DNA of 64,000 nt, from positions 1 to 64,000 of the forward strand of contig CAJCBL010000065.1 in NCBI GenBank assembly GCA_903960515.1, read 5' to 3'. Below the pieces are notes generated by a model. It did not search any database and was not told where the DNA came from. It saw only the letters and a program-made list of their open reading frames with translations. A program made the position numbers and the translations under genes. This document shows, one piece after another, positions 1 through 64,000 of the stretch. Within the stretch, counting starts at the first letter, position 1, and every line of letters begins with the position of its first letter. The stretch is from an uncultured Verrucomicrobiota bacterium. GTDB taxonomy: Bacteria > Verrucomicrobiota > Verrucomicrobiia > Opitutales > Opitutaceae.

Positions 1-342
1 GCTTTTCTCGGGGTTTGCGCCTGGCTGGTGGCCCGAAATCTTCGCCACAACGAGCCCGGTTTGCGCGCTCCGGTGGCCTTCCTTTTCGCCCTTTTGGTCG
101 CCGGTTTTGGCTTGTTTGGCGCCAGCCGGCTGCCCGCGAACTGGGGGCTTAGCGTTGGCGGCGGAGTGTGCGCACTGGCGGGATTGCTCTTTGTATTGGC
201 GGATCATCGCCGCTACGTGCGCGATCCGGCGGGGCGCATCGTGGCGGACCGTTGGCGCATCGTGCTGCGGTTTGCGGGGTTTTCCTGGACGGGAGACAAG
301 GCCAACCTCCCTGCGGAAGCGGCAGGGAATCGAGGCGCTTAA
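1..342 (+). CDS. C-terminal part of a membrane protein (5' end outside window)
   Basis: The frame is open from the first base to a TAA at 340-342, so this is the tail of a gene that begins upstream. The 113 visible residues hold two or three hydrophobic segments (around residues 1-11, 24-43 and 50-67) followed by a basic, soluble C-terminal tail of about 45 residues, as in an integral inner-membrane protein. A GTG at 28 could be read as an internal start, but the codons before it are also hydrophobic and in frame. No family is recognisable from this piece. It is convergent with the large minus-strand operon that ends at 1123. Confidence 0.6.
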   Translation, partial: AFLGVCAWLVARNLRHNEPGLRAPVAFLFALLVAGFGLFGASRLPANWGLSVGGGVCALAGLLFVLADHRRYVRDPAGRIVADRWRIVLRFAGFSWTGDKANLPAEAAGNRGA

Positions 343-1013
343 GATCATTACCGACCGGCTCCGCGGGCGGACAGAGACCGGCCGACCACATATACACCAA
401 GCACGAGATGAAGGCGTTATTTGGAATTCGGTGACGCCAAGGCCGCTGAGGGGATACTAAAGCGCGCCCGTGAAAGTCTGATAGTCTGGCAACGCGAGGC
501 GGTGCGGATGTCGCGCCAACGCCGTCAACCGATGGGCATGGTGACCAGCGAGATGCAGCGTCGCTTTACGTGATCGGGTAGTCCTCGATGGGGCGGGTGG
601 CGCGGGCAGGCAGCGCGAGGGGAGCCACCGGAGCTCCGGCGGGTCGGCTCCCGACCCGCAGCCACGGCCTGTGGTGTGCCGGGCCTATTTGGGCCGTGCC
701 CCGGACCCCGTACTTAAGCACGAGGTGCGTTGCCTCGGTTAGGGATCGCGCCGTCCGCCGGCCGAATGTCACGGTTCCGAAAAGTCGGCCTTACCCCTTT
801 CATAGGCTGGTGACATTTTGATTTCATTGGTGTCGCAGACCCGCAGCCCGATCAACCGGTGGGAGACTAGACGCATCCCCGCGCAGAATACCCGTGCTCA
901 GATCGACATCTTTGTGGCTGCGCCCGTTGGGTTGCGCATAGTCGTCGAGGCAAAAAATCCGCCGCCTGCCGAGTTTGCGCTCTGCGTGCCTTCCGCCTGG
1001 CGACCCGCTCTCG
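343..1013. other. Gene-poor stretch, possible scar of lost genes
   Basis: No convincing intact gene is visible. Short open stretches occur (for example 412-573 in the frame of the preceding gene, and 818-1036) but none has a recognisable family or start. A perfect hairpin with 9-bp arms and a 3-base loop lies at 639-659 (GCGGGTCGG-CTC-CCGACCCGC); no T-run follows. Together with the restriction-gene fragment just downstream, the stretch looks like decayed accessory DNA. Confidence 0.5.
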
Positions 1014-1139
1014 ATGAACAAGAAAGAGCTCACTGAGGCGGACATCCGCATCAAATCCAACATTTCCGCCTTAGTCGGTACTGGTTGGAATACGGTGCCC
1101 CAACTGGGCGACGAGACCATATTTACGAATGAGGCGGGG
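1014..1139 (+). pseudogene. hsdR (remnant): N-terminal remnant of a type I restriction R subunit
   Basis: An ATG at 1014 opens a peptide starting MNKKELTEADIR, then ALVGTGWN about 20 residues later and a DETIFTNE stretch. This matches the usual N-terminus of type I restriction endonuclease R subunits (MNKK-L-E-DI...PA-...GW...E--FT). Similarity stops after about 42 residues, the frame ends at 1184, and the rest of the roughly 800-1000 residue protein is absent. No hsdM or hsdS is seen. The remnant runs into the 3' end of the opposite-strand RDD gene, which suggests a deletion junction here. Recognition is by motif memory only. Confidence 0.55.
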
Positions 1140-1938
1140 CAATGTTCGCGGCAAATCCGTCACTGCGAGGTCCACTCCGAGTGAGGTAGAGCACGTCGAC
1201 CACGTTGCGCACCAACTGTTCGTTGGAGATGCCGTCTAGGCTCTCGTCGGGGATCGGCGTGCGATTGCGGAAGTGGGCGGCGAGGTGGGCGAAGAGGGAA
1301 ACGCGTGCGTCGGCATCGAGTTGGTCGCGGCGGGCGAGGGCCTGCCAAGCCACGCGAGCTTCGGCCGGGGAGATGCATTGTCGCAGGCGGGCCACCACGC
1401 CGGGATGGGCGCGGAGCGAGTTGTACTTCTCCCCGTGCAGGGCGGCGAGGTTGGGGATGGGCTCGGTGGGCTCCCAGATCACGAGGGTGCCGGCGGCTAA
1501 GTCGCCCAAGCGTTGGGCGCGGGCGCCGAGCATTGCGGTGGCACCGCCCACAGCGTAGGCCAGCGGCAATGCATCGATGAAGCGTAACAGATTGCGCATC
1601 ACGATTTGAGCGAAGGTCAGCGGCAGGCCGCGCTCGTCGATCACGCGTAGTTGGAGCAGGCGTTTGCCGATGGTTTGCCCCCGCCAACGCCACTCCAACC
1701 CGATGCGGTAGCCTTGTGAGAAGAGGAAATAGCCGACGATTGCCGCACCGCGAGAATAGTCCTGGCTGAAGATGTCCAGCAACGAGAAGAGGATGCTGAT
1801 TACGCTCCATGCCGCCGCAATGGTGGCGAGGTCGATCAGGAGCGCAGCCATGCGCAGTCCCGGGCTGGCAAGCCGGAACGAGAAGGACACTCCCTCGGGC
1901 GTGCGCAACTGCACGGTGTCGAGGCGTCCGGCGTTCAT
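1123..1938 (-). CDS. RDD family membrane protein
   Basis: A 271-aa protein whose first 170 residues form an RDD domain: an early R-x-A-x-x-I-D segment (residues about 29-36), transmembrane segments near 30-55, 60-78 and 115-135, and the conserved GQTIGK motif. RDD proteins are integral membrane proteins of unclear function, some linked to transport. The C-terminal 110 residues are soluble and rich in Arg and Ala. The ATG at 1936-1938 overlaps the stop of the SpoIIM-like gene by four bases (ATGA), so translation is probably coupled; longer upstream reading only runs through that gene. It is the last gene of the minus-strand operon. Its very C-terminus may be altered, because it meets the restriction-gene remnant. 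Confidence 0.8.
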   Translation of the reverse strand: MNAGRLDTVQLRTPEGVSFSFRLASPGLRMAALLIDLATIAAAWSVISILFSLLDIFSQDYSRGAAIVGYFLFSQGYRIGLEWRWRGQTIGKRLLQLRVIDERGLPLTFAQIVMRNLLRFIDALPLAYAVGGATAMLGARAQRLGDLAAGTLVIWEPTEPIPNLAALHGEKYNSLRAHPGVVARLRQCISPAEARVAWQALARRDQLDADARVSLFAHLAAHFRNRTPIPDESLDGISNEQLVRNVVDVLYLTRSGPRSDGFAANIAPPHS

Positions 1939-2945
1939 TTGTTGGGGGCACCCTCCCTGGTGCGACCGCAGTGGGCGAGCCACCATCCGAGGGCGGCGGC
2001 CTCGACCAGACCGAAGGCGATCTTTGCCGCGTAGGGTAGGACGGGGGCGTGGTATTGGGAAAACAGGGCCTCGATGAGCCCGGCCCACACCAGCAACGCT
2101 GCGGCGCCGAGGCAGAGGGTGACTACATCGGGGACGGCGGCGCGGAGGCGGTCGCGCAGGCGCAACCGCTCGCTGCGGCCGAGCAACGCGCCCGCAAGCA
2201 CGAAGCCGCTCTGGCTGCCGATGAGTACGGCTGGGATTTCGATAACACCGTGTGGCAATAACCAGCCGAGGAGAAACATCCCTTGGCCCGCTAGGAGATA
2301 GTCCATCACGACGGCGCCGAGCATCACGCCGTTGGAGAAAACGATGACCAGCGTGCCCACGCCCCATGAGAGACCGAGCGCCATCGAGAGGAGGGTTACT
2401 TGGGTGTTGTGCACCATCAGGAAGCCGGCGAACGAGCCCTTTTGTTCTTCGAACCTGCCGAGATTGGCGCTGTTCTCCTCCTCGGCGACGCGTTCCTTCG
2501 GGTCTCCCTGCAGGTGGCCGAAGGGCATGAGGACGGCCTTGGCACCGGGATCGAACGCGATGGCCAACATGCCGAAGACGCAGCCGATCAGGAGAAGCGC
2601 GACCGCGAAGCGGAATGCCTCGCGCCGGCGGCGGAAGGTCTGTGGCAACGTGGTGGTGAACCAATGCCAGGGGCGTACCCGGCGAGCCTCGGCTTCGGCG
2701 CCGTGGAACTCGGCGAAGGCTCGGGCGACCAGATTCTCCAGATACCGGCGGGCCTCGGGCTCGGCTGCGAAGGTGGCGAGTCGTGCAAGATCGGCCGATG
2801 CGCGCTGGTAGAGTCGCTCCAGCTCTCGCGCCTCTTCCAGCGGCATGGGCCGCCAAGGGTCGCGGGCTCGGGCGCGCAGGAGAGTGTCAAGCCGTTCCCA
2901 CTTCGGGCGCTCTTCGACCACGAATTGCTCCAGGTTGACGATCAT
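1935..2945 (-). CDS. SpoIIM/DUF95-like membrane protein
   Basis: 336 aa. A soluble, charged N-terminal third (residues 1-110) is followed by about five transmembrane segments. The signature LPHGVIEIPA, in the second half, is typical of the SpoIIM (DUF95) family. In spore formers SpoIIM helps engulfment; homologues in non-sporulating Gram-negatives sit, as here, between RDD and DUF58/MoxR genes and are of unknown role. The ATG at 2943-2945 starts three bases after the TAA of the DUF58 gene. The family call is firm, the function is not. Confidence 0.85.
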   Translation of the reverse strand: MIVNLEQFVVEERPKWERLDTLLRARARDPWRPMPLEEARELERLYQRASADLARLATFAAEPEARRYLENLVARAFAEFHGAEAEARRVRPWHWFTTTLPQTFRRRREAFRFAVALLLIGCVFGMLAIAFDPGAKAVLMPFGHLQGDPKERVAEEENSANLGRFEEQKGSFAGFLMVHNTQVTLLSMALGLSWGVGTLVIVFSNGVMLGAVVMDYLLAGQGMFLLGWLLPHGVIEIPAVLIGSQSGFVLAGALLGRSERLRLRDRLRAAVPDVVTLCLGAAALLVWAGLIEALFSQYHAPVLPYAAKIAFGLVEAAALGWWLAHCGRTREGAPNK

Positions 2946-2948
2946 GGG

Positions 2949-4283
2949 TTAGAGCGCCTGCCTCCGTTTGACCTGCAGGTATTGGGTGACGAGGTCGGCC
3001 GCAAGCGACTCATCCTCGAGCAGATGGGCGTCGATGCCGAGGGGACGAAGCGTGCGTGCCAAGGCGTGGGCCTCGGCCCAACGGGCGTGGCCGGCGAGCC
3101 GGTTGGCGATTTCTGCGTGGCTTGTCACCTCGGGGCCGGAAAAGAGGGGGCCGATCTCCGGTGCGCGCAGTTGATTGACGAGTACGAGGTGCTGGCGGGA
3201 GAGCAATCGGGCGTGGCGGGTGAAATCCTCGGCGAGCACGGGGTCGGAGAGATCGGTGAGAAAGAAGAGCAACGCGCGGCGGCGCAACCGGGTGCGCAGA
3301 TGGCGGACGATTTCGGCCATGTCGGGTGTGGCCTCGCTGGGCTGGAGCGTGTGCAATGCCTCGCGACAGGCGCCGTAGTGGGAGGCGCCGTTGCCGGCGT
3401 GCAGGAAGGAACGCACACGATCATCGTAGGCGAGCAGGCCGAAACGGTCGCCCTGCCGTTGTGCCGCTAGTAGTAGTACTAGGGCGGCGACGAGGTAGCG
3501 GTCGAGGGCCGTTTGCATGACGCCTTCGTGCACGAGCCGGCGTCCGCTCAGGCGCGAGGTATCGATGATCACATGGATTTCCTGGGTGCGCTCGGCCTGG
3601 AATATCTTGGTGATCGGGCGGCCGCGCTTGGCGGTAGCCTTCCAGTGGATCTCGTCGAAGCTGTCGCTTGGTTGGTATTCGCGGAGCTTCTCAAACTCGC
3701 GGCCGCGGCCGATGGTGCGCTGTAGCTTGGCGCCGGCCTGGCCGCGGTTGAGGAAAAGGGCGGCGAGCGCGCGCCGGGAGGTGAATAGATTCGGGTAGAC
3801 GCGCAGTTCGCAGTTGAGCGCTGTGCGGCGTCGCAGTTGCCAGAGCCCGAGCTGGGAGCTGGTCTCCGTGCAGGCGATCAGGTCGGTGAAGCGTCCGCGG
3901 TGTTGCGGGGTGCATTTCCAGTCGATGCGGGCGCGCGGCGCTCCGGCGGGTAGATCGATTTGAAGGTCGTCCTGCAGATTGGTGATTCCTGCGGGCAAGC
4001 CCAGCCCGAAGCGCAGCCGGCGAGCGGTTGGGCGAGCGTGGGTGAAAGTGAGAGGAATGCTGGCCGGCCGGTCCTTGGCCATGCGCACGATTGCAGGAAC
4101 GGATACGGGTGGCGGCACGTGGTGGCGCAGGCTGTGGGCAAGATCGAGCAGTGCGGCCAATACTACGGCGAGCAACGCTGCCAGCCACACCGGCGTCAGC
4201 TCGGGCCATGGTCCTGCGCCGATGGACATCACCGTGACAGCGGCAACGAGCAGGAGCAGACGGTTGGACGGGACGAGGGACAC
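2949..4283 (-). CDS. DUF58 domain protein (VWA-like), first cluster
   Basis: 444 aa starting with GTG. Two N-terminal transmembrane segments (about 8-25 and 29-47) are followed by a beta-rich region and then the DUF58 core, with GREFEKLREYQPSD and IHWKATAKRG as in the family consensus (E-x-x-x-L-R-x-Y...D-x-x-x-I-x-W-K-x-x-A). The C-terminal half has the VWA-like fold, with VIIDTSRLS near the expected metal site and FFLTDLSDP near the C-terminal strand; the metal-site residues are only partly conserved. DUF58 proteins work with MoxR ATPases, here encoded 59 bases upstream. The leader before the GTG is CT-rich with no Shine-Dalgarno sequence. Confidence 0.88.
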   Translation of the reverse strand: MSLVPSNRLLLLVAAVTVMSIGAGPWPELTPVWLAALLAVVLAALLDLAHSLRHHVPPPVSVPAIVRMAKDRPASIPLTFTHARPTARRLRFGLGLPAGITNLQDDLQIDLPAGAPRARIDWKCTPQHRGRFTDLIACTETSSQLGLWQLRRRTALNCELRVYPNLFTSRRALAALFLNRGQAGAKLQRTIGRGREFEKLREYQPSDSFDEIHWKATAKRGRPITKIFQAERTQEIHVIIDTSRLSGRRLVHEGVMQTALDRYLVAALVLLLAAQRQGDRFGLLAYDDRVRSFLHAGNGASHYGACREALHTLQPSEATPDMAEIVRHLRTRLRRRALLFFLTDLSDPVLAEDFTRHARLLSRQHLVLVNQLRAPEIGPLFSGPEVTSHAEIANRLAGHARWAEAHALARTLRPLGIDAHLLEDESLAADLVTQYLQVKRRQAL

Positions 4284-4342
4284 GGCGCGGAGGAGCTAAG
4301 GAGAAGGCTGAATGAAGAAGGCGGAAGCGAGAGCGGCTGGGC

Positions 4343-5308
4343 TCAGCGCGGGACGGCGACTTGTTCGAGGATACGGGAGAGGACTTCGTCGATGGTGAGG
4401 CCTTCGATCTCGAATTCGGGGCGCAGGACGATCCGGTGGCCGAGCACTGCGGAAGAGAGGCTGCGAACGTCGTCGGGGGTCACGTAGTCGCGGCCGGCGA
4501 GGGCGGCGGAGGCGCGCGCACCGAGCAGCAGGGCCTGGGTGGCCCGGGGGCCGGCGCCGATGAGCACGCTTTCGTGGGAACGGGTGGCGCGGACAAGATC
4601 GACCACGTAGGTGAGGATCTCCTCGCGCAGCGTGAGGTGTGTGAGGCAGGCGCGCAGGGAGGCCAGTTCACCGGCGGCGAGCACCGCGTTCACCGCGCCT
4701 GCGGCGAGGACCGCTTCGGGGGCTTCGGTGCCGAGGAGGCGTTTGGCGAGCAGCAGCTCCTCATCGCGGGCCGGCGGCGACATCGGGATTTTGACCATGA
4801 AACGGTCTTTCTGGGCTTCGGGGAGCGGGTACGTGCCTTCAGAATCGGCCGGGTTCTGGGTGGCGAATACGGTGAAGTCGGGGTCAAGAGTGTGAGTTTC
4901 CCGGTCGATGGAAACCTGCCGTTCCTGCATCGCCTGAAGGAGGGCCGACTGGGTTTTGGCCGGGGCTCGGTTGATCTCGTCGGCGAGGAGGAAGGTGGTG
5001 AACACCGGGCCGGGGATAAGGGTGAATTCGTTGCGCTGGAGATTGAAGACGTTGGTGCCGGTGATGTCGGACGGCATCAGATCGGGGGTGAATTGCACCC
5101 GGCCACTAGCGGTGCCGAGCACGTGGGCAAGGGTGCGCACGAGTAGGGTTTTGGCCACGCCCGGCACCCCTTCGATCAGAGCGTGGTTGCGGGTGAGAAG
5201 AGTGACCAGAGCGAGTTCGACGGCGCGCTCCTGGCCAATGATGACTTTGCCCACTTCGGCGCGAGCGGCGGCCAGGGTGGAAGCGAGTTTGTCGAGGTCG
5301 GGATGCAT
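4343..5308 (-). CDS. MoxR family AAA+ ATPase, first cluster
   Basis: 321 aa. Walker A GVPGVAKT at residues 47-54, Walker B LLADEINR, sensor FATQNPADSEGTYPLPEAQ and the family-typical QFTPDLMPSDITG are all present. MoxR ATPases act as chaperones that mature or load metal-dependent enzymes or envelope complexes, usually together with DUF58/VWA partners. The ATG at 5306-5308 (MHPDL) was chosen: the 22 residues read further upstream come from a repeat-rich CT spacer and are not family-like. The protein has the same length as the second MoxR at 51445. Confidence 0.92.
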   Translation of the reverse strand: MHPDLDKLASTLAAARAEVGKVIIGQERAVELALVTLLTRNHALIEGVPGVAKTLLVRTLAHVLGTASGRVQFTPDLMPSDITGTNVFNLQRNEFTLIPGPVFTTFLLADEINRAPAKTQSALLQAMQERQVSIDRETHTLDPDFTVFATQNPADSEGTYPLPEAQKDRFMVKIPMSPPARDEELLLAKRLLGTEAPEAVLAAGAVNAVLAAGELASLRACLTHLTLREEILTYVVDLVRATRSHESVLIGAGPRATQALLLGARASAALAGRDYVTPDDVRSLSSAVLGHRIVLRPEFEIEGLTIDEVLSRILEQVAVPR

Positions 5309-5377
5309 GATTGGAGAAAGGCAGAATGAAAAGGGCAGAATGATGAAGTCGGAAGGCGGTGGAGGAATGACCAATGA
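5309..5377 (-). promoter_or_regulatory. CT-rich leader without Shine-Dalgarno before the first MoxR gene
   Basis: Read on the minus strand, this spacer is made of imperfect repeats of CATTCTGCC and (G)CATTAG words and is strongly pyrimidine-rich up to the ATG. No AGGAGG-like sequence lies within 15 bases of the start. Similar tracts precede the DUF58 gene (4284-4335), sahH (18900-18976) and the gene starting at 40029. Initiation through ribosomal protein S1 or an unstructured leader is an inference. Confidence 0.4.
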
Positions 5378-6688
5378 CTAATGCCTAATGCCGGGAGGGG
5401 AGGAGGAGGAGGCCTCTGCGCTCTGCGCGCTGCGTTCTGTCTTCTGCGTTGCGCGACGGCGGAGCGCCGCTACGGCGGCGTTGTAACCAGTAACAGGATC
5501 GGTATCGGCGCCCAGGGCCGCTTCGACGCGGGCCAGGTCGCCGGCGCGGGCGGTGCGGCGCCATTCGGCGAGACAGGTTGGCAGCAATTGGGCGGCTGGC
5601 AGTGCGCGGCGCAGGAGCGCGGTGAGGCTGCTCGTGGGCCGGTAGTCGAGCGTGGTAATCGCACCGGCGGGGGGCGGCGGCACGAAGGCGGCGGCGCGTC
5701 GCCAGATGAACAGCAGCGCGAGCAGCCCGCACAACGCGAAGGCGGGCATCAGGCCGTAGCGGCGGGCGAGGGCGGCGATACCGGGGTTTTCGAGCACACC
5801 GAGGTGGCTTTCGTCGAAGACCACGTGGCGGTGTGGGCCGATGAGCCAGCAGAGAAACTCCGTGGCCCGCTCCCGCTGCAGGGCCTCGTTGCTCACGGCA
5901 TAGGCGTCGGTGGCAACGACGAGGGTACCCAAGCCTATGCTACGCTCGGCGACCAGCATCGCGCCATCGCGTTCAATGACCGGGTGCCACGGTGCTTCGG
6001 CGACGGGTTTGATGACGAGAGCGCTGCCCCAGCGGAAATCCGTTGGCAGGACCGGCGCGGCGGGGCGGTTGGTGAGGAGGTCGCTGTGGTCCCGCTGCTC
6101 TTCGATGGAGAAACCCCAGCGGGCCAGCGCGTCAACGGGTGGGTGTTTGGGCTTGGCGGGCTTTGTGGGAGACTGCTTGGCCGGCTCCTCGCGTGCTGGA
6201 TCGACGCTCTCGTCGTCGGGATCATCGGGTTTCTTTGCGGTCTTTTTGCGCGCTTGATCCGCGGCCTGACGGGTCTTCTTCAATTCGTCGCGGGCGGAAG
6301 CGTCATTTTCCAGTTCGGTCGTAGGAGCGAGATTGATGCCTTTCAGGCAGAGGATGACGCGCGAACCGGAACGCAGGGCTCCATCGAGCGCGGCGAAATC
6401 CTCGGAGGGAACCTCGCTCAAATCGTAGCGTTGGACGCCCAGAAGAAGAAGGGTGCGCTCGGGTTGTGCCGACAGGCGGGCGAGCGGTACGAGGGAGCGA
6501 TCGACCGTGAGCCCCGGCACGGCGGCGAGCGCGTCGTGCAGGGCGCGGGTGCCGAGCGGGTCGGCTCGAAAGGACGAATACACCGGGTAGAGGTCGCGGG
6601 CCACGCGCCGTTGGAAGACGTGGCCGAGGGCAAACGCCAGCAATGCGGCGAGGGCGAGGAGCGCGATGAAACTGCGACGGGAGCTCAT
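5378..6688 (-). CDS. DUF4350 domain membrane protein
   Basis: 436 aa. One N-terminal membrane anchor (residues about 5-25), a periplasmic DUF4350-like domain (SSFRADPLGTRALHDAL and VFDESHLGV are typical), interrupted by a Lys/Pro/Asp-rich linker at about 140-190, then a second transmembrane segment (about 320-340) and a cytoplasmic tail. DUF4350 proteins are regular partners of MoxR/DUF58/DUF4129 clusters and have no assigned activity. The ATG at 6686-6688 overlaps the DUF4129 stop (ATGA). The last 25 or so codons are oddly simple (QKTERSAQSAEASSSS): they are encoded by CTCTGCG/TTCTGCGTT repeats that resemble intergenic repeats elsewhere in the window, so the natural C-terminus may once have been shorter. 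Confidence 0.82.
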   Translation of the reverse strand: MSSRRSFIALLALAALLAFALGHVFQRRVARDLYPVYSSFRADPLGTRALHDALAAVPGLTVDRSLVPLARLSAQPERTLLLLGVQRYDLSEVPSEDFAALDGALRSGSRVILCLKGINLAPTTELENDASARDELKKTRQAADQARKKTAKKPDDPDDESVDPAREEPAKQSPTKPAKPKHPPVDALARWGFSIEEQRDHSDLLTNRPAAPVLPTDFRWGSALVIKPVAEAPWHPVIERDGAMLVAERSIGLGTLVVATDAYAVSNEALQRERATEFLCWLIGPHRHVVFDESHLGVLENPGIAALARRYGLMPAFALCGLLALLFIWRRAAAFVPPPPAGAITTLDYRPTSSLTALLRRALPAAQLLPTCLAEWRRTARAGDLARVEAALGADTDPVTGYNAAVAALRRRATQKTERSAQSAEASSSSPPGIRH

Positions 6689-8445
6689 GGCACGGCAGGT
6701 TGCTCGAATTCGGCGAGCCAGGCCCGGACAGCGGGTTCGGTGGCCGCGGAGTCCCCGTACCAGACCTCCTCGAACGTGCGCCGGCGAAGGCGGAAGTGGT
6801 CGACGAGGTCCCGGCGGGCGAGTGCGCGACGAGTTAGTTCGCGCTCGTAGTCGAGGTTGGTTTTGGAGCGGGCAAGCACGAGCAGCCCCTCGGCCGCGCG
6901 GCGGGCTAGAGTCGCCAGATAGAGGGCACGCAGCGCGAGGCGCCATTGGCCGGCGGCGATCTGCTCGCGGGCGAGGGCCAGCCAGCCATCGCATGGCAGT
7001 TGGGCGGCCTGCACGGATTCGTCGCGCAGGTCGGGGGCCGCCGCCACCGCGGTGGCGCCGAGCACCGTGGTCGAGCGGGCGGGTCGGCCTTGGCGCCAAA
7101 GCTGGACCACAATCCAGATCAGCCCGAGCCCGACGGCGCCTGTCACCAAATAGAGGAGCAGGCGAACCAACTCGGCGTTGACATGGGGGAAGCGGTAAGC
7201 GGAGGAGTCGTGCGCTCCGCGGGTGAAGAGGCGCTCAACCCAGGTGAAGAAATCAGCGATCGCCCGACCAATGGAGCGCAGCACGCCGATGAGAAACCCC
7301 ATGCAATCCCGGAGAAATCGTTGGAAGGCATTGCCGGGCTCGGCGTCCTTCTTTTGTGGCAACGGGCGCAGCGCCCATTGGAGATCGGCGTCTGCCAGGG
7401 CGCCGTCAATTGCGCGGTCGAGCACTGGAGCGGTGACGGCGGGCTGGGCGGCCGGTGGGGGTGTTGCGGACGGGAGGGCGGGCGATGCCGCCCCGGCAGA
7501 GGTCGGGCCGATCGTGATCCTGGGCGCGGCCTCGGCGGCGGCTTGAGCGTGAGGGGCCGGCATGGCGACTCCGAAGGCGAGCAGCAGGAGGAGCGCGGCG
7601 GCGGGCGCGCGGTGTGGAGAGGTGGTGACGGCGCTCGGCGGGTGGGCGGCGGCGAGGGCGGTGCGAAGGTCGTCGCCGGTGCGGGAGGCGCGCCCGTGGA
7701 AGACGCGCAGGGTGTAGAAGGCCTTGATGAGCGGATCGACGGCCAGCCACGAGAGCAGCGTGACAAGCGCAAGGAAGGTGGTGTTAAGCAACTCGATACC
7801 ACGGATGGCGAAGAGGTTTTCGATGCCCAGCAGCCGGTTGGCCAACCAGGGCACCGTGTAGACGGCGGTGGCGACATTGATCCAAAGGACCAGGGCGAGC
7901 CCTTTGATGAGCACCAGCCCCAGGTGGTTTTGCGCAGGCCAGAGCTCGGCGAGGGCCCAGGCATCGCGGCGCAATGGCGGGCCCCCGGGAGCGGAGAGTC
8001 CCAGGACGGTCGCATTCTGGTAGAAGGCGAAGATCCAGCCGAAGGGGGCGGCGAGCGCACCGGCCAGCGGGAGGGCGAACCAGCCCCAGGCTTGGAGGCG
8101 GAGTTGGGCCGCCGCCAGATCCCGGATGCGCGCCGGAGTGATCGATGGGGGCCGCGCGCCGAGGCGGGCGGCCATCAGCCGTGCGCAGAACTCGGATTGC
8201 GCCACTTTCAGGCCGGTGAAAAGGGCGACGAGCGCCAAGGCGGCCAGGGCGCGTTCACCGGTCCCGGGCGCGAACCATGTGGCACGAGCCCAGAAATAGA
8301 GGACGCCGGCCACCCAGGGGACGGCTCCGGCGAAGTAGACGACGAAGCTCGCCGCAGGAGTGCGACGCAGCAGGTGCATCGACTCCTCGAAGAGCTCGAG
8401 GGCGGAGGGGCCGGTGCGGCGAGCTGTAGGGGCCGGTGCGTTCAT
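6685..8445 (-). CDS. Multi-pass membrane protein with C-terminal DUF4129 domain
   Basis: 586 aa. About five transmembrane segments lie in the first 270 residues. A periplasmic Ala/Pro-rich stretch follows, then another transmembrane segment near 460-480 and a C-terminal cytoplasmic DUF4129 domain with the typical LRRRTFEEVWYGD ending. DUF4129 often ends transglutaminase-type proteins in MoxR clusters; here there is no transglutaminase domain, only the membrane part. The ATG at 8443-8445 was chosen because it overlaps the stop of the upstream gene by four bases and the protein begins MNAPAPTARR before its first membrane helix. It is in mid-operon, between the B-box-like and DUF4350 genes. Confidence 0.8.
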   Translation of the reverse strand: MNAPAPTARRTGPSALELFEESMHLLRRTPAASFVVYFAGAVPWVAGVLYFWARATWFAPGTGERALAALALVALFTGLKVAQSEFCARLMAARLGARPPSITPARIRDLAAAQLRLQAWGWFALPLAGALAAPFGWIFAFYQNATVLGLSAPGGPPLRRDAWALAELWPAQNHLGLVLIKGLALVLWINVATAVYTVPWLANRLLGIENLFAIRGIELLNTTFLALVTLLSWLAVDPLIKAFYTLRVFHGRASRTGDDLRTALAAAHPPSAVTTSPHRAPAAALLLLLAFGVAMPAPHAQAAAEAAPRITIGPTSAGAASPALPSATPPPAAQPAVTAPVLDRAIDGALADADLQWALRPLPQKKDAEPGNAFQRFLRDCMGFLIGVLRSIGRAIADFFTWVERLFTRGAHDSSAYRFPHVNAELVRLLLYLVTGAVGLGLIWIVVQLWRQGRPARSTTVLGATAVAAAPDLRDESVQAAQLPCDGWLALAREQIAAGQWRLALRALYLATLARRAAEGLLVLARSKTNLDYERELTRRALARRDLVDHFRLRRRTFEEVWYGDSAATEPAVRAWLAEFEQPAVP

Positions 8446-8894
8446 CGGCCGGGACGTGGCTCGTGTGGGGACGGTTTGTCTGAGGGCGCGGTCGGGGCGG
8501 GGGGCGACCTGTCGGTGCGCGCGGGCTTGCCGTGGCGAGGTGAGGTGAGTTCCTGCCAGATGGTGGCGTCGTGGAATTGGGTCGGGATGCGGGTGAGCAG
8601 TGTCGCGGAATAGAAGAAGACAAACCAGAGGACGAGGGCGGCGGCCCCCACGGAGAGGGAGGCCCGAAGCGGGGCGAAGTTGCGCGCCTGCCTGGCGGGG
8701 GCTGCCGGGGTGTTTAGTTTGGCCAGACAAACCGTGCAGACCAGGCGTCCTCCGTGTTCGACGACACATTCGCGGCAGTAGGGCTGGCCGCAGACCGGGC
8801 AGCGGGCGGCCGCCTCGCGCTCGGGATGCCGCACGCAGCGCCAAGCGCGGATGGGTGCGATGCGGCTGGTCGTCGGGTCCGGAGGGAGCGGCAT
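8442..8894 (-). CDS. Small membrane protein with B-box-like zinc finger
   Basis: 150 aa. Cys and His ligands at C20, H23, C32, C35, C40, C43, H47, C53 and C56 fit a cross-braced B-box-like zinc-binding module (CxxH...CxxC...CxxC...C..C). One transmembrane helix follows at about 74-95, then a Pro- and Arg-rich C-terminal tail. Bacterial proteins with this finger in front of a membrane segment are common but uncharacterised. It lies within the MoxR operon and overlaps the next gene by four bases, so it is probably co-produced with the DUF4129 protein. A protein-protein adaptor role at the membrane is inference. Confidence 0.72.
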   Translation of the reverse strand: MPLPPDPTTSRIAPIRAWRCVRHPEREAAARCPVCGQPYCRECVVEHGGRLVCTVCLAKLNTPAAPARQARNFAPLRASLSVGAAALVLWFVFFYSATLLTRIPTQFHDATIWQELTSPRHGKPARTDRSPPAPTAPSDKPSPHEPRPGR

Positions 8895-8912
8895 GGCGGG
8901 GGGGGGATCCGT

Positions 8913-9542
8913 CTACTGGACGGATGGCTCCGCGGTTGGGCGCTTGGCGGAAGGGGGTGGCGGAGCAAGGTCCTCCGCCGGATCGGACGGGTCGGGCGAA
9001 GAAACGGCCGCCGGGGGCTCAGCGGGCGGCAACGGCGCAGCCATCGCGGGCGGAGGAGGCGTCAGCGGCGGTGGCACGAGGGCGGCCTGGGCGGCTTCGA
9101 CCAGGGGCGCGAGGCGCGCGATTACTTTGCGGGCTCGACGGCGGCGGGAGAGCGGACGCAGGCGCAGGGTTTGCACGCCGGTCATCAGTGTGACCCTGCA
9201 GGTGGGGCCGAGCGCGAGGTTGTAGATGAGGAATAAAACCGTGGGCACTACGGGCAGCAAAATCCAAGGCGAGACGCCGCTGCCAGTGCCGGCCAGAATC
9301 AGGGCGGGGATGGCGCAGAAAAGCAGGATGCAGCCCAAGATGGCGTTGAAGAGCGCGAAACGCGGCGACTCACCAATCACGAGGCATTGGATGTCGCGGA
9401 AGTAGAACCGCTGGTAGCTCTCGGAGTATCCGCTGGAGGTGACCAGCAGTAGGTGGTCGGGCCCGAGCCAGAGGCTGGTGTAGGTGCCCAGACCCGCGCG
9501 CGAGCGGGTAAGGCGTTGGTAGTAGCGGGCGGTCTTGGCCAT
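8913..9542 (-). CDS. Membrane protein of unknown function with Pro-rich tail
   Basis: 209 aa. The N-terminal 60 residues resemble a small beta-rich (PH-like) module ending in FYFRDIQCLVIGES. Two transmembrane segments follow (about 62-84 and 90-108), then a basic loop RPLSRRRRARK and a tail of about 65 residues dominated by Pro and Ala. No family is certain. It sits 18 bases before the B-box-like gene and 12 bases after the zinc-ribbon gene, inside the same operon. Confidence 0.65.
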   Translation of the reverse strand: MAKTARYYQRLTRSRAGLGTYTSLWLGPDHLLLVTSSGYSESYQRFYFRDIQCLVIGESPRFALFNAILGCILLFCAIPALILAGTGSGVSPWILLPVVPTVLFLIYNLALGPTCRVTLMTGVQTLRLRPLSRRRRARKVIARLAPLVEAAQAALVPPPLTPPPPAMAAPLPPAEPPAAVSSPDPSDPAEDLAPPPPSAKRPTAEPSVQ

Positions 9543-9554
9543 GGTCGCGGTGGG

Positions 9555-10121
9555 CTAGCGCAGGGCGAGGGTGACCAAGCCCACGGTCCAGCCGGCCACC
9601 TGGGCGCCGCCGAGAATCATCGCGAGCACCAGGCGTACCCGGGAACCGCGGACGAGGCTGCCCGGCTTGTTCCAACCATAGATGGCCAGACCGATCGCCG
9701 ACGGAGCGGTGAGAATGGTGAGCGGCCACATGAGGATCGGGAGCGTGGCCAGTGAGAGCGCGAGGCTGTCCCAAAGGAGGCGTGACTTGATGGCATCGGG
9801 CTGTTGGGCGCTTGGGCGTCCGGCGATGCAATTCGGACAGAGGCATCTCCCAGCGAAATCCACCGCGCAGACAGCGCAAACCAGCCGACCGCAGCCTGAG
9901 CAGACCGCCTCGGCGCGGTTGGTGGAGTGGAAGAAACAAGTGGCGTCGTCGCCGAGGGTGGCGGTCTCGGAATGGGCCACGGCGCGCACCGCTGTGAGGG
10001 CCGGGAACGGCACGAACTCCAAGTCCACGTCGCAGTTGGGGCAATGCGCGTGGCGCGGATTGCGCCACGCGGCCGTCTTGAGCGTGCGTTTGCAGCTCGG
10101 GCAGTGGGAGACGAGAGCCAT
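9555..10121 (-). CDS. Zinc-ribbon / B-box-like membrane protein
   Basis: 188 aa. Two zinc modules stand in a row: an N-terminal ribbon (C7, C10, C27, C30) and a B-box-like finger (C62, H65, C74, C77, C82, C85, C95, C98). Two transmembrane segments follow, at about 117-145 and 160-185. The second finger is the same type as in the 150-aa protein two genes downstream, so the operon carries two related membrane zinc-finger proteins. Function is unknown; substrate recognition at the membrane is an inference from the architecture. Confidence 0.7.
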   Translation of the reverse strand: MALVSHCPSCKRTLKTAAWRNPRHAHCPNCDVDLEFVPFPALTAVRAVAHSETATLGDDATCFFHSTNRAEAVCSGCGRLVCAVCAVDFAGRCLCPNCIAGRPSAQQPDAIKSRLLWDSLALSLATLPILMWPLTILTAPSAIGLAIYGWNKPGSLVRGSRVRLVLAMILGGAQVAGWTVGLVTLALR

Positions 10122-10148
10122 CGTGGGGTGGCGATGGTCAGGCGGCGG

Positions 10149-10937
10149 TCAGGCGCGGGTCTTGATCACGCGGGTGTCGCAGATGCGGTCGTGCAGCGCG
10201 CGTTTTTCGTCGTCCCAGCCGGCCATCATGTAGCCGATACAGAGTGTGATCTGGCTGACAATTGTGGAGAAATAGCGGCCGATGATGCGCCCACTGGAGA
10301 GGCGGCTGCCGTCCGCCCGCACGACTTTGAGCCCGAGGGCCATCTTGCCGAGCGTAGCTTGGTGCTTGGCGAGGAAATACCATTCGTATCCCAGGCCGAT
10401 GCCAACGCCCGCCAGCATGGTGATCGCCACGTAGGTGAAATACAGGGGGAGGGCCTTCGGATCCGGCTGGGCCGGTTGGCCCACCCAGACGAACCGGCTG
10501 TAAAACAAAATACCGAGCAGGCCATTGGTGACCTGCCCGACGACGGTGAGCAGAATTCCGTCGATGAACCGGGCCCCGAAGCGGATCCAAAATCCTCCGT
10601 ATCCGTATGGACCTGGCATCGTGTCGGCGGCGGCGGGGATCATGCCTTCGCGCAGACGTTGGAAGAAGACGTCGCGGTGCTCGGCGCTGACCCAGCGGCC
10701 TTCATACTGGAGCATTTGGCTCTTGGGATAGCGCTGGCCACTTACTGCGCAGATGGCGTGGTCGGGGTCCTCGTTCGAGCCCGGGCCGCAGGCCTGGGAA
10801 TACGGCAGCCAGCCGGCCATGCCCTCACGCCACACCTGGGTATCCGGTGTTATCGTGCCGTTAGCGACTAATGCAGCGAGCTCCGTGTCGGATACGGGGC
10901 CGAGCCGCTGCTGGGAAACTGAGTAATACCACTTCAT
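10149..10937 (-). CDS. GYF-2 / RDD domain membrane protein
   Basis: 262 aa. The N-terminus MKWYYS...GPVSDTELAAL...TQVWREGMAGWLP is a GYF_2 domain, a small module thought to bind proline-rich peptides. The C-terminal 170 residues are an RDD membrane domain (GFWIRFGARFIDGILL, then KHQATLGKMALGLKVV) with about four helices. The ATG at 10935-10937 was chosen because the GYF fold starts at MKWYY; another candidate start four codons upstream (10949) is possible. It is the first gene of the operon, so the promoter should lie just above 10937. The Pro-rich tail of the 209-aa protein two genes on is a plausible ligand for the GYF domain (inference). Confidence 0.8.
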   Translation of the reverse strand: MKWYYSVSQQRLGPVSDTELAALVANGTITPDTQVWREGMAGWLPYSQACGPGSNEDPDHAICAVSGQRYPKSQMLQYEGRWVSAEHRDVFFQRLREGMIPAAADTMPGPYGYGGFWIRFGARFIDGILLTVVGQVTNGLLGILFYSRFVWVGQPAQPDPKALPLYFTYVAITMLAGVGIGLGYEWYFLAKHQATLGKMALGLKVVRADGSRLSSGRIIGRYFSTIVSQITLCIGYMMAGWDDEKRALHDRICDTRVIKTRA

Positions 10938-11745
10938 AGAAAAGCACATACACTTTAGGGGCCTGCCCGCCGGGAAGGGAAGAACAGAATGGCGGGCCCA
11001 AGTGCAGGAAACGGTCGTGCTCAGGCTACCAAGGCGGGCCTCTTCTTTAAACTGAATTCGTTATCCTGTTACCTCCGAGTCCAGGTCGTAGGGGAATGGC
11101 CATTCTGGACGGGATATGACTTGTAGCGGGTCCGCCGTGAGTGACAGGAATTTGGTCGATTCGATGTGTACGATTCGAGCGCGGCAATCGCATGAATAGA
11201 CACAATGCCAGTCCTCCCAGCCCCAAAAATCCTACGACGCCAGGCCGGCTGCACATTCTTCTTTCGGGAGGCATTCAACCTGCGCTTGAGGAACCCCGTG
11301 TACCGTCGGCCAAGCGGGAGTGGATGCGGAAGAGACGGTCGGTGGCGGCGCGGCCAGCCCATTGGCGTGAAAAGAATCTATTAGGGTTTGGCCCGGGAGA
11401 ATCCACCCTCTGTGGGTGTGTGATGCGATGTAGGAAGCGTTACGCGAGTTGAAGCAGATATTTAGATACCTGTTGGGCGCAACGGGAACAGCCAGCCTTC
11501 ATGAATTTGGCTCCCGTGTTCGCCCTCAGCCACCGACACCGGATGGGACACGCCGGGTTTGGTGGGCAAGGATCGTCGCTCCCTAAATCGGGCTCCTTGC
11601 GCCAACAAGGCGGTGAAGAGATTACAGCGACGAGCCAAGTAGCCACAAACAGCAGGCGGTGAGCCCGTTTTCGATCTCGTTTCAGACGAAAGGGGCACCC
11701 GATTTGTCCCCTAACTGTCCCCTGCGCCACTCCTCATAGGAGAAA
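10938..11745. other. Gene-poor region on the 3' side of tRNA-Glu
   Basis: About 800 bases with no protein I can support. Candidate frames (11047-11274, 11069-11362, 11141-11452, 11440-11730) are short, mutually overlapping and have no family signature. The base composition is less GC-rich in parts than the flanking genes. The region faces the 3' end of the tRNA, the usual side for integration of islands, so it may be a decayed element. It must also hold the promoter of the operon that starts at 10937. Confidence 0.4.
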
Positions 11746-11820
11746 TGGCGCCCTCACGGGGAATCGAACCCCGGTTTGGGCCTTGAGAGGGCCCCGTCCT
11801 AGCCGCTAGACGATGAGGGC
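11746..11820 (-). tRNA. tRNA-Glu (anticodon CTC)
   Basis: Read on the minus strand, the 75 bases fold as a complete tRNA. The 7-bp acceptor stem pairs GCCCTCA with TGAGGGC. The anticodon stem pairs GGGCC with GGCCC around the loop CTCTCAA, which places CTC at positions 34-36. The T arm carries GGTTCGATTCC and the 3' CCA is encoded. CTC reads GAG glutamate codons. The gene stands alone and is divergent from the peptidase gene that starts four bases away. Confidence 0.95.
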
Positions 11821-11823
11821 AAA

Positions 11824-13020
11824 ATGAGAAACATCGATATTTGGGCGGGCGCGGTGCTTGGCAAGAGGCATTTTCAGAATCTTTTGCGAAACTCTCCGCG
11901 CGCCCTCGCCGCGCTGGCGTTTCTGCTCCTGTCGCACGCCAGTGGGCAGGTGGGCACTTCCCTGGATTCACTGGAGGTGAAGGGTACAGTCTACCACTCG
12001 GTGAAGGTGGTCTCGGTCTCCGCCTCCACTTTAACGGTGCGCCACAGCGGGGGTATCGCCCAAGTGGATTTGCGGGCGCTCAGCCCCGAGCTGCAACACC
12101 AGTTCGGTTACAGCGAGGCCGCGCAGGAGCGGCTGGAGGCGGCCGGGCGGAAGCCGCCCCAACGCCAGGTAGGGGCCTCCCCGGCTCCCCGGGGCGCGGC
12201 CCGGGGGCCGGCGGCCTCGAAGGTCGACTCGCCGGTGGGGCGCGCACTCGCCCGATTCGGGACTCCGGCGACTTTGGCGCCGGTGGACCTGCGGCCCCGA
12301 TTCCGCGAGTTGGAACTGGGAACCAAAAACCAGGGGCTGCGGCCCAGTTGTGCGGTGTTCGCCGTGGTGAGCGCGTTGGAATTCCAGAACGCTGCGGCGG
12401 TGGGGCATGCCGAGAAGCTTTCCGAGGAGTACCTGATCTGGGCGACCAGGCGCACTCTGGGACTGGCCACCGGCGAGAAGCGGCGCGCGAGCCTGGGCAC
12501 GGAAGAGGAGGAGGCCCGCGACGCGGGCTTCGTGCTGGGGGAGGTGCTTTCGGCCGTGCGGGCCTACGGGGTGCCGCTGCAGTCGGAGATGCCCAATACG
12601 TACGGCGTGGCCATGGAGAAGATACCGGACCCGGGGGAGGAGCTCGTGGCCAGCGCCCGCTCCCGCCGGGATGTGTCCACCTACATGGTACCGGGCGTGA
12701 ACAACGATGTGAAGATTTCCAATATCCTGCATGCGCTCAACGAGGGTGTGCCGGTGGTGATCGGGCTGCGCTGGCCTCATTGGCGATCGCTTCGGGCACC
12801 GACCCTGAGCCAGCAGCCCCCGGTGGAGGGCTACTCCCATGCGGTGACGCTGGTGGGCTATCTTTGCGAATCGGGGAATCGCGAGGATCTGCGGTTCATC
12901 TTCAAGAACTCTTGGGGTGTGCGCTGGGGGGCCGGAGGCTACGGTTTTGCTGAGATCGGGTATCTGCGCCGGCATCTGCTCGACGCTGTGGTTATCGAGG
13001 TGCGACCAACCGGCGGATGA
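11824..13020 (+). CDS. Secreted papain-like (C1) cysteine peptidase
   Basis: 398 aa. A hydrophobic signal-type segment at about 25-40 ends at HASGQ. It is followed by a small SH3-like module (about 45-100), an Ala/Pro/Arg linker and a C1 peptidase domain from about 150. The oxyanion Gln and catalytic Cys lie in NQGLRPSC (Q170, C176), His in SHAVTLVGY (H339) and Asn in FKNSWG (N362), so the triad is complete. Exported C1 enzymes of this type occur in several environmental bacteria; the substrate is unknown. The first ATG (11824) lies only four bases from the tRNA gene; GTG 11854 or TTG 11884 would give a more typical signal peptide. Confidence 0.82.
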   Translation: MRNIDIWAGAVLGKRHFQNLLRNSPRALAALAFLLLSHASGQVGTSLDSLEVKGTVYHSVKVVSVSASTLTVRHSGGIAQVDLRALSPELQHQFGYSEAAQERLEAAGRKPPQRQVGASPAPRGAARGPAASKVDSPVGRALARFGTPATLAPVDLRPRFRELELGTKNQGLRPSCAVFAVVSALEFQNAAAVGHAEKLSEEYLIWATRRTLGLATGEKRRASLGTEEEEARDAGFVLGEVLSAVRAYGVPLQSEMPNTYGVAMEKIPDPGEELVASARSRRDVSTYMVPGVNNDVKISNILHALNEGVPVVIGLRWPHWRSLRAPTLSQQPPVEGYSHAVTLVGYLCESGNREDLRFIFKNSWGVRWGAGGYGFAEIGYLRRHLLDAVVIEVRPTGG

Positions 13021-13419
13021 TTCGGCCAGCGGCCGCAGGGGGCAACCACGGTGCAGCGACCCCACAGTCTTCAAACAGTGACCGTGGCTTCGAGTATTGG
13101 TCGGTTCATGCGCCGCTCCGCTGTGATCGATTCCTGGGGAAACCCAACCCCGGTAGCTTGCGCTTGGGCCCGCCAGCTAGCGGCAGCCCTACACCACCTC
13201 CGGTGACGAAGAGTCTAGAGCGAAAACTTCGCCGAAGTGCGTGGCCGCGGCGTTCGCCGTGACCAGGCACTTGGCCACATCGGAGGTATCGGATTCCTCG
13301 CCACCGGAGGTGGTGGCGGGGGCTCCCGCAATCTTTCGCAGCGAAGAACCCTGATGCTGCGCAGCGCCTGTGATCGAAGCGGTACGGCCACAGGTGCGAC
13401 CCTACTGCGTGGCCACGGC
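13021..13419. other. Convergent spacer with structured DNA, no gene
   Basis: 400 bases between two convergent genes, with no credible coding frame. It contains the long inverted repeat listed separately and several shorter inverted segments inside it (for example AAGTGCGTGGCC near 13233 against GGCACTTGGCCAC near 13266). A shared terminator or a small structured RNA is possible, but neither is clear. Confidence 0.4.
13192..13315. repeat. 14-bp perfect inverted repeat, 96-bp spacer
   Basis: CACCACCTCCGGTG at 13192-13205 is exactly complementary to CACCGGAGGTGGTG at 13302-13315. The spacer itself has further inverted segments, so the whole could fold as a branched structure. No T-run follows either arm. 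Confidence 0.7.
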
Positions 13420-13791
13420 TCAGCCGGCCGGCTTGGTGTAGGCGTCGAGGGCGGTGAGCACTCGCTCGTATTCGGTGAGGAGTGCTGCGATGGCGGCGGG
13501 TGCCTCGGTGAGGTTGCCGCTCTTGGCGAGGATCTCGAGGCCCTCGGCGAGGTGGCGAAAATGCTTGGCCCCGAAGTTGCCGGCACTGCCTTTCATGCTG
13601 TGCGCCACCTTGCCAAGGCGGAAAGCGTCGCCCTTGGCGACACAGTCGCCGAGTTCGGCAAAATGGGGAGGGGTGTCTTCGCGGAACATCTGGATGATTT
13701 CGGCGACGAAGGCGTCGTCGTCGCCGCCGATGGTGCGCAGGTTGAGTAGGGAGGCCTGCTCGATGGGGGGAGGGAGTTCGTTTTCAGGCAT
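13420..13791 (-). CDS. Hpt (histidine phosphotransfer) domain protein
   Basis: 123 aa, a stand-alone four-helix Hpt domain. The phospho-acceptor is H64 in VAHSMKGSAGNFGA, the standard H-x-x-K-G-x-x-x-x-x-G context. The upstream frame is open to 13935, but residues before the ATG at 13791 are low-complexity spacer. It lies downstream of the kinase, receiver and PilB genes on the same strand (131-base gap), so it could relay phosphate between the hybrid kinase and the CheY-like protein. That partnership is inferred from position. Confidence 0.88.
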   Translation of the reverse strand: MPENELPPPIEQASLLNLRTIGGDDDAFVAEIIQMFREDTPPHFAELGDCVAKGDAFRLGKVAHSMKGSAGNFGAKHFRHLAEGLEILAKSGNLTEAPAAIAALLTEYERVLTALDAYTKPAG

Positions 13792-13922
13792 GGCGGGTGG
13801 GGCGGTTAAGTTTCCTGAGTTTTGGGTTTCGAGTACCGAGTTTGGATTGCGGCCTGGCGCGCGGTGAGTTTCGGAGGGCCGGCCGGGTATTGTGCAAATG
13901 GGGGATGGATGGGGGGGCGGAG

Positions 13923-15635
13923 TTAGACTGCCCATTCGAAGGAGGCGTTTTCCTCGACCTGTTCGATGGTGGTGAGTCCGAGGAGCACCTTTTTGAGTCC
14001 GTCGTGGCGCAGCGGACGATAGCCGACCTTGCGGGCGGCGACGATGATGTCCTGCACACTTTTGCCGTTGGAGATGAGGGAGCGGATTTCCTCGGTGATG
14101 AGGACCAGTTCGTGGAAGGCCACGCGGCCTCGGTAGCCGGTATTGCGGCAGTAGGGACAGCCTTTGCCTCGGTAGAAGGGGACATCAACAAGGCCCTCGT
14201 CCTCGAAGTAGTGCTGGAGCACCTCGCGGGGGGGGAAGTAGGCCTCCTTGCACTTTTCGCAGATGCGGGCGGCGAGGCGCTGGGCGAGCACTCCCACGAC
14301 GGAGGGGGCGACCATGTAGGGGGCCACGCCCATCTCCATGAGGCGCAGGACCGCTTGCGGGGCGGAGTTGGTATGGAGGGTGGCCAGTACGAGGTGTCCG
14401 GTGAGGGCGGCCTCGGTGGCGATCTTGGCTGTCTCGGCATCTCGGATCTCTCCGAGGAGGATGACGTCGGGGTCTTGGCGCAGGAGGGCTCGCAGCATGG
14501 CCGCGAAGTCCAGGCCGATCTCGGACTTGACCTGGCTCTGGTTGACGCCAGCGAGCTGGATCTCGATGGGGTCCTCGATGGTGGAGATGTTGAGGCCGGC
14601 GTTGTTGAGCTCGTGCAGGATGGCGTAGAGGGTGGTGGTCTTGCCGGAGCCGGTGGGGCCGGTGACGAAGATGATGCCGTTGGGGCTTTGGACGAGGCGG
14701 CGGAAGGGGCGCAGCATCGTCTGCGACATCATGATCTTGTCGATGGTGAGGACCTCCTTCTTGCCTGAGACATTGAGTACGCGCACGACGATCTTCTCGC
14801 CGAACTGGGAGGGGATTACCGAAATGCGGAAGTTGGCCTTGTTGGTGCCCAGCGGGATTACGATGCGGCCGTCCTGGGGGAGGCGGCTTTCGGAGATGTC
14901 GAGATCGGCCAGGATCTTGATGCGGCTGGTGATGGCGGGGTGGAGCTGGCGGGAGAAGGAGAGCACCTCGCGCAGGAAGCCGTCGATGCGGAAGCGGATG
15001 CGGGTGCGCTCCTCCTGAGGCTCGATATGGATGTCGGTGGCGCGCTCGCGCAGGGCGAAGTGGATGACGGCCTCCACGATCTGGATCACACCGGTGGATT
15101 CGCCCAGGCGCTGGAGGTCCTCGCCGGAGAGGTTGCCGCTCAGAAGAGGGTTGTTCTTTGCGAACTCGTTCAGGCAGCTCTCGATGCTCTTCTCGGTGGC
15201 GTAGTGGACGGCGATCGCGTCGGCGATCTCGCAGGGAAGACTGAACACCGGGCTGACGGGGCCCTGGACTATGTGGCCGAGGCGGCGGACGAGGTCGGGG
15301 GCGTGGGGCTCGGCCATCGCGACCGTGACTACTCCGTCCAATACATACAGGGGTATGGCGCGGGTCTTGGTGGCGATCTCCAGGGGGATCTTATCGAGGG
15401 CCTCGTCGGAGATGAGTGAGGCGATGGGGTCGACGTAGGCGATGCCGATGGAGTTGCCCCAGAGCGAGCAGGCCTGGTCCTTGGGTAGGACTTTTTCGGT
15501 GATGAGGGCCTGGAGCATCTCCAGGGTGCCGAAACCATGGTCGGAGCCGAACTGCGCCACAGTGGCGATCGGGACCAGCGGCGGGGTGCCCAGCGAGAGC
15601 ATCTCCACAAAGCGGTTATTTGCGGCGCTGGACAT
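13923..15635 (-). CDS. GspE/PilB-type secretion/pilus assembly ATPase
   Basis: 570 aa. An N-terminal MshEN-like domain (about 1-150) precedes a full GspE/PilB ATPase. Walker A GPTGSGKT is at 326-333, the Asp box region at about 350-362, Walker B LLGEIRDAETA at 393-403 and the His box HLVLATLHTNSA at 414-425. The zinc tetracysteine C459, C462, C493, C496 is typical of type II secretion and type IVa pilus extension ATPases. Start ATG at 15633-15635 (MSSAANN). No other pilus or secretion gene is in the window, so the apparatus is unknown. It is embedded in a two-component gene set. Confidence 0.9.
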   Translation of the reverse strand: MSSAANNRFVEMLSLGTPPLVPIATVAQFGSDHGFGTLEMLQALITEKVLPKDQACSLWGNSIGIAYVDPIASLISDEALDKIPLEIATKTRAIPLYVLDGVVTVAMAEPHAPDLVRRLGHIVQGPVSPVFSLPCEIADAIAVHYATEKSIESCLNEFAKNNPLLSGNLSGEDLQRLGESTGVIQIVEAVIHFALRERATDIHIEPQEERTRIRFRIDGFLREVLSFSRQLHPAITSRIKILADLDISESRLPQDGRIVIPLGTNKANFRISVIPSQFGEKIVVRVLNVSGKKEVLTIDKIMMSQTMLRPFRRLVQSPNGIIFVTGPTGSGKTTTLYAILHELNNAGLNISTIEDPIEIQLAGVNQSQVKSEIGLDFAAMLRALLRQDPDVILLGEIRDAETAKIATEAALTGHLVLATLHTNSAPQAVLRLMEMGVAPYMVAPSVVGVLAQRLAARICEKCKEAYFPPREVLQHYFEDEGLVDVPFYRGKGCPYCRNTGYRGRVAFHELVLITEEIRSLISNGKSVQDIIVAARKVGYRPLRHDGLKKVLLGLTTIEQVEENASFEWAV

Positions 15636-15813
15636 TCTTCTTGCTACGGGTGGCGAAGATTTGGGCGATCTCCTTCTGGTCGAGGATTTCGCGGGCGAAT
15701 ACGGAGCCGGTACGTTCCAACTGGAGTTCGCGCAGGAGCTGGGGCAGGGAGTAGCGCACCTCGCGCAGGGCAAGGCTGGGATCGTCTGCGGTGGGTGGGG
15801 GCTCCGTGGGCAT
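15616..15813 (-). CDS. Small hypothetical protein upstream of PilB-like ATPase
   Basis: 65 aa, predicted alpha-helical and charged (REVRYSLPQLLRELQ, then EILDQKEIAQIFATRSKK). It overlaps the start of the ATPase gene by 20 bases and begins 27 bases after the receiver gene, so it fills an otherwise empty gap in a tight operon. That spacing, and codon use like its neighbours, make it a likely real gene. No family is recognised. A regulator or anchor for the ATPase is only a guess from position. Confidence 0.55.
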   Translation of the reverse strand: MPTEPPPTADDPSLALREVRYSLPQLLRELQLERTGSVFAREILDQKEIAQIFATRSKKNVQRRK

Positions 15814-15840
15814 GGGCGAAGGCAGCGGTGAGCCCGACTG

Positions 15841-16227
15841 CTAGTCGGCTGTGAAATACTCTGCGATAGTCTCGCTGAGGACTTGGGTCATGGTTTCCTT
15901 CGGGGTGTCCTTGCGGACGAAATTCACGGCGCCCAGTTCAACGCAGCGTTCGACCACGTTGCGAGTGGCCAGGGAGGTGAGCATGACGACAAGGGCATCG
16001 GGGTGTGCGAGGGTGATGCGCTCGAGGGCCTGCAGGCCGTCCATGACGGGCATGTTTACGTCCATGAGTACCAAGTCGGGTTGGTGCTGGGCGTAGGCGG
16101 CTACGGCCTCCGCGCCGTTGGCGGCCTCGATGATGGTCGGAGTGCCCAGCTTCTGGATGATCAGGCCGATATACTTCCGGATATGCGGCTCGTCGTCCAC
16201 GATGAGGACGGTGCCGTCAAACTCCAT
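15841..16227 (-). CDS. CheY-like single-domain response regulator
   Basis: 128 aa, one receiver domain: acidic pair D11-D12, phospho-acceptor D56 in LVLMDVNMPVMDG, then LTSL (Thr switch) and VRKD (Lys). There is no output domain. The ATG at 16225-16227 overlaps the end of the hybrid kinase gene by 11 bases, so the two are almost certainly a pair. It may act on the neighbouring PilB-like ATPase through protein contact, as stand-alone receivers often do in motility systems (inference). Confidence 0.9.
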   Translation of the reverse strand: MEFDGTVLIVDDEPHIRKYIGLIIQKLGTPTIIEAANGAEAVAAYAQHQPDLVLMDVNMPVMDGLQALERITLAHPDALVVMLTSLATRNVVERCVELGAVNFVRKDTPKETMTQVLSETIAEYFTAD

Positions 16228-17380
16228 GGGGGGCGACTGGCAGGGATATCCGGAAATCGGCGCCGCCGGTTTCGCGGTTGGCGGCTGAGACCGACCCTCG
16301 GTGGGCCTCGACGATCCTGCGGCAGATCGCCAGTCCCAAGCCGGTGCTCTTCTCGCCGCCGGTGGGTCGCACCGAGGTTTTGCCAAAGCTTTGGAAGAGT
16401 AGGTTCATCTCGTCGGGGGGGATTCCCGGCCCCTGGTCCTGTACGGATATGGTCTGCTGGTTTTCATCTTCGGAGAGTTCGACTGTAATAGTCGTCCCGG
16501 GAGGCGAAAACTTGATCGCATTGCTGAGGAGATTGTCGATGACCTCTCGGATTTTGCGCGGGTCGATCAGGAGCGGACGGGAGGGCTTGAAGGGGCGGCA
16601 GGCGATTTTCATCTGCTTGCGAGCGGCGGCGATGCCGTTGAGGAAGACCGCGTCGTGCGCGATGTCGGAGAAGTTGCACGGGGTAAGCGCCAGGTGCATC
16701 TCGCCGCTTTCGATCACGGAGATGTCGAGCAGTTCGCCGAGCAGCCCGAGCATCGACTGGGTGGCCGAATGCATGGCGCGCAGCATCGCCCGCTGGTCAT
16801 CGGAGAGCTCGCCGGCGGAGCCCTCGAGCATGTATTCGGAGAGGCCGTTGATGGAGGTGAGGGGGTTGCGCAGATCGTGGGCGGCGATCCCCAGGAAATG
16901 GTTCTTGGCGGCGTTGGCTTTGCTGAGGTCGTCGATGAGCCCGGCCTGATGATCGAGCAGGGTGCGCAACTGCAGATGGGTGCGTATGCGGGCGAGCACC
17001 TCGCGGGGCTGGAAGGGCTTCACCACGTAGTCGACCCCGCCCGCCTCCAGGCCGGCGACGATATCCTCGGACTGGTTCTTTGCGGTGATGAAGATGATCG
17101 GGATGCCGGCGGCGTCGGGGGCGGCCTTGAGGCGCCGGCAGGTCTCGAAACCGCTGATTCCGGGCATGACGACATCGAGCAGGATCAGGTCGGGCTGGAA
17201 CTCCTGGTATAGCGCCAGGGCCGACTCTCCCGAAGTGGCCTCAAGGGTGACAAAGCCTTCGGTGCCCAGGATGGCGGCGATGATCCGCGAGTTCATGCGG
17301 TCATCCTCCACCACCAGAATCCGCCGGCCGGTGAGATCGATGCGTTGGGGACCGGTGTGCATGTCGGGGGAATGAGGCAT
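16217..17380 (-). CDS. Receiver-histidine kinase hybrid (soluble)
   Basis: 387 aa, no membrane segment. The N-terminal receiver domain has phospho-acceptor D69 in LILLDVVMPG and K121. It is followed by a HisKA domain with H168 in AAHDLRNPL and a HATPase_c domain (DNLLSNAIKFS, DQGPGIPP, GLGLAICRRIV). This REC-HisKA-HATPase order is typical of cytoplasmic hybrid kinases driven by another kinase's phosphate. The ATG at 17378-17380 is chosen; the frame is open further upstream to 17434 without family similarity. It heads the receiver, small protein, PilB and Hpt gene set. Confidence 0.88.
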   Translation of the reverse strand: MPHSPDMHTGPQRIDLTGRRILVVEDDRMNSRIIAAILGTEGFVTLEATSGESALALYQEFQPDLILLDVVMPGISGFETCRRLKAAPDAAGIPIIFITAKNQSEDIVAGLEAGGVDYVVKPFQPREVLARIRTHLQLRTLLDHQAGLIDDLSKANAAKNHFLGIAAHDLRNPLTSINGLSEYMLEGSAGELSDDQRAMLRAMHSATQSMLGLLGELLDISVIESGEMHLALTPCNFSDIAHDAVFLNGIAAARKQMKIACRPFKPSRPLLIDPRKIREVIDNLLSNAIKFSPPGTTITVELSEDENQQTISVQDQGPGIPPDEMNLLFQSFGKTSVRPTGGEKSTGLGLAICRRIVEAHRGSVSAANRETGGADFRISLPVAPHGV

Positions 17381-17645
17381 TGGATACTTCTGCTCGAAGG
17401 GCAACACGTTGCCGTGGCCTGGAGTGGATAGCAATACTGCAGGCCTCGCGCTGGCGTGAGCGGGCCATGCGGCCTTTGGGTTGCGCAGCGCGGGAAGGAC
17501 TGCGGTGTAGGGACTGCTCCGTGATGGGGGAGGGCGGGGCGGAAGGGTTTCGCGATGGACACATCAAGGATTGCGGATGCGTTGATAATGCCCTTGCTTA
17601 TCGGGGCCGTTCAGCAACTCTCACGGCCTTCCCTCCATCCCTTTT

Positions 17646-18818
<1,173 letters not shown>

Positions 18819-18841
18819 TTACCGCAGGCTGAGTCCTGAAG

Positions 18842-18887
18842 GCAGAGCGCGGAGGGAACCGGTCAACCGATCCCTCCGTTCTGCTTT
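18842..18887 (+). terminator. Probable intrinsic terminator of metK
   Basis: A long imperfect hairpin: GCAGA at 18842-18846 and CGGAGGGA at 18850-18857 pair with TCCCTCCG at 18871-18878 and TCTGC at 18880-18884. A small inner hairpin is possible, and TTT follows at 18885-18887. It starts 23 bases after the metK stop. Confidence 0.65.
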
Positions 18888-18976
18888 GGGCCCCTTCATC
18901 GCCTCCCGCGCTGCCGTCTCCCTCACTCCCTCATTCCCTTTCCCTTACTCCCTTTCCCTCACTCCCTTTCCCGCCC
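18888..18976 (+). promoter_or_regulatory. Pyrimidine tract leader of sahH
   Basis: From about 18905 to the sahH ATG, the plus strand is nearly pure C and T, built from repeats of CTCCCT(T/C)(A/T)C. No Shine-Dalgarno sequence is present. It resembles the leaders of the first MoxR gene and other minus-strand genes in this window. Confidence 0.5.
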
Positions 18977-20383
18977 ATGTCCCAAGATTTTAAAGTCCGT
19001 GATCTCTCCCTCGCCGAACTCGGCCGCAAGGAGATCGCCATGGCCGAGGCCGAGATGCCCGGCCTCATGTCCGTACGCGCCAAGTATTCGCAGACCAAGC
19101 CCCTGGCCGGCGTGCGTATCACCGGTTCGCTGCACATGACCAACCAGACGGCCGTCCTCATCGAGACGCTCGTCGCCCTCGGCGCCACCGTGCGCTGGGC
19201 CTCCTGTAACATCTTCTCCACCGTAGATGCCGCCGCCGCAGCCATCGCGGTATCCGGGGTTCCGGTTTTCGCCTGGAAGGGCGAGACCCTCGAAGAGTAT
19301 TGGGATCTCACCTGGCACGCCATTGTCGGCCCCGACGGCAAGGGCCCGCAGATGGTCGTCGACGACGGCGGCGACGTTACCCTGCTGCTCCACAAGGGCT
19401 ACGAGCTCGAGAACGGCTCCCCCTGGGTCGACTCCGCCTCCGGCTCGCATGAGGAGCAGGTCATCAAGGACCTCCTCAAGCGCATCCACGCCGCCACGCC
19501 CAAGATCTTCACCGCCCTGGTAAAGGAATGGCGCGGCGTATCCGAGGAGACCACCACCGGCGTCCACCGCCTCTACCAGCTCCACGAGGTAGGCAAGCTC
19601 CTGGTGCCCGCCATCAACGTCAACGACTCCGTCACCAAGTCGAAGTTCGACAACCTCTACGGCTGCCGCGAGTCGCTGGCCGACGGTATCAAGCGCGCCA
19701 CCGACGTGATGATCGCCGGCAAGGTCGCCGTCGTCGCCGGTTACGGTGACGTGGGCAAGGGCTGCGCCCACTCGCTGCGCGGCTTTGGCGCCCGGGTGAT
19801 CGTCACCGAGATCGACCCCATCAACGCCCTACAGGCGGCGATGGAGGGCTTCGAGGTGAAGACCATCGAGGACACCCTCGGCACCGGCGATATCTACGTT
19901 ACCACCACCGGCAACTGCGACGTGCTCACCCTCGAGCACCTGCAGTCGATGAAGGACAACGCCATCGTCTGCAACATCGGCCACTTCGACAACGAGATCC
20001 AGATTGCCCGCCTCAACGTTTGCGCCGGCGTGAAGCGCGACACCATCAAGCCCCAGCTCGATCGCTACACCTTCCCTCACGGCCGCTCGATCCTGGTGCT
20101 GGCCGAAGGCCGCCTGGTGAACCTCGGCTGCGCCAAGGGCCATCCGTCCTTCGTGATGTCGAACAGCTTCACCAACCAGGTGCTCGCGCAGCTCGACCTC
20201 TGGAAGAACCGCGACACCTACAAGGTGGGCGTGTATCGCTTGTCCAAGGCGCTCGACGAGGAGGTCGCCCGCCTGCATCTCGCGCAGATCGGGGTGAAGC
20301 TCACCAAGCTCTCCGAGAAGCAGGCCCAGTATCTGGGCGTGCCGGTGGACGGTCCCTACAAGGCTGACCATTATCGGTACTGA
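18977..20383 (+). CDS. sahH: Adenosylhomocysteinase
   Basis: 468 aa, typical for SahH with the bacterial insertion. It hydrolyses S-adenosylhomocysteine to adenosine and homocysteine, using bound NAD+. Signatures: [16 protein letters not shown] and [18 protein letters not shown] (substrate domain), [20 protein letters not shown] (NAD-binding Rossmann loop), NIGHFDNEI, and the C-terminal KADHYRY that closes the active site of the partner subunit. Placed behind metK, it completes the SAM/SAH part of the methyl cycle. The ATG follows the pyrimidine tract directly, and a strong terminator follows the gene. Confidence 0.97.
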
Positions 20384-20394
20384 GCGATTGATCG

Positions 20395-20426
20395 AAAGGC
20401 CGGATACCACGAGGTATCCGGCCTTT
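20395..20426. terminator. Bidirectional intrinsic terminator
   Basis: Perfect 14-bp hairpin AAAGGCCGGATACC / GGTATCCGGCCTTT with loop ACGA, followed by CTTCT. It lies between convergent sahH and the minus-strand four-helix gene and is A-rich on one side and T-rich on the other, so it can stop both. Confidence 0.9.
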
Positions 20427-20429
20427 CTT

Positions 20430-21257
20430 CTATTCTAGGGGCCGTGAGCCGTGGCAGGCCGGGTAGGCCGAGCAGCCCCAGAACTGAGCTCCAGGGTGGG
20501 CGCCCTTCTTGGCGGTGCGCAAGACCAGTGGTTTCCCGCAGAGCGGGCACTTGGGGGCTTGGGGATTGTTTCCAGTCCGATCGGTCAGTTCCGACCGATC
20601 TTTCCGTGCTCGCTCTGCCACCCTCGCTGCTGCGAGCCGTTCAGTGTAGCCGCCCCCGGCGACGAAGCACTGCTCCAGCCCGGCGATCTGGTGGTCGAGC
20701 AGGTAGTTGGCCTGGTGGATCAGGCAGATGAGCGCATTGGCCATCACCGCTGGATCCGGGTTGTGGAGCCAGTGGGCGTAGGCGGCAGCATCAGTCTGAT
20801 CGGTCCGATCCCACCGATCAGTCGGATCTCTCATTGTACGCCCCACCGCATGCACCTCCTTCGCCTCGGTATCCTCCTTGCTCCATTGCCGCAGCCCTCG
20901 CTGGCGCAGGAAGTCTTCGTAGTCGAGGAGCAGTTCATCGAGGCTGGCCCGCGCCACGTTTACGAGGCGTAGCTCCGTCTGGCTTGAGGCCGCGGAGGCG
21001 CGGCTTCCCTCGGCGATATTCTGCCTGCCGCTACGGGCGGCCTGCACCATCTGGTCCACCGTGCGCGAGCGAGGATCGAGGAAGCGTTCGCAGAAGGTCA
21101 CCGTGCCATCGTAGACGAGGGTGGCTGCGCGGAAGCTCCGCAGGGTGCGGTAACCGCCGCTCGGCCGTAAACGATTGCTGGGTGATCTTTCCGATCGGTC
21201 ATATTCGCCCGATCGGTCCGATCCTGCCTTTTTCGGAAACTGGTCCCTCTCGCTCAT
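20430..21257 (-). CDS. Four-helix-bundle (S23-like) protein with C-terminal zinc finger
   Basis: 275 aa. The N-terminal half matches the four-helix-bundle family related to 23S rRNA intervening-sequence proteins (SFRAATLVYDGTVTFCERF, then RSGRQNIAEGSRASA). The C-terminus is a topoisomerase-type C4 zinc finger (CPLCGKPL...GAQFWGCSAYPACHG). I recall a family of this shape as four-helix-bundle suffix proteins. Three short DRS/TDR-rich peptides interrupt it (around residues 8-24, 130-145 and 225-240); all are encoded by GATCGGTC palindrome clusters. The start at 21257 is fixed by a strong Shine-Dalgarno sequence AAGGAGGT at 21268-21261, rare in this window and a hint of transfer. Role unknown. 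Confidence 0.75.
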   Translation of the reverse strand: MSERDQFPKKAGSDRSGEYDRSERSPSNRLRPSGGYRTLRSFRAATLVYDGTVTFCERFLDPRSRTVDQMVQAARSGRQNIAEGSRASAASSQTELRLVNVARASLDELLLDYEDFLRQRGLRQWSKEDTEAKEVHAVGRTMRDPTDRWDRTDQTDAAAYAHWLHNPDPAVMANALICLIHQANYLLDHQIAGLEQCFVAGGGYTERLAAARVAERARKDRSELTDRTGNNPQAPKCPLCGKPLVLRTAKKGAHPGAQFWGCSAYPACHGSRPLE

Positions 21258-21311
21258 CGCACCTCCTTGCCCGCACTCTGCGCGCGCCACACTGCCCGGG
21301 CAACTGGATAC

Positions 21312-24269
21312 TCACGCCCGGCGCCGGCGGTGCCTCAGCACCAGCCACGCTCCGAAGCCGAGGGCAATCCAGAGCGTTGGAGGTGCCGGGGTCTCTACGA
21401 AATCCAGCGAGGCATTCTGCCCGAGCTTCTGCTTTTCCCCGGCTTCGAGCGCCTTCCATTGTGCGCTGTTCTCGACCACGATGTAGCTGGTCGCCGGAAT
21501 AAGGATCCCACTGGCTCGGCTGGCGGCCACCAGCGCCGGCAACCCATCGCCTGGCGAGCCGGGCGAGCGCTGATGGTCTTGGTGCCGGAGTTGCAGCGCT
21601 ACGGCTTGGCCCCAAGGGCTGTCGGCAGGCCTCGTGACCATGTCGTGCACCGCTCCCCATTGGGCGGTGGCGGAATCGTAGTACTCCAGTGGGTGCTTGC
21701 TGTCGCCGCCGCTGAATCGCAATGCGCGGCCGGCCACCAACGGGCGCACCGAGTCGCCCACGCGAAGCAGCGGCACGGCGCCGGGTTTCCCCTCTCGTTG
21801 GACAACGTGAGTGCCGTCGGTACCGAACTCCTGGAGGTCCAGGGATTGGACTACATCGCACCAGGCCTGGGTGAGCGGCAGTTCAAGCCTGCGCGGTTTG
21901 GCGGTCTTGCCGATGACCACAAAGACCGGGTGCGGGGGAAGCCCGTGCGCGCTTCCCTCCAAGTCCGCTTCGCGATGTTGGCGGAGCGCGTGGGCGAGGG
22001 CGGTGTCGAGCGACAGGCCTCCAGCGGCTGGCATCTGGCGTGGCCAGCCCGCTTGGCCCAGGCCGGGCAACTGCTCAAGCGGCGTCAGCGCGGATACCGC
22101 GTCGGCCACATCGAAGTTCGCCAGGGTGATGCGGGCACGCCGGGCGGCCGGATACTGCGCCTGGAGCCGGGGCAGGATTGCGGCGAGGTCCCCGGCAAAG
22201 GCGTTGTCGGCCGAGCGGTCGATGATGAGGTGCAGGTACGTCTCGCGCTCGACGCCGGGCAGGTGCAGCGCCTCGATTCCGGATACCACTGTGCCGCGCT
22301 CGGCGCGGACGAGCTGCGGCTGCAGCAGCGAAGCTATCCGGTCCAGCACGACCGCCGGGTTGTTGGCAAGCGGTCCGAGGTCGGCCTCGGCGATTCTCGA
22401 TGGCACCAGGAAGTCGATCTCCACCGTAGTTGGGGTTCCGGGATTGATCGGGAACACTCGCAGCTCGAGCTCGGTGGGCGATTTGTAGATGAGCAGGCCG
22501 GGATCGCGGCGTTCGGTGTCGCGGATCATCGAGTAGACCCAGAGCGCGGTCTTCTTCTCCACGATCCTGCCGGGCACGGGCGTGCCGTTGATGTGGAGGC
22601 GGAAGCCGTTCACAAATACGCCGGCTGGCAGCCGCAACGATTGCACGTATTCGGCGGCTTGTCGCTGGTCCGGCGCGTTGTGGGTGAGCGTCAGCGCGAG
22701 GGTGACAGTCGTGGCTGCGCCAGCGACCGGGGCGGCGTGCAGATCGAGCCGGCTGACGTCCACCGTGCGGGGCAGTTCGACAGCGCGTGGGGCCCGGTGG
22801 CGATCGCGCACGCTGCGGGTGCCCCAGAGGCCGAGCCCTTGCTGGAGTGGGTCGTGGTTCTTGTTCGATCCGGCGGCACCGAGGAAGGTTGTCTCCAAGG
22901 TGGCGAGCTTTTCGTCGGGCAGTACGAGGTTGTCGAAGACGAGCCAGCTGTAGAAGTCGGACAGGAGCGGATAATAGATGCCGTTCTTGTAGCTGCGGTG
23001 GCTGGCGAGAGCGCGCCGGAGGTTGCCCAGCGTGCCGGGATAGTGGAGGTCCCGGCTTTCAAGTACTGGGGCGTAGACATGGTCGAGGGCGGCATGTAGA
23101 GCGGCGCGGTCGGCCAGGGCGCGGGTTACGAAGAAGCCGGGCAGGAGCAGGGTGCACAGCACTCCGGCCAGCCAAAGCCGCGTCGCGCTAGGGCCGCTGG
23201 GATGGGCGCGCAGCGACTTGTTGAGCAGGCCCAGGTGCAGGACAAAGAGGAAGGTCGGCGTGAGTACGAGGAAACCGAGGCCGAAGGCGATGATGGCGAG
23301 GATCGACAGCGGGGTGTAGGGCAGGAAGACGAAGAAGAAGTAGAACGAGAACGGGAAGGTGGCGCACAGCAGCAGGAAGCTCAGGCGTGGCCGGCGGGCG
23401 TGTTGGCAGGATGCCAGGAGGAGAATCGCAACGTTGGCTACGGTGAGCGCGTAGACTTCCCATGCTTGGAAATCGACGGGGAAGGGGATCGAGCGGTTGA
23501 GCGCCAAGCCGCCCAGCGGTAGGGCGAAGGCAAACACGGCTATGGCGATGCGTTCGCCTCTCGCGCCCCAGCCCTCGGCCCGGCGCAGAACAAGCATCGT
23601 GACTCGCACGATACCGATGAACATCACGATCCCGAGGGAGACGAAGCCCATGGCGAACAGTACGCCCGCAAAGGGAAGATGGATGACCACGGCGGTCATC
23701 CCGGCAAACAGCAGGTAGAGGGCAATCGGTGCACCTACGCCGAGCCCAAGGTTGATGGCGATGGCTGTACCGGTGTTGGCGGCGGGGCGGCCGCAGGCGA
23801 TGTGCAGTATGCCCAGGAAGAGCGGCAGCATCGCGAAGGTGAACTGGTTGAACAGGAAGCGCTCCTGCGGGTAGATCCAGGCCGTAACCGATGTTGGCAA
23901 CACATCGCTGATACAGGCGATGGCCAGCCAAAGGTAGGCGGCCTGCACCAGCAGGGGCGCCAACCCGCGCAGCGCGTGGGCTACGGCACCGGCGCCGGCG
24001 GGCAGCGGGCGCAGCCGCGAGAACACATAGAATACGAGTGAGCCGAGCAGGCTGCCCAGCCCGGCAAGTCCCAGGAGGTGGGCTACATGGCGCTGGGCGG
24101 CGTTCATGTTGCCCTCGATCAGCAAGTACGCCTGGGTGTTGAGCAGCAGCAGCAGGGCCGACGGCAGAGCCCAGAGCCAGAGGGCGGCCGCAGGCCTTTG
24201 CAGGAAGGCGGGCAGCAAGGGTGTGGCCGGCGGAGTTTCAGGGGGAAGTGCTGGAGCGATGGCGTCCAT
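21312..24269 (-). CDS. MSEP-CTERM-like exosortase target, VIT domain membrane protein
   Basis: 985 aa. About nine or ten transmembrane segments fill residues 25-390. Extracytoplasmic regions include a VIT-type domain (about 500-640; FVNGFRLHINGTPVPGRIV and VEIDFLVPSRI) and a VWA-like region near 680 (LIIDRSAD). The C-terminus is a classical sorting tail: VETPAPPTLW, one hydrophobic helix and a final RHRRRRA. The architecture fits the MSEP-CTERM family, the single dedicated target of exosortase XrtK, but the motif reads ETPAPPT rather than MSEP. It overlaps the exosortase gene by about 32 bases. ATG 24269 is preferred over TTG 24278. Confidence 0.8.
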   Translation of the reverse strand: MDAIAPALPPETPPATPLLPAFLQRPAAALWLWALPSALLLLLNTQAYLLIEGNMNAAQRHVAHLLGLAGLGSLLGSLVFYVFSRLRPLPAGAGAVAHALRGLAPLLVQAAYLWLAIACISDVLPTSVTAWIYPQERFLFNQFTFAMLPLFLGILHIACGRPAANTGTAIAINLGLGVGAPIALYLLFAGMTAVVIHLPFAGVLFAMGFVSLGIVMFIGIVRVTMLVLRRAEGWGARGERIAIAVFAFALPLGGLALNRSIPFPVDFQAWEVYALTVANVAILLLASCQHARRPRLSFLLLCATFPFSFYFFFVFLPYTPLSILAIIAFGLGFLVLTPTFLFVLHLGLLNKSLRAHPSGPSATRLWLAGVLCTLLLPGFFVTRALADRAALHAALDHVYAPVLESRDLHYPGTLGNLRRALASHRSYKNGIYYPLLSDFYSWLVFDNLVLPDEKLATLETTFLGAAGSNKNHDPLQQGLGLWGTRSVRDRHRAPRAVELPRTVDVSRLDLHAAPVAGAATTVTLALTLTHNAPDQRQAAEYVQSLRLPAGVFVNGFRLHINGTPVPGRIVEKKTALWVYSMIRDTERRDPGLLIYKSPTELELRVFPINPGTPTTVEIDFLVPSRIAEADLGPLANNPAVVLDRIASLLQPQLVRAERGTVVSGIEALHLPGVERETYLHLIIDRSADNAFAGDLAAILPRLQAQYPAARRARITLANFDVADAVSALTPLEQLPGLGQAGWPRQMPAAGGLSLDTALAHALRQHREADLEGSAHGLPPHPVFVVIGKTAKPRRLELPLTQAWCDVVQSLDLQEFGTDGTHVVQREGKPGAVPLLRVGDSVRPLVAGRALRFSGGDSKHPLEYYDSATAQWGAVHDMVTRPADSPWGQAVALQLRHQDHQRSPGSPGDGLPALVAASRASGILIPATSYIVVENSAQWKALEAGEKQKLGQNASLDFVETPAPPTLWIALGFGAWLVLRHRRRRA

Positions 24270-24846
24270 GGAATTCAAGGATCAGGTGCAGGGCGATGAG
24301 CGCGGGGAGAAAGACGGCGACTCCGGTGAGCAGATGGATGAACGGCGCGTAAGGGGCGGGCAGGCACGGGATGATCCAGTGGTGCACCTGCGCGAGGGCG
24401 GCGATGCGCAGGGCGTTTATGGTTATGGCAAACGGCAACCCAAGAGCGATTCCGCCAAGTGCAGCCCGCAGAATGGAGCGCCGCCCGCGGGCGAGTCGCC
24501 ATCCCAGCAACGCGGCGACGATGAGGAAGTAGTCGGTTCCGCTGCAGGCGGCGGTAATCAGTACTGGGGTATGCGCGCCGGGGAGCGCCCAGCCGCTCTC
24601 CATGCGCAGAATTGGCGAGCCGGAGACAAGGGCCGCAAGCCGGGCCGCTCCACCGGCGAACAGTCCCATCTCCAGCCGGGGGAAGAGCATGAGCAGGAGC
24701 CCGCTACAGCAGGCGGCCAGGACCCCTGCCGCCACCGCGTGCATTGCGGCGGCGGTCGCCCCCCAGTTGGCGAATACCGCGTCACGGGCGGCCGTCCCGG
24801 GCGCTATTGCCGGCGAAGAGGGCGGGGTAGGGGGAACGGATCGCAT
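24238..24846 (-). CDS. xrtK: Exosortase, XrtK type
   Basis: 202 aa, small like XrtK, with about five or six transmembrane helices. The exosortase/archaeosortase catalytic triad is visible: C101 in ITAACSGTDYF, R147 in INALRIAAL and H171 in FIHLLTGVAVF. Exosortases cut PEP-CTERM-like tails and probably attach the protein to another molecule at the outer face of the inner membrane. The only candidate target here is the adjacent 985-aa protein, matching the one-enzyme one-substrate arrangement described for XrtK. The subtype is inferred from size and partner. Confidence 0.85.
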   Translation of the reverse strand: MRSVPPTPPSSPAIAPGTAARDAVFANWGATAAAMHAVAAGVLAACCSGLLLMLFPRLEMGLFAGGAARLAALVSGSPILRMESGWALPGAHTPVLITAACSGTDYFLIVAALLGWRLARGRRSILRAALGGIALGLPFAITINALRIAALAQVHHWIIPCLPAPYAPFIHLLTGVAVFLPALIALHLILEFHGRHRSSTSP

Positions 24847-24917
24847 GCCGCCGAATCTATCGGATCAAGGCGCGCAGAGTATGAACCCGGAATGAAGACT
24901 CGGTGAAGAAATGGGGC

Positions 24918-24942
24918 GGGGCACCGTAGGGCTTGGTGCCCC
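24918..24942 (-). terminator. Possible terminator after hflX
   Basis: Perfect 8-bp stem GGGGCACC / GGTGCCCC with a 9-base loop, 60 bases beyond the hflX stop. On the minus strand it is followed by GCCCCATTTCTTC, so the T-run is weak. Confidence 0.4.
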
Positions 24943-25001
24943 CGACCTGGGCCCTGGCGTGGAGCTCACCGCCCTCGCTCGCCGGCAACGCAGCCGTGGA
25001 C

Positions 25002-26285
25002 TCAGGGTTCTTCGCCTATGATGAACGGGGCCACGGCATCGCGCATGCTGAAGGGAACTCGGCCGGTGATGTACACGGCATCGTCCTCCGCGCGCTCTTC
25101 CACCACGCCGCCGCTGGCGTGCAACTTGGCCACCAGATCGTAGCGGTTGTGCGGGATGCGCAGCTCGGCGGGGAACTCCGCAGTGTTGGTGAGCTCGCTG
25201 CAGCGGGCCAGCAGGCGGTCGATGCCTTCCCCGGTGAGGGCGCTCACGAATACCGCATCCGGATGGTGCGCACGGGCAAGCTCGACCGTCTCCGGGCGGG
25301 CGGAGTCGACCTTGTTGAAGACGGTGATCGTGCGCTTGGTGTCCGCTCCCAGCTCGCCGAGCACAGAGAGCGTGGCCGCCAGGTGCTTCTCTACCTGCGG
25401 GTTGGTGAGGTCGAGCACATGGATCAGGAAATCGGCTACGATGGTCTCCTCCAGCGTGGCCTTGAACGCCTCGACCAGCCGGTGGGGCAGGCGGCGGATG
25501 AAGCCCACCGTGTCGGTAACCAGTAGCTTGCGACCATCGGGCAGGGCGAGCTGGCGGGTGGTGGGGTCGAGGGTGGCGAAGAGCTTGTCCTGCACGAGCA
25601 CGGCCGCGCCGGTGAGGCGGTTGAGCAGGCAGGACTTGCCGGCGTTGGTGTAGCCGACGATCGCGGTATTGGGAATCGGAACGCGCTGGCGGCGGTGGCG
25701 TTGCACGGCGCGCTGTTTGACCACGGCCTTGAGCTCTTCGCGCAGCACGGAGATGCGGGTGCGCACGATACGGCGATCGATCTCAAGCTGGGTCTCGCCC
25801 TCGCCGCCCATCTTGCCCTTGCCCCGCTGGCGGCTGAGGTGGGTCCATGCGCGCTTGAGGCGGGGCATGGCGTATTCGAGCTGGGCGAGCTCCACCTGCA
25901 GCTTGGCCTCGCGCGTTTGCGCCCGCTGGTTGAAAACTTCGAGGATGACCTCCTGGCGGTCGATCACCGCACGGTTGGACTCCTTCTCCCAGTTGCGCCC
26001 TTGGGCGGGAGAGAGCTCCTCGTCGAAGACGATGAGGTCCACGTCCTCCTCCTCGGCGATCCGCATGAGCTCGGCGGCCTTGCCGGAGCCGATGAGGTAG
26101 GCCGAGTTGGTCTCGCGCAGGCGCACCAACTCGGTGCGGGCGATATCGATACCAAGGTTGCCCACGAGTTCCTTCAACTCCTCGAGAAGCTCGGCACCTT
26201 CGCCGGCGGGCATTTCGTGCGTCTGTACGCCGATGAGAAGAGCGCGGGAAGCGCGGGAGGGGGAGACTTCGCGATCGATGACCAA
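25002..26285 (-). CDS. hflX: GTPase HflX
   Basis: 427 aa. It has the N-terminal HflX domain (IGSGKAAEL, DLIVFDEELSPAQGRNWE), the family signature GKGKMGGEGETQLEIDRR and the G domain: P-loop GYTNAGKS at 211-218, DTVGFIRRLPH (G3) and NKVD (G4). HflX splits stalled or heat-damaged ribosomes. No ATG fits the N-terminus; the TTG at 26283-26285 gives a protein starting just before RALLIGV, where the family starts. It is divergent from the secreted protein at 26382. Confidence 0.93.
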   Translation of the reverse strand: MVIDREVSPSRASRALLIGVQTHEMPAGEGAELLEELKELVGNLGIDIARTELVRLRETNSAYLIGSGKAAELMRIAEEEDVDLIVFDEELSPAQGRNWEKESNRAVIDRQEVILEVFNQRAQTREAKLQVELAQLEYAMPRLKRAWTHLSRQRGKGKMGGEGETQLEIDRRIVRTRISVLREELKAVVKQRAVQRHRRQRVPIPNTAIVGYTNAGKSCLLNRLTGAAVLVQDKLFATLDPTTRQLALPDGRKLLVTDTVGFIRRLPHRLVEAFKATLEETIVADFLIHVLDLTNPQVEKHLAATLSVLGELGADTKRTITVFNKVDSARPETVELARAHHPDAVFVSALTGEGIDRLLARCSELTNTAEFPAELRIPHNRYDLVAKLHASGGVVEERAEDDAVYITGRVPFSMRDAVAPFIIGEEP

Positions 26286-26381
26286 GGTGCGCCGAGTTTC
26301 CGGAATCGCGCGCCGGAGTCAACGCAGGCGGCGCGGGCCTTGCCCGCCAGGCGCCGGAGTGTAGGCTCGGCGCGAGTTCCC

Positions 26382-27131
26382 ATGCCGACCAGACGCCTCG
26401 CCCTCCTGCTTTTGCTGTGTTTGCTTTGGCCCTTCGCCGTCGGCGTGGCGGGGGGCGCGCCGCGCACGATGGCCACGCCGTTCCGGTTCGAGCCGCTGGG
26501 GGTGGCGAATCCGTGCTTTGTCGACTCGGTGCGCTTTGCCGACATCTATCTGGGCGGGCGCCCCGGCAAGGGGTCGCGCTGGGTGCGGGTGCTGCGCTGG
26601 GGGACGTTGGAGGAAAACTACTCGCTGGGGCCGGGGCATGCTGTGGCTGTGTTCCAATGGCGCGGCGGGCTCTTTGTCTTCGACATCAACAACGGAGTAC
26701 GGCTGCTCGACGTGCCTGTGGCCCAGCGGGAGGACACGAGGGCGTTGGCGGCAGCCGTCTACTCCCTGTATCCGAAGATCAGGCCCATAGGGCCGGTCAC
26801 CCTCGACGATTCGTGGACCACCCGCAAACCGGGCCTGCGCGGGGGCGACGACGGGCCGATCACCCCGGCCTATCGCGATGCCTACCGCGTGGCCAAGACT
26901 CTGTCGAAACAGCGTGATGTGCGGCTGATCCGGTTCAGCTACCGGGAGAAGGGCAAGGCTCACGAATCGGCCGCGGCGGTATTTCTGTATGCCCGGCAGC
27001 TTTGCATCTATGTGCCGGAACGCGGCACTATGGTGCTGCGGCAGATGTTTCCGACTATTGATGACGGGGGGCTGGTGCGTGCGCGGCTTAAACAGTGTTT
27101 CGGTGCCGAGTCGGAAGTGGAGCTGCGGTGA
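26382..27131 (+). CDS. Secreted protein, possible papain-like fold
   Basis: 249 aa with a signal peptide (basic PTRR, hydrophobic 6-24, cleavage near GGA). I do not recognise a named family. The order of conserved-looking residues, C45 (ANPCFVDSVRFAD), H86 (GPGHAVAVFQW) and D101 (FVFDINNG), is that of papain-fold hydrolases and transglutaminase-like proteins, and the strands around His and Asp fit that fold. Residues 150-249 form a second basic region with no motif. It is a single gene, divergent from hflX; its 3' end abuts remains of a toxin gene. Peptidase activity is a hypothesis. Confidence 0.55.
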   Translation: MPTRRLALLLLLCLLWPFAVGVAGGAPRTMATPFRFEPLGVANPCFVDSVRFADIYLGGRPGKGSRWVRVLRWGTLEENYSLGPGHAVAVFQWRGGLFVFDINNGVRLLDVPVAQREDTRALAAAVYSLYPKIRPIGPVTLDDSWTTRKPGLRGGDDGPITPAYRDAYRVAKTLSKQRDVRLIRFSYREKGKAHESAAAVFLYARQLCIYVPERGTMVLRQMFPTIDDGGLVRARLKQCFGAESEVELR

Positions 27132-27186
27132 GCGCTCGGCCGGGGGGCAGGCCGCTACCGCAGGCGGGTTGGGACGCGGAGGGTGA

Positions 27187-27273
27187 GTTCTCGCGTCGCG
27201 AATCGTAGTAGGATCTTGCGGCCCGCAGATCTGATTCGACGAATTCGAGGGCCTCGACGGGTTGGCTCCTCAT
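27187..27273 (-). pseudogene. RelE/ParE toxin N-terminal fragment
   Basis: The ATG at 27271-27273 opens a peptide with FVESDLRAARSYYDSRRE, the standard N-terminal helix pair of ParE/RelE toxins (about 90-100 aa when complete). Similarity ends after about 29 residues, and the frame then runs through GC-rich sequence into the neighbouring gene. It overlaps the antitoxin stop as CCATGA, as in intact operons. Confidence 0.6.
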
Positions 27274-27458
27274 GGTTTCTCTAACCGCCGATCCAACTCA
27301 TCTAAACTGATGCGCTTAGCCTTGCCCGCCCGGAGCTCAGCCCAACGGGAATCGAGCAGCTTCTTCTGCTTGGCAGGTACTGTTGCGGAATCGCTGACTC
27401 CCGCCTGCCAGAGTTCATCCGCAAGAGCGAGTTTTTGGCGGACCGCAGCATCATCAAC
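27270..27458 (-). pseudogene. Addiction-module antitoxin remnant
   Basis: On the minus strand, the frame from 27458 reads VRQKLALADELWQAGVSDS, then KQKKLLDSRWAELRAGKA and ISLDELDRRLEKP before the TGA. This is the pattern of the small helical addiction-module component family (VDELW..., L-x-x-R, W-E-E-L-x-x-R-L). A stop (TGA) precedes the valine at 27456-27458, so the first 10-15 residues and the start codon are missing. With the toxin fragment it forms a dead toxin-antitoxin pair. Confidence 0.6.
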
Positions 27459-27676
27459 TCAGGATAGCTGTTGAGCGTCATGCCGGCAGCGTGGGAATGG
27501 GCGGAGTGGCGTCAATCGGCGGCTTGGATTGGAAATACAAGGCAATCTCGCCCGAAATCGCTGAGCACATCGGATGGTGGAGCGCCGTGGAGAGCTTTGC
27601 TTTAGGCGGTTGATGTGGATACTAAAACGCTTCGCGCTTCAGCTACGGGGGCTGCCATCGCATCTCCTCGCCGCTA

Positions 27677-30034
27677 CTACTTTTCGGCCAGCTCGGCCAG
27701 TTTCTCCCGCAGGTGCGTGCGGCGGTCGCGGCTCTCGTTGTTGCGCACGGCCATGCCCCAGGCTGCGGGTTCGCCCACTATAAACACCCGCTTCTTGCCG
27801 CGGGTGATCGCGGTGTAGAGGAGGTTGCGCTGGAGCATCATGAAGTGGCCTTTCAGCAACGGCACGATCACCACAGGGTATTCGCTGCCTTGGCTCTTGT
27901 GGATACTGCACGCATAGGCCAGGGCCACATCGCCCAGGTCCCCGCGGTCGAGGATCTGCTTGGTGCCGTCGAAGTCGGCCTCAAGCGTGCCGTCCTCGGG
28001 GTCCACCGATGTGACGACGGCAATGTCGCCGTTGAAGATGCCCTTGTCGTAGTTGTTGCGCAGTTGGATGATCTTGTCGCCGGCGCGCAGTTCACCTGCC
28101 GGCGAGCGCAGGGGGTGGCCGTTCGGATTGAGGGCCTGCTGGAGGGCGCGGTTGAGGTTGCCCACGCCGGCCACTCCCTTGTGCATGGGGGCGAGTACTT
28201 GCACATCGGCGACCGGGTCGAAGTGTCGCAGCCTCTGCGGAATGGTCTTGGTGCAGAGTTCAATGACGCGTGCGACGCATTCCTCGGCAGAGCCGGCGGG
28301 GACAAAGAGGAGGTCGTGGTCGAGCGGGTGCGCGGCGAGATCGGCAATGGCCGGGGGCAGGGCGGCGTCGCCATGGTTTACGGCGTGGGCTGTAACCACG
28401 ATCTGGCTAAGCTGTTGCTGGCGGTAGATCACGCCCAGCCGGGTGACCGGGGCCAGACCGCTGCCGATGAGGTCCTTCAAGACATTGCCGGCACCCACGG
28501 AGGGAAGTTGGTCGACATCGCCCACGAGCAGTACATGGGCGCTGGAGGGCACAGCCTGCAGGAGCGCGGCGGCCAGGCGGGTGTCGAGCATCGAGGCCTC
28601 GTCGACTACGAGGAAGTCGGTGGGTAGGGGCGAGGCGGAGTCGTGCAGGAAACCGCTCTTGGCCGGATCGTATTTGAGTAGGCGGTGGATGGTCTGGGCG
28701 AAGCCGCCGGTGGTCTCGGCGATACGCTTGGCGGCGCGGCCGGTGGGCGCGGCCAGGTGTACGCGGCATTTCTTGGCCTTGAGGATGCCTACGAGGGCTC
28801 GAAGCGTCGCCGTCTTACCGGTACCCGGGCCGCCGGTGAGGATGGAGACCTTCGATGTGAGGGCGGCGCGCAGGGCGGCGGTCTGGAGTTCTCCGAACTG
28901 AAGCTTGGACTGCTCCTGTGCCCAGGCGATGGCGGCATCGACCTTGATCGGTGGCAGACAGGAGCCGGCTCGGGTCACCCGCACAACGGCGGTGGCTATC
29001 TTCTCCTCGGCGCGGTGATAGAGTGGTAGTTGTACGGCGGTGGCCAGCTGGCCGGTCTCGCCGTGGCGAACGAGGGCGCGCTGCTCAACCAGGGCGGTGA
29101 TACGTGCGGCCAGAAGGCTGGGGTCGGTCTGGAGGAGCTCGGCGGCGTAGGCGCGCAGGTCGTTCTCGCCGTAGGCGCTGTGGCCCTCCTCGGCAAGCTC
29201 GGCCAGTGCGAAGAGGATACCGGCGTCGAGGCGCGGCGGGGCGTCGTTGGCGAAGCCTAGGTTGATGGCGATTTTGTCGGCGGTTTTGAAACCGATGCCG
29301 TCGACCTCGCGGGCCACACGGTAGGGCTCGGCCATGAGGATCGGTTTGGCCTGCGGGCCGTACCGACCGATCAATTTCACGCATTGCGAGGGCGTTACTC
29401 CATAGGTCTGCAGGAAGATGAGGATCTCGCGCAGGGCGCGCTGGTCCTCCCAGGACTTCTTGATGGCGGCTGCGCGCGAGGGGCCGATCCCCTCGACCTC
29501 GCGCAAGCGGCCCGACTCCTCGCTGATCACGCGCAGGGTGTCGGCGCCAAAGCGGGCCACGATCTTGTTGGCGTAGGTCTTGCCGATGCCGGGAACCAGA
29601 CCACTGCCCAGGTACTTGCGGATACCATAGACTCCGGCGGGCAACTCGGAGCGCCAGCCCAGGATCTTGAACTGGGCACCGTGCTGGGGATGGTGGATCC
29701 ATTCGCCATCGAGGGCGAGAGTCTCACCGCACTGCACACCGGGCAGTGTCCCCACAACGGTGACGAGGGCGGGGTCGGCCGCGGGCTTGGCCGGGCGGGT
29801 TGTTGCAGCACCGCCATGAGCCGACGGGCGGTCAGCGCCCTTGGACGGGGAACCTCGGGGAGCTGCGGAGGTGGAAGGGGCGGGTGGGGCCTTCGCAGGT
29901 TTCGCTGCGGGCTGTGGCGGCTCGGTGCACTCGGGGCGCAGTTCGGCGATGGTGTAGTGGTTCTCCTCGTTGAGGAAGATGATGCGCTCGAGCACACCGC
30001 GCAGGGAGCTGGAAGGGTTTGCCGGACCGGACAC
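27677..30034 (-). CDS. recD2: RecD2-type SF1B helicase
   Basis: 785 aa. An N-terminal OB-like part (TVVGTLPGVQCGETL) is followed by helix-hairpin-helix repeats (GIGPSRAAAIKKSW, GIGFKTADKIA), then the helicase core: Walker A GGPGTGKT at 401-408, VVDEASMLD (motif II), GDVDQLPSVGAGNVLKDL (motif III) and the C-terminal AYACSIHKSQGSEYPVVIVP and TAITRGKKRV motifs. RecD2 is a 5'-3' DNA helicase acting without RecBC. Odd: residues 38-88 are an Ala/Pro/Lys low-complexity insertion splitting the OB domain. The start is GTG at 30032-30034. Confidence 0.93.
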   Translation of the reverse strand: MSGPANPSSSLRGVLERIIFLNEENHYTIAELRPECTEPPQPAAKPAKAPPAPSTSAAPRGSPSKGADRPSAHGGAATTRPAKPAADPALVTVVGTLPGVQCGETLALDGEWIHHPQHGAQFKILGWRSELPAGVYGIRKYLGSGLVPGIGKTYANKIVARFGADTLRVISEESGRLREVEGIGPSRAAAIKKSWEDQRALREILIFLQTYGVTPSQCVKLIGRYGPQAKPILMAEPYRVAREVDGIGFKTADKIAINLGFANDAPPRLDAGILFALAELAEEGHSAYGENDLRAYAAELLQTDPSLLAARITALVEQRALVRHGETGQLATAVQLPLYHRAEEKIATAVVRVTRAGSCLPPIKVDAAIAWAQEQSKLQFGELQTAALRAALTSKVSILTGGPGTGKTATLRALVGILKAKKCRVHLAAPTGRAAKRIAETTGGFAQTIHRLLKYDPAKSGFLHDSASPLPTDFLVVDEASMLDTRLAAALLQAVPSSAHVLLVGDVDQLPSVGAGNVLKDLIGSGLAPVTRLGVIYRQQQLSQIVVTAHAVNHGDAALPPAIADLAAHPLDHDLLFVPAGSAEECVARVIELCTKTIPQRLRHFDPVADVQVLAPMHKGVAGVGNLNRALQQALNPNGHPLRSPAGELRAGDKIIQLRNNYDKGIFNGDIAVVTSVDPEDGTLEADFDGTKQILDRGDLGDVALAYACSIHKSQGSEYPVVIVPLLKGHFMMLQRNLLYTAITRGKKRVFIVGEPAAWGMAVRNNESRDRRTHLREKLAELAEK

Positions 30035-30156
30035 AGGATGGTGGATGCCTAAAGCGGGGCGCGGAGTCCAGAGCCGACCAAGTGTGTGCAGGATGAATCC
30101 GAAGTGGAGCTGCGGGCGGAGACTACTGGCGCTTGGCGCGGGGCACCATTGCCTGG

Positions 30157-30924
30157 TTACTCTTGGAGCTTCTTCAATCCTGCTGCGGCTTCCGTGGAAG
30201 AGGGATCGAGCAGCAGCGCCTTCTCGTACGCGGATTTTGCAGCCACGCGGTCGCCCTTGCGTGCGAGTACCTGGCCCAGGCGAACCTGAGGTTCGGGGGC
30301 TTCGGGGCGCAGAACGGCGGCGGCGCGCAAGGCGGCCTCGGCCTCCGCCCAGTTCTTGGCTCGGGTGTGGATGGCGCCTGTAGTAAGTGCGCCGTCGAAC
30401 GGATTGCGCCGCCCGAGCTTGAGAGCTTCGATGAGGGCCTTGTCCCGGCCTCCGCCGGCGATGGCCGGGGCCTTTTCATAGAACTCGATGAGCCCGTGGC
30501 GGTATTCGAGTTCGTCGGGTGCGAGCTCGACGGCGCGCTCAAGGGCGCTGCGGCATTTTATAGCGAGCCCCAACTGCTGGAATATCCCGGCCTTGCCTAC
30601 GAGCTTCCCGTAGGCCTCGCCAAGGTCGGCCCAATAGAGGGCGTTGGTAGGGGAGATTTGGGTGCAGCGCTCGTAGCGCTCGGCTGCGGTCTTCCAGTCC
30701 CCTCGGCGTATGGCAAGGCGGCCGAGGTGATAGACCGCCTCATGGTTGGCCGGATCTGCGGTGAGGAGTCGATCGAAGGCGGCCTGGGCGTCGGAGTCGC
30801 GACGGGCGGTGTAGAGTTCGCGCGCCTCGGCCAGGGTGGGCGCAGCAGTGGGTTGTGAGGGCAGGGCGCCAACTGAAGGGGACAGCGCGAGGAGGGCGGC
30901 GAACAACAGGCTATGGCGGCGCAT
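30157..30924 (-). CDS. Exported TPR protein
   Basis: 255 aa with a signal peptide (MRRHSLLFAALLALS, cleavage near VGALP). The mature part holds about five tetratricopeptide repeats, with the typical W/L-G-Y-A-F-A-P pattern (AVYHLGRLAIRRGDWKTA, EPQVRLGQVLARKGDR). It is a periplasmic or outer-membrane adaptor; partner unknown. ATG 30922-30924 is chosen so that the signal peptide starts properly; the frame is open to 30963. It lies 122 bases upstream of recD2 on the same strand, without obvious functional link. Confidence 0.8.
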   Translation of the reverse strand: MRRHSLLFAALLALSPSVGALPSQPTAAPTLAEARELYTARRDSDAQAAFDRLLTADPANHEAVYHLGRLAIRRGDWKTAAERYERCTQISPTNALYWADLGEAYGKLVGKAGIFQQLGLAIKCRSALERAVELAPDELEYRHGLIEFYEKAPAIAGGGRDKALIEALKLGRRNPFDGALTTGAIHTRAKNWAEAEAALRAAAVLRPEAPEPQVRLGQVLARKGDRVAAKSAYEKALLLDPSSTEAAAGLKKLQE

Positions 30925-31088
30925 TGCCGATGAGAGCCGAAGGCGGGCGGGGGTTGAAAGCACGAAACCGTTGGGCGGCTCCGCGGCCGGACAGGTGGTT
31001 GGCTGGGGACATCGAATGGTGGGGATGTGCTTTCGAGGTGCCCAAAAATCGTTTGCAGGAGAGCGGGCGAGCCCGATGCTAACGCTAA

Positions 31089-31739
31089 ATGTTCACGGGC
31101 ATCGTAGAAGAAACCGGGCGCCTAGTCGCCTTCGAGCACAAGGCCGCCGCCTGGCGACTGGTGGTTGCGGCGTCCTTGGTTACTCAGGGCACGGTGGTCG
31201 GCGACAGCATAGCTGTGAACGGCTGTTGCCTTACCGTCGTCGCCTGTAGTGCGGATTCGCTTAGCTTCGACCTCCTTGAGGAGACGGTGCGCTTGACCAA
31301 CATTTCGCAGGTGGTCGTGGGCGGCGCTGTGAACCTGGAGCGCAGCATGCGCCCCGACGGCAAGATGGGCGGGCACTTCGTGACCGGCCACATCGACTGC
31401 CCGGGCGAGATCGGCGTGCTCGAGCCGCGCGGGGCCGACCGCTACCTGCGCGTGCAGTATCCGGCGCAGTACCGCAGGCTGCTCGTGCCCAAGGGCAGCA
31501 TAGCCATCGACGGGGTGTCGCTCACGGTGGTGGAGGTGCATGACGACTGGTTCTCCATCTGGCTGATACCCCACACCATGGAGGCGACCAACCTTGGAGG
31601 GCGCCGCGCCGGCGAGCGGGTGAATCTGGAATTCGACATGCTGGCCAAATACATCGAGCGGCAGCTGGCGCTGCGCGAGGAGGCCGCACGCAACCCTCAT
31701 GCTGCGGGCGCCCCGGTGCGGCCGGTCTGGCAGAGCTGA
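31089..31739 (+). CDS. ribE: Riboflavin synthase
   Basis: 216 aa, two tandem lumazine-binding repeats: [10 protein letters not shown]...[14 protein letters not shown] in the first and [14 protein letters not shown]...[14 protein letters not shown] in the second. It dismutates 6,7-dimethyl-8-ribityllumazine to riboflavin. The C-terminal tail (after about 195) is extended. It is the first gene of a unit with udg, opgG and opgH, with three bases to the next start. No FMN riboswitch is visible in the 125 bases upstream, and no clear Shine-Dalgarno sequence. Confidence 0.96.
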
Positions 31740-31742
31740 ACC

Positions 31743-32846
31743 ATGGCCCTGCGCGAACAACTGCTGGCGGTGGCCGACGAGTTGCGCCGGCGCAAGACTG
31801 CCGGCGAGAAGACTGTTTCCATCAGCGAGGAGGCGCTGGTGGCTCTGCGTGCGGTGGTGGCGCGCCAGGCCCAGGGGCCGGCCCCGATGAGCGCGCCGGC
31901 GGCAGCGCCCGCCGCGGTGATTCCTTTCCCAACACCGACCAGCCCCGCCGCTCCGCGCACTGCGGTGGCCGCCCCGCCGGTGGCCGCCCGCCCCGCCCCC
32001 GCCGCCCCTGAGGCGCGGGCGCAGCCCGCCCCGCAAGCTCCGGCTCGTGGTGACAGCGCCTCAGCTCCCTCCCGGCCCGCGGAGGACCACGGGGCGCCGG
32101 CCCCGTCGATGTTTGCCGAGCCCAGTGTGAAGCCGGCCCTCAAGATGGCCTCGGGGCACAGCGGCGCGGCGATCCCGCCGCCCCCCGCCTTCACCCTGCC
32201 GGCTGGCGACAAGACGGTGCGCTGGGCTTGGTTGAGCGACTTTGTATTGAACCACCCCGTATGCCAGGCGCATGTGCGGCCGGGCAAGAAGTGTGTGCTG
32301 GGTTCGGGGTCGCTCGACGCCAAGATCTTTTTCTGCGCGGACGCCCCGGGTGCAGACGAGGAGGCGGTGGGCGAGCCTTGCCAGGGCGACGCCGGGCAGT
32401 TGCTCACCCGCATGATCAAGGCGATGGGCGTGGAGCGCGCGCAGGTTTACATCGGCAGCATCATGAACTGGAGACCCGAGATGCCCACGCCTGCCGGGGT
32501 GGAGCAGTTGGGCAACCGCCCTCCCTCGGCCGAGGAGTTGGCGTTCTGCCTGCCCTTCCTTCGGGCGCAACTGGAGATCGTGCAGCCCGAGGTGGTGGTG
32601 GCGCTGGGCGCCACGGCGGCTGCGGGCCTGCTCGGTGCTGGAAGCTTCAAGACGCTGGGGGAGGTTCGCGGGAGCTGGCAGACCTTTGCCGGGCGTCCGG
32701 TGATGGTCACCTATCATCCGTCCTACCTTTTGCGCAACAACTCCACCCGCGCCAAGCGCACTGTGTGGGAGGACCTGCTCCAGGTGATGGAGCGGGCGCA
32801 GTTCCCCATCAGCGACAAGCAACGCAATTTCTTCCTCGAACGATGA
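31743..32846 (+). CDS. Family 4-like uracil-DNA glycosylase with long linker
   Basis: 367 aa. Residues 45-150 are Ala/Pro-rich, after a short helical head. The glycosylase domain starts about 160: ADAPGADEE at 199-207 (motif A), GDAGQLLTRMI, LGNRPPSAEE, ALGATAAAGLLG and the catalytic TYHPSYLLRN (His 325). Family-4 enzymes carry a 4Fe-4S cluster held by CxxC, KC-RPP and a later Cys. Here the first two Cys are spaced as C174-x9-C184, the KC is MN (241-242), and only C269 matches, so the cluster is doubtful. It removes uracil from DNA. The stop overlaps the opgG start. Confidence 0.82.
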   Translation: MALREQLLAVADELRRRKTAGEKTVSISEEALVALRAVVARQAQGPAPMSAPAAAPAAVIPFPTPTSPAAPRTAVAAPPVAARPAPAAPEARAQPAPQAPARGDSASAPSRPAEDHGAPAPSMFAEPSVKPALKMASGHSGAAIPPPPAFTLPAGDKTVRWAWLSDFVLNHPVCQAHVRPGKKCVLGSGSLDAKIFFCADAPGADEEAVGEPCQGDAGQLLTRMIKAMGVERAQVYIGSIMNWRPEMPTPAGVEQLGNRPPSAEELAFCLPFLRAQLEIVQPEVVVALGATAAAGLLGAGSFKTLGEVRGSWQTFAGRPVMVTYHPSYLLRNNSTRAKRTVWEDLLQVMERAQFPISDKQRNFFLER

Positions 32847-34405
32847 CCCCCTGCGACACCTCCGTCCCCGCTCTGATGCGCCCCGGCCTCCGGCTAGGCG
32901 CGGCCCTGATGCTGGCCGCCGCCGGCCTGCTGCTGGCCCCCTTGGGCGCCCGGGCCGGGGCCGATTTCGGCTTCGATTACCAGGAACTGCAATACAAGGC
33001 GAAGACCCTCGCGGCTTCGCCCTTCGCCCCCCAGGAGTCCCGCGTGCCGGACTGGCTGTTGCCGCCGAAGATCAACTACGACCAGCACCGCGACATCCGC
33101 TTCCGCCCCGAGCGCGCGCTCTGGCGTGAGGAGGGGGTGCCCTTCCAGGTGCAGTTCTTCCATCCCGGCTGGCTCTTCCGCGAGACCGTGCAGATCCACG
33201 AGCTTGTCGACGGGAAGAAGGATGTGCCTGTGCCGTATAGCCGGCGCTTCTTCGACTACGGCAAGAACGACTTCGGCGACACCCCTGCCGAGATGGGCTA
33301 TGCCGGGTTGCGCCTCCACTACGCACTCAACCGCCCCGAGTATCTCGACGAGTTGGCGGTGTTCCTTGGGGCCAGCTATTTCCGCGCACTGGGCAAGGGC
33401 CAGTGCTATGGCCTCTCCGCGCGTGCCCTGGCTGTGGACACCGCAGCGCCCACCGGCGAGGAGTTTCCCGTATTCCGCGAGTTCTGGCTGCAGCGGCCCG
33501 CCGCCGACGCACGCGAGGTGGTGGTGTACGCGCTGGTGGACAGCAAGCGGGTGACCGGCGCCTACCGTTTCGCGATCACCCCCGGCAGCGACACGGTGGT
33601 GCGGGTGAAGGCCACGATCTACCTGCGCGAGGCGGTGGCCACCTTGGGGCTGGCACCATTCTCCAGCATGTTCTGGCATGGTGAGAATTCCGGCACTACC
33701 AACGGCGACTATCGCCCCGAGGTGCATGATTCCGACGGCCTGCTGGTGGCCCACAGCACAGGCGAATGGCTTTGGCGTCCGTTGGCCAACCCGAAGCATT
33801 TGCGCACATCGATGCTTTCCTCCGAGAACGTGCGCGGATTCGGCCTGCTCCAGCGCGACCGCGACTTCGACCATTACCAGGATCTGGAGGCCCACTACCA
33901 TCAGCGCCCGAGCGTGTGGGTGGAGCCGGTGGGCAACTGGGGCCGCGGCTCCATCGAGCTGGTGGAGATACCTACGCCCGACGAGACCTCCGACAACATC
34001 GTCGCCTTTTGGACACCGGAGAAGTGCCCGCCCGTGGGAGAGCCCTATGAGTTTGAGTACGACCTGCATTGGCTCACCGACCTCGGCCGCCGCCCGCCCG
34101 GCGGTTATGTGGTGGCCACACGGCAGTCCACTGTGATGGGCCGGCCCGACCTGCACCGCATGGTCGTGGATTTCGGCGGCCCGCCGGTGGTCAAGGCCCA
34201 GGATGGGGTGGAGGGCATCGTGAGCGTAGGCGCGGGGGCGACACTCGAGGGAGTGGTGGCCCAGCGCAACCCGATCAACAACACTTGGAGACTGGCCTTC
34301 GAGGTGAAGCCGGACGGCTCCGGACGGCCGGTGGAGATGCGGGCTTTCCTGCGCAAGGGCGACTCCGTGCTATCCGAAACTTGGAGCTATCTCTGGCAGC
34401 CTTGA
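32843..34405 (+). CDS. opgG: Periplasmic glucan biosynthesis protein OpgG
   Basis: 520 aa, signal peptide in the first 38 residues (hydrophobic 17-35, ending GARAG). The mature protein matches OpgG/MdoG along its length: FDYQELQYKAKTLAASPF, INYDQHRDIRFRPE, FQVQFFHPGWLF, GASYFRALGKGQCYGLSARALA, SSMFWHGENS and RPEVHDSDGLLV. OpgG shapes or branches the beta-1,2 glucans made by OpgH. Its ATG overlaps the glycosylase stop (ATGA), so expression is coupled. Confidence 0.95.
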   Translation: MTPCDTSVPALMRPGLRLGAALMLAAAGLLLAPLGARAGADFGFDYQELQYKAKTLAASPFAPQESRVPDWLLPPKINYDQHRDIRFRPERALWREEGVPFQVQFFHPGWLFRETVQIHELVDGKKDVPVPYSRRFFDYGKNDFGDTPAEMGYAGLRLHYALNRPEYLDELAVFLGASYFRALGKGQCYGLSARALAVDTAAPTGEEFPVFREFWLQRPAADAREVVVYALVDSKRVTGAYRFAITPGSDTVVRVKATIYLREAVATLGLAPFSSMFWHGENSGTTNGDYRPEVHDSDGLLVAHSTGEWLWRPLANPKHLRTSMLSSENVRGFGLLQRDRDFDHYQDLEAHYHQRPSVWVEPVGNWGRGSIELVEIPTPDETSDNIVAFWTPEKCPPVGEPYEFEYDLHWLTDLGRRPPGGYVVATRQSTVMGRPDLHRMVVDFGGPPVVKAQDGVEGIVSVGAGATLEGVVAQRNPINNTWRLAFEVKPDGSGRPVEMRAFLRKGDSVLSETWSYLWQP

Positions 34406-35025
34406 GCGACGAAGCCACAGCCTCTCATCCCTCCGGGCCGGCGGCCGAACTGCCGCGCCTGAGTGGTTTCCAGCCAAGGACCGGCACGCTGGACCAGTGG
34501 AACGCCGCCTATGTGCGCGTGGAAGACTACCTGCGCGCCCATCGTATCCACAACCGCCTCCACCAGAGCCGGGTGATCGAGCGCGTGCTGGAGTGCGCTG
34601 CGCTGCGCCACGAGGCCGATCCGCGCTTGGACCCGGTGACGGTCGCCTCCGAGGAGATCGCCCGGATCATGCAGGCGTGGTTCGCCTCGCACCTTGGCGA
34701 GGGCGCCCGCCCGCCTGAGCGGCTCGCTGCCCAGGCCCGGGTGGCGATGCTGCTCAGCGACCTTCCCTCGCGCTGGCCCTACGCCTTTCTAGACTTGGAG
34801 AACACTCCGCCCGAGGCTCACGTGGCCATGGAGAAGAGCGCGCTCCAGGCCGGGCCCGATATGGCGGTGTCCAACATGGTGCCACGCGATATCGACTTGG
34901 GCACTCTGCCCGAGGTGGCCGGAGACACCCTCGAGACCCTCGAACGTTGGCCGATCATCCGGCTGCTGGTGCTGTGGACGCTCTTCGCCGCAGTGATGGC
35001 GGCCCTGTTCTACCGCACCCGCTGA
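34402..35025 (+). CDS. Unknown protein between opgG and opgH
   Basis: 207 aa starting with TTG, which overlaps the opgG stop (TTGA). The protein is mostly helical and soluble, with one transmembrane segment at about 183-203 and a two- or three-residue periplasmic end, like a tail-anchored membrane protein. No family recognised. The stop is two bases from the opgH start, so all three genes are translationally tied. A role in glucan synthesis, for example linking OpgH to cytosolic factors, follows only from position. Confidence 0.72.
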   Translation: MSDEATASHPSGPAAELPRLSGFQPRTGTLDQWNAAYVRVEDYLRAHRIHNRLHQSRVIERVLECAALRHEADPRLDPVTVASEEIARIMQAWFASHLGEGARPPERLAAQARVAMLLSDLPSRWPYAFLDLENTPPEAHVAMEKSALQAGPDMAVSNMVPRDIDLGTLPEVAGDTLETLERWPIIRLLVLWTLFAAVMAALFYRTR

Positions 35026-35027
35026 CC

Positions 35028-37199
35028 ATGCCGCACTCCGCCCCCACCATATTTGTAAGCGAGCGCGTAGACCGGCGGCGGCTGGCCAAGCGCCGGTTCC
35101 TGTTTTTCACGACGATCTTCGTGCTCACCTCGATCGCCGGCTGGTTCATGGCCGATCTGCTCTGGAGCAGCGGCGTTCGCCCCGGGCACATGAGCGCCAT
35201 CGAGTGGGTGGTGCTGGTGCTCTTTGTTGTGCTTTTCGCCCACGTGGCCACGGGGTTCACGCATGCGATCTTCGGCTTCTATGCGCTCAACCGCGGCGGA
35301 GACTTCTGCCGCATCCAGCGGACGCTGCCGCTCGCCCAGGTGGATGCGCCGCTGGGGCCCACGGCGGTGATCATGCCGGTGTGCAACGAGGACTCCAGCC
35401 GGGTGTTTGAGGGGCTGCGCGTGATCTTTCGCTCGCTGGAGGAGACGGGGAAGCTGGGGCATTTCGACTTCTTCATCCTTAGCGACACCAGCGATCCCAA
35501 CAAATGGATCCAGGAGGAACTCGCCTGGGTGGAGCTGTGCAAGCAGGTGGGCGGCTTTGGGCGCATCTTCTACCGCAAGCGCCGGCAGGGCATCAACAAG
35601 AAGAGCGGCAACGTGGCCGACTTCCTGCGACGCTGGGGCAGCAAGTACCGCTACATCGCCGAGCTCGACGCCGACAGCATCATGACCGGCCGCGCCCTGG
35701 TGCGCATGGTGCAGTTGATGGAGCGCAATCCCAAGGTCGGTATCCTCCAGAGCGTACCGCGGCTGGTGCGCGGGGAGACTCTCTTCGCCCGCCTGCAGCA
35801 GTTCGCCAACCGCCTCTACAGCCCGGTCTTCCTGGCCGGTCTCAACTACTGGCAGCAGGGCGAGGGCAATTTCTGGGGACACAACGCCATCCTGCGCACG
35901 GCCCCGTTCATGGAGTTTTGCAGCCTGCCCGACCTGCCCGGCAGCGAGCCCTTTGGCGGGCGCATCCTCAGCCACGACTTCGTAGAGGCCGCCTTGATGG
36001 CGCGTGCCGGCTGGAGCGTATGGCTGGCCTACGACCTCGACGGCAGCTACGAGGAGGGACCGCCCACGCTCATCGACAGCGCCAAGCGCGACCGCCGCTG
36101 GTGTCAGGGCAATCTCCAGCACACCTGGCTGCTCTTCGCCCAGGGACTGCGCGGGGCCAGCCGCATCCATCTTCTCATGGGAATCATGGGCTATGTGGCG
36201 TCGCCGCTGTGGCTGTTTTTTCTGGTGCTGAGCACGATCCACGTATTTGACCAGGTGACCTCCGGCAACCTGCGGGTGGTCAACGAAATGGTCATCGAGG
36301 GCTGGGGGGTCTATCTGGAGCTGCCGCAGACCCTGGCGCTTTTCGGGCTTACGCTGGTGATGCTTTTTGTGCCGAAGATCCTGGGCGTGATCGTGCAATG
36401 GAGGGATGAGGGCCGGCAGCCTGTCTACGGAGGGCGGATGCGCATGCTGGTGAGCGCGCTGGTCGAGACGGTGATCTCCTCGCTGCTGGCGCCCATCAAC
36501 ATGATGTTCCACTCCAAATTCGTCGTGTTCACCCTGCTGGGCCAGGGCGTGGGCTGGATCACCCAGCGCCGCGGTGTAGACGAGGGCGATTGGCGCGAGG
36601 CCATCCTCACCCACTGGGGACAGACCGTGTTCGGCATCGTGTGGGGAATCTCTGCTTACATCGTGCTGCCATCCTTCTTCTGGTGGTTGAGCCCGGTGCT
36701 GGCGGGTCTGGTGCTGTCCATCCCGCTCTCGCTCTTTCTGGGCAGCGGCGTGCTGGGCGAAGTCACCCGGCGCTGGGGCCTGTTCCTGATGCCCGAGGAA
36801 ACGAGGCCCCCCTACGAACTGCGCCGCCTCGAGAAGAATCTGGCCGAGTGCTACCGGCACATGCTCCCCCTTGAGGCTTTGCGCGGAGACTACGGGCTGC
36901 TCCAGGCCGTGCTCGATCCGTACATCAACGCCCTGCACGTATCGCTCCAGCGGCAACGACGCCCGGCGGAGGCCACGAGGGCCTATTTCCTCAAGCTTCG
37001 CGAGCGGCTGCTGCGCGAGGGGCCGCCCAAGCTCACCGCCCGCGAGAAGCGCGCGCTGTTGCTCGACCCCGAGAGCATGGCCTGGCTGCACCAGCAGCTC
37101 TGGAGCCGCCCGCAGGGTGAATTGGCGGAGTGGTGGCAACTGGCCGTGCGTCAGTACAATGTGCTCACCGCCCAGCCGGTCACCGCGTTGTATCGCTGA
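35028..37199 (+). CDS. opgH: Glucans biosynthesis glucosyltransferase OpgH
   Basis: 723 aa, inner-membrane GT2 glycosyltransferase. Two N-terminal helices (about 24-44 and 58-84), then the catalytic domain: IMPVCNED at 115-122, DFFILSDTSDP, ELDADSIMTG (D-x-D at 214-216), SHDFVEAALM (acid at 317) and RDRRWCQGNLQH, the Q/RxxRW-type motif, at 354-365. Several C-terminal helices follow. It makes the beta-1,2-glucan backbone from UDP-glucose and exports it to the periplasm for OpgG. ATG 35028 is two bases after the previous stop. Confidence 0.95.
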   Translation: MPHSAPTIFVSERVDRRRLAKRRFLFFTTIFVLTSIAGWFMADLLWSSGVRPGHMSAIEWVVLVLFVVLFAHVATGFTHAIFGFYALNRGGDFCRIQRTLPLAQVDAPLGPTAVIMPVCNEDSSRVFEGLRVIFRSLEETGKLGHFDFFILSDTSDPNKWIQEELAWVELCKQVGGFGRIFYRKRRQGINKKSGNVADFLRRWGSKYRYIAELDADSIMTGRALVRMVQLMERNPKVGILQSVPRLVRGETLFARLQQFANRLYSPVFLAGLNYWQQGEGNFWGHNAILRTAPFMEFCSLPDLPGSEPFGGRILSHDFVEAALMARAGWSVWLAYDLDGSYEEGPPTLIDSAKRDRRWCQGNLQHTWLLFAQGLRGASRIHLLMGIMGYVASPLWLFFLVLSTIHVFDQVTSGNLRVVNEMVIEGWGVYLELPQTLALFGLTLVMLFVPKILGVIVQWRDEGRQPVYGGRMRMLVSALVETVISSLLAPINMMFHSKFVVFTLLGQGVGWITQRRGVDEGDWREAILTHWGQTVFGIVWGISAYIVLPSFFWWLSPVLAGLVLSIPLSLFLGSGVLGEVTRRWGLFLMPEETRPPYELRRLEKNLAECYRHMLPLEALRGDYGLLQAVLDPYINALHVSLQRQRRPAEATRAYFLKLRERLLREGPPKLTAREKRALLLDPESMAWLHQQLWSRPQGELAEWWQLAVRQYNVLTAQPVTALYR

Positions 37200-37281
37200 G
37201 CCGCAACCATTCAAGTGGCACGCCGCCCGCCCCTGTTTGGTCTCCACCGGGGGTGGTATGGGGCCGCTACCGCGTTTCGCT

Positions 37282-37333
37282 AACGCTGAACGCAGAAGGC
37301 CGAACGCAGAACGCGTTCCTGCGAACGCTGAAG
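37282..37333. repeat. Short CGCAGA/CGCTGA word repeats
   Basis: AACGCTGAA, AACGCAGAA, GAACGCAGAAC and GAACGCTGAAG follow each other with small spacers. The same word on the other strand (TTCTGCGTT) occurs at 5433-5450 inside the DUF4350 gene. The surrounding convergent spacer (37200-37467) has no gene. Confidence 0.5.
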
Positions 37334-37467
37334 CTCTCAGCTCCGCATTCTTCGCCAGGTCCGCCGCCAACGCCCATGTTGAGCCGGGATGGATGCAAGG
37401 TGTGACCCAGCAGGTGGATTGAAATGGTTACTGCTCTGCGATGGGCCCGGCCCCCGGGCGAGGAGAC

Positions 37468-40029
37468 TTACTCGGTGCGGAAGACCAGGGACTCCTGCGA
37501 GGTGGCATCGGCTCGCAGCCAGACGCGGCCGGGTATGGCGGCGCAGTCGATCACGCGCACCACCTCAGCGAAGCGCTGGGCGGAGGGCTCCAGTTCCAGC
37601 AGCCGGTTGGGCGCGTTGAGAAACCAGGACGCATCGATGGCGTTGCCGCTGTTGCGCGGGAAATAGGCCAGATAGAGCATGTCGTGCTCGACGATGTCGT
37701 TGAAAAAGTGAGTCCCCAGGGAGACGTCGGGGATGAGGCGCTCGTGCATCTCCACCATCTCGCACACCACGGAGGCGCGGCTGATCTCACCAAAGGATAC
37801 GGGGATGCCGAGCGAGGGGCTGTGGGTGCCCCAGCGGCCGGGCCCGATGAGCATGAGCCCGCGGTCGTCCTCGGGGTGTTTGCGGTTTAGCCGCCCGATG
37901 AGCCGGGCCACCTCGTAGCGGTCGCGGTCGGCCAGGCGTGCGTAGTGTGCGGTGACGATGTAGATGATGCGGGTGAGGGGTTGCTCGCGGCTCACCCCGA
38001 TCACGGCGCCGTTGGCGGTGAGCAGGCGCTGGCGCTCGATCTGCTCGGAGGGCAGCATGGTGCCGGTCTCCCTGCGGAACTGGAACGTACGGCACTGGAG
38101 GAGATGGATACGGTAGGTGCCGTCGGCAAGGAAGTTGAGGGTGAACTCGACATCGACTGGATGGTCGTAGGCCTCTTCGAGGAGGGTGAGCATCCGGCGC
38201 AGATCGGGAGCGACGGTGGTTTCGGTGAGCAGGCGATCGAAGGTGATCCAGGGATAGTTTTCCGCCGTGTAGGAGAGGTAGAGGTCTAGGGGGAAGTCGG
38301 GCTTCTCCTTGAGCACCTCGGGGAAATCCATCGAAACAAATTTCCCCTCCTTGAGGTCGAGGCAGTCCATGCGCCGCTGGCAGTGTTCGCGCACGTCGTC
38401 GAAGTTGGCCTCGGGGCGGCGAGTGGGGGAGTTGAGGGCGACCAGGCGGGTGTAGTCGTCGTCGCTGCGATCCACGGCGCGGGTACCGAGGCCGAAGACC
38501 AGTCGCACAACGCCGGCGCGTGGGTCGATGTCGGGGTGCCAGACGAAGGGGTTGTAGGAGAGGCCCACGCCGGCGGCCTGGGGATAGTAGTACCGGCCTT
38601 GGGGTGCGCCGGATACGCGCATGATCAGCAGGGCCATGCGCTCCTCGCTTTCGAGCAGGCCGCGGCGTTTGCGGTAACGCAGCGCCTCCTCGTCGAGCAC
38701 GCTGGCATAGACGCAGCGCACCGCCTTGAGCAGTTCGGACATGCGCTGCTCGCGGGAGCCGCGGTTGACCACGAAGACACTCTCGTATTTGCCGGAAAAG
38801 GCGTTGCCGCGGGCATCCTCCAGGATGGAGCTGGAGCGCACGATATAGGGCGACTCGCCGAAGTAATCGAGCATGCCCTGGAACTGCTCGAGGATGTTGT
38901 TGGGGAAACGCCCGACGGTGATGCGGTGGCGGCCTTCGTCGAGGCCCTGGAGAAAGGTATCCGCATCGCGCTGCTTCTCGCGGATCCACCAGACGTCGTT
39001 GCGCACGAGGAAGGTGATGAACACCTCGGCGCCTACGAAGAACGAGTCGTGCGCCTCCAGTTTGGCGGCGAGCTCGGCGTCGCGTTCGCGCAGGATGGCT
39101 CGGGCCACCAGCATGCCGAGGGTTTTGCCACCCACCGAGCCGATGCCGATCATGCGGTCGCGGATATCCAAAAAGTCCTCCAGCTTGAGGTAGCGCTCGA
39201 CCAGCGGGGCGATGCCGGAGCGGTGCACCCGCATGGCCCAGCGCACGCGCCGGGTCATGTCGTCGTAGGCTTCGAGCGAGCACTTGCCCGCCTTGAAATC
39301 CTGCGACACGGCGACGGCCTCGTGGAAGAGCTTGCGCCAGAAGCCGGCGCGGCGGTCGCTTTGGAGGCGGGGCCACTGCGTGCGGGAGAGGATCTGGGCG
39401 AGCACGGCGCTCTCCTTGACCGGCAGGAAGGCTTCGCCCTGGCGCACATGGATGGTGTTCATGGCCTCGCGCGAGCGATGCTGCACCTTCACGGGGCGCA
39501 CATAGAGGCGCCCGTCCAGGCGGAACAGATCCAGCATGAACTGGGTGGTGCTGCGGATGGGGTCGAGCGCGTAGCTGGAGTGCTGGTCGCGATAGAGGCC
39601 GAAGTAGGTGACCGTCTCCAGGACCAGGAGCCTGGGGCAGGTGAGCATGAAGAAGTTGCCCAGGCTCTGGTCGGAACCCCAGATCTCGGAGAGGTGGGAG
39701 ATGCAGTCGAAGACGTACACGGTGCCGCGGCCGGCGCGCTCGATCACCGCATGTACGTCGCGCACGAAGTTCTCGAAGCCGTTGGCGGGATACACCTCGC
39801 AGACTTCGGCATCGACGGAGTCGGGCACCAGTGCGGGATGGTTGGCGAAGCGGAAGTAGATGAGGTGGCGGCCGGCGGCCTTGGCCGCGTGCACGTAGGG
39901 CGCGACTAGCTCGCGGTACTCCTCGATGTCCTCGACTTCCCAGACGACGTTGTCGCCCGCATCGATGCCGTGGAGAACCCGATCAAGCCCGGGCAGGCCG
40001 GTGGTGAAGGTGGAGCGGGGCTTGGTCAT
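37468..40029 (-). CDS. Degenerate KaiC-like domain fused to PPDK-type ATP-grasp domain
   Basis: 853 aa, no membrane segment. Residues 1-230 follow the KaiC/RecA-like pattern (TTGLPGLDRVLHGIDAGD) but the Walker A loop GxxGxGKT is replaced by EVEDIEEY (31-38), so this half should not bind ATP normally; a B-strand YVFDCISHL remains. From about 285 a PPDK_N/PEP-synthase ATP-grasp domain follows (GSVGGKTLGMLVA; YIVRSSSILEDARGNAFSGKYESVFVV). The phosphohistidine swivelling domain (TSGH motif) and the PEP-binding barrel of real PPDK are absent. It may be an ATP-dependent phosphotransferase with an unknown acceptor. The leader is CT-rich. Confidence 0.78.
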   Translation of the reverse strand: MTKPRSTFTTGLPGLDRVLHGIDAGDNVVWEVEDIEEYRELVAPYVHAAKAAGRHLIYFRFANHPALVPDSVDAEVCEVYPANGFENFVRDVHAVIERAGRGTVYVFDCISHLSEIWGSDQSLGNFFMLTCPRLLVLETVTYFGLYRDQHSSYALDPIRSTTQFMLDLFRLDGRLYVRPVKVQHRSREAMNTIHVRQGEAFLPVKESAVLAQILSRTQWPRLQSDRRAGFWRKLFHEAVAVSQDFKAGKCSLEAYDDMTRRVRWAMRVHRSGIAPLVERYLKLEDFLDIRDRMIGIGSVGGKTLGMLVARAILRERDAELAAKLEAHDSFFVGAEVFITFLVRNDVWWIREKQRDADTFLQGLDEGRHRITVGRFPNNILEQFQGMLDYFGESPYIVRSSSILEDARGNAFSGKYESVFVVNRGSREQRMSELLKAVRCVYASVLDEEALRYRKRRGLLESEERMALLIMRVSGAPQGRYYYPQAAGVGLSYNPFVWHPDIDPRAGVVRLVFGLGTRAVDRSDDDYTRLVALNSPTRRPEANFDDVREHCQRRMDCLDLKEGKFVSMDFPEVLKEKPDFPLDLYLSYTAENYPWITFDRLLTETTVAPDLRRMLTLLEEAYDHPVDVEFTLNFLADGTYRIHLLQCRTFQFRRETGTMLPSEQIERQRLLTANGAVIGVSREQPLTRIIYIVTAHYARLADRDRYEVARLIGRLNRKHPEDDRGLMLIGPGRWGTHSPSLGIPVSFGEISRASVVCEMVEMHERLIPDVSLGTHFFNDIVEHDMLYLAYFPRNSGNAIDASWFLNAPNRLLELEPSAQRFAEVVRVIDCAAIPGRVWLRADATSQESLVFRTE

Positions 40030-40086
40030 GGAGTGGAGGATCGGAAGGACTAAAAGGGGGGGCGAACAGGGCAGATGGCAGAGTAA

Positions 40087-40112
40087 GGCCGCGCCCGGGG
40101 TGGGGCGCGGCC
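40087..40112 (-). terminator. Intrinsic terminator after gdhA
   Basis: Perfect 10-bp stem GGCCGCGCCC / GGGCGCGGCC with a 6-base loop, 24 bases beyond the gdhA stop. On the minus strand it is followed by TTACT. Confidence 0.7.
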
Positions 40113-40135
40113 TCGAGTGTGTGACAGGTGCGAAC

Positions 40136-41667
<1,532 letters not shown>

Positions 41668-41823
41668 GTGCGAGAGCCCGCGGTGCTGCCGGACCGGTGC
41701 CATCTCCTGGCGGTGGCGCCCGGTGGACAGTGGCGGGATGCCGCCGAGCGCCGGGCGCTGGTGGGCATCCCGGGCTGGCTCCAGTGGAGGGCCCGGCACG
41801 AGGGCCTCCCCCCGAGCGAGTAA
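41668..41823 (+). CDS. Candidate small protein (51 aa)
   Basis: GTG start at 41668 preceded by GGGAGGAGGA at 41656-41665, a strong Shine-Dalgarno sequence, which is rare in this window. The peptide begins REPAVLPDRCHLLAVAPGG and has two Trp residues near its end; its codons favour G or C at the third position as real genes here do. No family or membrane segment is recognised. It stands alone between gdhA and the 235-aa protein, so it remains a prediction; it could also be the end of a lost gene. Confidence 0.35.
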   Translation: MREPAVLPDRCHLLAVAPGGQWRDAAERRALVGIPGWLQWRARHEGLPPSE

Positions 41824-42024
41824 GCGGCGAACAGGGCGGGGCAGTGGACCTGCGCTCGTGGGGCCACTGCGCTGCCGTTTCCGCGGTGCTGCGGCCTCGC
41901 GCCCGCAAGGGCGGCACCGTTCTGCGATGACAAAAGCGGTTCACGCGTTTCAATCATCGGTTTTACGCTTGGAGTCGCGAGTGGTGCTGGCATTCTCACG
42001 CCACTTCAGCAGTATCCCCAAACC

Positions 42025-42732
42025 ATGTGCGCTGCATCCAGGAATCTTAATGCCCCCAGTTTGTTCGAGGTCGTTGTCGGTTCGCTACTCTCAGTTCTGC
42101 TGGGCGTGGTGCTGGCGGCGACGATCTTGATCCTCAAGCCGGTTGAGGTGGTCAAGGAGCTGCCCAAGGAGCCTGTCGCCGGGAAGCTCTACTATCTTGA
42201 AGGCAAGAAGGACTGGAACGCGGGAAGGAAATGGATGTTCAAGCGGGACGCCTTTTTGCAGGGCCACTCGGTGAGCGTAACCGAGGACGAGTTGAATACC
42301 TGGGTGGACAACATCTACCCTTCGGCCACTCCGCCGCCCTCGGGCAAAAAGGACAAGAAGGAGGAGGCTGCCGCCGCCGCCAACAAGCCCCTGATTTCCA
42401 CCGGCACGCCCAATTTCCGTCTGATGGGCGAGACGCTTAAATGCTGCGTGGTGTACGAGGTGAATGTTTTTGGATACTCTTTCAACGTGGCAGCCCAGGC
42501 CGAAGGCGCCTTCGCCAAGCCCAAGGGCAAGGATACCATCGAGTTCCGCCCCGATGTTTTCTACGTTGGCAGCCTGCCCGCCCACAAGCTCCTCGTGCTT
42601 AAGGCCCTGATCTTTAAGCAGGTGGTTGGTTGCTTCGAGTTGCCGGGGGATCTGGTGGGGATCTGGGCGAAGCTGGGTGACGTCAAGATCGAGAAGAAAC
42701 AGCTCGTATTCACGCTTCCCGAGCCTTCTTGA
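42025..42732 (+). CDS. Membrane-anchored protein of unknown function
   Basis: 235 aa. One N-terminal helix (about 14-38, VVVGSLLSVLLGVVLAATIL) anchors an outside domain. A Lys/Ala-rich linker at about 106-120 (GKKDKKEEAAAAANK) separates two beta-rich parts. No family is recognised; the size and anchor resemble hypothetical proteins of Verrucomicrobiota. It is a single gene followed by a GC palindrome (42749-42765). Confidence 0.7.
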   Translation: MCAASRNLNAPSLFEVVVGSLLSVLLGVVLAATILILKPVEVVKELPKEPVAGKLYYLEGKKDWNAGRKWMFKRDAFLQGHSVSVTEDELNTWVDNIYPSATPPPSGKKDKKEEAAAAANKPLISTGTPNFRLMGETLKCCVVYEVNVFGYSFNVAAQAEGAFAKPKGKDTIEFRPDVFYVGSLPAHKLLVLKALIFKQVVGCFELPGDLVGIWAKLGDVKIEKKQLVFTLPEPS

Positions 42733-42820
42733 GCGGAGCAGTAGCGAGCCGGCGGCGGCCGCCGGTGCCCAGGCTGGCGAAACTCCGGGGCAGGTTGGGG
42801 CCGGCGCCTCGCCCCCAGAG

Positions 42821-42945
42821 CGACGATTCAGTTGCAAGGTGCTTGCATGTGATCGGCGCTCTGAATCGCGTGCAAGCACGCTCCTACAGTGGAAACCTGA
42901 GTTCGCGCGCTTTCAGAGCGGAAAGCGGTACGATTGCATGGTTAC
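42821..42945 (-). repeat. Dispersed palindromic element, copy 1
   Basis: About 125 bases that align end to end with the reverse complement of 52411-52545. The shared right end is CGATTGCATGGTTAC; the other end is CGATTCAGT followed by a deletion. In the centre, GTGCTTGCATGTGAT and ATCGCGTGCAAGCAC form a hairpin with loop CGGCGCTCTGA. It has no coding capacity. It lies within the 309-base convergent spacer 42733-43041, which otherwise holds only a GC palindrome. Confidence 0.75.
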
Positions 42946-43041
42946 CATTCTGGTCTTCGCTTTCCGGTGTCAGCCTTCCGGTAAGCGGCCATACCGCACC
43001 GCTTGAGAACAGATTCGCGCGATAAGGCCGCTTGGCCTGCT

Positions 43042-44472
43042 TCAGCTTATCGTGCGCAACTGGATGCTATCCACCAGTTGGTCGTTGCTGGCCAGAAGGT
43101 CGGAGACGATCACGAGCTTGTCGCCGGGCTGGGCGCGGCCGGTGTCCTTGATCAGCTTGAGTGTGCTCAGCACCGTCTCTTCCGGTTGCGAGGAGAATGG
43201 CAGGAAGAGCGGGTCTACGCTGCGCAGCAGGGCGAGCTGGCGCTGAGTCTCCACATTGTTGGTGATCGCGAAGATGGGCGAGTAACGCGGCCGCAGCGCC
43301 GCCAGCCCCTGAGCCATGAATCCCTGGCGGGTGAAGACGACGATGCCGGTGGCCGGAAGTTGGTCGGCCATCATCACGGCGCTGCGCAGCACCTTCAGCT
43401 TGTCCGAGGAGAGGGCCAGTTTTGAGGCGTATCCGGCCCCTTCGGCCTCCTCCATGCGGCGGGCGACCTTGTCGAAGACCTGGACGCACTCCACCGGGTA
43501 TTTGCCGATCGTGGTCTCGCCGGAGAGCATGATGCAGTCGGCCTCCTCGAATACGGCGTTGGCGATGTCGGTGATCTCCGCGCGGGTGGGTACGGGATTC
43601 TCGATCATCGTCTCGAGCATGTGGGTGGCGATGATCACCGGGCGTCCGTGGGCCAGGCATGCCTGCACGGCTCGGCGCTGGAGGATGGGCAGGTCCTCGT
43701 AAGGACATTCGATTCCCAGATCGCCGCGGGCGACCATCAGGCCGTGGCTGGCGCGCACAATCTCATCGAGGTTGGCGATGGCCTGTTGGTCCTCGATCTT
43801 GGCGATAACGCGGGCCTTGGAGCGGTGCGCGCGCAGAAATTCGGCGAGCATCTCGATGTCCCGGCTTTCGCGTACGAAGGAAAGGGCTACGTAGTCGATG
43901 CCTTCTTCGATGCCCACCAGTGTGTCGGCGCGATCCTTCTCGGTGAACGACGGAAGGTTCACCCGCACGCCGGGCAGGTTGATGTGCCGGCGGCTGGTGA
44001 GAGGGCCGGGCACGAGCACCCGGCAACGCAGGCGGCGGGCATCCTTTTCCAGCACCTCGAGGCGGATGAGCCCGCTGTCCACCAGCACGGTGTCGCCCAC
44101 GGCGACATCCTTGACGATGTCGGCGTAATTTACGGACACGCTTCGCACTTCGCGCTCGGGCCGATCGGCGTGGGGCAGGGCGATGAAATCGAAGATCTCA
44201 CCGGCTACCAGTTCGAGCGGGGCGGCTACATCCCCTGTGCGTATCTCCGGACCTTTGATGTCCATCATGATCGCCACTTCCTTGTTCAAGCGGGCGCTCA
44301 CCGCGCGGATGCGCCGCACGACTGTGCGCACCCACTCGTGTTTCGCATGGGCCATGTTCAGGCGGACCACGTCGGCTCCGGCCTGGATGATGCGCTCCAA
44401 TGCGCTCTCGCTCTCGGAGGCAGGCCCGAGGGTGACGATGATCTTGGTGCGGCGAAAGTGCGGTCGGTTCAT
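43042..44472 (-). CDS. pyk: Pyruvate kinase
   Basis: 476 aa, full length. It transfers phosphate from phosphoenolpyruvate to ADP. Motifs: TKIIVTLGPAS, RLNMAHAKHEW (family RxNFSHG; Ser and Gly here are Ala), MMDIKGPEIRTGD, IAKIEDQQAIANLDEI (active-site Lys), MVARGDLGIE, THMLETMIENPVPTRAEITDIANAV and MLSGETTIGKYP. The start at 44472 was chosen because upstream residues are spacer-derived. It is a single gene; its leader is pyrimidine-rich. Confidence 0.95.
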   Translation of the reverse strand: MNRPHFRRTKIIVTLGPASESESALERIIQAGADVVRLNMAHAKHEWVRTVVRRIRAVSARLNKEVAIMMDIKGPEIRTGDVAAPLELVAGEIFDFIALPHADRPEREVRSVSVNYADIVKDVAVGDTVLVDSGLIRLEVLEKDARRLRCRVLVPGPLTSRRHINLPGVRVNLPSFTEKDRADTLVGIEEGIDYVALSFVRESRDIEMLAEFLRAHRSKARVIAKIEDQQAIANLDEIVRASHGLMVARGDLGIECPYEDLPILQRRAVQACLAHGRPVIIATHMLETMIENPVPTRAEITDIANAVFEEADCIMLSGETTIGKYPVECVQVFDKVARRMEEAEGAGYASKLALSSDKLKVLRSAVMMADQLPATGIVVFTRQGFMAQGLAALRPRYSPIFAITNNVETQRQLALLRSVDPLFLPFSSQPEETVLSTLKLIKDTGRAQPGDKLVIVSDLLASNDQLVDSIQLRTIS

Positions 44473-44792
44473 GGCGGACGGTGAATGAGCAGGAAGGCCG
44501 GCGGAGGCCAAGGACGGAAAACGGAATATGGGTATCGGTACCGATCGGCTGGTGCAAATGCGAGGAGCAGGCGGCATGCCCGTGCGGAGAGCACTTGAGG
44601 GCCGGGCGCTCCGCTAATGCAGAGCGCTGAATGCAGAGCCCAAGCAGAAGTAGGGAGAATCGAGCAACCTGCCTGCGTGCCTACACGCACAGGCAGGCTG
44701 GTAGTGAGAATCCTTCCGGTCTTCTTCCGGTATCGGGGTTCTTCACTCTGCTTTTTCCACTCTTCATTCTTCGCTACGTCCGCCGCAACCGC
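44473..44792. other. Spacer with word repeats and a hairpin
   Basis: No gene is visible. ATGCAGAGC occurs twice (44617-44625 and 44631-44639). A near-perfect hairpin lies at 44668-44697: CCTGCCTGCGTG pairs with CACGCACAGGCAGG around CCTA, with a two-base bulge. The last 30 bases (CATTCTTCGCTACGTCCGCC) resemble 37349-37371. The region also carries the pyk leader. Confidence 0.45.
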
Positions 44793-45605
44793 TCACGCCC
44801 ACTCCACCATCGCGGAGCCGGTGCCGGGAGCCACGGGAGTAACCCGGAAACGGACACCAGTTTCACCGCTGGTGAGTGGCGCGAACTCCCGCGCCACGGC
44901 TTCGAGGCTGTTGCAGTCGCGGCTGAGGTGGGCGAGGAAGACCTCGCGCAGCGTGGGCTGCTCGGCGTGGCAGGAGGCTAGGAAGGCGTGCGCGTCCTGG
45001 TTGGAGAGGTGGCCGTGGCGGCCGGCGATGCGTTGCTTCACCGACCACGGGCGCTTGGTGTCGTCCTCAAGCAACTTGGCATCGTAGTTGGCTTCCAGGA
45101 CCAGCAGGTCTACGCCGCGCACTCGCTCGCGCACCAGTTGCGGCAGATGGCCCAGGTCGGTGAGCCAGCCCAGGCGGCGGCGGGGGGAGAGCAGGTCGTC
45201 GTGGCCCCAGGAGAAGACAAAGCCCACCGGGTCGGCGGCGTCGTGGGGCACGGAGAAGGCGTCGATGGTGAGGTCGCGGAACTGGAAACGTGTCCCGGGT
45301 TCGAACACCTGCCAGGCCAGGGGCCGGCCGAGAGAGCGGGAGAGCACCTCTGAGGTGGCGGCCGTGGCGAAGACCTTGAGCTGGGGAAACCGCTTGAGCC
45401 CGCTGAGGGCGGCGGTGTGGTCGCCGTGTTCGTGTGTGAGAAAGATGGCGTCGATGCGGTCGATCGATTCGCCGATGGCTGTGAGCATCTCGCCCAGGCG
45501 GCGGGCGGAGAAACCGGCGTCGATGAGGATGCGCGAGTCGTCGGTCTGCAGAAAGGCGGAGTTGCCGCTGCTACCGGAGCCAAGAATACAGAAACGCATC
45601 GCCAT
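44793..45605 (-). CDS. Metallo-beta-lactamase fold hydrolase (WalJ/YycJ-like)
   Basis: 270 aa. The N-terminus MRFCILGSGSSGNSAFL and the metal motif LTHEHGDH (H58, H60, D62, H63) are those of the YycJ/WalJ family, MBL proteins linked to DNA processing or cell-wall control in Firmicutes. Further typical parts: DAGFSARRLGEML, SVPHDAADPVGFVF, LEANYD and GRHGHLSNQDA. The ATG at 45605 (MAMRF) or 45599 (MRF) are both possible. It is a single gene, divergent from pnuC. Confidence 0.87.
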   Translation of the reverse strand: MAMRFCILGSGSSGNSAFLQTDDSRILIDAGFSARRLGEMLTAIGESIDRIDAIFLTHEHGDHTAALSGLKRFPQLKVFATAATSEVLSRSLGRPLAWQVFEPGTRFQFRDLTIDAFSVPHDAADPVGFVFSWGHDDLLSPRRRLGWLTDLGHLPQLVRERVRGVDLLVLEANYDAKLLEDDTKRPWSVKQRIAGRHGHLSNQDAHAFLASCHAEQPTLREVFLAHLSRDCNSLEAVAREFAPLTSGETGVRFRVTPVAPGTGSAMVEWA

Positions 45606-45832
45606 GGGCCCGCAGCAAAGGCCCGGCGCGGCAGCGGGCAATGGATTTCTCGGGTGCCCGGGGGTGGTGATCATTTCATGCGCCGGGGAGTTGTCCGATG
45701 CGGGGGCGGGGCGCCCGATTCGGGAGGGCTATTCAGTCCGCTTGAGGGGCGGGCCTTGTGTCCGCACCGCCTAGACGTCGATCATGCGATGCCCCCGGTG
45801 CGGGTTGATCGCAGGCTTGGCAGCCTTGAGAA

Positions 45833-45852
45833 CCCTCCATTATATCGGAGGG
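45833..45852 (+). promoter_or_regulatory. Hairpin in the pnuC leader
   Basis: CCCTCC at 45833-45838 pairs with GGAGGG at 45847-45852 around ATTATATC. The 3' arm is the only strong Shine-Dalgarno-like sequence in the leader, so the stem could mask ribosome binding; an in-frame GTG (45853) follows it directly. Any regulatory role is conjecture. Confidence 0.3.
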
Positions 45853-45897
45853 GTGGATTCGACCCAAACAGCAAGCGTCGCGGAGGCCAAGGGGCCC

Positions 45898-46569
45898 ATG
45901 ATTGCCGCACCTTCACGTACGCTCAGTTGGGCCGAACTCATGGTCATGACGCTGGCCTCACTGCTCGTCCTTGCCGCTTCCTACCTGGGATGGTGGTCGA
46001 TCTCTGTCACTGAGGCGTGGGGCTTCGCGACGGGCGGCGTTTGCGTCTGGCTGGTTGTGCGCGAGCACCTGTGGAACTGGCCAATCGGGCTGGCCAACAA
46101 TGTATTCTTCTTCGTGCTCTTCTTTCAGGGGCGCCTCTATGCCGATACGGGGCTGCAGGTGGTTTACTTCGCCCTGGGCGCATACGGCTGGCTCAATTGG
46201 CTGCACGGCGGAGCGAATCGGGAGCGGCTCACCATCAGTAGGACCACCCGGGGCGAATGGTTGGCCCTATTGTTGGCGATTCCCCTTTTTACCTACGGAC
46301 TCAGGGAGGTGTTGCTGGCGCTGAACGGCGCCGCGCCGTTCTGGGATTCCCTGACCACTGTCCTGAGCTTGGCCGCACAATACCTGCTGTGCCGCAAGCG
46401 CCTGGAGAACTGGGTCGTCTGGATCGCTGCCGACCTCATCTACGTACCGCTGTATCTGGCCCGCGGACTGCCGCTCACGGCTGTGCTCTACGCGGTGTTT
46501 CTAGGCATGTGCCTGATCGGTATGCGGGAGTGGTGGCGGAGTTGGTCGGCCGCGGGGAGGCAGACATGA
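45898..46569 (+). CDS. pnuC: Nicotinamide riboside transporter PnuC
   Basis: 223 aa, about seven transmembrane helices. Family motifs: WNWPIGLANNVFFFVLFF, LYADTGLQVVYFALGAYGW and NWVVWIAADLIYVPLYLAR. PnuC lets nicotinamide riboside diffuse in; the partner kinase traps it. The ATG at 45898 is chosen (GGAGG at 45882-45886 upstream); the frame is open to 45784, with an in-frame GTG at 45853. Its stop overlaps the nadR start (ATGA), so uptake and phosphorylation are made together. Confidence 0.92.
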   Translation: MIAAPSRTLSWAELMVMTLASLLVLAASYLGWWSISVTEAWGFATGGVCVWLVVREHLWNWPIGLANNVFFFVLFFQGRLYADTGLQVVYFALGAYGWLNWLHGGANRERLTISRTTRGEWLALLLAIPLFTYGLREVLLALNGAAPFWDSLTTVLSLAAQYLLCRKRLENWVVWIAADLIYVPLYLARGLPLTAVLYAVFLGMCLIGMREWWRSWSAAGRQT

Positions 46570-47558
46570 GATACGGGCTCGGGTTGGTGATCGGCAAATT
46601 CCTGCCGCCGCACCGGGGGCACAAGTTGTTGATCGAGACTGCGGCGGCGCAATCTGACCAGACGGTGGTGATCCTCTGCGCGAAGCCCTCCGATTTTGTG
46701 GACGGAGAACTTCGCGGTGAGTGGCTGCGCGAGCTTCATCCGGATGTTCGTGTAATGGTGATCGACGATCGTTACGACGAGAACGACTCCCGGATCTGGG
46801 CCGAGAACACGATCCGCTGGCTGGGGCGTGCGCCCGATGCTGTTTTCACCTCCGAGCACTATGGCGAGCCCTATGCCAGACTCATGGGGGCCAAGCATGT
46901 CTCCGTAGATCAGGCACGCTTGGCTGTGCCGGTTTCGGGCACGGCTGTGCGCAAGGACCCGTACGGGAATTGGGATTTCATCGAGCCTCCAGTGCGCGGC
47001 TGGTTCGCCAAGCGGGTGTGCGTGTTGGGCGCCGAATCTACGGGGACCACCACTCTTGCGCAGGCGCTGGCTGAGCGGCTTGGCACCCCGTGGGTGGAGG
47101 AGTATGGCCGCGAATACTCGGTACCGAAGATGGCGGCCCGAGACGATGTGTGGACGACGCCCGAATTCATCCACATCGCGGCGGAGCAGTTGAGGCGGGA
47201 GAATGCCGCCGCTCGCCAGGCCCAGCGGGTTCTCATCTGCGACACGAATGCCTTCGCCACCACCCTTTGGCACCGCCGTTACGTTGGTACGGACAGCCCC
47301 GAAGTGAAGGCCATCGCCGCCCAGGGCCGTTGCGATCTGTACCTACTGACCGGCGACGAGATTCCGTTTGTCCAGGACGGCTTGCGCGATGGCGAGCATA
47401 TCCGCCACGAGATGCATCGCTGGTTCGAGGAGGCGCTGGCCGCCCAGATTGTCCCTTGGAAGCTCTTGCGTGGATCGCCCGAGGCCCGGTTGGCCGAGGC
47501 GCTACAGCAGGTCGAAGCGCTCTTCGCCGGTTCGGCGTGGAAGCACTCAAGCCGATAG
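46566..47558 (+). CDS. nadR: NadR-type NMN adenylyltransferase / nicotinamide riboside kinase
   Basis: 330 aa, without the HTH repressor domain of enteric NadR. The N-terminal NMN adenylyltransferase has GKFLPPHRGHK at 10-20 and VSGTAVRKDP at 123-132. The C-terminal riboside kinase starts about 150 with the P-loop GAESTGTTT (155-163), where Thr161 replaces the usual Lys, followed by EEYGREY and LICDTNAFATTLW. It turns imported nicotinamide riboside into NMN and NAD+. I recall the GTTT loop from some actinobacterial relatives, so activity may be kept. Confidence 0.9.
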   Translation: MRYGLGLVIGKFLPPHRGHKLLIETAAAQSDQTVVILCAKPSDFVDGELRGEWLRELHPDVRVMVIDDRYDENDSRIWAENTIRWLGRAPDAVFTSEHYGEPYARLMGAKHVSVDQARLAVPVSGTAVRKDPYGNWDFIEPPVRGWFAKRVCVLGAESTGTTTLAQALAERLGTPWVEEYGREYSVPKMAARDDVWTTPEFIHIAAEQLRRENAAARQAQRVLICDTNAFATTLWHRRYVGTDSPEVKAIAAQGRCDLYLLTGDEIPFVQDGLRDGEHIRHEMHRWFEEALAAQIVPWKLLRGSPEARLAEALQQVEALFAGSAWKHSSR

Positions 47559-47569
47559 GGAACAAGGAG

Positions 47570-47932
47570 CTACTGCCCGGGGAGGGGAGGACCGGAGAGG
47601 AGGTGATTGATCTCCGGATCGAGTGTCGCCCGCAGCAGCTCCACCAGCTCCGGGTCCATCACTTCGAAGTCGTCGGGAATATCCAAGACTTCGATCCGGG
47701 GCAGCTCCAATCCCTCGAAGCGCGTGGCGATCCAGCGCTTGTGCTCGCGTTCCATCACGAAGACGACGTCGGCCCAAACCAGGTCGGCTTCGCTCACCCG
47801 GCGTTCGGCTTCCGCGCGCACCCCGGCCGAGCGCACCTCAAGGCGGGCGTCGTTGCGATACAACCGTTCGGCGGTTACGCTGCGCTGCCGATTCATCGCG
47901 CACACGAAGAGTATTCTCAGGCGACGTGGCAT
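47570..47932 (-). CDS. Low-molecular-weight protein tyrosine phosphatase-like protein
   Basis: 120 aa. The N-terminal strand leads to the phosphatase loop CAMNRQRS (C11, R17; C-x5-R) and TAERLYRND. A later DIPDDFEVMDPEL supplies candidate acid residues. It is shorter than classical LMW-PTPs (about 150 aa) and belongs to a short bacterial group of unknown substrate. It is convergent with nadR (11-base gap). Confidence 0.78.
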   Translation of the reverse strand: MPRRLRILFVCAMNRQRSVTAERLYRNDARLEVRSAGVRAEAERRVSEADLVWADVVFVMEREHKRWIATRFEGLELPRIEVLDIPDDFEVMDPELVELLRATLDPEINHLLSGPPLPGQ

Positions 47933-48418
47933 CGGGGGCGGTTCATCGAACAGTGCATATCGAATATGCTGGGATCGTAGGCCTGAAGTGCAAGGAATGC
48001 GTGCCCCGAAGCCGGACTGCCCGGGCTATTGATCCCAACAGGAGGACTCAGCCTGTTGAAATACTTCGTCGAGGGGCGGATTCCCGAAGTGTTCTCGATG
48101 ATTTTCCTCTGTCTCCTCGCCGCAGCATCTGCAGCCGCGGGCGGCCGCTACACTTCGCTCAAACAGGCAGCCCGGGCGCTCGGTCCAGTACCGCGAGCGC
48201 GGCCACTCCGCCGGTTCGTGTGCACGGGCCCCCCCGTTGTCGTCCGGTGGGGCCCCTCATCCTCCCACCTGAAGGGGGCGATCGATGCTCATGACGGCGG
48301 CGCAGGCGGCCGGCCAGCGGCTGCTGTAGCAACAATTAGGAAGCATGTAGGGCGGCCGCCATTCAGGTCTTGCCTGTACTGGGTCTAGCACCCACCAACA
48401 CAGCAAGCGCACGGTATC
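47933..48418. other. Spacer with one doubtful small gene
   Basis: The only candidate is a frame from CTG/TTG at 48053-48058 to 48388, preceded by AGGAGG at 48040-48045. Its peptide starts KYFVEGRIPEVFSMIFLCLL and has one membrane segment, but the rest is arginine- and proline-rich with no pattern, as in a gene that lost its 3' part. Otherwise nothing is recognised. It should contain the promoter of the operon that starts at 48419. Confidence 0.35.
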
Positions 48419-51400
48419 ATGGGACCCCACTCACCCCTCGCAGGCCCACGGTTGGCGAAATCTCACAGCCTCGCGGCCGCAAGGTCGGAACTGGTGGCGT
48501 TTCCCGCGGATTTGGGCTGCATCCGGCGCACGGCTACAAGGCTGGCCGTTGCAGCGCTCCTGGCGATGCTGGTCGCCACGACAGCGCACGCCGCGCCGCC
48601 TCGGGACTATGCGGTCGGGGTGGCAAAGCTTTCCCAGCTCGGGTTGCCGGATGTGCGACAGGCGAAGTATGTGCAGCTGGATGCCGGCTATGCCGCCGCC
48701 GGGGAGCTCTCCATGTTTGGGGACGAGCTGAAGATGTCCGGCAATGCATGGCTGCTTGCGACCAAGCCGGATGGCACGGCGGTGATGCTGCTGGACCAAG
48801 TGCGCCTTATCGAGGTGGTGCCTCTCGCTCTGGCCGAACAGCGGATGAAGGAGCGGCTTGAGGCGAAGAGCCGGGCCGGGCAGGCGCCCGGCACCGCCCC
48901 GCAGGAACCGGACGAACCGGAAGACTCGCCTTATGTGGTGCCCGGCAAATGGAGGGATGCCGACCTGGCCGCAGACCTTGGCTCGGTGATCGGGTATTTG
49001 GAGAAACCCAACGGCGGAAACGATTACGCCGTAAGACGCAGTGCGGGGCTCCTGTTCCTTTTTGCGGCGCAAGTGCACAGCCGTGGACTGGGTGCAGAGG
49101 CGAACCGATTGATGGCCCTGCTGTTCGAGATAAGCGGAGACAGCCGAATGGTGGTCTCCGAGGCGATAAACCGTATCGCCGATGCCCAGTATCAAGAGGC
49201 CTATCGCAGCTTTGCCGTGAGTGGGAATTGGGCGCAGTACCTCGCTGCGATGGAAGCGCAGGCGGTCCGTTTCGGTTCCGTGTGGAGGCAGGCGCCGGTG
49301 GTGGCGCGAGTGGCGGAGGCGGTCCGGTCCCGCTTGGCGCCCCCGGCGCTGGCTGGCGAGGGGCTCACCGACGAAGATCGGCGCATCGCCGGGCTGTTGG
49401 GGCAGTCGGATGCGGTGGTCTCTCTGCGCCATCCGTTATTCAGCAGTGGCACGTGGGTTTTGCAGGTGCCCGGGCTCACTCCGGGCTCGGCGAAGTCGGG
49501 GCCGCTCGATCTGATCCAGCAGCGTGGCACCGCAGCGATTCCCCTCTTGGTGGCTTTGCTCTCGGATGCGCGCTTGGTGCGCACGACCGGGGGAGTGTCG
49601 GCGCCGTTCCTGCGTTTCAATTTCGACGAGGGCGCGATGAGCGAAGAGGAGATCGAGCGGATGTGGCCCCGCTTCCCGCGGCCGCAGTCGATCGGCGAGC
49701 TCGCACAGCGGATTCTCTCTCCGTTGGTGTTGAGCGAGGAGGAAGCGAGGGGCGAGGAGGGCGCGGTCTCCAACGAGGTGCTGGCGCAGAAGGGCCGGGA
49801 ATGGTATTCGCAACACAAGGGCGAGGATCGTGCGGCGCTAAGGCGGCTGTTTCTGGCCGCGGGGCGGCAGGAGGTCGTCTGGCAGATGATCCGCTCGCCC
49901 GAGGCGGCCGACCGCGAGGCGGTCGAGGCGTATCTGCTCGCGGGCAAGGACCCGCAGGAGCGGCTTTCGCATGTGGTCGATTATGCGCGGGTGAGGGGAG
50001 TGGAGGCCAAGGCCTTTGTGCAGCGCTATGTGGCCGGGCTTCAGAAGACTCTCCCCTCAGGGCCCGGCGCCGGTGCGACCTCCCCCGAGGAGCGCCAGTC
50101 GATCGAGAGGAAAATGGGGGAAGTGATCAAGTTTCTCGAGGAGCTCGTATCGGAAAGGACAGGCACGCAGCAGCTCCAGGAGTTCCTTGCTGTGGAGCAG
50201 CCCTGGAGCGAGCGGAAGCTCCAAATGATCGCGCAGTCGCTGGTGACTAAGCTGGCCAAGGAGGACCCTACGGCGGTGCGCACGGCCCTGCTTCAGGGGT
50301 GCGTGAAGACGAAGGACGATGTTCTGGCGGGTTTTCTCCTGAGTTGCGTCGGCTTCGACCGGGCGGCCCGAATGCGGGCCGAAAGCCAGGAAGGGGCCGG
50401 GGCTACGCCGGCCGAGGAGCCCAAGCTCGAGGCGCACGCGGAGCTTTGGCGGCAGGTGATGGCCCGGCCGCGACATGCGGCCTCGAAGAGCATCTTCGAC
50501 TCCTCGTCCTTGGGTTTTGATGTGGTAGGCGCCTATGTTGTCGAGGGTCTGTATGGGGAGGGGAACCCCGAAAACACCAATCCCGAACTCGCCCAAATCT
50601 TGGGAGAGCGGCTCTACTCGCTCACGGTGCAGCGGGCGCAGGCGCGCCTGGCGGGCAAGCCGGCGGCGGAACTGCCGCGCGTTCCGGACAAGGTCAACGT
50701 AGGTGCCGAGCGCAGGACGGAGATCACCCTCCTATTGCAGGGGGCCACGGCGCAGAACCAGCACGAGTTGAGCGCTCGCTTGAGCCTCGACGAGTTGCTG
50801 GTGATTCCGGAGCTTGTGGCGGCGGATCCGAAGTTGAACCAGAAGCTGGTGGCCGGCTCGCATGTGATTCGCGAGGTGCGGCTGCCGGAGGGGAACGCGG
50901 ACTTGGCCCGGGTGTGTCTGCCCCTCAAGGACAAGGTCCTGGATCGCGCGGCCTTCGAGGCGCTGCTGGCCGAATGCCGCCGGCAGGCGCCGCTGGGGGT
51001 AGATGTATCGGTGATCTTTGAACGCCGCGTGCCGCTGGCCGGTGTAGTGTTGAAGGTGGGCACCGTTGCTGGGCCCAAGCCTACCGCAGCGGCTCCGGAC
51101 AAAGCCGCTCCTGCTGCGCCGGCATTGCTCATCGCGGCGGCCCAGTCCGAGGGCGATGAACCTGTGCGCGGTGTGGCCCAATGGCCGCTCGGTTCGGCAG
51201 CGGCGCTCGCGCCGCCCCCGGCGAAAGCGACCGCAGCCGACGATGACCTGCTGCCGACCAAGGGGGGCTCGTCGCAGTTCGACCCCTCCGTTTCGCGAGA
51301 CGAGGATTTCTGGAAGGGCTTCCTGGAGCTCTTCGCTCCCACCCGGAGCGCCTGCGCACCGTACCAATGTCTCCTGATGTTGCACCGGCCGGAGCCCAAG

Positions 51401-51442
51401 GAGATGGATTCCGCCGAGCAGAGCGTTCTCACCGAGGAATAA
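48419..51442 (+). CDS. Large exported protein of unknown function, first gene of second MoxR operon
   Basis: 1007 aa from the first ATG. The signal peptide lies at 36-58 (RRTATRLAVAALLAMLVATTAHA), so a later start (GTG 48494 or TTG 48512) is more likely. The mature protein begins with a small beta module (about 60-120), then a long helical region with charged linkers (about 450-650), ending in an Ala/Pro-rich segment. No family is recognised. The MoxR start is two bases after its stop. Being the only large secreted unknown of the operon, it may be a substrate or scaffold of the MoxR system (inference). Confidence 0.7.
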   Translation: MGPHSPLAGPRLAKSHSLAAARSELVAFPADLGCIRRTATRLAVAALLAMLVATTAHAAPPRDYAVGVAKLSQLGLPDVRQAKYVQLDAGYAAAGELSMFGDELKMSGNAWLLATKPDGTAVMLLDQVRLIEVVPLALAEQRMKERLEAKSRAGQAPGTAPQEPDEPEDSPYVVPGKWRDADLAADLGSVIGYLEKPNGGNDYAVRRSAGLLFLFAAQVHSRGLGAEANRLMALLFEISGDSRMVVSEAINRIADAQYQEAYRSFAVSGNWAQYLAAMEAQAVRFGSVWRQAPVVARVAEAVRSRLAPPALAGEGLTDEDRRIAGLLGQSDAVVSLRHPLFSSGTWVLQVPGLTPGSAKSGPLDLIQQRGTAAIPLLVALLSDARLVRTTGGVSAPFLRFNFDEGAMSEEEIERMWPRFPRPQSIGELAQRILSPLVLSEEEARGEEGAVSNEVLAQKGREWYSQHKGEDRAALRRLFLAAGRQEVVWQMIRSPEAADREAVEAYLLAGKDPQERLSHVVDYARVRGVEAKAFVQRYVAGLQKTLPSGPGAGATSPEERQSIERKMGEVIKFLEELVSERTGTQQLQEFLAVEQPWSERKLQMIAQSLVTKLAKEDPTAVRTALLQGCVKTKDDVLAGFLLSCVGFDRAARMRAESQEGAGATPAEEPKLEAHAELWRQVMARPRHAASKSIFDSSSLGFDVVGAYVVEGLYGEGNPENTNPELAQILGERLYSLTVQRAQARLAGKPAAELPRVPDKVNVGAERRTEITLLLQGATAQNQHELSARLSLDELLVIPELVAADPKLNQKLVAGSHVIREVRLPEGNADLARVCLPLKDKVLDRAAFEALLAECRRQAPLGVDVSVIFERRVPLAGVVLKVGTVAGPKPTAAAPDKAAPAAPALLIAAAQSEGDEPVRGVAQWPLGSAAALAPPPAKATAADDDLLPTKGGSSQFDPSVSRDEDFWKGFLELFAPTRSACAPYQCLLMLHRPEPKEMDSAEQSVLTEE

Positions 51443-51444
51443 TT

Positions 51445-52410
<966 letters not shown>

Positions 52411-52545
52411 GCCGTAACCATGCAATCGTACCGCTTTGCGCTCTGGCAGTGCACGAACTCCGATGTCCGCCGCAGGAGCGTGCTTGCATGCGATCTGCGC
52501 TCTGAATCGCGTGCAAGCACGCTCCTACGACTGAATCGTTACGGC
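52411..52545 (+). mobile_element. Dispersed palindromic element with terminal inverted repeats, copy 2
   Basis: 135 bases. The ends are inverted: GCCGTAACCATGCAATCG at 52411-52428 against CGACTGAATCGTTACGGC at 52528-52545 (15 of 18 match). Inside, 21-base arms at 52474-52494 and 52506-52526 (AGGAGCGTGCTTGCATGCGAT; 20 of 21 pair) form a second hairpin. It begins directly after the MoxR stop codon and has no coding capacity, so it is a non-autonomous, MITE- or REP-like element within an operon. Confidence 0.75.
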
Positions 52546-52586
52546 TGAGGGGCGCGGTCGCCGCCTTCCCCAACGCGAGAGCCCCC

Positions 52587-53456
52587 ATGCCTGAGTTCAA
52601 ATACCTGCGGCCCGAGGACGTGCAGCGTCTGGCAAGCTACGAGTTCGCGCCCAAGATCCTTGTCGAAGGGTATTTGAGCGGCCGGCACCGCTCGAGTGCG
52701 CGCGGCACCTCTACGGAGTTCCGCGACTACCGGCAGTACGCCGAGGGCGACGATCCCAAGCTGGTGGACTGGAAGGTGTTCGCCCGCACCGATCGGCACT
52801 ACCTGCGCACCTTCGCCCACGAGACCAACCTGGACTGTCACCTCTTCCTCGATAGCAGCGCCTCGATGGGCTTCGGCGCGCCCCTCTCGAAGCTCGACTA
52901 CGGTTCGTTCTTCACCGCGGCGCTGTGCCATCTCGTGCTGCGCTCGGCGGACCGGGTGTCGTTGCAACTTTTCGACGACAAGATCCGGCATTTCGCGCCG
53001 CCGGGCAGCACCCGCGGGCACCTGAACAACCTGATGCAACTGCTGGAGCACAACCGGCCCGGCGGCCGCACACGCCTCTCGGTCGCGCTGCGCCGGGCGT
53101 ACCCGCTGCTCCGGCATCGGGGGGCGCTGGTGGTCGTGTCCGACTTCTTCGACGACGTGGGTGAGATCTTCGCTGCGCTCAGCCCCTATCTGCACCGGGG
53201 TTTCAATATTCACCTCTTCCACGTGTTGGCGCCCGAGGAGCTCGCGCTGCCCGACAAGGGCCTGCAGGCATTCGAGTGCCTGGAGACGGGGCAGCGGGTG
53301 GTCGCGCACACCGACCTTTTGCGCCGCGAGTACCCGCTGGCCATCCAGGCGCACATCCGGGCGATCCGCGAGCTGGCGGCGCGCCGGCGCATCAACTACA
53401 CGCAGGCCCGCACGGACACGCCTTTCTTCGAACTCTTCGACCGGCTCCAGGCATGA
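52587..53456 (+). CDS. DUF58 domain protein, second cluster
   Basis: 289 aa, shorter than the first DUF58 protein and without membrane anchors. Family motifs: STEFRDYRQYAEGDDPK, VDWKVFARTDRHYLR and a VWA-type metal site LFLDSSASMGFG (DxSxS intact), with VVVSDFFDD for the later acidic residue. A complete MIDAS suggests real metal-dependent ligand binding, unlike the first cluster. Its stop overlaps the next start (ATGA). A likely client adaptor of the MoxR ATPase. Confidence 0.9.
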   Translation: MPEFKYLRPEDVQRLASYEFAPKILVEGYLSGRHRSSARGTSTEFRDYRQYAEGDDPKLVDWKVFARTDRHYLRTFAHETNLDCHLFLDSSASMGFGAPLSKLDYGSFFTAALCHLVLRSADRVSLQLFDDKIRHFAPPGSTRGHLNNLMQLLEHNRPGGRTRLSVALRRAYPLLRHRGALVVVSDFFDDVGEIFAALSPYLHRGFNIHLFHVLAPEELALPDKGLQAFECLETGQRVVAHTDLLRREYPLAIQAHIRAIRELAARRRINYTQARTDTPFFELFDRLQA

Positions 53457-55516
53457 ACCTCGTCCTCACCAACGCCTGGCTGCTGCCGCTGGCCGCCCTG
53501 CTGCTCGTGCCGCTGCTGGTGCATCTTTTCGCCCGGGCGCGCCCCCCGGTGTTTCTTTTCAGCTCGGTGGAGTTCCTGCGGCGGATCCTGCGCAACTCCG
53601 TCCGGCTCAAGCGGCCCCAGTCGTTGCTGGTGCTGCTGGTGCGCACTCTGTTGTGCGCGGCGCTGGTGGCGCTGTTCCTTAAGCCGGTGCTGTTCCGGGC
53701 CGGCCGCATCGGAGGCTCGGGTACGCGCAAGGCCGTGGTGCTGCTGGTCGATGCGACCGCCTCGATGGCGGCCGTGGAGGGCACGCAGACGCGCTTTGCA
53801 GCAGCGTGCGCGAAAGGGGCGGAAGTGTTGTCGGAGCTCTCCGGCGACGATCTGGCCAACATCATCTGGCTGGGGTCGCCCAACCGCGCGGAGTTTCCGC
53901 GGCTCTCCGTGAATTTCCCGTATCTCAAGCAGAGGTTGCGTGCGGCCTCGGTCACCACCGAGGCGTCCGATCTGGGCGGTGCGCTCGCCCGGGCGGCGGA
54001 GATGTTGCAGGGCCAACCCGGCGCGGCGGAGCTCTATGTGCTCTCCGATTTCCAGGGCAGCACATGGGGCTCGCAGCCCTTGCCGGCCCTGCCCGGGATC
54101 GCGGTGCACGCGATCAAGATCGGCCGGCGCGAGCTCGGCAATCTGGCGGTCACCTCCCTGGCAGTCGACCCGCTCAACCCGCTGCCGGGCCAGGAGGTGA
54201 CGGTGGCCTGTGAGGTGCGCAATTTTTCCGCGGAGCACAGCCTGAACACACTGTTTTTGCGCGCCGGGGATGCACTCCAAACCCGGGAACTGCGGCTGGC
54301 TCCCGGCCAAAAGGATACGGTGCTGTTCCGGGTGGCGTTGACCACGCCCGGGGAGAAGGCCGTGGCGGTGGCCCTCAGCGAGGATCCATTTCCTTACGAC
54401 AACGAGCGCTGGGCGGTGCTCGAGGTGGTGGAGCATCTGCGCGTGGGCCTTGTAGAGGGCGAGCCGCAGACCTCCGGCTATTGGCGGCGGGCGCTGAGGG
54501 CGCTTGAATGGGTGAAACTGGAGACGCTGGAGGCCGGCCACTTGGCTGAATTCGACGGTGAGGCGCTGTTTCTGGCCGGCTGGGCGGGCGATGCCGAGGC
54601 GGTCGCGCAGGTGCGCCGCTATCTCTCGCGCGGAGGGCTGGTGGTCTGGTCGCCTGCTGCGGATACGCCCGCGGCGGCGATGGCCGCTCTCACTGTGAGG
54701 CCGGCGGTGGCCGCCCCCGGCGCCGCGTCCGCGCCGGCGGCGAGCATGGCTGCGACCGCTACGGAGCCGCTGCGGCTGGAGAAGCTGCCGCTGCCGCTGC
54801 ATCTCACGGTCGTCGACCGGGCGAATCCAATCTTCAAAGTCTTCGCCGATGGGCTTTATGGCGATCCCACGCGTACTACCTTCAAGGGGCGGGCGCACTT
54901 GGCCGCCGATGTGCCGGCGGGGGGAAAGGCGATTCTCAACTACGAGGATGGAGTGCCGGCCCTCACGGCCTTCGTCGACCCGGGCTGCCTGCTGCTGTGG
55001 AATCTGCCGCTGCAGCGCGAATTCAGCGATTGGGCGGTGCAACCGGAGTTCCTGCCCTTCCTGGGCGAAATGCTCTTTCACTACCGGCGGCAGACCTGCG
55101 AACGCCGGATGCATCGCTTCGCCACCGGCCAGAGCCTCACCCGTGAGTTCGAGGGCGAGGTGCTGGCGGAGGATGTGAAGCTGGAGTTCATCGGCCAGCC
55201 GGTGCCAGTGCGCCGTCAGGTCGCCGACCATCGCACCGAGTTCGCCACTACGGAGGCGCGCCTCCCCGGGCTCTACTCGTGGTATTACCGCGGGGCCCTG
55301 CTGGAGCGTCAGGCCGTGAATTTCCCCGCTGTCGAATCGGACCTGCATGCACAGGACGAGATCAAGCTGGGTAGTCAGGACTTGGTGGCGCTGCGCGGAG
55401 ACCAGTCCATCCGCAAGATGCAGGAGGGCTCCCCGCTATGGCCGCAGTTGCTGCTGCTCGCCGTGGCGGGTGTGGTATTCGAGGGCTTGCTGCTCGCATG
55501 GAAGGACAAGCCATGA
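53453..55516 (+). CDS. BatA-like membrane protein with VWA domain
   Basis: 687 aa. The N-terminal double-helix BatA domain (about 5-30 and 57-75; WLLPLAALLLVPLLVHLFARARPP cut short here to its first part in meaning) is followed by a VWA domain with VVLLVDATASMAAVEG (DxTxS). A CARDB-like beta domain lies near 245-330, and a glutamine-amidotransferase-like fold about 360-430. A final helix at about 665-683 leaves a short tail. These proteins are periplasmic receptors of Bat-type clusters in Bacteroidota, Planctomycetota and Verrucomicrobiota. ATGA overlaps at both ends. Confidence 0.85.
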   Translation: MNLVLTNAWLLPLAALLLVPLLVHLFARARPPVFLFSSVEFLRRILRNSVRLKRPQSLLVLLVRTLLCAALVALFLKPVLFRAGRIGGSGTRKAVVLLVDATASMAAVEGTQTRFAAACAKGAEVLSELSGDDLANIIWLGSPNRAEFPRLSVNFPYLKQRLRAASVTTEASDLGGALARAAEMLQGQPGAAELYVLSDFQGSTWGSQPLPALPGIAVHAIKIGRRELGNLAVTSLAVDPLNPLPGQEVTVACEVRNFSAEHSLNTLFLRAGDALQTRELRLAPGQKDTVLFRVALTTPGEKAVAVALSEDPFPYDNERWAVLEVVEHLRVGLVEGEPQTSGYWRRALRALEWVKLETLEAGHLAEFDGEALFLAGWAGDAEAVAQVRRYLSRGGLVVWSPAADTPAAAMAALTVRPAVAAPGAASAPAASMAATATEPLRLEKLPLPLHLTVVDRANPIFKVFADGLYGDPTRTTFKGRAHLAADVPAGGKAILNYEDGVPALTAFVDPGCLLLWNLPLQREFSDWAVQPEFLPFLGEMLFHYRRQTCERRMHRFATGQSLTREFEGEVLAEDVKLEFIGQPVPVRRQVADHRTEFATTEARLPGLYSWYYRGALLERQAVNFPAVESDLHAQDEIKLGSQDLVALRGDQSIRKMQEGSPLWPQLLLLAVAGVVFEGLLLAWKDKP

Positions 55517-57705
55517 ATCCGATTCTTCCCCTCGAACAGCTCTCGCTCGTGTTTGTGTTGGTGGCCGGTCTGGTGGGCTGGAGCGGGTGGCGCTCGGCGC
55601 AGCGGCTGCGGGGCGGGTTGCGTGGGATTTTGTTGGGGCTGCGGTGGGCCGCCCTGGCGGCGCTGGCGGTGATAGCGCTCAATCCCGGGCATTGGCAGGT
55701 CTCGCGCAGCGAGGCCGGCCGGGAGTGGGCCGTGCTGCTCGACTCCAGCGTGAGCATGGACACCGCAGATGTGGAGGGCGGCACCCGGTGGACCCATGCT
55801 TGCGGCATCGCGCAACGGCTGCGGGCTCCGGAGGGCCAGACCCTGCGCTTCTTCACTTTTGCTGCCGGGGCGCAACCCGTCCCCGCGCCCGCAAAGCTGG
55901 AGGCCGAGGCCTGCCGTGGGGAACAGACGGATATCGTCGGCGCGCTCGCGCAGGTGGCCGAGCGCTACCGCTCCTCCGGCCAGCACTTGGGCGGCATCGT
56001 GGTACTGAGCGATGGACGCCAGGTGCCGGCACGCGGCTACGAGGAGGTGGCGATGGAGCTCCGGGCCGGCCGCAGCCCGGTGTATCCCGTGGTCCTGGGC
56101 GAGGCGGTCAAAACCGTAGACCTGGCCATCGGCACCCGGCGGCCCCAGTACATCGCTTTCGCAGGCCAGAGCTTCACCGTCGACGCCCGGCTGCGCTGCA
56201 CCGGGCTGGCGAATATCCGGCCACGGGTGTCGCTGCTTGATGGCGACGGCAAGGTGCTGGCGGAGAAGCCGGTGTTCATCGGCACCCAGGCGGAGGTCTC
56301 CGTGGCCTTCGAAATCAACGCCGCTGAGCCGGGATACCGCACCTACCGGCTGCGCGTCGAGCACTGGGCGGGCGAAGGCGCCACGACCAACAACACTGCG
56401 GAGTTCGCCGCCTATGTACTGGGCGAGCGGATGAGAGTGTTGCTGGTGGAGGGGGCGCCTCACTGGGACAGCAAGTTCATCGCCCAGCTCCTGCAGGGGC
56501 AGCGGCATGTGGACCTCTCGCTGGTGTATCGACTGGGGCAGGAACGCTATTTCAGCCAGATGGATTCCAGCCTGCTCTCCGCCGAGCAGGCTTGGCGCGA
56601 GCTGCCCGAATCGGTGGAGGCGCTGGCCCGCTACGACCTCATCGTGGCCGGGCGGGGCTTCGAGTATTTCCTCAACCGTGGGAGCATCGGGGCATTGAAG
56701 GAGTTCCTGCGCGTGCGTGGCGGCGGGCTGGTTTTCACCCGCGGCAAGGCCTATGCCGGCGAGCAGCCCGAGCTCGAGGCCCTCGAGCCGGTCTCGTGGG
56801 GGCCGGAATGGAACCAGCGCTTTGTCTGGCAGCCTACCGATGCTGGCGAGGAAGCGGGCTTGTTCAGCGATGGTCTGCCTGGCCGCAGCGATCCGCTCTG
56901 GGCGAAACTGCCGCAGCTCTCGCACGCCTGGCAGACGACGCGCCCGAAGCTGTTCGCCCGCGTGCTCGCCGAGGGCGTGGCGGAGGTGGGCGGCCGCAGC
57001 GTACGGGTGCCGGTGGTGGTGGCCCAACGTTTCGGCAAGGGGCAGGTCGTGGCGGTAAATTCCGAGGACCTGTGGCAATGGGACTTTTTTCCGAAGGTGG
57101 AGGGCGCGAGCGCCGTGTATCGGGACTTTTGGCTGCATCTGATTACTTGGGCGGCGGTGCAGGCCGAGTTCCTGCCCGGGCACGATTGGGCCCTGCACCT
57201 GAGCGAGCCGCGCGTGGAAGTGGGGCAACCGGTGCGCCTGCGCATGGCCTCGCGCCTGCCCGAGCCTGTAGGCGCTCCGGTGGTGCGCATCTGGCGTGGT
57301 GCCAAGCTGGTGGGCGAAGTGGCGCTGGCCGCCGTGCCCGAGCGCAGCGGCGAATACGAAGGGGTGTACTCGCCCACGCTGCCCGGGCTGCATCGCCTGG
57401 AGGCGGCGGTGGGGACGGCTCCGCTGGTCTACGAGACGCTCGCTGTGCAGGCTCCGCCGGCGGAAAGCGACGACGTGAGCCCCGATCGCGAATGGCTCGC
57501 GCAGCTGGCTGCGGCCACGCAGGGGCGCCTTGTCACCGAGGAGGAGATTCAAGGCCTGTTCGCTCCGCCCCCGGCCACCGCGGAGGCGCTCGCCCTCGAC
57601 AACGCCCGGTGGGTGTCGCGCTGGGATCGCGCCCCCTGGTTGCTGCTCGTGGTGGCCCTTCTTGCCTCTGAATGGGTGATACGGAGACGCAATGGCCTCA
57701 CCTAG
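55513..57705 (+). CDS. Large VWA / glutamine-amidotransferase-like membrane protein
   Basis: 730 aa. Helices at about 8-25 and 42-58, then a VWA-type domain (WAVLLDSSVSMDTADVEGG, DxSxS present; VVLSDGRQVPARGY), a beta-sandwich region, and a class I amidotransferase-like domain around 300-500 (LLVEGAPHWDSKFIAQLL; no catalytic Cys seen). A C-terminal helix lies near 707-724. The plan repeats that of the previous protein, suggesting an old duplication and a paired complex in the inner membrane with periplasmic domains. Confidence 0.83.
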   Translation: MNPILPLEQLSLVFVLVAGLVGWSGWRSAQRLRGGLRGILLGLRWAALAALAVIALNPGHWQVSRSEAGREWAVLLDSSVSMDTADVEGGTRWTHACGIAQRLRAPEGQTLRFFTFAAGAQPVPAPAKLEAEACRGEQTDIVGALAQVAERYRSSGQHLGGIVVLSDGRQVPARGYEEVAMELRAGRSPVYPVVLGEAVKTVDLAIGTRRPQYIAFAGQSFTVDARLRCTGLANIRPRVSLLDGDGKVLAEKPVFIGTQAEVSVAFEINAAEPGYRTYRLRVEHWAGEGATTNNTAEFAAYVLGERMRVLLVEGAPHWDSKFIAQLLQGQRHVDLSLVYRLGQERYFSQMDSSLLSAEQAWRELPESVEALARYDLIVAGRGFEYFLNRGSIGALKEFLRVRGGGLVFTRGKAYAGEQPELEALEPVSWGPEWNQRFVWQPTDAGEEAGLFSDGLPGRSDPLWAKLPQLSHAWQTTRPKLFARVLAEGVAEVGGRSVRVPVVVAQRFGKGQVVAVNSEDLWQWDFFPKVEGASAVYRDFWLHLITWAAVQAEFLPGHDWALHLSEPRVEVGQPVRLRMASRLPEPVGAPVVRIWRGAKLVGEVALAAVPERSGEYEGVYSPTLPGLHRLEAAVGTAPLVYETLAVQAPPAESDDVSPDREWLAQLAAATQGRLVTEEEIQGLFAPPPATAEALALDNARWVSRWDRAPWLLLVVALLASEWVIRRRNGLT

Positions 57706-60481
57706 CCCCACGATGAACGCCGAACAGATCACCTTTCTGCGCGCGCTGCGCCGCCAACTCTGGATCTGGCGGGCCGGTGTGCTGCTTGGCTCGTTGCTGC
57801 GGTTGCTGCGGCTGGCGTTGCTGCTTGGGCTCGCGGCGGTAGCGGCCGATCTGCTGCTCGCGCTTTCGCCGCTGGCTCTGCGGCTCGTCGATCTGGCGGC
57901 GTTGGGCGGTATGGTGTTTTTCGTGTTGTGGGAGGCGATCAACTGCCTGGCGCCGTCGTTGCGCGAGGCGGCGGAGCGCGCGGATGCTCTATTGGCCAAT
58001 CCTCGCCAACCGGTGTTGAGCGCCTTCGAACTGCAGCGGGCCGCGCCGGGAGCGAACTGGGGGCGCTTCCTCGTCGAGCGTAGCTTGAGTGCAGGTACGG
58101 CCGCCCTGGCCGGGGTGCGCTGGCAATGTGCGTTTCCCCGGCCCGAGTGTGCGCGACAGGCCCGCTGGTTGCTGGCCGTGGTCGTGCCGGTGCTGGGCCT
58201 GCTGCTCTGGCAGCCTCTCGCGATGGAGACTGCGCTGGCGCGGCTGCTCCACCCCGACGCCGAACGGCCTCCGTTCAGCTCATACACGTTCCTGGTGGCA
58301 CCGGATCCGGTGCAGGTCCTCTACGGTGGCTCGCTTGAACTGACGGTGGACATCGCCGGTGCGCCGGTGCTCCAGCCGGTGGTCCTCCGCACGCGCAAGG
58401 GCGACCAGACCGACGAATCGATTTGTTTCCGTCAGGGCGATACCGTGTTCTCGCAACGGCTTGAGAAGGTGGTGGATTCGCTGGAATTCTGCTTTGCGGT
58501 GGGGCGGGCACGCAGCCCGTGGCAACCCATCGGGATACTGCTGCAGCCGAAGGTGGCGCTCTTGAAGCTGGCGATGGTACCGCCGGCCTACACCGGGCTG
58601 GCGGGGAGCGAAACCGTGCTCAGCCAGGAGAAGATCGAGGGCTACGCTGGATCGAAGGCGCGCTTGCAGCTCACCAGTAATCGGCCGTTGTCGACTGGGG
58701 TGCTCACTCTCGTGCCTTTGGATGGAGTGGGTGGGACGCTCTCCATCGTGGGCCGCAAGGCCGGCGTGCATACCATCGCTTTCGACTGGGAGTTGCACTT
58801 CCCTGCGAGGGTGGAGATCCGCGTGGAGGACGTTCAGGGTACTACGATGGCCGAGCCGTTGCAGCTCACGCAGAAACTCATCCCCGACCGCGCTCCGGAA
58901 GCCTCCATCAGCAGCCCGGCCTCGTACACGCTGGCGACGCCGGCTTCCACGGTGCGCATCCAGGGCAGTGCGACCGACGACCTTGCCCTGCGCGGGGTAT
59001 CGCTGGTGCGCACGATCGCCGGCTACCGAGATCGGAGCCTGCCACTGGGCCCGCTGGCGGCGGAGAGGCAGTATTCCTTTCAGCAGGATTTATCGCTGGC
59101 GCGTATCGGAGTGCTGCCAGGGCAGATCATCGAGCTGTTCCTGGAGGCTCGGGACCACAATCCCGAGCGCCTTGGTGTGGGCGCCTCAGAGATCGTGCGC
59201 CTTGAGATCATTTCAAATGAGGAGTACGCGGAGATCGTGCGCTCGGGGGAAACCCTCGAGCAGTTCGCCGCCCGTTATAGCATCGTGGATGCGGAGTTCG
59301 CGGCCTTCCAGCAGGCGATAGCCGAGCTGACGGCGGAGCTGCAGAAGGCGCAGCCGGACCCCGCGCGGCTGGGGGCGTTGCTGGATCAGGCTCGCAGCCG
59401 TAACCGTTCGGCGCGTGAGCTGTTCCGCTCCCTCGCCGGCGAGTTCCAGGCCTATGCGCTGGAGGAGGGCTGGAAAGGCGCGCTCGAAGAGATTGCTCAG
59501 CGGCTGGAGGGTCAGGGAGAGGTGTTGGCGGGCTTGAAGCCCGAGAGCCCGTCGCTCTCCTCCGTAGTGGCCAAGCTGCGCCAGGAGCTCGAACCGGCGG
59601 AGCGGCAACTTGCCCGGCAGCAAGAGCTGACGGAGGACTTTTTGAAGGCCGGGCGGGCGATGGAGCACGCTGCGCGGTTTATCCAGATCCTGAACCGCCA
59701 ACGCGATCTGGTACGGCTACTGGCACGACGCGAAACGGACGCTTCCGAGAGGGGAAGCCTGCGCGAGCTCGGAAAACGGGAGACGGAGATCCGCCAAGAG
59801 CTGGGCGAATTTGCCGCGAGCCTGGTCAAGACCGCGGAAGGCTTGCCGGCGACAGGAGAGCTGGCCGAGTTGCGCGCCGGCGCATTGGAATTTGCGGCGA
59901 AGCTGGCCCGCTGCGGGGCGGGCGGCCTGCTGGAGCAGGTGGTGGTGGCCGCGCAGAACGAGAACGGCCCGGACATGCTGCGCGATGCGCGGCTGGCCAA
60001 GGAACGCCTCGAGGAGCTGCTCTCGCAGTGCGAGAACTCGGCCTTCGGCGGAATGTGCCGCGGGGGCCTCAAGTTTCAGGTGCGCGACGAGCTGCGCACC
60101 TCGATGGAGCAGATGCTCTCCTCGCTGCTTAAGCGCGGCGGCGACAGCAAGGGCGGAGGGCAGGGCACGGGCAACGCGCCCGGGGGCGGGGTGGGCGACG
60201 GGGCCGATGGCTATTCGGTGTCGGCGCACACTCGTATGAACACTCCGGTGATCGGTCCGGGACGGCGCCAGTTTGTGCAAGGCGGGGGCGCCAAGGGCGG
60301 AGCAGGGCGCGGCAGCGGCGGCCTGGGCGAGGGCAGCGGCGCGCGCACCAAAGATACCCAGACTTCCTCCGGCCACGCGGGGCGGGATTTCAGCGGTCCC
60401 GGCCGCGCTGGGGAGCTGGCCCCCGAGAAGTATCGCCAGGCGCTCGAACGTTATTTCAGCCAACCGGAGGCCAACCCATGA
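57692..60481 (+). CDS. DUF4175-like membrane protein with coiled coil and Gly-rich tail
   Basis: 929 aa. Two or three N-terminal helices (about 28-85 and 155-172), a periplasmic beta-rich middle, long coiled-coil helices (about 500-780) and a Gly/Ser-rich tail (about 815-910). The layout is that of DUF4175-type proteins of Bat clusters. The start at 57692 is supported by GGAG at 57683-57686 and overlaps the previous gene by 14 bases; ATG 57713 is the alternative. Perhaps a stalk or spacer of the membrane complex. Confidence 0.78.
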   Translation: MASPSPTMNAEQITFLRALRRQLWIWRAGVLLGSLLRLLRLALLLGLAAVAADLLLALSPLALRLVDLAALGGMVFFVLWEAINCLAPSLREAAERADALLANPRQPVLSAFELQRAAPGANWGRFLVERSLSAGTAALAGVRWQCAFPRPECARQARWLLAVVVPVLGLLLWQPLAMETALARLLHPDAERPPFSSYTFLVAPDPVQVLYGGSLELTVDIAGAPVLQPVVLRTRKGDQTDESICFRQGDTVFSQRLEKVVDSLEFCFAVGRARSPWQPIGILLQPKVALLKLAMVPPAYTGLAGSETVLSQEKIEGYAGSKARLQLTSNRPLSTGVLTLVPLDGVGGTLSIVGRKAGVHTIAFDWELHFPARVEIRVEDVQGTTMAEPLQLTQKLIPDRAPEASISSPASYTLATPASTVRIQGSATDDLALRGVSLVRTIAGYRDRSLPLGPLAAERQYSFQQDLSLARIGVLPGQIIELFLEARDHNPERLGVGASEIVRLEIISNEEYAEIVRSGETLEQFAARYSIVDAEFAAFQQAIAELTAELQKAQPDPARLGALLDQARSRNRSARELFRSLAGEFQAYALEEGWKGALEEIAQRLEGQGEVLAGLKPESPSLSSVVAKLRQELEPAERQLARQQELTEDFLKAGRAMEHAARFIQILNRQRDLVRLLARRETDASERGSLRELGKRETEIRQELGEFAASLVKTAEGLPATGELAELRAGALEFAAKLARCGAGGLLEQVVVAAQNENGPDMLRDARLAKERLEELLSQCENSAFGGMCRGGLKFQVRDELRTSMEQMLSSLLKRGGDSKGGGQGTGNAPGGGVGDGADGYSVSAHTRMNTPVIGPGRRQFVQGGGAKGGAGRGSGGLGEGSGARTKDTQTSSGHAGRDFSGPGRAGELAPEKYRQALERYFSQPEANP

Positions 60482-61149
60482 AGACTACAAAAGTCTGGAT
60501 ACCCTTGCTGCTGGGCGCAGCGTCGCTCCTGTGTGCGCTGCCGGCGGCCCGTGCCGAGGCCATCCAGTGCGCCAATCTCATCTACGGAGGCACCCATACG
60601 TCGCGCTGTTTCAGCGACGAGTTTCTGAGCTCGGTCCAGAAGGACACCACCATCGAGACCGAGCGGCGCTTCAAGACCGTCAAACTCGCCTCCGACGAGC
60701 TCTTCAAGTATCCGTTCACCGTTCTCACTGGGGAGAAGGATTTCCATTTCACCGCCGACGAGCGCAAGAATCTGAAGCGCTATCTCGAGAGTGGCGGCTT
60801 CCTGTTGGTGTCGGCGGGCTGCTCGAGCCAGGAGTTCGACAAAGCATTTCGCCGCGAGATCAAGGCGGTGTTCGAGGACAAGGCGCTCGGGGCTCTGCCG
60901 GCCGACCACACGATCTATCGCACGGTGCACCCGGTGGCCGAGCTGAAGACCAAGGGCCATGGATATGGAGCCAACGAGAAGATCGCGCTCGAGGGGCTCA
61001 CTGTGGGCGAGAAGACCGTACTGGTGTATTCCAAACACGGGCTCAACGACACCGCGCACACCGAGGGCTGCTGCTGCTGCGGCGGCAGCGAGATCACGAA
61101 CGCCCTGGAGGTGAACGTTAACATCCTCGTCTACGCCCTGCTTTACTGA
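60478..61149 (+). CDS. Secreted DUF4159 domain protein
   Basis: 223 aa with a signal peptide (hydrophobic 6-23, ending ARAEA). The DUF4159 domain shows IYGGTHTSRCFSDEF, YLESGGFLLVSAGCSS and a C-terminal strand EVNVNILVYALLY. DUF4159 proteins accompany MoxR/Bat genes; no activity is known. Odd: four consecutive cysteines at 198-201 (EGCCCCGG), plus C31, C44 and C115, in an exported protein. The next gene encodes a CxxC thioredoxin, so these cysteines may be its target or bind metal (inference). Overlaps its neighbour as ATGA. Confidence 0.87.
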   Translation: MKTTKVWIPLLLGAASLLCALPAARAEAIQCANLIYGGTHTSRCFSDEFLSSVQKDTTIETERRFKTVKLASDELFKYPFTVLTGEKDFHFTADERKNLKRYLESGGFLLVSAGCSSQEFDKAFRREIKAVFEDKALGALPADHTIYRTVHPVAELKTKGHGYGANEKIALEGLTVGEKTVLVYSKHGLNDTAHTEGCCCCGGSEITNALEVNVNILVYALLY

Positions 61150-61151
61150 GC

Positions 61152-64000
61152 ATGCGCCTCTCCCTCTCCAGTCTAGCCCTGGGCTGCGGTCTCCTGTGGA
61201 TGGCGACCGCGCAGGCGGTCCCATCGCATCGCCCCGGCACCTCCGCGCCGTTGGCGCCACCGGCGGCGGGGTTGGTCGACGAGCTCTCCCGCAAGCTGGC
61301 GGTGGAGGGGCTGAAGTGGGCCCCGGATTGGGGGGCGGCGCAGCGGGTGGCTGCCCGTGAGAACCTGCCGGTGCTGGCCTATTTCTATTCGCCGTTGTGC
61401 AACTGGTGCGCGCGCATGGACGAGGAGACCCTGGCCTCCCCTGAGGTGCGCCGGAGGCTGGCCGGCTTTGTCCTGGTAAAGGTGAACATCCTGGAGGACG
61501 AGAAGATGGCGGCGCGGTTCCGTATCCGGGCTACGCCGTCGCTGGTGTTCCTTAATCCCGAGGGCCGGGAATCGGGACGGCTGGACGGCTTCACCCAGTC
61601 CGAACGGTTGGTGGGGGTGCTCGACGGGATCTCCGCCAACCGGGTGCAGTCGCAGGATCAGCGTCTCCAAACCCTGCTGGCGCAGGTGCGCCAGGGCAAG
61701 CTGGCGGACGAGGACTGGGCGGAGTTGGTGGTGGCGTTGGGCAGCGAGCGCTACCGTGCGCCCACCGAGCAGGCGATCCTCGCACTGCGGCCGCTGCCGC
61801 GGGTGGCTCTGGTCCGTTTGCTGGAGCATGCATTGCTAACAGTCCGGCTGGGGGCACTCGAGGTGCTGGAGGAGATGGCGGGCGACGATTTCGGTTTCAA
61901 TCCATGGCGCGATGTGCCGGCCGACAATGAGGAGGCGCTCGGCAAGTGGCGTCAGTGGACCACGGCGACGAGCCTGGACGATGCCGGCCAACCGGCCTTC
62001 TTCCGCGTGCTCTCTGCGGCGCAGATCGGCGACCTGTTGCAGGACCTGATCGGCGACGACACCGACCGGGCCGCGCGTGCCCGCCGCCTGCTGCGCAAGG
62101 ATCCCGACTCCTGTCTGGAGGGAATCGCGGCCTTCGCGGCGGCCCATCCGGCTCTGCCGGCCGGATCCGGCAAACGATTGCGCGAACTGCGCTACGCGCT
62201 GCAACTGCCGGTGGTGAACGGGCTGGACCCGGCGAGCGTGGCGCACCGGCTGGTGTTTGGAAATATGGATGTGCGGCTCAAGGCGCTGCGCGATGTAGCC
62301 ATGGCACGGCAGCGCGCGGTGCCAGTGATCGCGGAGTTCCTCGGGGACCCGGACTCGCTGGTGCGGGAGACTGCGGTGGATGCTCTGGTAACCACCGGCG
62401 GTAGGGAAGCCGTGGGTCTGCTGGAGGCGCTGCTGCAGAAGGAGACGGATGCGAATGTCGTCTACGTAGTGCTTCGGCAGTTGGGCAACCTGCGCAGCAA
62501 AAAGGGGCTCGGGATCCTTCTGCGCTATCTGGCCGATCCCAACGAGGATTTCGTAATCGTGGCACTCGAGAGCATCGCCAAGTTGCGAGTCGAGAGCGTG
62601 GGGGAGGCCATCCAGGGATGCCTGGCGGATAGGCGTTGGCGGGTGCGTACCGCGGCGCTCAAGACGGCGGAGGCGCTCACCCTGCGCTCGCTGGCTCCCA
62701 CGGTCGTGGCGCTGCTCGACGACCCCGACGAGTTTGTGCGTAGCTCCGCAGTGGCTACCCTAGCCAAGCTCGGCGTGGGCGATGCGCTGCCGAAACTGGA
62801 GTCGATCTTCGCAAGCGATGATGCGCTCAAGGGGCCGATTGTGAAGGCGCTGTTGGCGGCCGACATGCCGATCCCGGCCACGATGCTCAAGGTGCTCGCG
62901 GAGCGCCCCGCCTCGGTGAAGCTGGCGGTGCTCGATAATGTTGAGAGCGTGGATGCGAAGGTGGCTCCCCTGGTGATCGCCTTTGCCTCCAACGCGGATT
63001 CCGACCTCGCCTGTGCCAGCCTGCGGCTGCTGGCGGGCAAGGGCTTGGCGCTGGCCGCCTGTCAGGCGACTGTAGCCCAACAGGTGCAGACGGGCGACCG
63101 GCGCCGGTTGCTCTCCCTGATGGATGCGGTGGTGGTCGAGACTAAGATGCTGCTGCGCTACAACCCGGCGGCGCAGCGTATTGGTTTCGAAACGGCACCG
63201 CCGAATGCGGCTCCGGTGGCCAGCGATCCGCTCGCAGAAGTGTTTGCCGCCTTCGAGCCCGCCCCGTCGGGCAATGGCACTGCGAGCGTAGAGGAGGTTT
63301 TCGCCGCGTTTGGCGAGGCGACCGGTACGGCGGAGTCGTTCGTAGATGTCCTGCGCCGGATCGGACAGCGCACGCTCGCGGTGCCCGGCGACTCTGAACT
63401 GCGAGCAGCGGCTGCCCGCATGCTCGTCCGCTTGGGCGATACGGCCGGGGCCTCTGTATCTTCGGAGGGGTTGCCTGGGCTCGATGAGGGGCGCCGGATG
63501 GAACTGGCCCAGGGACTTGAGCGGGTGCGTCAGCGCGACGGCCTGCCGCTCATCCGTGGGCTGTTGGCTGATCCGTCGGCAGAAGTGCGCGAGGCCGCGA
63601 GTGCTTCGTTGATGGAAGACGGGGCCGACGAAGCTTGCCTGCGCGTGCTGTTGGAGGAGTTGGAAAAGCCGGGTGCGCGGTTGCAGGCGCCGGAGGTCTT
63701 GCCGGTGCTACAGTCGGCGGGGGCGAAGAAGGCTGTGCGCGCGGCGGTGCTAGGCGCGGCGCATCGCTGGCTGCAGGGGCCGCAGAGCGAGCGGTTGCGC
63801 CTGCTCGCGTTGATGCTGCTCTCCAAGGTCTGGTCGTCGGAGAGCGAGCGCTTGGTGGAGCCGTTCCTAACGGTCGACAACCCCTGGCAACGGCGTGCGG
63901 CGTTCTACGCGCTGGGCCGCGGCAATCTTCCGCGCTTCATGGCGGAGGCCGGGCGGATGGCTGCGGACACTGCGGATTGCGTGCGCGAGGTGCTGCCTTA
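61152..64000 (+). CDS. Exported thioredoxin-HEAT repeat protein (runs off the window)
   Basis: At least 949 residues, open to the last base. A signal peptide (residues 1-22) leads to a thioredoxin-fold domain (about 52-160) with SPLCNWCARMDEET (C83-x-x-C86) and the cis-proline region RIRATPSLVFLNPEG. From about 200 onward it is an array of HEAT-like repeats (VIAEFLGDPDSLVRETAVDAL; LLRYLADPNEDFVIVALESI). The CxxC suggests disulfide exchange or reduction in the periplasm, guided by the HEAT solenoid. It starts two bases after the DUF4159 stop and is the last gene visible of the operon. Confidence 0.85.
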   Translation, partial: MRLSLSSLALGCGLLWMATAQAVPSHRPGTSAPLAPPAAGLVDELSRKLAVEGLKWAPDWGAAQRVAARENLPVLAYFYSPLCNWCARMDEETLASPEVRRRLAGFVLVKVNILEDEKMAARFRIRATPSLVFLNPEGRESGRLDGFTQSERLVGVLDGISANRVQSQDQRLQTLLAQVRQGKLADEDWAELVVALGSERYRAPTEQAILALRPLPRVALVRLLEHALLTVRLGALEVLEEMAGDDFGFNPWRDVPADNEEALGKWRQWTTATSLDDAGQPAFFRVLSAAQIGDLLQDLIGDDTDRAARARRLLRKDPDSCLEGIAAFAAAHPALPAGSGKRLRELRYALQLPVVNGLDPASVAHRLVFGNMDVRLKALRDVAMARQRAVPVIAEFLGDPDSLVRETAVDALVTTGGREAVGLLEALLQKETDANVVYVVLRQLGNLRSKKGLGILLRYLADPNEDFVIVALESIAKLRVESVGEAIQGCLADRRWRVRTAALKTAEALTLRSLAPTVVALLDDPDEFVRSSAVATLAKLGVGDALPKLESIFASDDALKGPIVKALLAADMPIPATMLKVLAERPASVKLAVLDNVESVDAKVAPLVIAFASNADSDLACASLRLLAGKGLALAACQATVAQQVQTGDRRRLLSLMDAVVVETKMLLRYNPAAQRIGFETAPPNAAPVASDPLAEVFAAFEPAPSGNGTASVEEVFAAFGEATGTAESFVDVLRRIGQRTLAVPGDSELRAAAARMLVRLGDTAGASVSSEGLPGLDEGRRMELAQGLERVRQRDGLPLIRGLLADPSAEVREAASASLMEDGADEACLRVLLEELEKPGARLQAPEVLPVLQSAGAKKAVRAAVLGAAHRWLQGPQSERLRLLALMLLSKVWSSESERLVEPFLTVDNPWQRRAAFYALGRGNLPRFMAEAGRMAADTADCVREVLP

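Follow-up and report, generated by a model that had tools for sequence, protein, structure and literature searches.

An apparently dedicated exosortase and MSEP-CTERM target pair in an Opitutaceae genome, with a sorting tag that tends to change with the serving enzyme

Sequence comparison indicates that the exosortase and the MSEP-CTERM target encoded together in the window (the whole stretch of DNA analysed, 64,000 nucleotides) are a real, dedicated pair of a known kind. The enzyme falls outside the named exosortase K (XrtK) model, and the tag is specific to the clade. What is usefully new is how tag and partner vary together throughout the family. We consider it probable that the two genes form a cassette that joins a dedicated exosortase to a sole substrate, in which the tag and the active-site neighbourhood of the enzyme change together. 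The features concerned are the following.

24238-24846, minus strand: exosortase gene, 202 aa, XrtK-like, presumed catalytic residues Cys101, Arg147 and His171, loop ACSGTD
21312-24269, minus strand: MSEP-CTERM target gene, 985 aa from ATG 24269 (988 aa if from TTG 24278)
24238-24269, minus strand: overlap of the exosortase and target genes, 32 bp, from the coordinates
23109-24191, minus strand: predicted N-terminal membrane domain of the target, about 11 helices, residues ~30-390 (988-aa numbering), N terminus cytoplasmic
22401-22775, minus strand: VIT domain, residues ~502-626, Pfam PF08487 at 37.5 bits, a beta domain in the AF2 model
21789-22247, minus strand: VWA-like domain, residues ~678-830, aligned to VWA domains by VIA-align with Z 6-7.5
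21315-21395, minus strand: sorting tail ETPAPPTLWIALGFGAWLVLRHRRRRA, residues 962-988, comprising motif, helix and basic end

The gene pair and its two proteins

That the exosortase gene overlaps the gene of the large VIT protein, as the first-pass annotation had it, was borne out. We placed the start of the target at ATG 24269 and not at TTG 24278 because Met4 is invariant in close relatives, and the overlap therefore amounts to 32 bp, which suggests that translation of the two genes may be coupled. In nearly all relatives with readable flanks the exosortase lies upstream of the target, adjacent or near. Verrucomicrobia bacterium IMCC26134, a relative that can be cultured, is among those that have both genes. 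The genes on either side vary between close relatives, and across Verrucomicrobiota the pair is co-inherited while these unconserved flanks change. Furthermore, the patristic distances of the exosortase and target trees correlate (r 0.80, with none of 2000 permutations as high) and 12 of 27 splits are common to both trees (shuffled mean 0.27, maximum 3), an agreement that partly reflects shared species history. The genome of the window holds four further exosortases and 16 loci over the PEP-CTERM cut-off, and the general tails listed from those loci all read PEP. The tail of the present target is unmatched by the PEP-CTERM model TIGR02595 (cut-off 16). A model built on the tails of its clade finds, in the same genome, this target at E 2.8e-16 and nothing else below E 0.7; exactly one strong target was found with it in each of three genomes. 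Adjacency, co-inheritance, unconserved flanks and a single tail-model target per genome thus all speak for the dedicated pair that had been proposed at first reading.

The enzyme passes the exosortase/archaeosortase family model TIGR04178 (35.4 bits, cut-off 23) and fails both the exosortase K model TIGR04287 (20.3 bits against 55, with a match over the last 98 residues) and the general EpsH model TIGR02602 (19.1 bits against 105.55); a Pfam search gave no match, PF09721 included. It had been described as an exosortase of XrtK size, and the size is right, but the curated score rules out filing it as XrtK: the enzyme is XrtK-like by size and neighbour and is not XrtK by the curated model. Among the 33 genomes carrying the target family, the XrtK cut-off is passed in one only (G117, whose target tail reads MSEP), so that the model takes in just a small part of a broader lineage. 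The best score of the window's enzyme does fall in the general family TIGR04178, an outcome named in the first-pass annotation as telling against a dedicated enzyme if the genome also held many targets; the many targets present belong to other exosortases and carry the PEP tag.

The enzyme looks active, as judged from its residues. Indeed, Cys101, Arg147, His171 and Gly175 are the sole invariant columns in 33 relatives with identity down to 15%, and Cys101 is presumed to be the catalytic cysteine, acting with Arg147 and His171. The enzyme was modelled with confidence (mean pLDDT 84.5); comparison of the model with the PDB gave no match with E < 0.3, which is uninformative as to novelty.

The target passes the MSEP-CTERM equivalog model TIGR04286 with 299 bits against a cut-off of 150, and the MSEP motif is absent before its C-terminal helix, where ETPAPP is found instead. 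Membership in TIGR04286 stands without MSEP, because the model is a whole-protein equivalog whose cut-off is passed without the motif. The AF2 model (mean pLDDT 62.8, low to middling), hydropathy and the positive-inside rule agree on about 11 N-terminal helices; in seven relatives, Lys and Arg residues of the membrane domain number 13-20 inside against 4-8 outside. The metal-site motif of the VWA-like domain is incomplete, with DRSAD where DxSxS is expected. The initial description of a multi-helix VIT/VWA-like protein with a sorting tail is upheld by PF08487, by VIA-align and by the succession of motif, helix and basic end. In contrast, the idea that the target is mostly membrane-embedded was wrong and is rejected: by the AF2 model and hydropathy, about 390 of its 988 residues (~40%) lie in membrane helices, and about 600 (~60%) are non-membrane.

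The tag and the enzyme that serves it

In the aligned tails of the target's Opitutaceae clade (seven members), ETPAPP is the normal tag. The first-pass annotation had read ETPAPPT as a variant of an expected MSEP; the letters were right, but ETPAPP is the clade norm, and MSEP, carried by only one of the 35 aligned relatives, is not what should be expected locally. The other relatives carry TPEP, SPEP, KAPAP, SPAP, SPVP, APSP or only DAP, which makes MSEP the odd one out in a variable motif. Since the whole clade has [TA]PAP, we also rejected the view that the tail is an isolated mutant of MSEP. Family-wide, the central residue of the motif is either Glu or Ala; the target tree shows at least five switches between them, and Glu has given way to Ala several times. 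The layout of motif, helix and basic end is kept in nearly all tails.

Ten family members are orphans, by which we mean that the readable 5-8 kb flanks (less at contig ends) contain no exosortase; each of the ten genomes has general exosortases at other loci. Two candidates, G736 and G737, were ruled out as orphans by wider flanks and counted as paired, the exosortase lying 0.8-1.4 kb upstream. The PEP-CTERM cut-off (TIGR02595) is passed by nine of the ten orphan tails against 9 of 42 paired representatives (Fisher P 1.1e-4); the remaining orphan tail is similar to VPDSG-CTERM, also a general type, without reaching the cut-off. The narrower pattern PEP[SAGT]T, found in 13 of 15 general tails from the window's genome, is present in 8/10 orphans against 2/58 paired members (P 2.6e-7). 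The motif classes were defined while viewing the data; an independent check comes from the curated PEP-CTERM model. We relied on this model for the main claim because a home-made HMM of the 15 general tails was noisy on short tails, ranking one paired tail top and several orphans low.

On the tree the orphan state changed three times; in about two of these three changes the tail changes along with it, in none does it clearly go the opposite way, and independent orphan changes with the tag average 2.0 in the same direction and 0.0 in the opposite one. Two orphan targets, those of G546 and G547, are nested among paired members whose tails are DAP, yet theirs read PEPGT and PEPST; the target of G872 has a partner although its group consists of orphans with PEP tails, and its tail reads ASAPS. 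The rule linking partner and tag is not strict, since some paired members (G550, G823, G433 and G288) have tails of PEP-CTERM-like form. As a separate observation, the orphan targets of G546 and G547 (L097 and L098) have two consecutive PEP stretches, APEPP...TPEPGT and SPEPP...APEPST respectively, which looks as if a general tag had been added beside an older motif.

In the enzyme (168 columns, 57 pairs), the columns most associated with the motif Glu are 110, 103, 148, 105 and 146. Four of them are no more than 4 residues away from Cys101 or Arg147, a neighbourhood that takes in 27 of the 168 columns (P 0.002). Column 103 comes first of 247 features when phylogenetically independent pairs are counted, with 3.1 in the same direction against 0.1 in the opposite one. 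At the catalytic Cys, CSG is kept in 18/19 PEP pairs against 9/38 others, the loops reading CSG with PEP and CAATD, CGGSD, CSATD or CSGTD without it. The window's enzyme itself keeps CSG (CSGTD) and with it G103, which of all residues is linked most closely to the PEP motif. Loss of the Glu is accompanied by Asp at Cys+4 (25/39 against 2/19, Fisher 1.7e-4), an association for which the independent pairs are mostly uninformative. A pairing of Arg at Cys+4 with the motif Glu was also considered and is unsupported (4/19 PEP against 2/39 others, Fisher 0.08). The Glu trait has five well-supported independent pairs, a number at which a sign test cannot reach significance, as is the case for the three orphan changes; with only 3-5 independent events on the tree, the associations of tag with partner and of Glu with enzyme columns are suggestive. 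We take it as a lead, not as proof, that active-site residues follow the tag of the partner. The early suggestion that recognition may differ here gains indirect support from this covariation and from the orphan targets.

Proposed working and competing readings

The target would insert in the inner membrane through its eleven or so helices, with the N terminus inside and the VIT-VWA module in the periplasm. The tail helix would then return to the cytoplasm, leaving ETPAPP on the outer side of the membrane, the presumed site of exosortase action. There, Cys101, with Arg147 and His171, would cut at the ETPAPP motif, the enzyme reading the tag of its partner. By analogy with archaeosortase, the new C terminus could possibly be passed to a lipid or a glycan; lipid anchoring is reported for archaeosortase substrates (PMC7157517). 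What does an exosortase achieve on a protein kept in the inner membrane by some eleven other helices? As these hold the target in place, cutting would re-anchor or tether the periplasmic module and not export it.

We propose further, and more tentatively, that possession of a private exosortase frees the tag to leave PEP, with the Cys loop changing, and that the tag reverts to the general PEP-CTERM form after loss of the enzyme; on this account Cys+2 and Cys+4 would contribute to reading the Glu position. We hold this account to be plausible, somewhat short of probable. A one-enzyme, one-substrate cassette whose tag changed several times and whose enzyme was lost in some lineages offers a small and clean set for the study of exosortase tail recognition, and the tendency of the tag to change with the serving enzyme makes the tag-reading rule testable.

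Could the association of tag and partner be an accident of shared ancestry, with a few clades having both states by chance? The modest count of three orphan state changes and five supported independent motif pairs is in favour of such an accident, which we nevertheless regard as rather unlikely: most of the changes run the way that was predicted (2.0 against 0.0 for the orphans, 3.1 against 0.1 for column 103), and the tags of G546/G547 and G872 differ from those of their surrounding clades just as the partner state does. It is improbable, to a further degree, that the exosortase is unspecific, any exosortase of the cell processing the tail, with pairing needed only for co-expression or stoichiometry and the letters drifting by loose recognition. 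The wide variation of the tails (PEP, PAP, PVP, PSP, DAP), the paired tails that pass the PEP-CTERM model and the four further exosortases of the genome would fit such an enzyme. However, loose recognition does not predict that nine of the ten orphans, reliant on a distant exosortase, should be of PEP-CTERM type, and the missing TIGR02595 match of the window's tail and the clustering of motif-associated columns at the active site also speak against it.

A last possibility, very improbable in our view, is that the enzyme is now a membrane partner or chaperone and no longer a sorting protease, the tail being a mere anchor helix. The exosortase-target chemistry of this subtype is without demonstration in the literature searched, and the N-terminal membrane domain is retained, so that losing the C-terminal helix would not free the target; both points would suit a chaperone. 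On the other hand, the invariance of Cys, Arg and His in the relatives down to 15% identity and the preserved layout of nearly all tails argue for a working sorting enzyme.

Known systems and other loci

With the MSEP-CTERM/exosortase K system (TIGR04286 and TIGR04287), the pair shares a target over the cut-off, a small exosortase directly upstream, a multi-helix N-terminal half, a VIT domain and a C-terminal tail; it differs by an enzyme far under the XrtK cut-off and by the tag, ETPAPP and not MSEP. The existence of two curated models, for enzyme and target, implies that the pair was already known to curators; in the literature searched, no paper names MSEP-CTERM, exosortase K or an exosortase with a VIT domain. 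The XrtN system (TIGR04476 and TIGR04477) also has a VIT-domain target with its own exosortase, but the present target, at 68.5 bits over the VIT region, is under the TIGR04477 cut-off of 250, and XrtN is absent among the profile matches of the enzyme at E up to 10. The PEP-CTERM/EpsH system shares the proline motif, helix and basic end and the Cys-Arg-His catalytic layout. It is described as general, with many targets, at a median of eight per genome (Haft 2006, PMC1569441), whereas the window's pair has one target, no PEP motif, and a target that is not a signal-peptide secreted protein.

The non-membrane part of the target resembles inter-alpha-inhibitor heavy chain 1 (PDB 6fpy) in its VIT, VWA and following domain, with a Foldseek E of 2.3e-7 and, over residues 503-941, a VIA-align Z of 9.4. 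Identity is about 11%, with an rmsd of 10 A over 308 residues; the target's metal-site motif is incomplete and the heavy chain, unlike the target, has no membrane domain. The resemblance is one of fold order only. The heavy chains of inter-alpha-inhibitor are linked to glycans through their C terminus, and the parallel with the target is an analogy and nothing more.

Several other loci were noticed. Just upstream of another, XrtQ-like exosortase (179 bits, cut-off 270) of the window's genome (G000, contig C111; L003/L059) is a PEP-CTERM reading frame with the tail APEPATLLLLG, and the two may form a further private pair. In G211, a different VIT protein (L041) with the PEP-CTERM tail VPEPETWAL lies beside a frame that, by eye, encodes a CreD-like inner-membrane protein. 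Within the window, three large reading frames on the plus strand (48419-51442, 55438-57705 and 57692-60481) gave no NCBIfam match at E 1e-8. Finally, the target gene is followed after 22 bp, in the same orientation, by the gene of a four-helix-bundle suffix protein (20430-21290, minus strand; TIGR04258, 69 bits), whose C terminus is zinc-ribbon-like and which stands outside the conserved pair.

Follow-up and report, generated by a model that had tools for sequence, protein, structure and literature searches.

REP-bearing MITEs are already known, and QMITE2 of Coxiella burnetii is one example: this 150-190-bp MITE carries a GTAG REP inside, is present in tens of copies and is described as lying mainly in 3' untranslated and intergenic sequence, with some copies overlapping gene ends (PMC5896051). 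In Pseudomonas, inverted REP pairs that form a long hairpin are described as REPINs (PMC3116915), and Opitutus terrae provides the case of a Verrucomicrobium with abundant GTAG REPs, among which dimers occur (PMC3733652). Tyrosine transposases are the accepted suspects for the spread of REPs, a process that is portrayed as poorly understood (PMC8266576). Insertion of a MITE into an operon is also on record, namely for Chunjie of Geobacter uraniireducens (PMC10969869; PMC5896051). The family analysed here resembles QMITE2 in architecture, copy number and location; the QMITE2 duplications are given as variable and 7-11 nt long, whereas a CTNAG target is used here, and here the ends are common to many genera while the core changes (PMC5896051). 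Compared with the REPINs as described for Pseudomonas (PMC3116915), most sampled paired REPs of the present genome lie within a larger unit that has inverted ends and a target duplication, and no RAYT gene with REPs close beside it is seen. The available part of the O. terrae account describes no surrounding MITE, unlike the arrangement found here (PMC3733652), and Chunjie differs in measuring 235 bp and in having no REP core mentioned in the text available on it (PMC10969869; PMC5896051). The open-access literature searched did not reveal a CTNAG-targeting set of ends that carries different REP-like cores over many genera of a family. The REP of this genome is presumably very similar in sequence to the Pseudomonas REPs.

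The window, i.e. the whole 64,000-nt stretch of DNA that was analysed, belongs to contig 65 of a 5.5-Mb draft genome of 379 contigs. A complete REP-bearing MITE with both target duplications, termed copy 2, occupies 52407..52549 (+), 143 bp in total that correspond to the 138-bp element plus one CTGAG. From left to right, it consists of the left target duplication CTGAG (52407..52411, +), the left terminal inverted repeat CCGTAACCATGCAATCG (52412..52428, +), a 43-nt arm, a first REP arm, GCAGGAGCGTGCTTGCATGCGAT, in which GTAG is mutated to GCAG (52472..52494, +), an 11-nt loop, the inverted and exact REP GTAGGAGCGTGCTTGCACGCGAT (52506..52528, -), the right terminal inverted repeat, which reads CCGTAACGATTCAGTCG on the minus strand (52528..52544, -), and the right target duplication CTGAG (52545..52549, +). 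The ends read AGCCGTAACCATGCAATCG and, on the opposite strand, AGCCGTAACGATTCAGTCG. The internal arms at 52466-52494 and 52506-52534 are 86% complementary around the loop of 11 nt, and as RNA copy 2 is predicted to fold into one long hairpin of -70.8 kcal/mol (z -6.3 against 200 dinucleotide shuffles). The first-pass annotation had recorded a non-coding palindromic copy at 52411-52545; its position is borne out, the boundaries including both duplications being 52407-52549, and no gene is called inside, the nearest following start being at 52587. Copy 2 is a MITE: it has terminal inverted repeats (CCGTAACCAT...), targets CTNAG, is flanked by a direct duplication of its target site, and is short, non-coding and present in many dispersed copies. 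Its core is a GTAG-tagged inverted REP pair (REPIN), a high-copy palindrome whose inverted pair gives a hairpin, and the terms REP and REPIN are applied here to this core only. The original description of a single palindromic element was correct as to a mobile palindromic repeat; it was not correct as to there being one element, since the REP pair is enclosed by a MITE, whose ends also surround other cores elsewhere.

Used as a query against its own genome, copy 2 gives at least 103 matches, at least 41 of which are near-full-length (E 1.2e-39 or better), the latter being a lower bound because the best 40 of 519 candidates were scored. The REP 23-mer matches the genome 830 times (419 + 411; up to 3 mismatches) against 0 times for a reversed control, and the end motif CTNAGCCGTAACCAT 237 times (111 + 126; up to 1 mismatch) against 2 control matches, so that both repeats are present beyond chance. 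Among the 38 genomes searched for the end motif, this genome has the highest count, followed by 10 and 6 matches. A genome-wide search, as proposed with the annotation, thus yields numerous further copies. Within the window, copy 1 (~42822..42945, -) is a decayed member with eroded outermost ends that contains an exact REP (42865-42887, -). It had been annotated as reversed with one end deleted; it does lie reversed relative to copy 2, but the alignment reveals decay of both outermost ends instead of the loss of one. The spacer at 37200-37432, previously flagged as a possible third decayed copy, coincides with a third member (37196..37438, +) whose ends, CTGAG CCGCAACCATTCAA ... AATGGTTAC, match those of copy 2, the right one being decayed, but whose 233-bp interior is unrelated and contains no REP. 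The left CTGAG of this member holds the TGA (37197-37199) that is the stop of a glycosyltransferase ORF. A plasmid search with the locus returned partial matches only, all over MoxR, and Rfam found one tRNA and nothing else over the window. In six loci (L164, L169, L177, L184, L187 and L255), elements are arranged head to tail and share a single CTNAG, as would result if one element had used another's target copy as its insertion site. In L037 (1467-1651), single REPs that lack element ends follow one another in series, spaced 32 bp apart.

When 30 copies are aligned, their likeness ends at CTNAG on both sides. Before duplications (loose and strict cut), stop codons (per end and per element), REP pairing and core clusters were counted, exact duplicates, elements lying at the edge of a locus and pairs below the cut were removed; the three end-pair cuts were not equally strict, hence the unequal totals of paired elements in this genome (63, 68 and 50). 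Strict pairing leaves 50 elements here and 23 from other genomes, of which 33 and 16, respectively, have CTNAG on both sides. The variable base, for which all four bases are seen, agrees directly in 25 of the 33 pairs of this genome (mean of 9.9 under permutation, with 25 reached in 0 of 10000) and in 11 of the 16 pairs from other genomes (permutation mean 4.2; 3 of 10000). By comparison, the complement expected of a plain inverted repeat occurs in only 1 pair here and 2 elsewhere. A looser, earlier cut gave agreement in 28 of 39 pairs. This direct agreement is a target duplication, a feature that the annotation had proposed to look for. The pairs in which the base differs (8/33 and 5/16) must be explained by decay or recombination. 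The duplicated unit may be either TNA within a preferred CTNAG (3 bp) or all of CTNAG (5 bp).

Directly upstream of copy 2 lies the gene of a MoxR-type AAA ATPase (51445..52410, +; Pfam AAA_3 and AAA_lid_2) and directly downstream that of a DUF58 protein (52587..53456, +; Pfam), which is followed by a BatA/VWA protein gene (Pfam). The best relatives of both MoxR and DUF58 are found in genomes of uncultured organisms, Verrucomicrobia and Lentisphaeria, so the host is probably a Verrucomicrobium. In agreement with the annotation, copy 2 sits at the MoxR stop and splits the operon there, separating MoxR from DUF58: its left CTGAG holds the stop codon TGA (52408-52410), which survives because the duplicated CTGAG contains TGA. 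The MoxR-DUF58 spacer measures 176 nt, of which 38 nt remain after subtraction of the element and one target copy. Relatives with no element in this spacer have 29 nt (L061, the closest relative), 48 nt (L062), 9 nt (L064) and 10 nt (L068), and many distant relatives show greater variation. Divergence from G001 and G002, relatives within the genus, is too great for copy 2 to be compared with an unoccupied site, and the closest named relative has ~64% protein identity. In another genus, an orthologous gene pair is shared by G147, where an element occupies the stop codon of one gene, and G213, where the element is missing; this unoccupied site is not base-exact, since divergence has set in near the stop. 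These observations are very probably explained by a transposition event. Copy 2 would be a 138-bp non-autonomous DNA transposon (MITE) inserted where the last bases of moxR and its stop read CTGAG; insertion would have duplicated the target (TNA or the whole CTNAG), thereby restoring the MoxR stop and leaving the protein intact, and the REPIN core would travel as cargo between the inverted ends of the MITE. Directly observed parts of this explanation are the ends, the direct duplication over many copies, the number of copies, the shortness of the spacer where relatives lack the element and the one orthologous unoccupied site in another genus.

The position of copy 2 can also be read as the choice of a transposase that targets stop codons as such and not CTNAG generally. 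Stop codons were counted with a simple home-made codon-based gene caller, with the remaining CTNAG sites of that DNA as control. For the 122 sampled elements of this genome, TNA coincides with the in-frame stop codon of a called gene in 26 cases, is intergenic in 85 and inside genes in 11, compared to 31, 244 and 265 for the 540 other CTNAG sites. The resulting ratio of stop to intergenic positions (26:85 vs 31:244, Fisher p 0.004; p 0.047 if the excess is counted per end) speaks for stop-codon targeting, as do further stop-codon elements in two other genera (L339, L343 and L344). However, the excess is modest, and in other genomes, whose loci include chance pattern matches, 72 elements (8 stop, 51 intergenic, 13 inside genes) and 221 other CTNAG sites (12, 119 and 90) give 8:51 vs 12:119 with p 0.44. 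Purifying selection against intragenic insertion (11/122 vs 265/540) can yield the same excess, and the home-made nature of the gene caller weighs in the same direction, which makes targeting of stop codons as such very unlikely; the modest excess fits a CTNAG target combined with selection. Insertions at a stop-codon CTNAG are harmless because the duplication rebuilds TGA or TAA, and a stop-preserving target of this type shows a route by which such elements enter operons without breaking proteins. A different reading is that copy 2 could be mainly regulatory, maintained by selection between moxR and DUF58 because it stabilises or attenuates the mRNA. The stable hairpin (z -6.3), its site within an otherwise tightly packed gene row and the reported effects of REP and MITE hairpins on mRNA (PMC3733652) are in line with this role, but hundreds of copies are located elsewhere in the genome, relatives lack the element in the MoxR-DUF58 spacer and copy 2 contains no intrinsic terminator (0 hairpins followed by a T run), so that regulation is unlikely to be its main function. 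No promoter- or terminator-like site was found either. As an inserted MITE, copy 2, for which the annotation had proposed a stabiliser or attenuator role, could shield the upstream (moxR) transcript and lower DUF58 expression through its strong predicted mRNA hairpin.

The CTNAG elements are inferred to be mobilised in trans by a DDE-type transposase, perhaps of the IS5/IS1031 kind, which is suggested by the target TNA. Members of the IS1031 group of the IS5 family generate 3-bp (TNA) duplications inside a longer preferred target. The same arrangement is described for PIF/Harbinger Tourist MITEs (mPing), with 3-bp duplications of TTA/TAA inside a longer preferred target (PMC2836001). Unlike in these groups, no such transposase was found bracketed by the ends of CTNAG elements. 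The annotation had suggested a search for a transposase that uses the same ends, and none emerged among the PF01609, PF13359 and PF07592 loci or in the interiors of single ends. Neither the 9 PF01609 matches in this genome nor the 32 matches listed (30 loci) for nine other genomes include one bracketed by element ends; PF13359 has 0 matches in ten genomes, and PF07592 has matches in 10 of 200 genomes (30 loci), none of them bracketed. The interiors of 35 single ends have common similarity over element length only, and only 5 end pairs lie 0.5-6 kb apart, a chance-like number. End-like matches near genes in L210 and L213 were dismissed as transposase ends, as they look like remnants of neighbouring elements, and the IS5-like gene in L211 was dismissed as a partner, its ends being unrelated to those of the CTNAG elements. 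In this genome, an end flanking the L211 IS5-like gene is very similar to TAGGGTGTGTCTGGCAAAT, a different insertion element that in G216 (L426, ~2024) starts at the stop TAG of the gene whose stop holds the CTNAG element in G147. With regard to a mover of another class, tyrosine transposases are not known to leave a target duplication, and the direct duplication therefore favours a DDE transposase over a RAYT. According to the latter explanation, the whole unit would be a REPIN moved by a RAYT that cuts at the CT of CTNAG, with the arms beyond the REPs as mere baggage. TnpAREP is described as cleaving CT dinucleotides beside REPs (PMC8266576), CT begins nearly every end, the REPs are GTAG-tagged and the genome contains 17 PF01797 matches. 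However, most of these 17 Y1 genes belong to a separate element with its own ends, REPs are found within ~1.5 kb at only 5 of the 17 loci, and none of the 17 has a REP close beside the gene (nearest ~500 bp, L145), with the proviso that a gene may be missed in a draft genome. In addition, the same ends frame cores without REPs, and the direct agreement in 25 of 33 pairs is at odds with transposition by a tyrosine enzyme. RAYT as mover is rejected on the basis of the target duplication and the lack of REP-flanked RAYT genes, and we consider it highly improbable. Elements with a REP pair between duplication-leaving ends represent a second, testable route of REP spread. The Y1 (PF01797) protein of L142-L157 has 331 aa and ~15 copies, whose likeness does not extend past the stop codon TTCGGGTAG; the left end specific to this element, AGAAGGGACAGGTCGGAAATYTTAGAC, resembles the GGGGWSAS motif described for TIR-flanked tyrosine transposases (PMC3733652).

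At REP-seeded loci, one or more ends lie within 130 bp for 14 of 18 paired REPs compared to 3 of 21 single REPs, with 7 more REPs at contig edges set aside. Among 150 family genomes, 49 contain a degenerate form of the ends, representing 26 of 49 genera, with 3 control matches overall. Clustering of 94 distinct paired elements (68 here, 26 elsewhere) by core results in 16 clusters, and their representatives fold at z <= -3 in 8/16 and at z <= -2 in 10/16 cases (mononucleotide shuffles). Elsewhere, the cores include a different GTAG REP pair (G023), a GTGG-type pair (G051) and a GTAG hairpin (G024), and other palindromic cores within CTNAG ends are present in L310, L313, L320, L321 and L330. 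Bare 152-bp forms with no strong hairpin core exist in G051 and G098 (L332 and L341), so elements commonly have a hairpin core but can do without one. As the ends found in 49 of 150 family genomes frame differing, often palindromic cores, the data suggest a vehicle into which lineage-specific hairpins are taken up again and again. Family-wide, one CTNAG-target end pair might even act as an exchangeable chassis that loads the current REP-like hairpin of each lineage and spreads by cut-and-paste, in which case many REPs there would have been spread by a DDE transposase and not by a RAYT; this wider picture is offered tentatively and is, in our judgement, somewhat doubtful. In the bare forms L332 and L336 (G051), L341 (G098) and L350 (G079), the centre contains two inverted copies of TGCAGT (ACTGCATTGCAGT), a motif that also occurs inside the ends and may be a putative transposase binding site. 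In G051 (L331 1-300, L332 and L335), a second inverted-end element, AGCCTATCCGAATAAC...GTTATTCGGATAGGCT, adjoins the CTNAG element and also carries a GTAG hairpin pair, GTAGCGGCGGTCTRTGACCGCCG.
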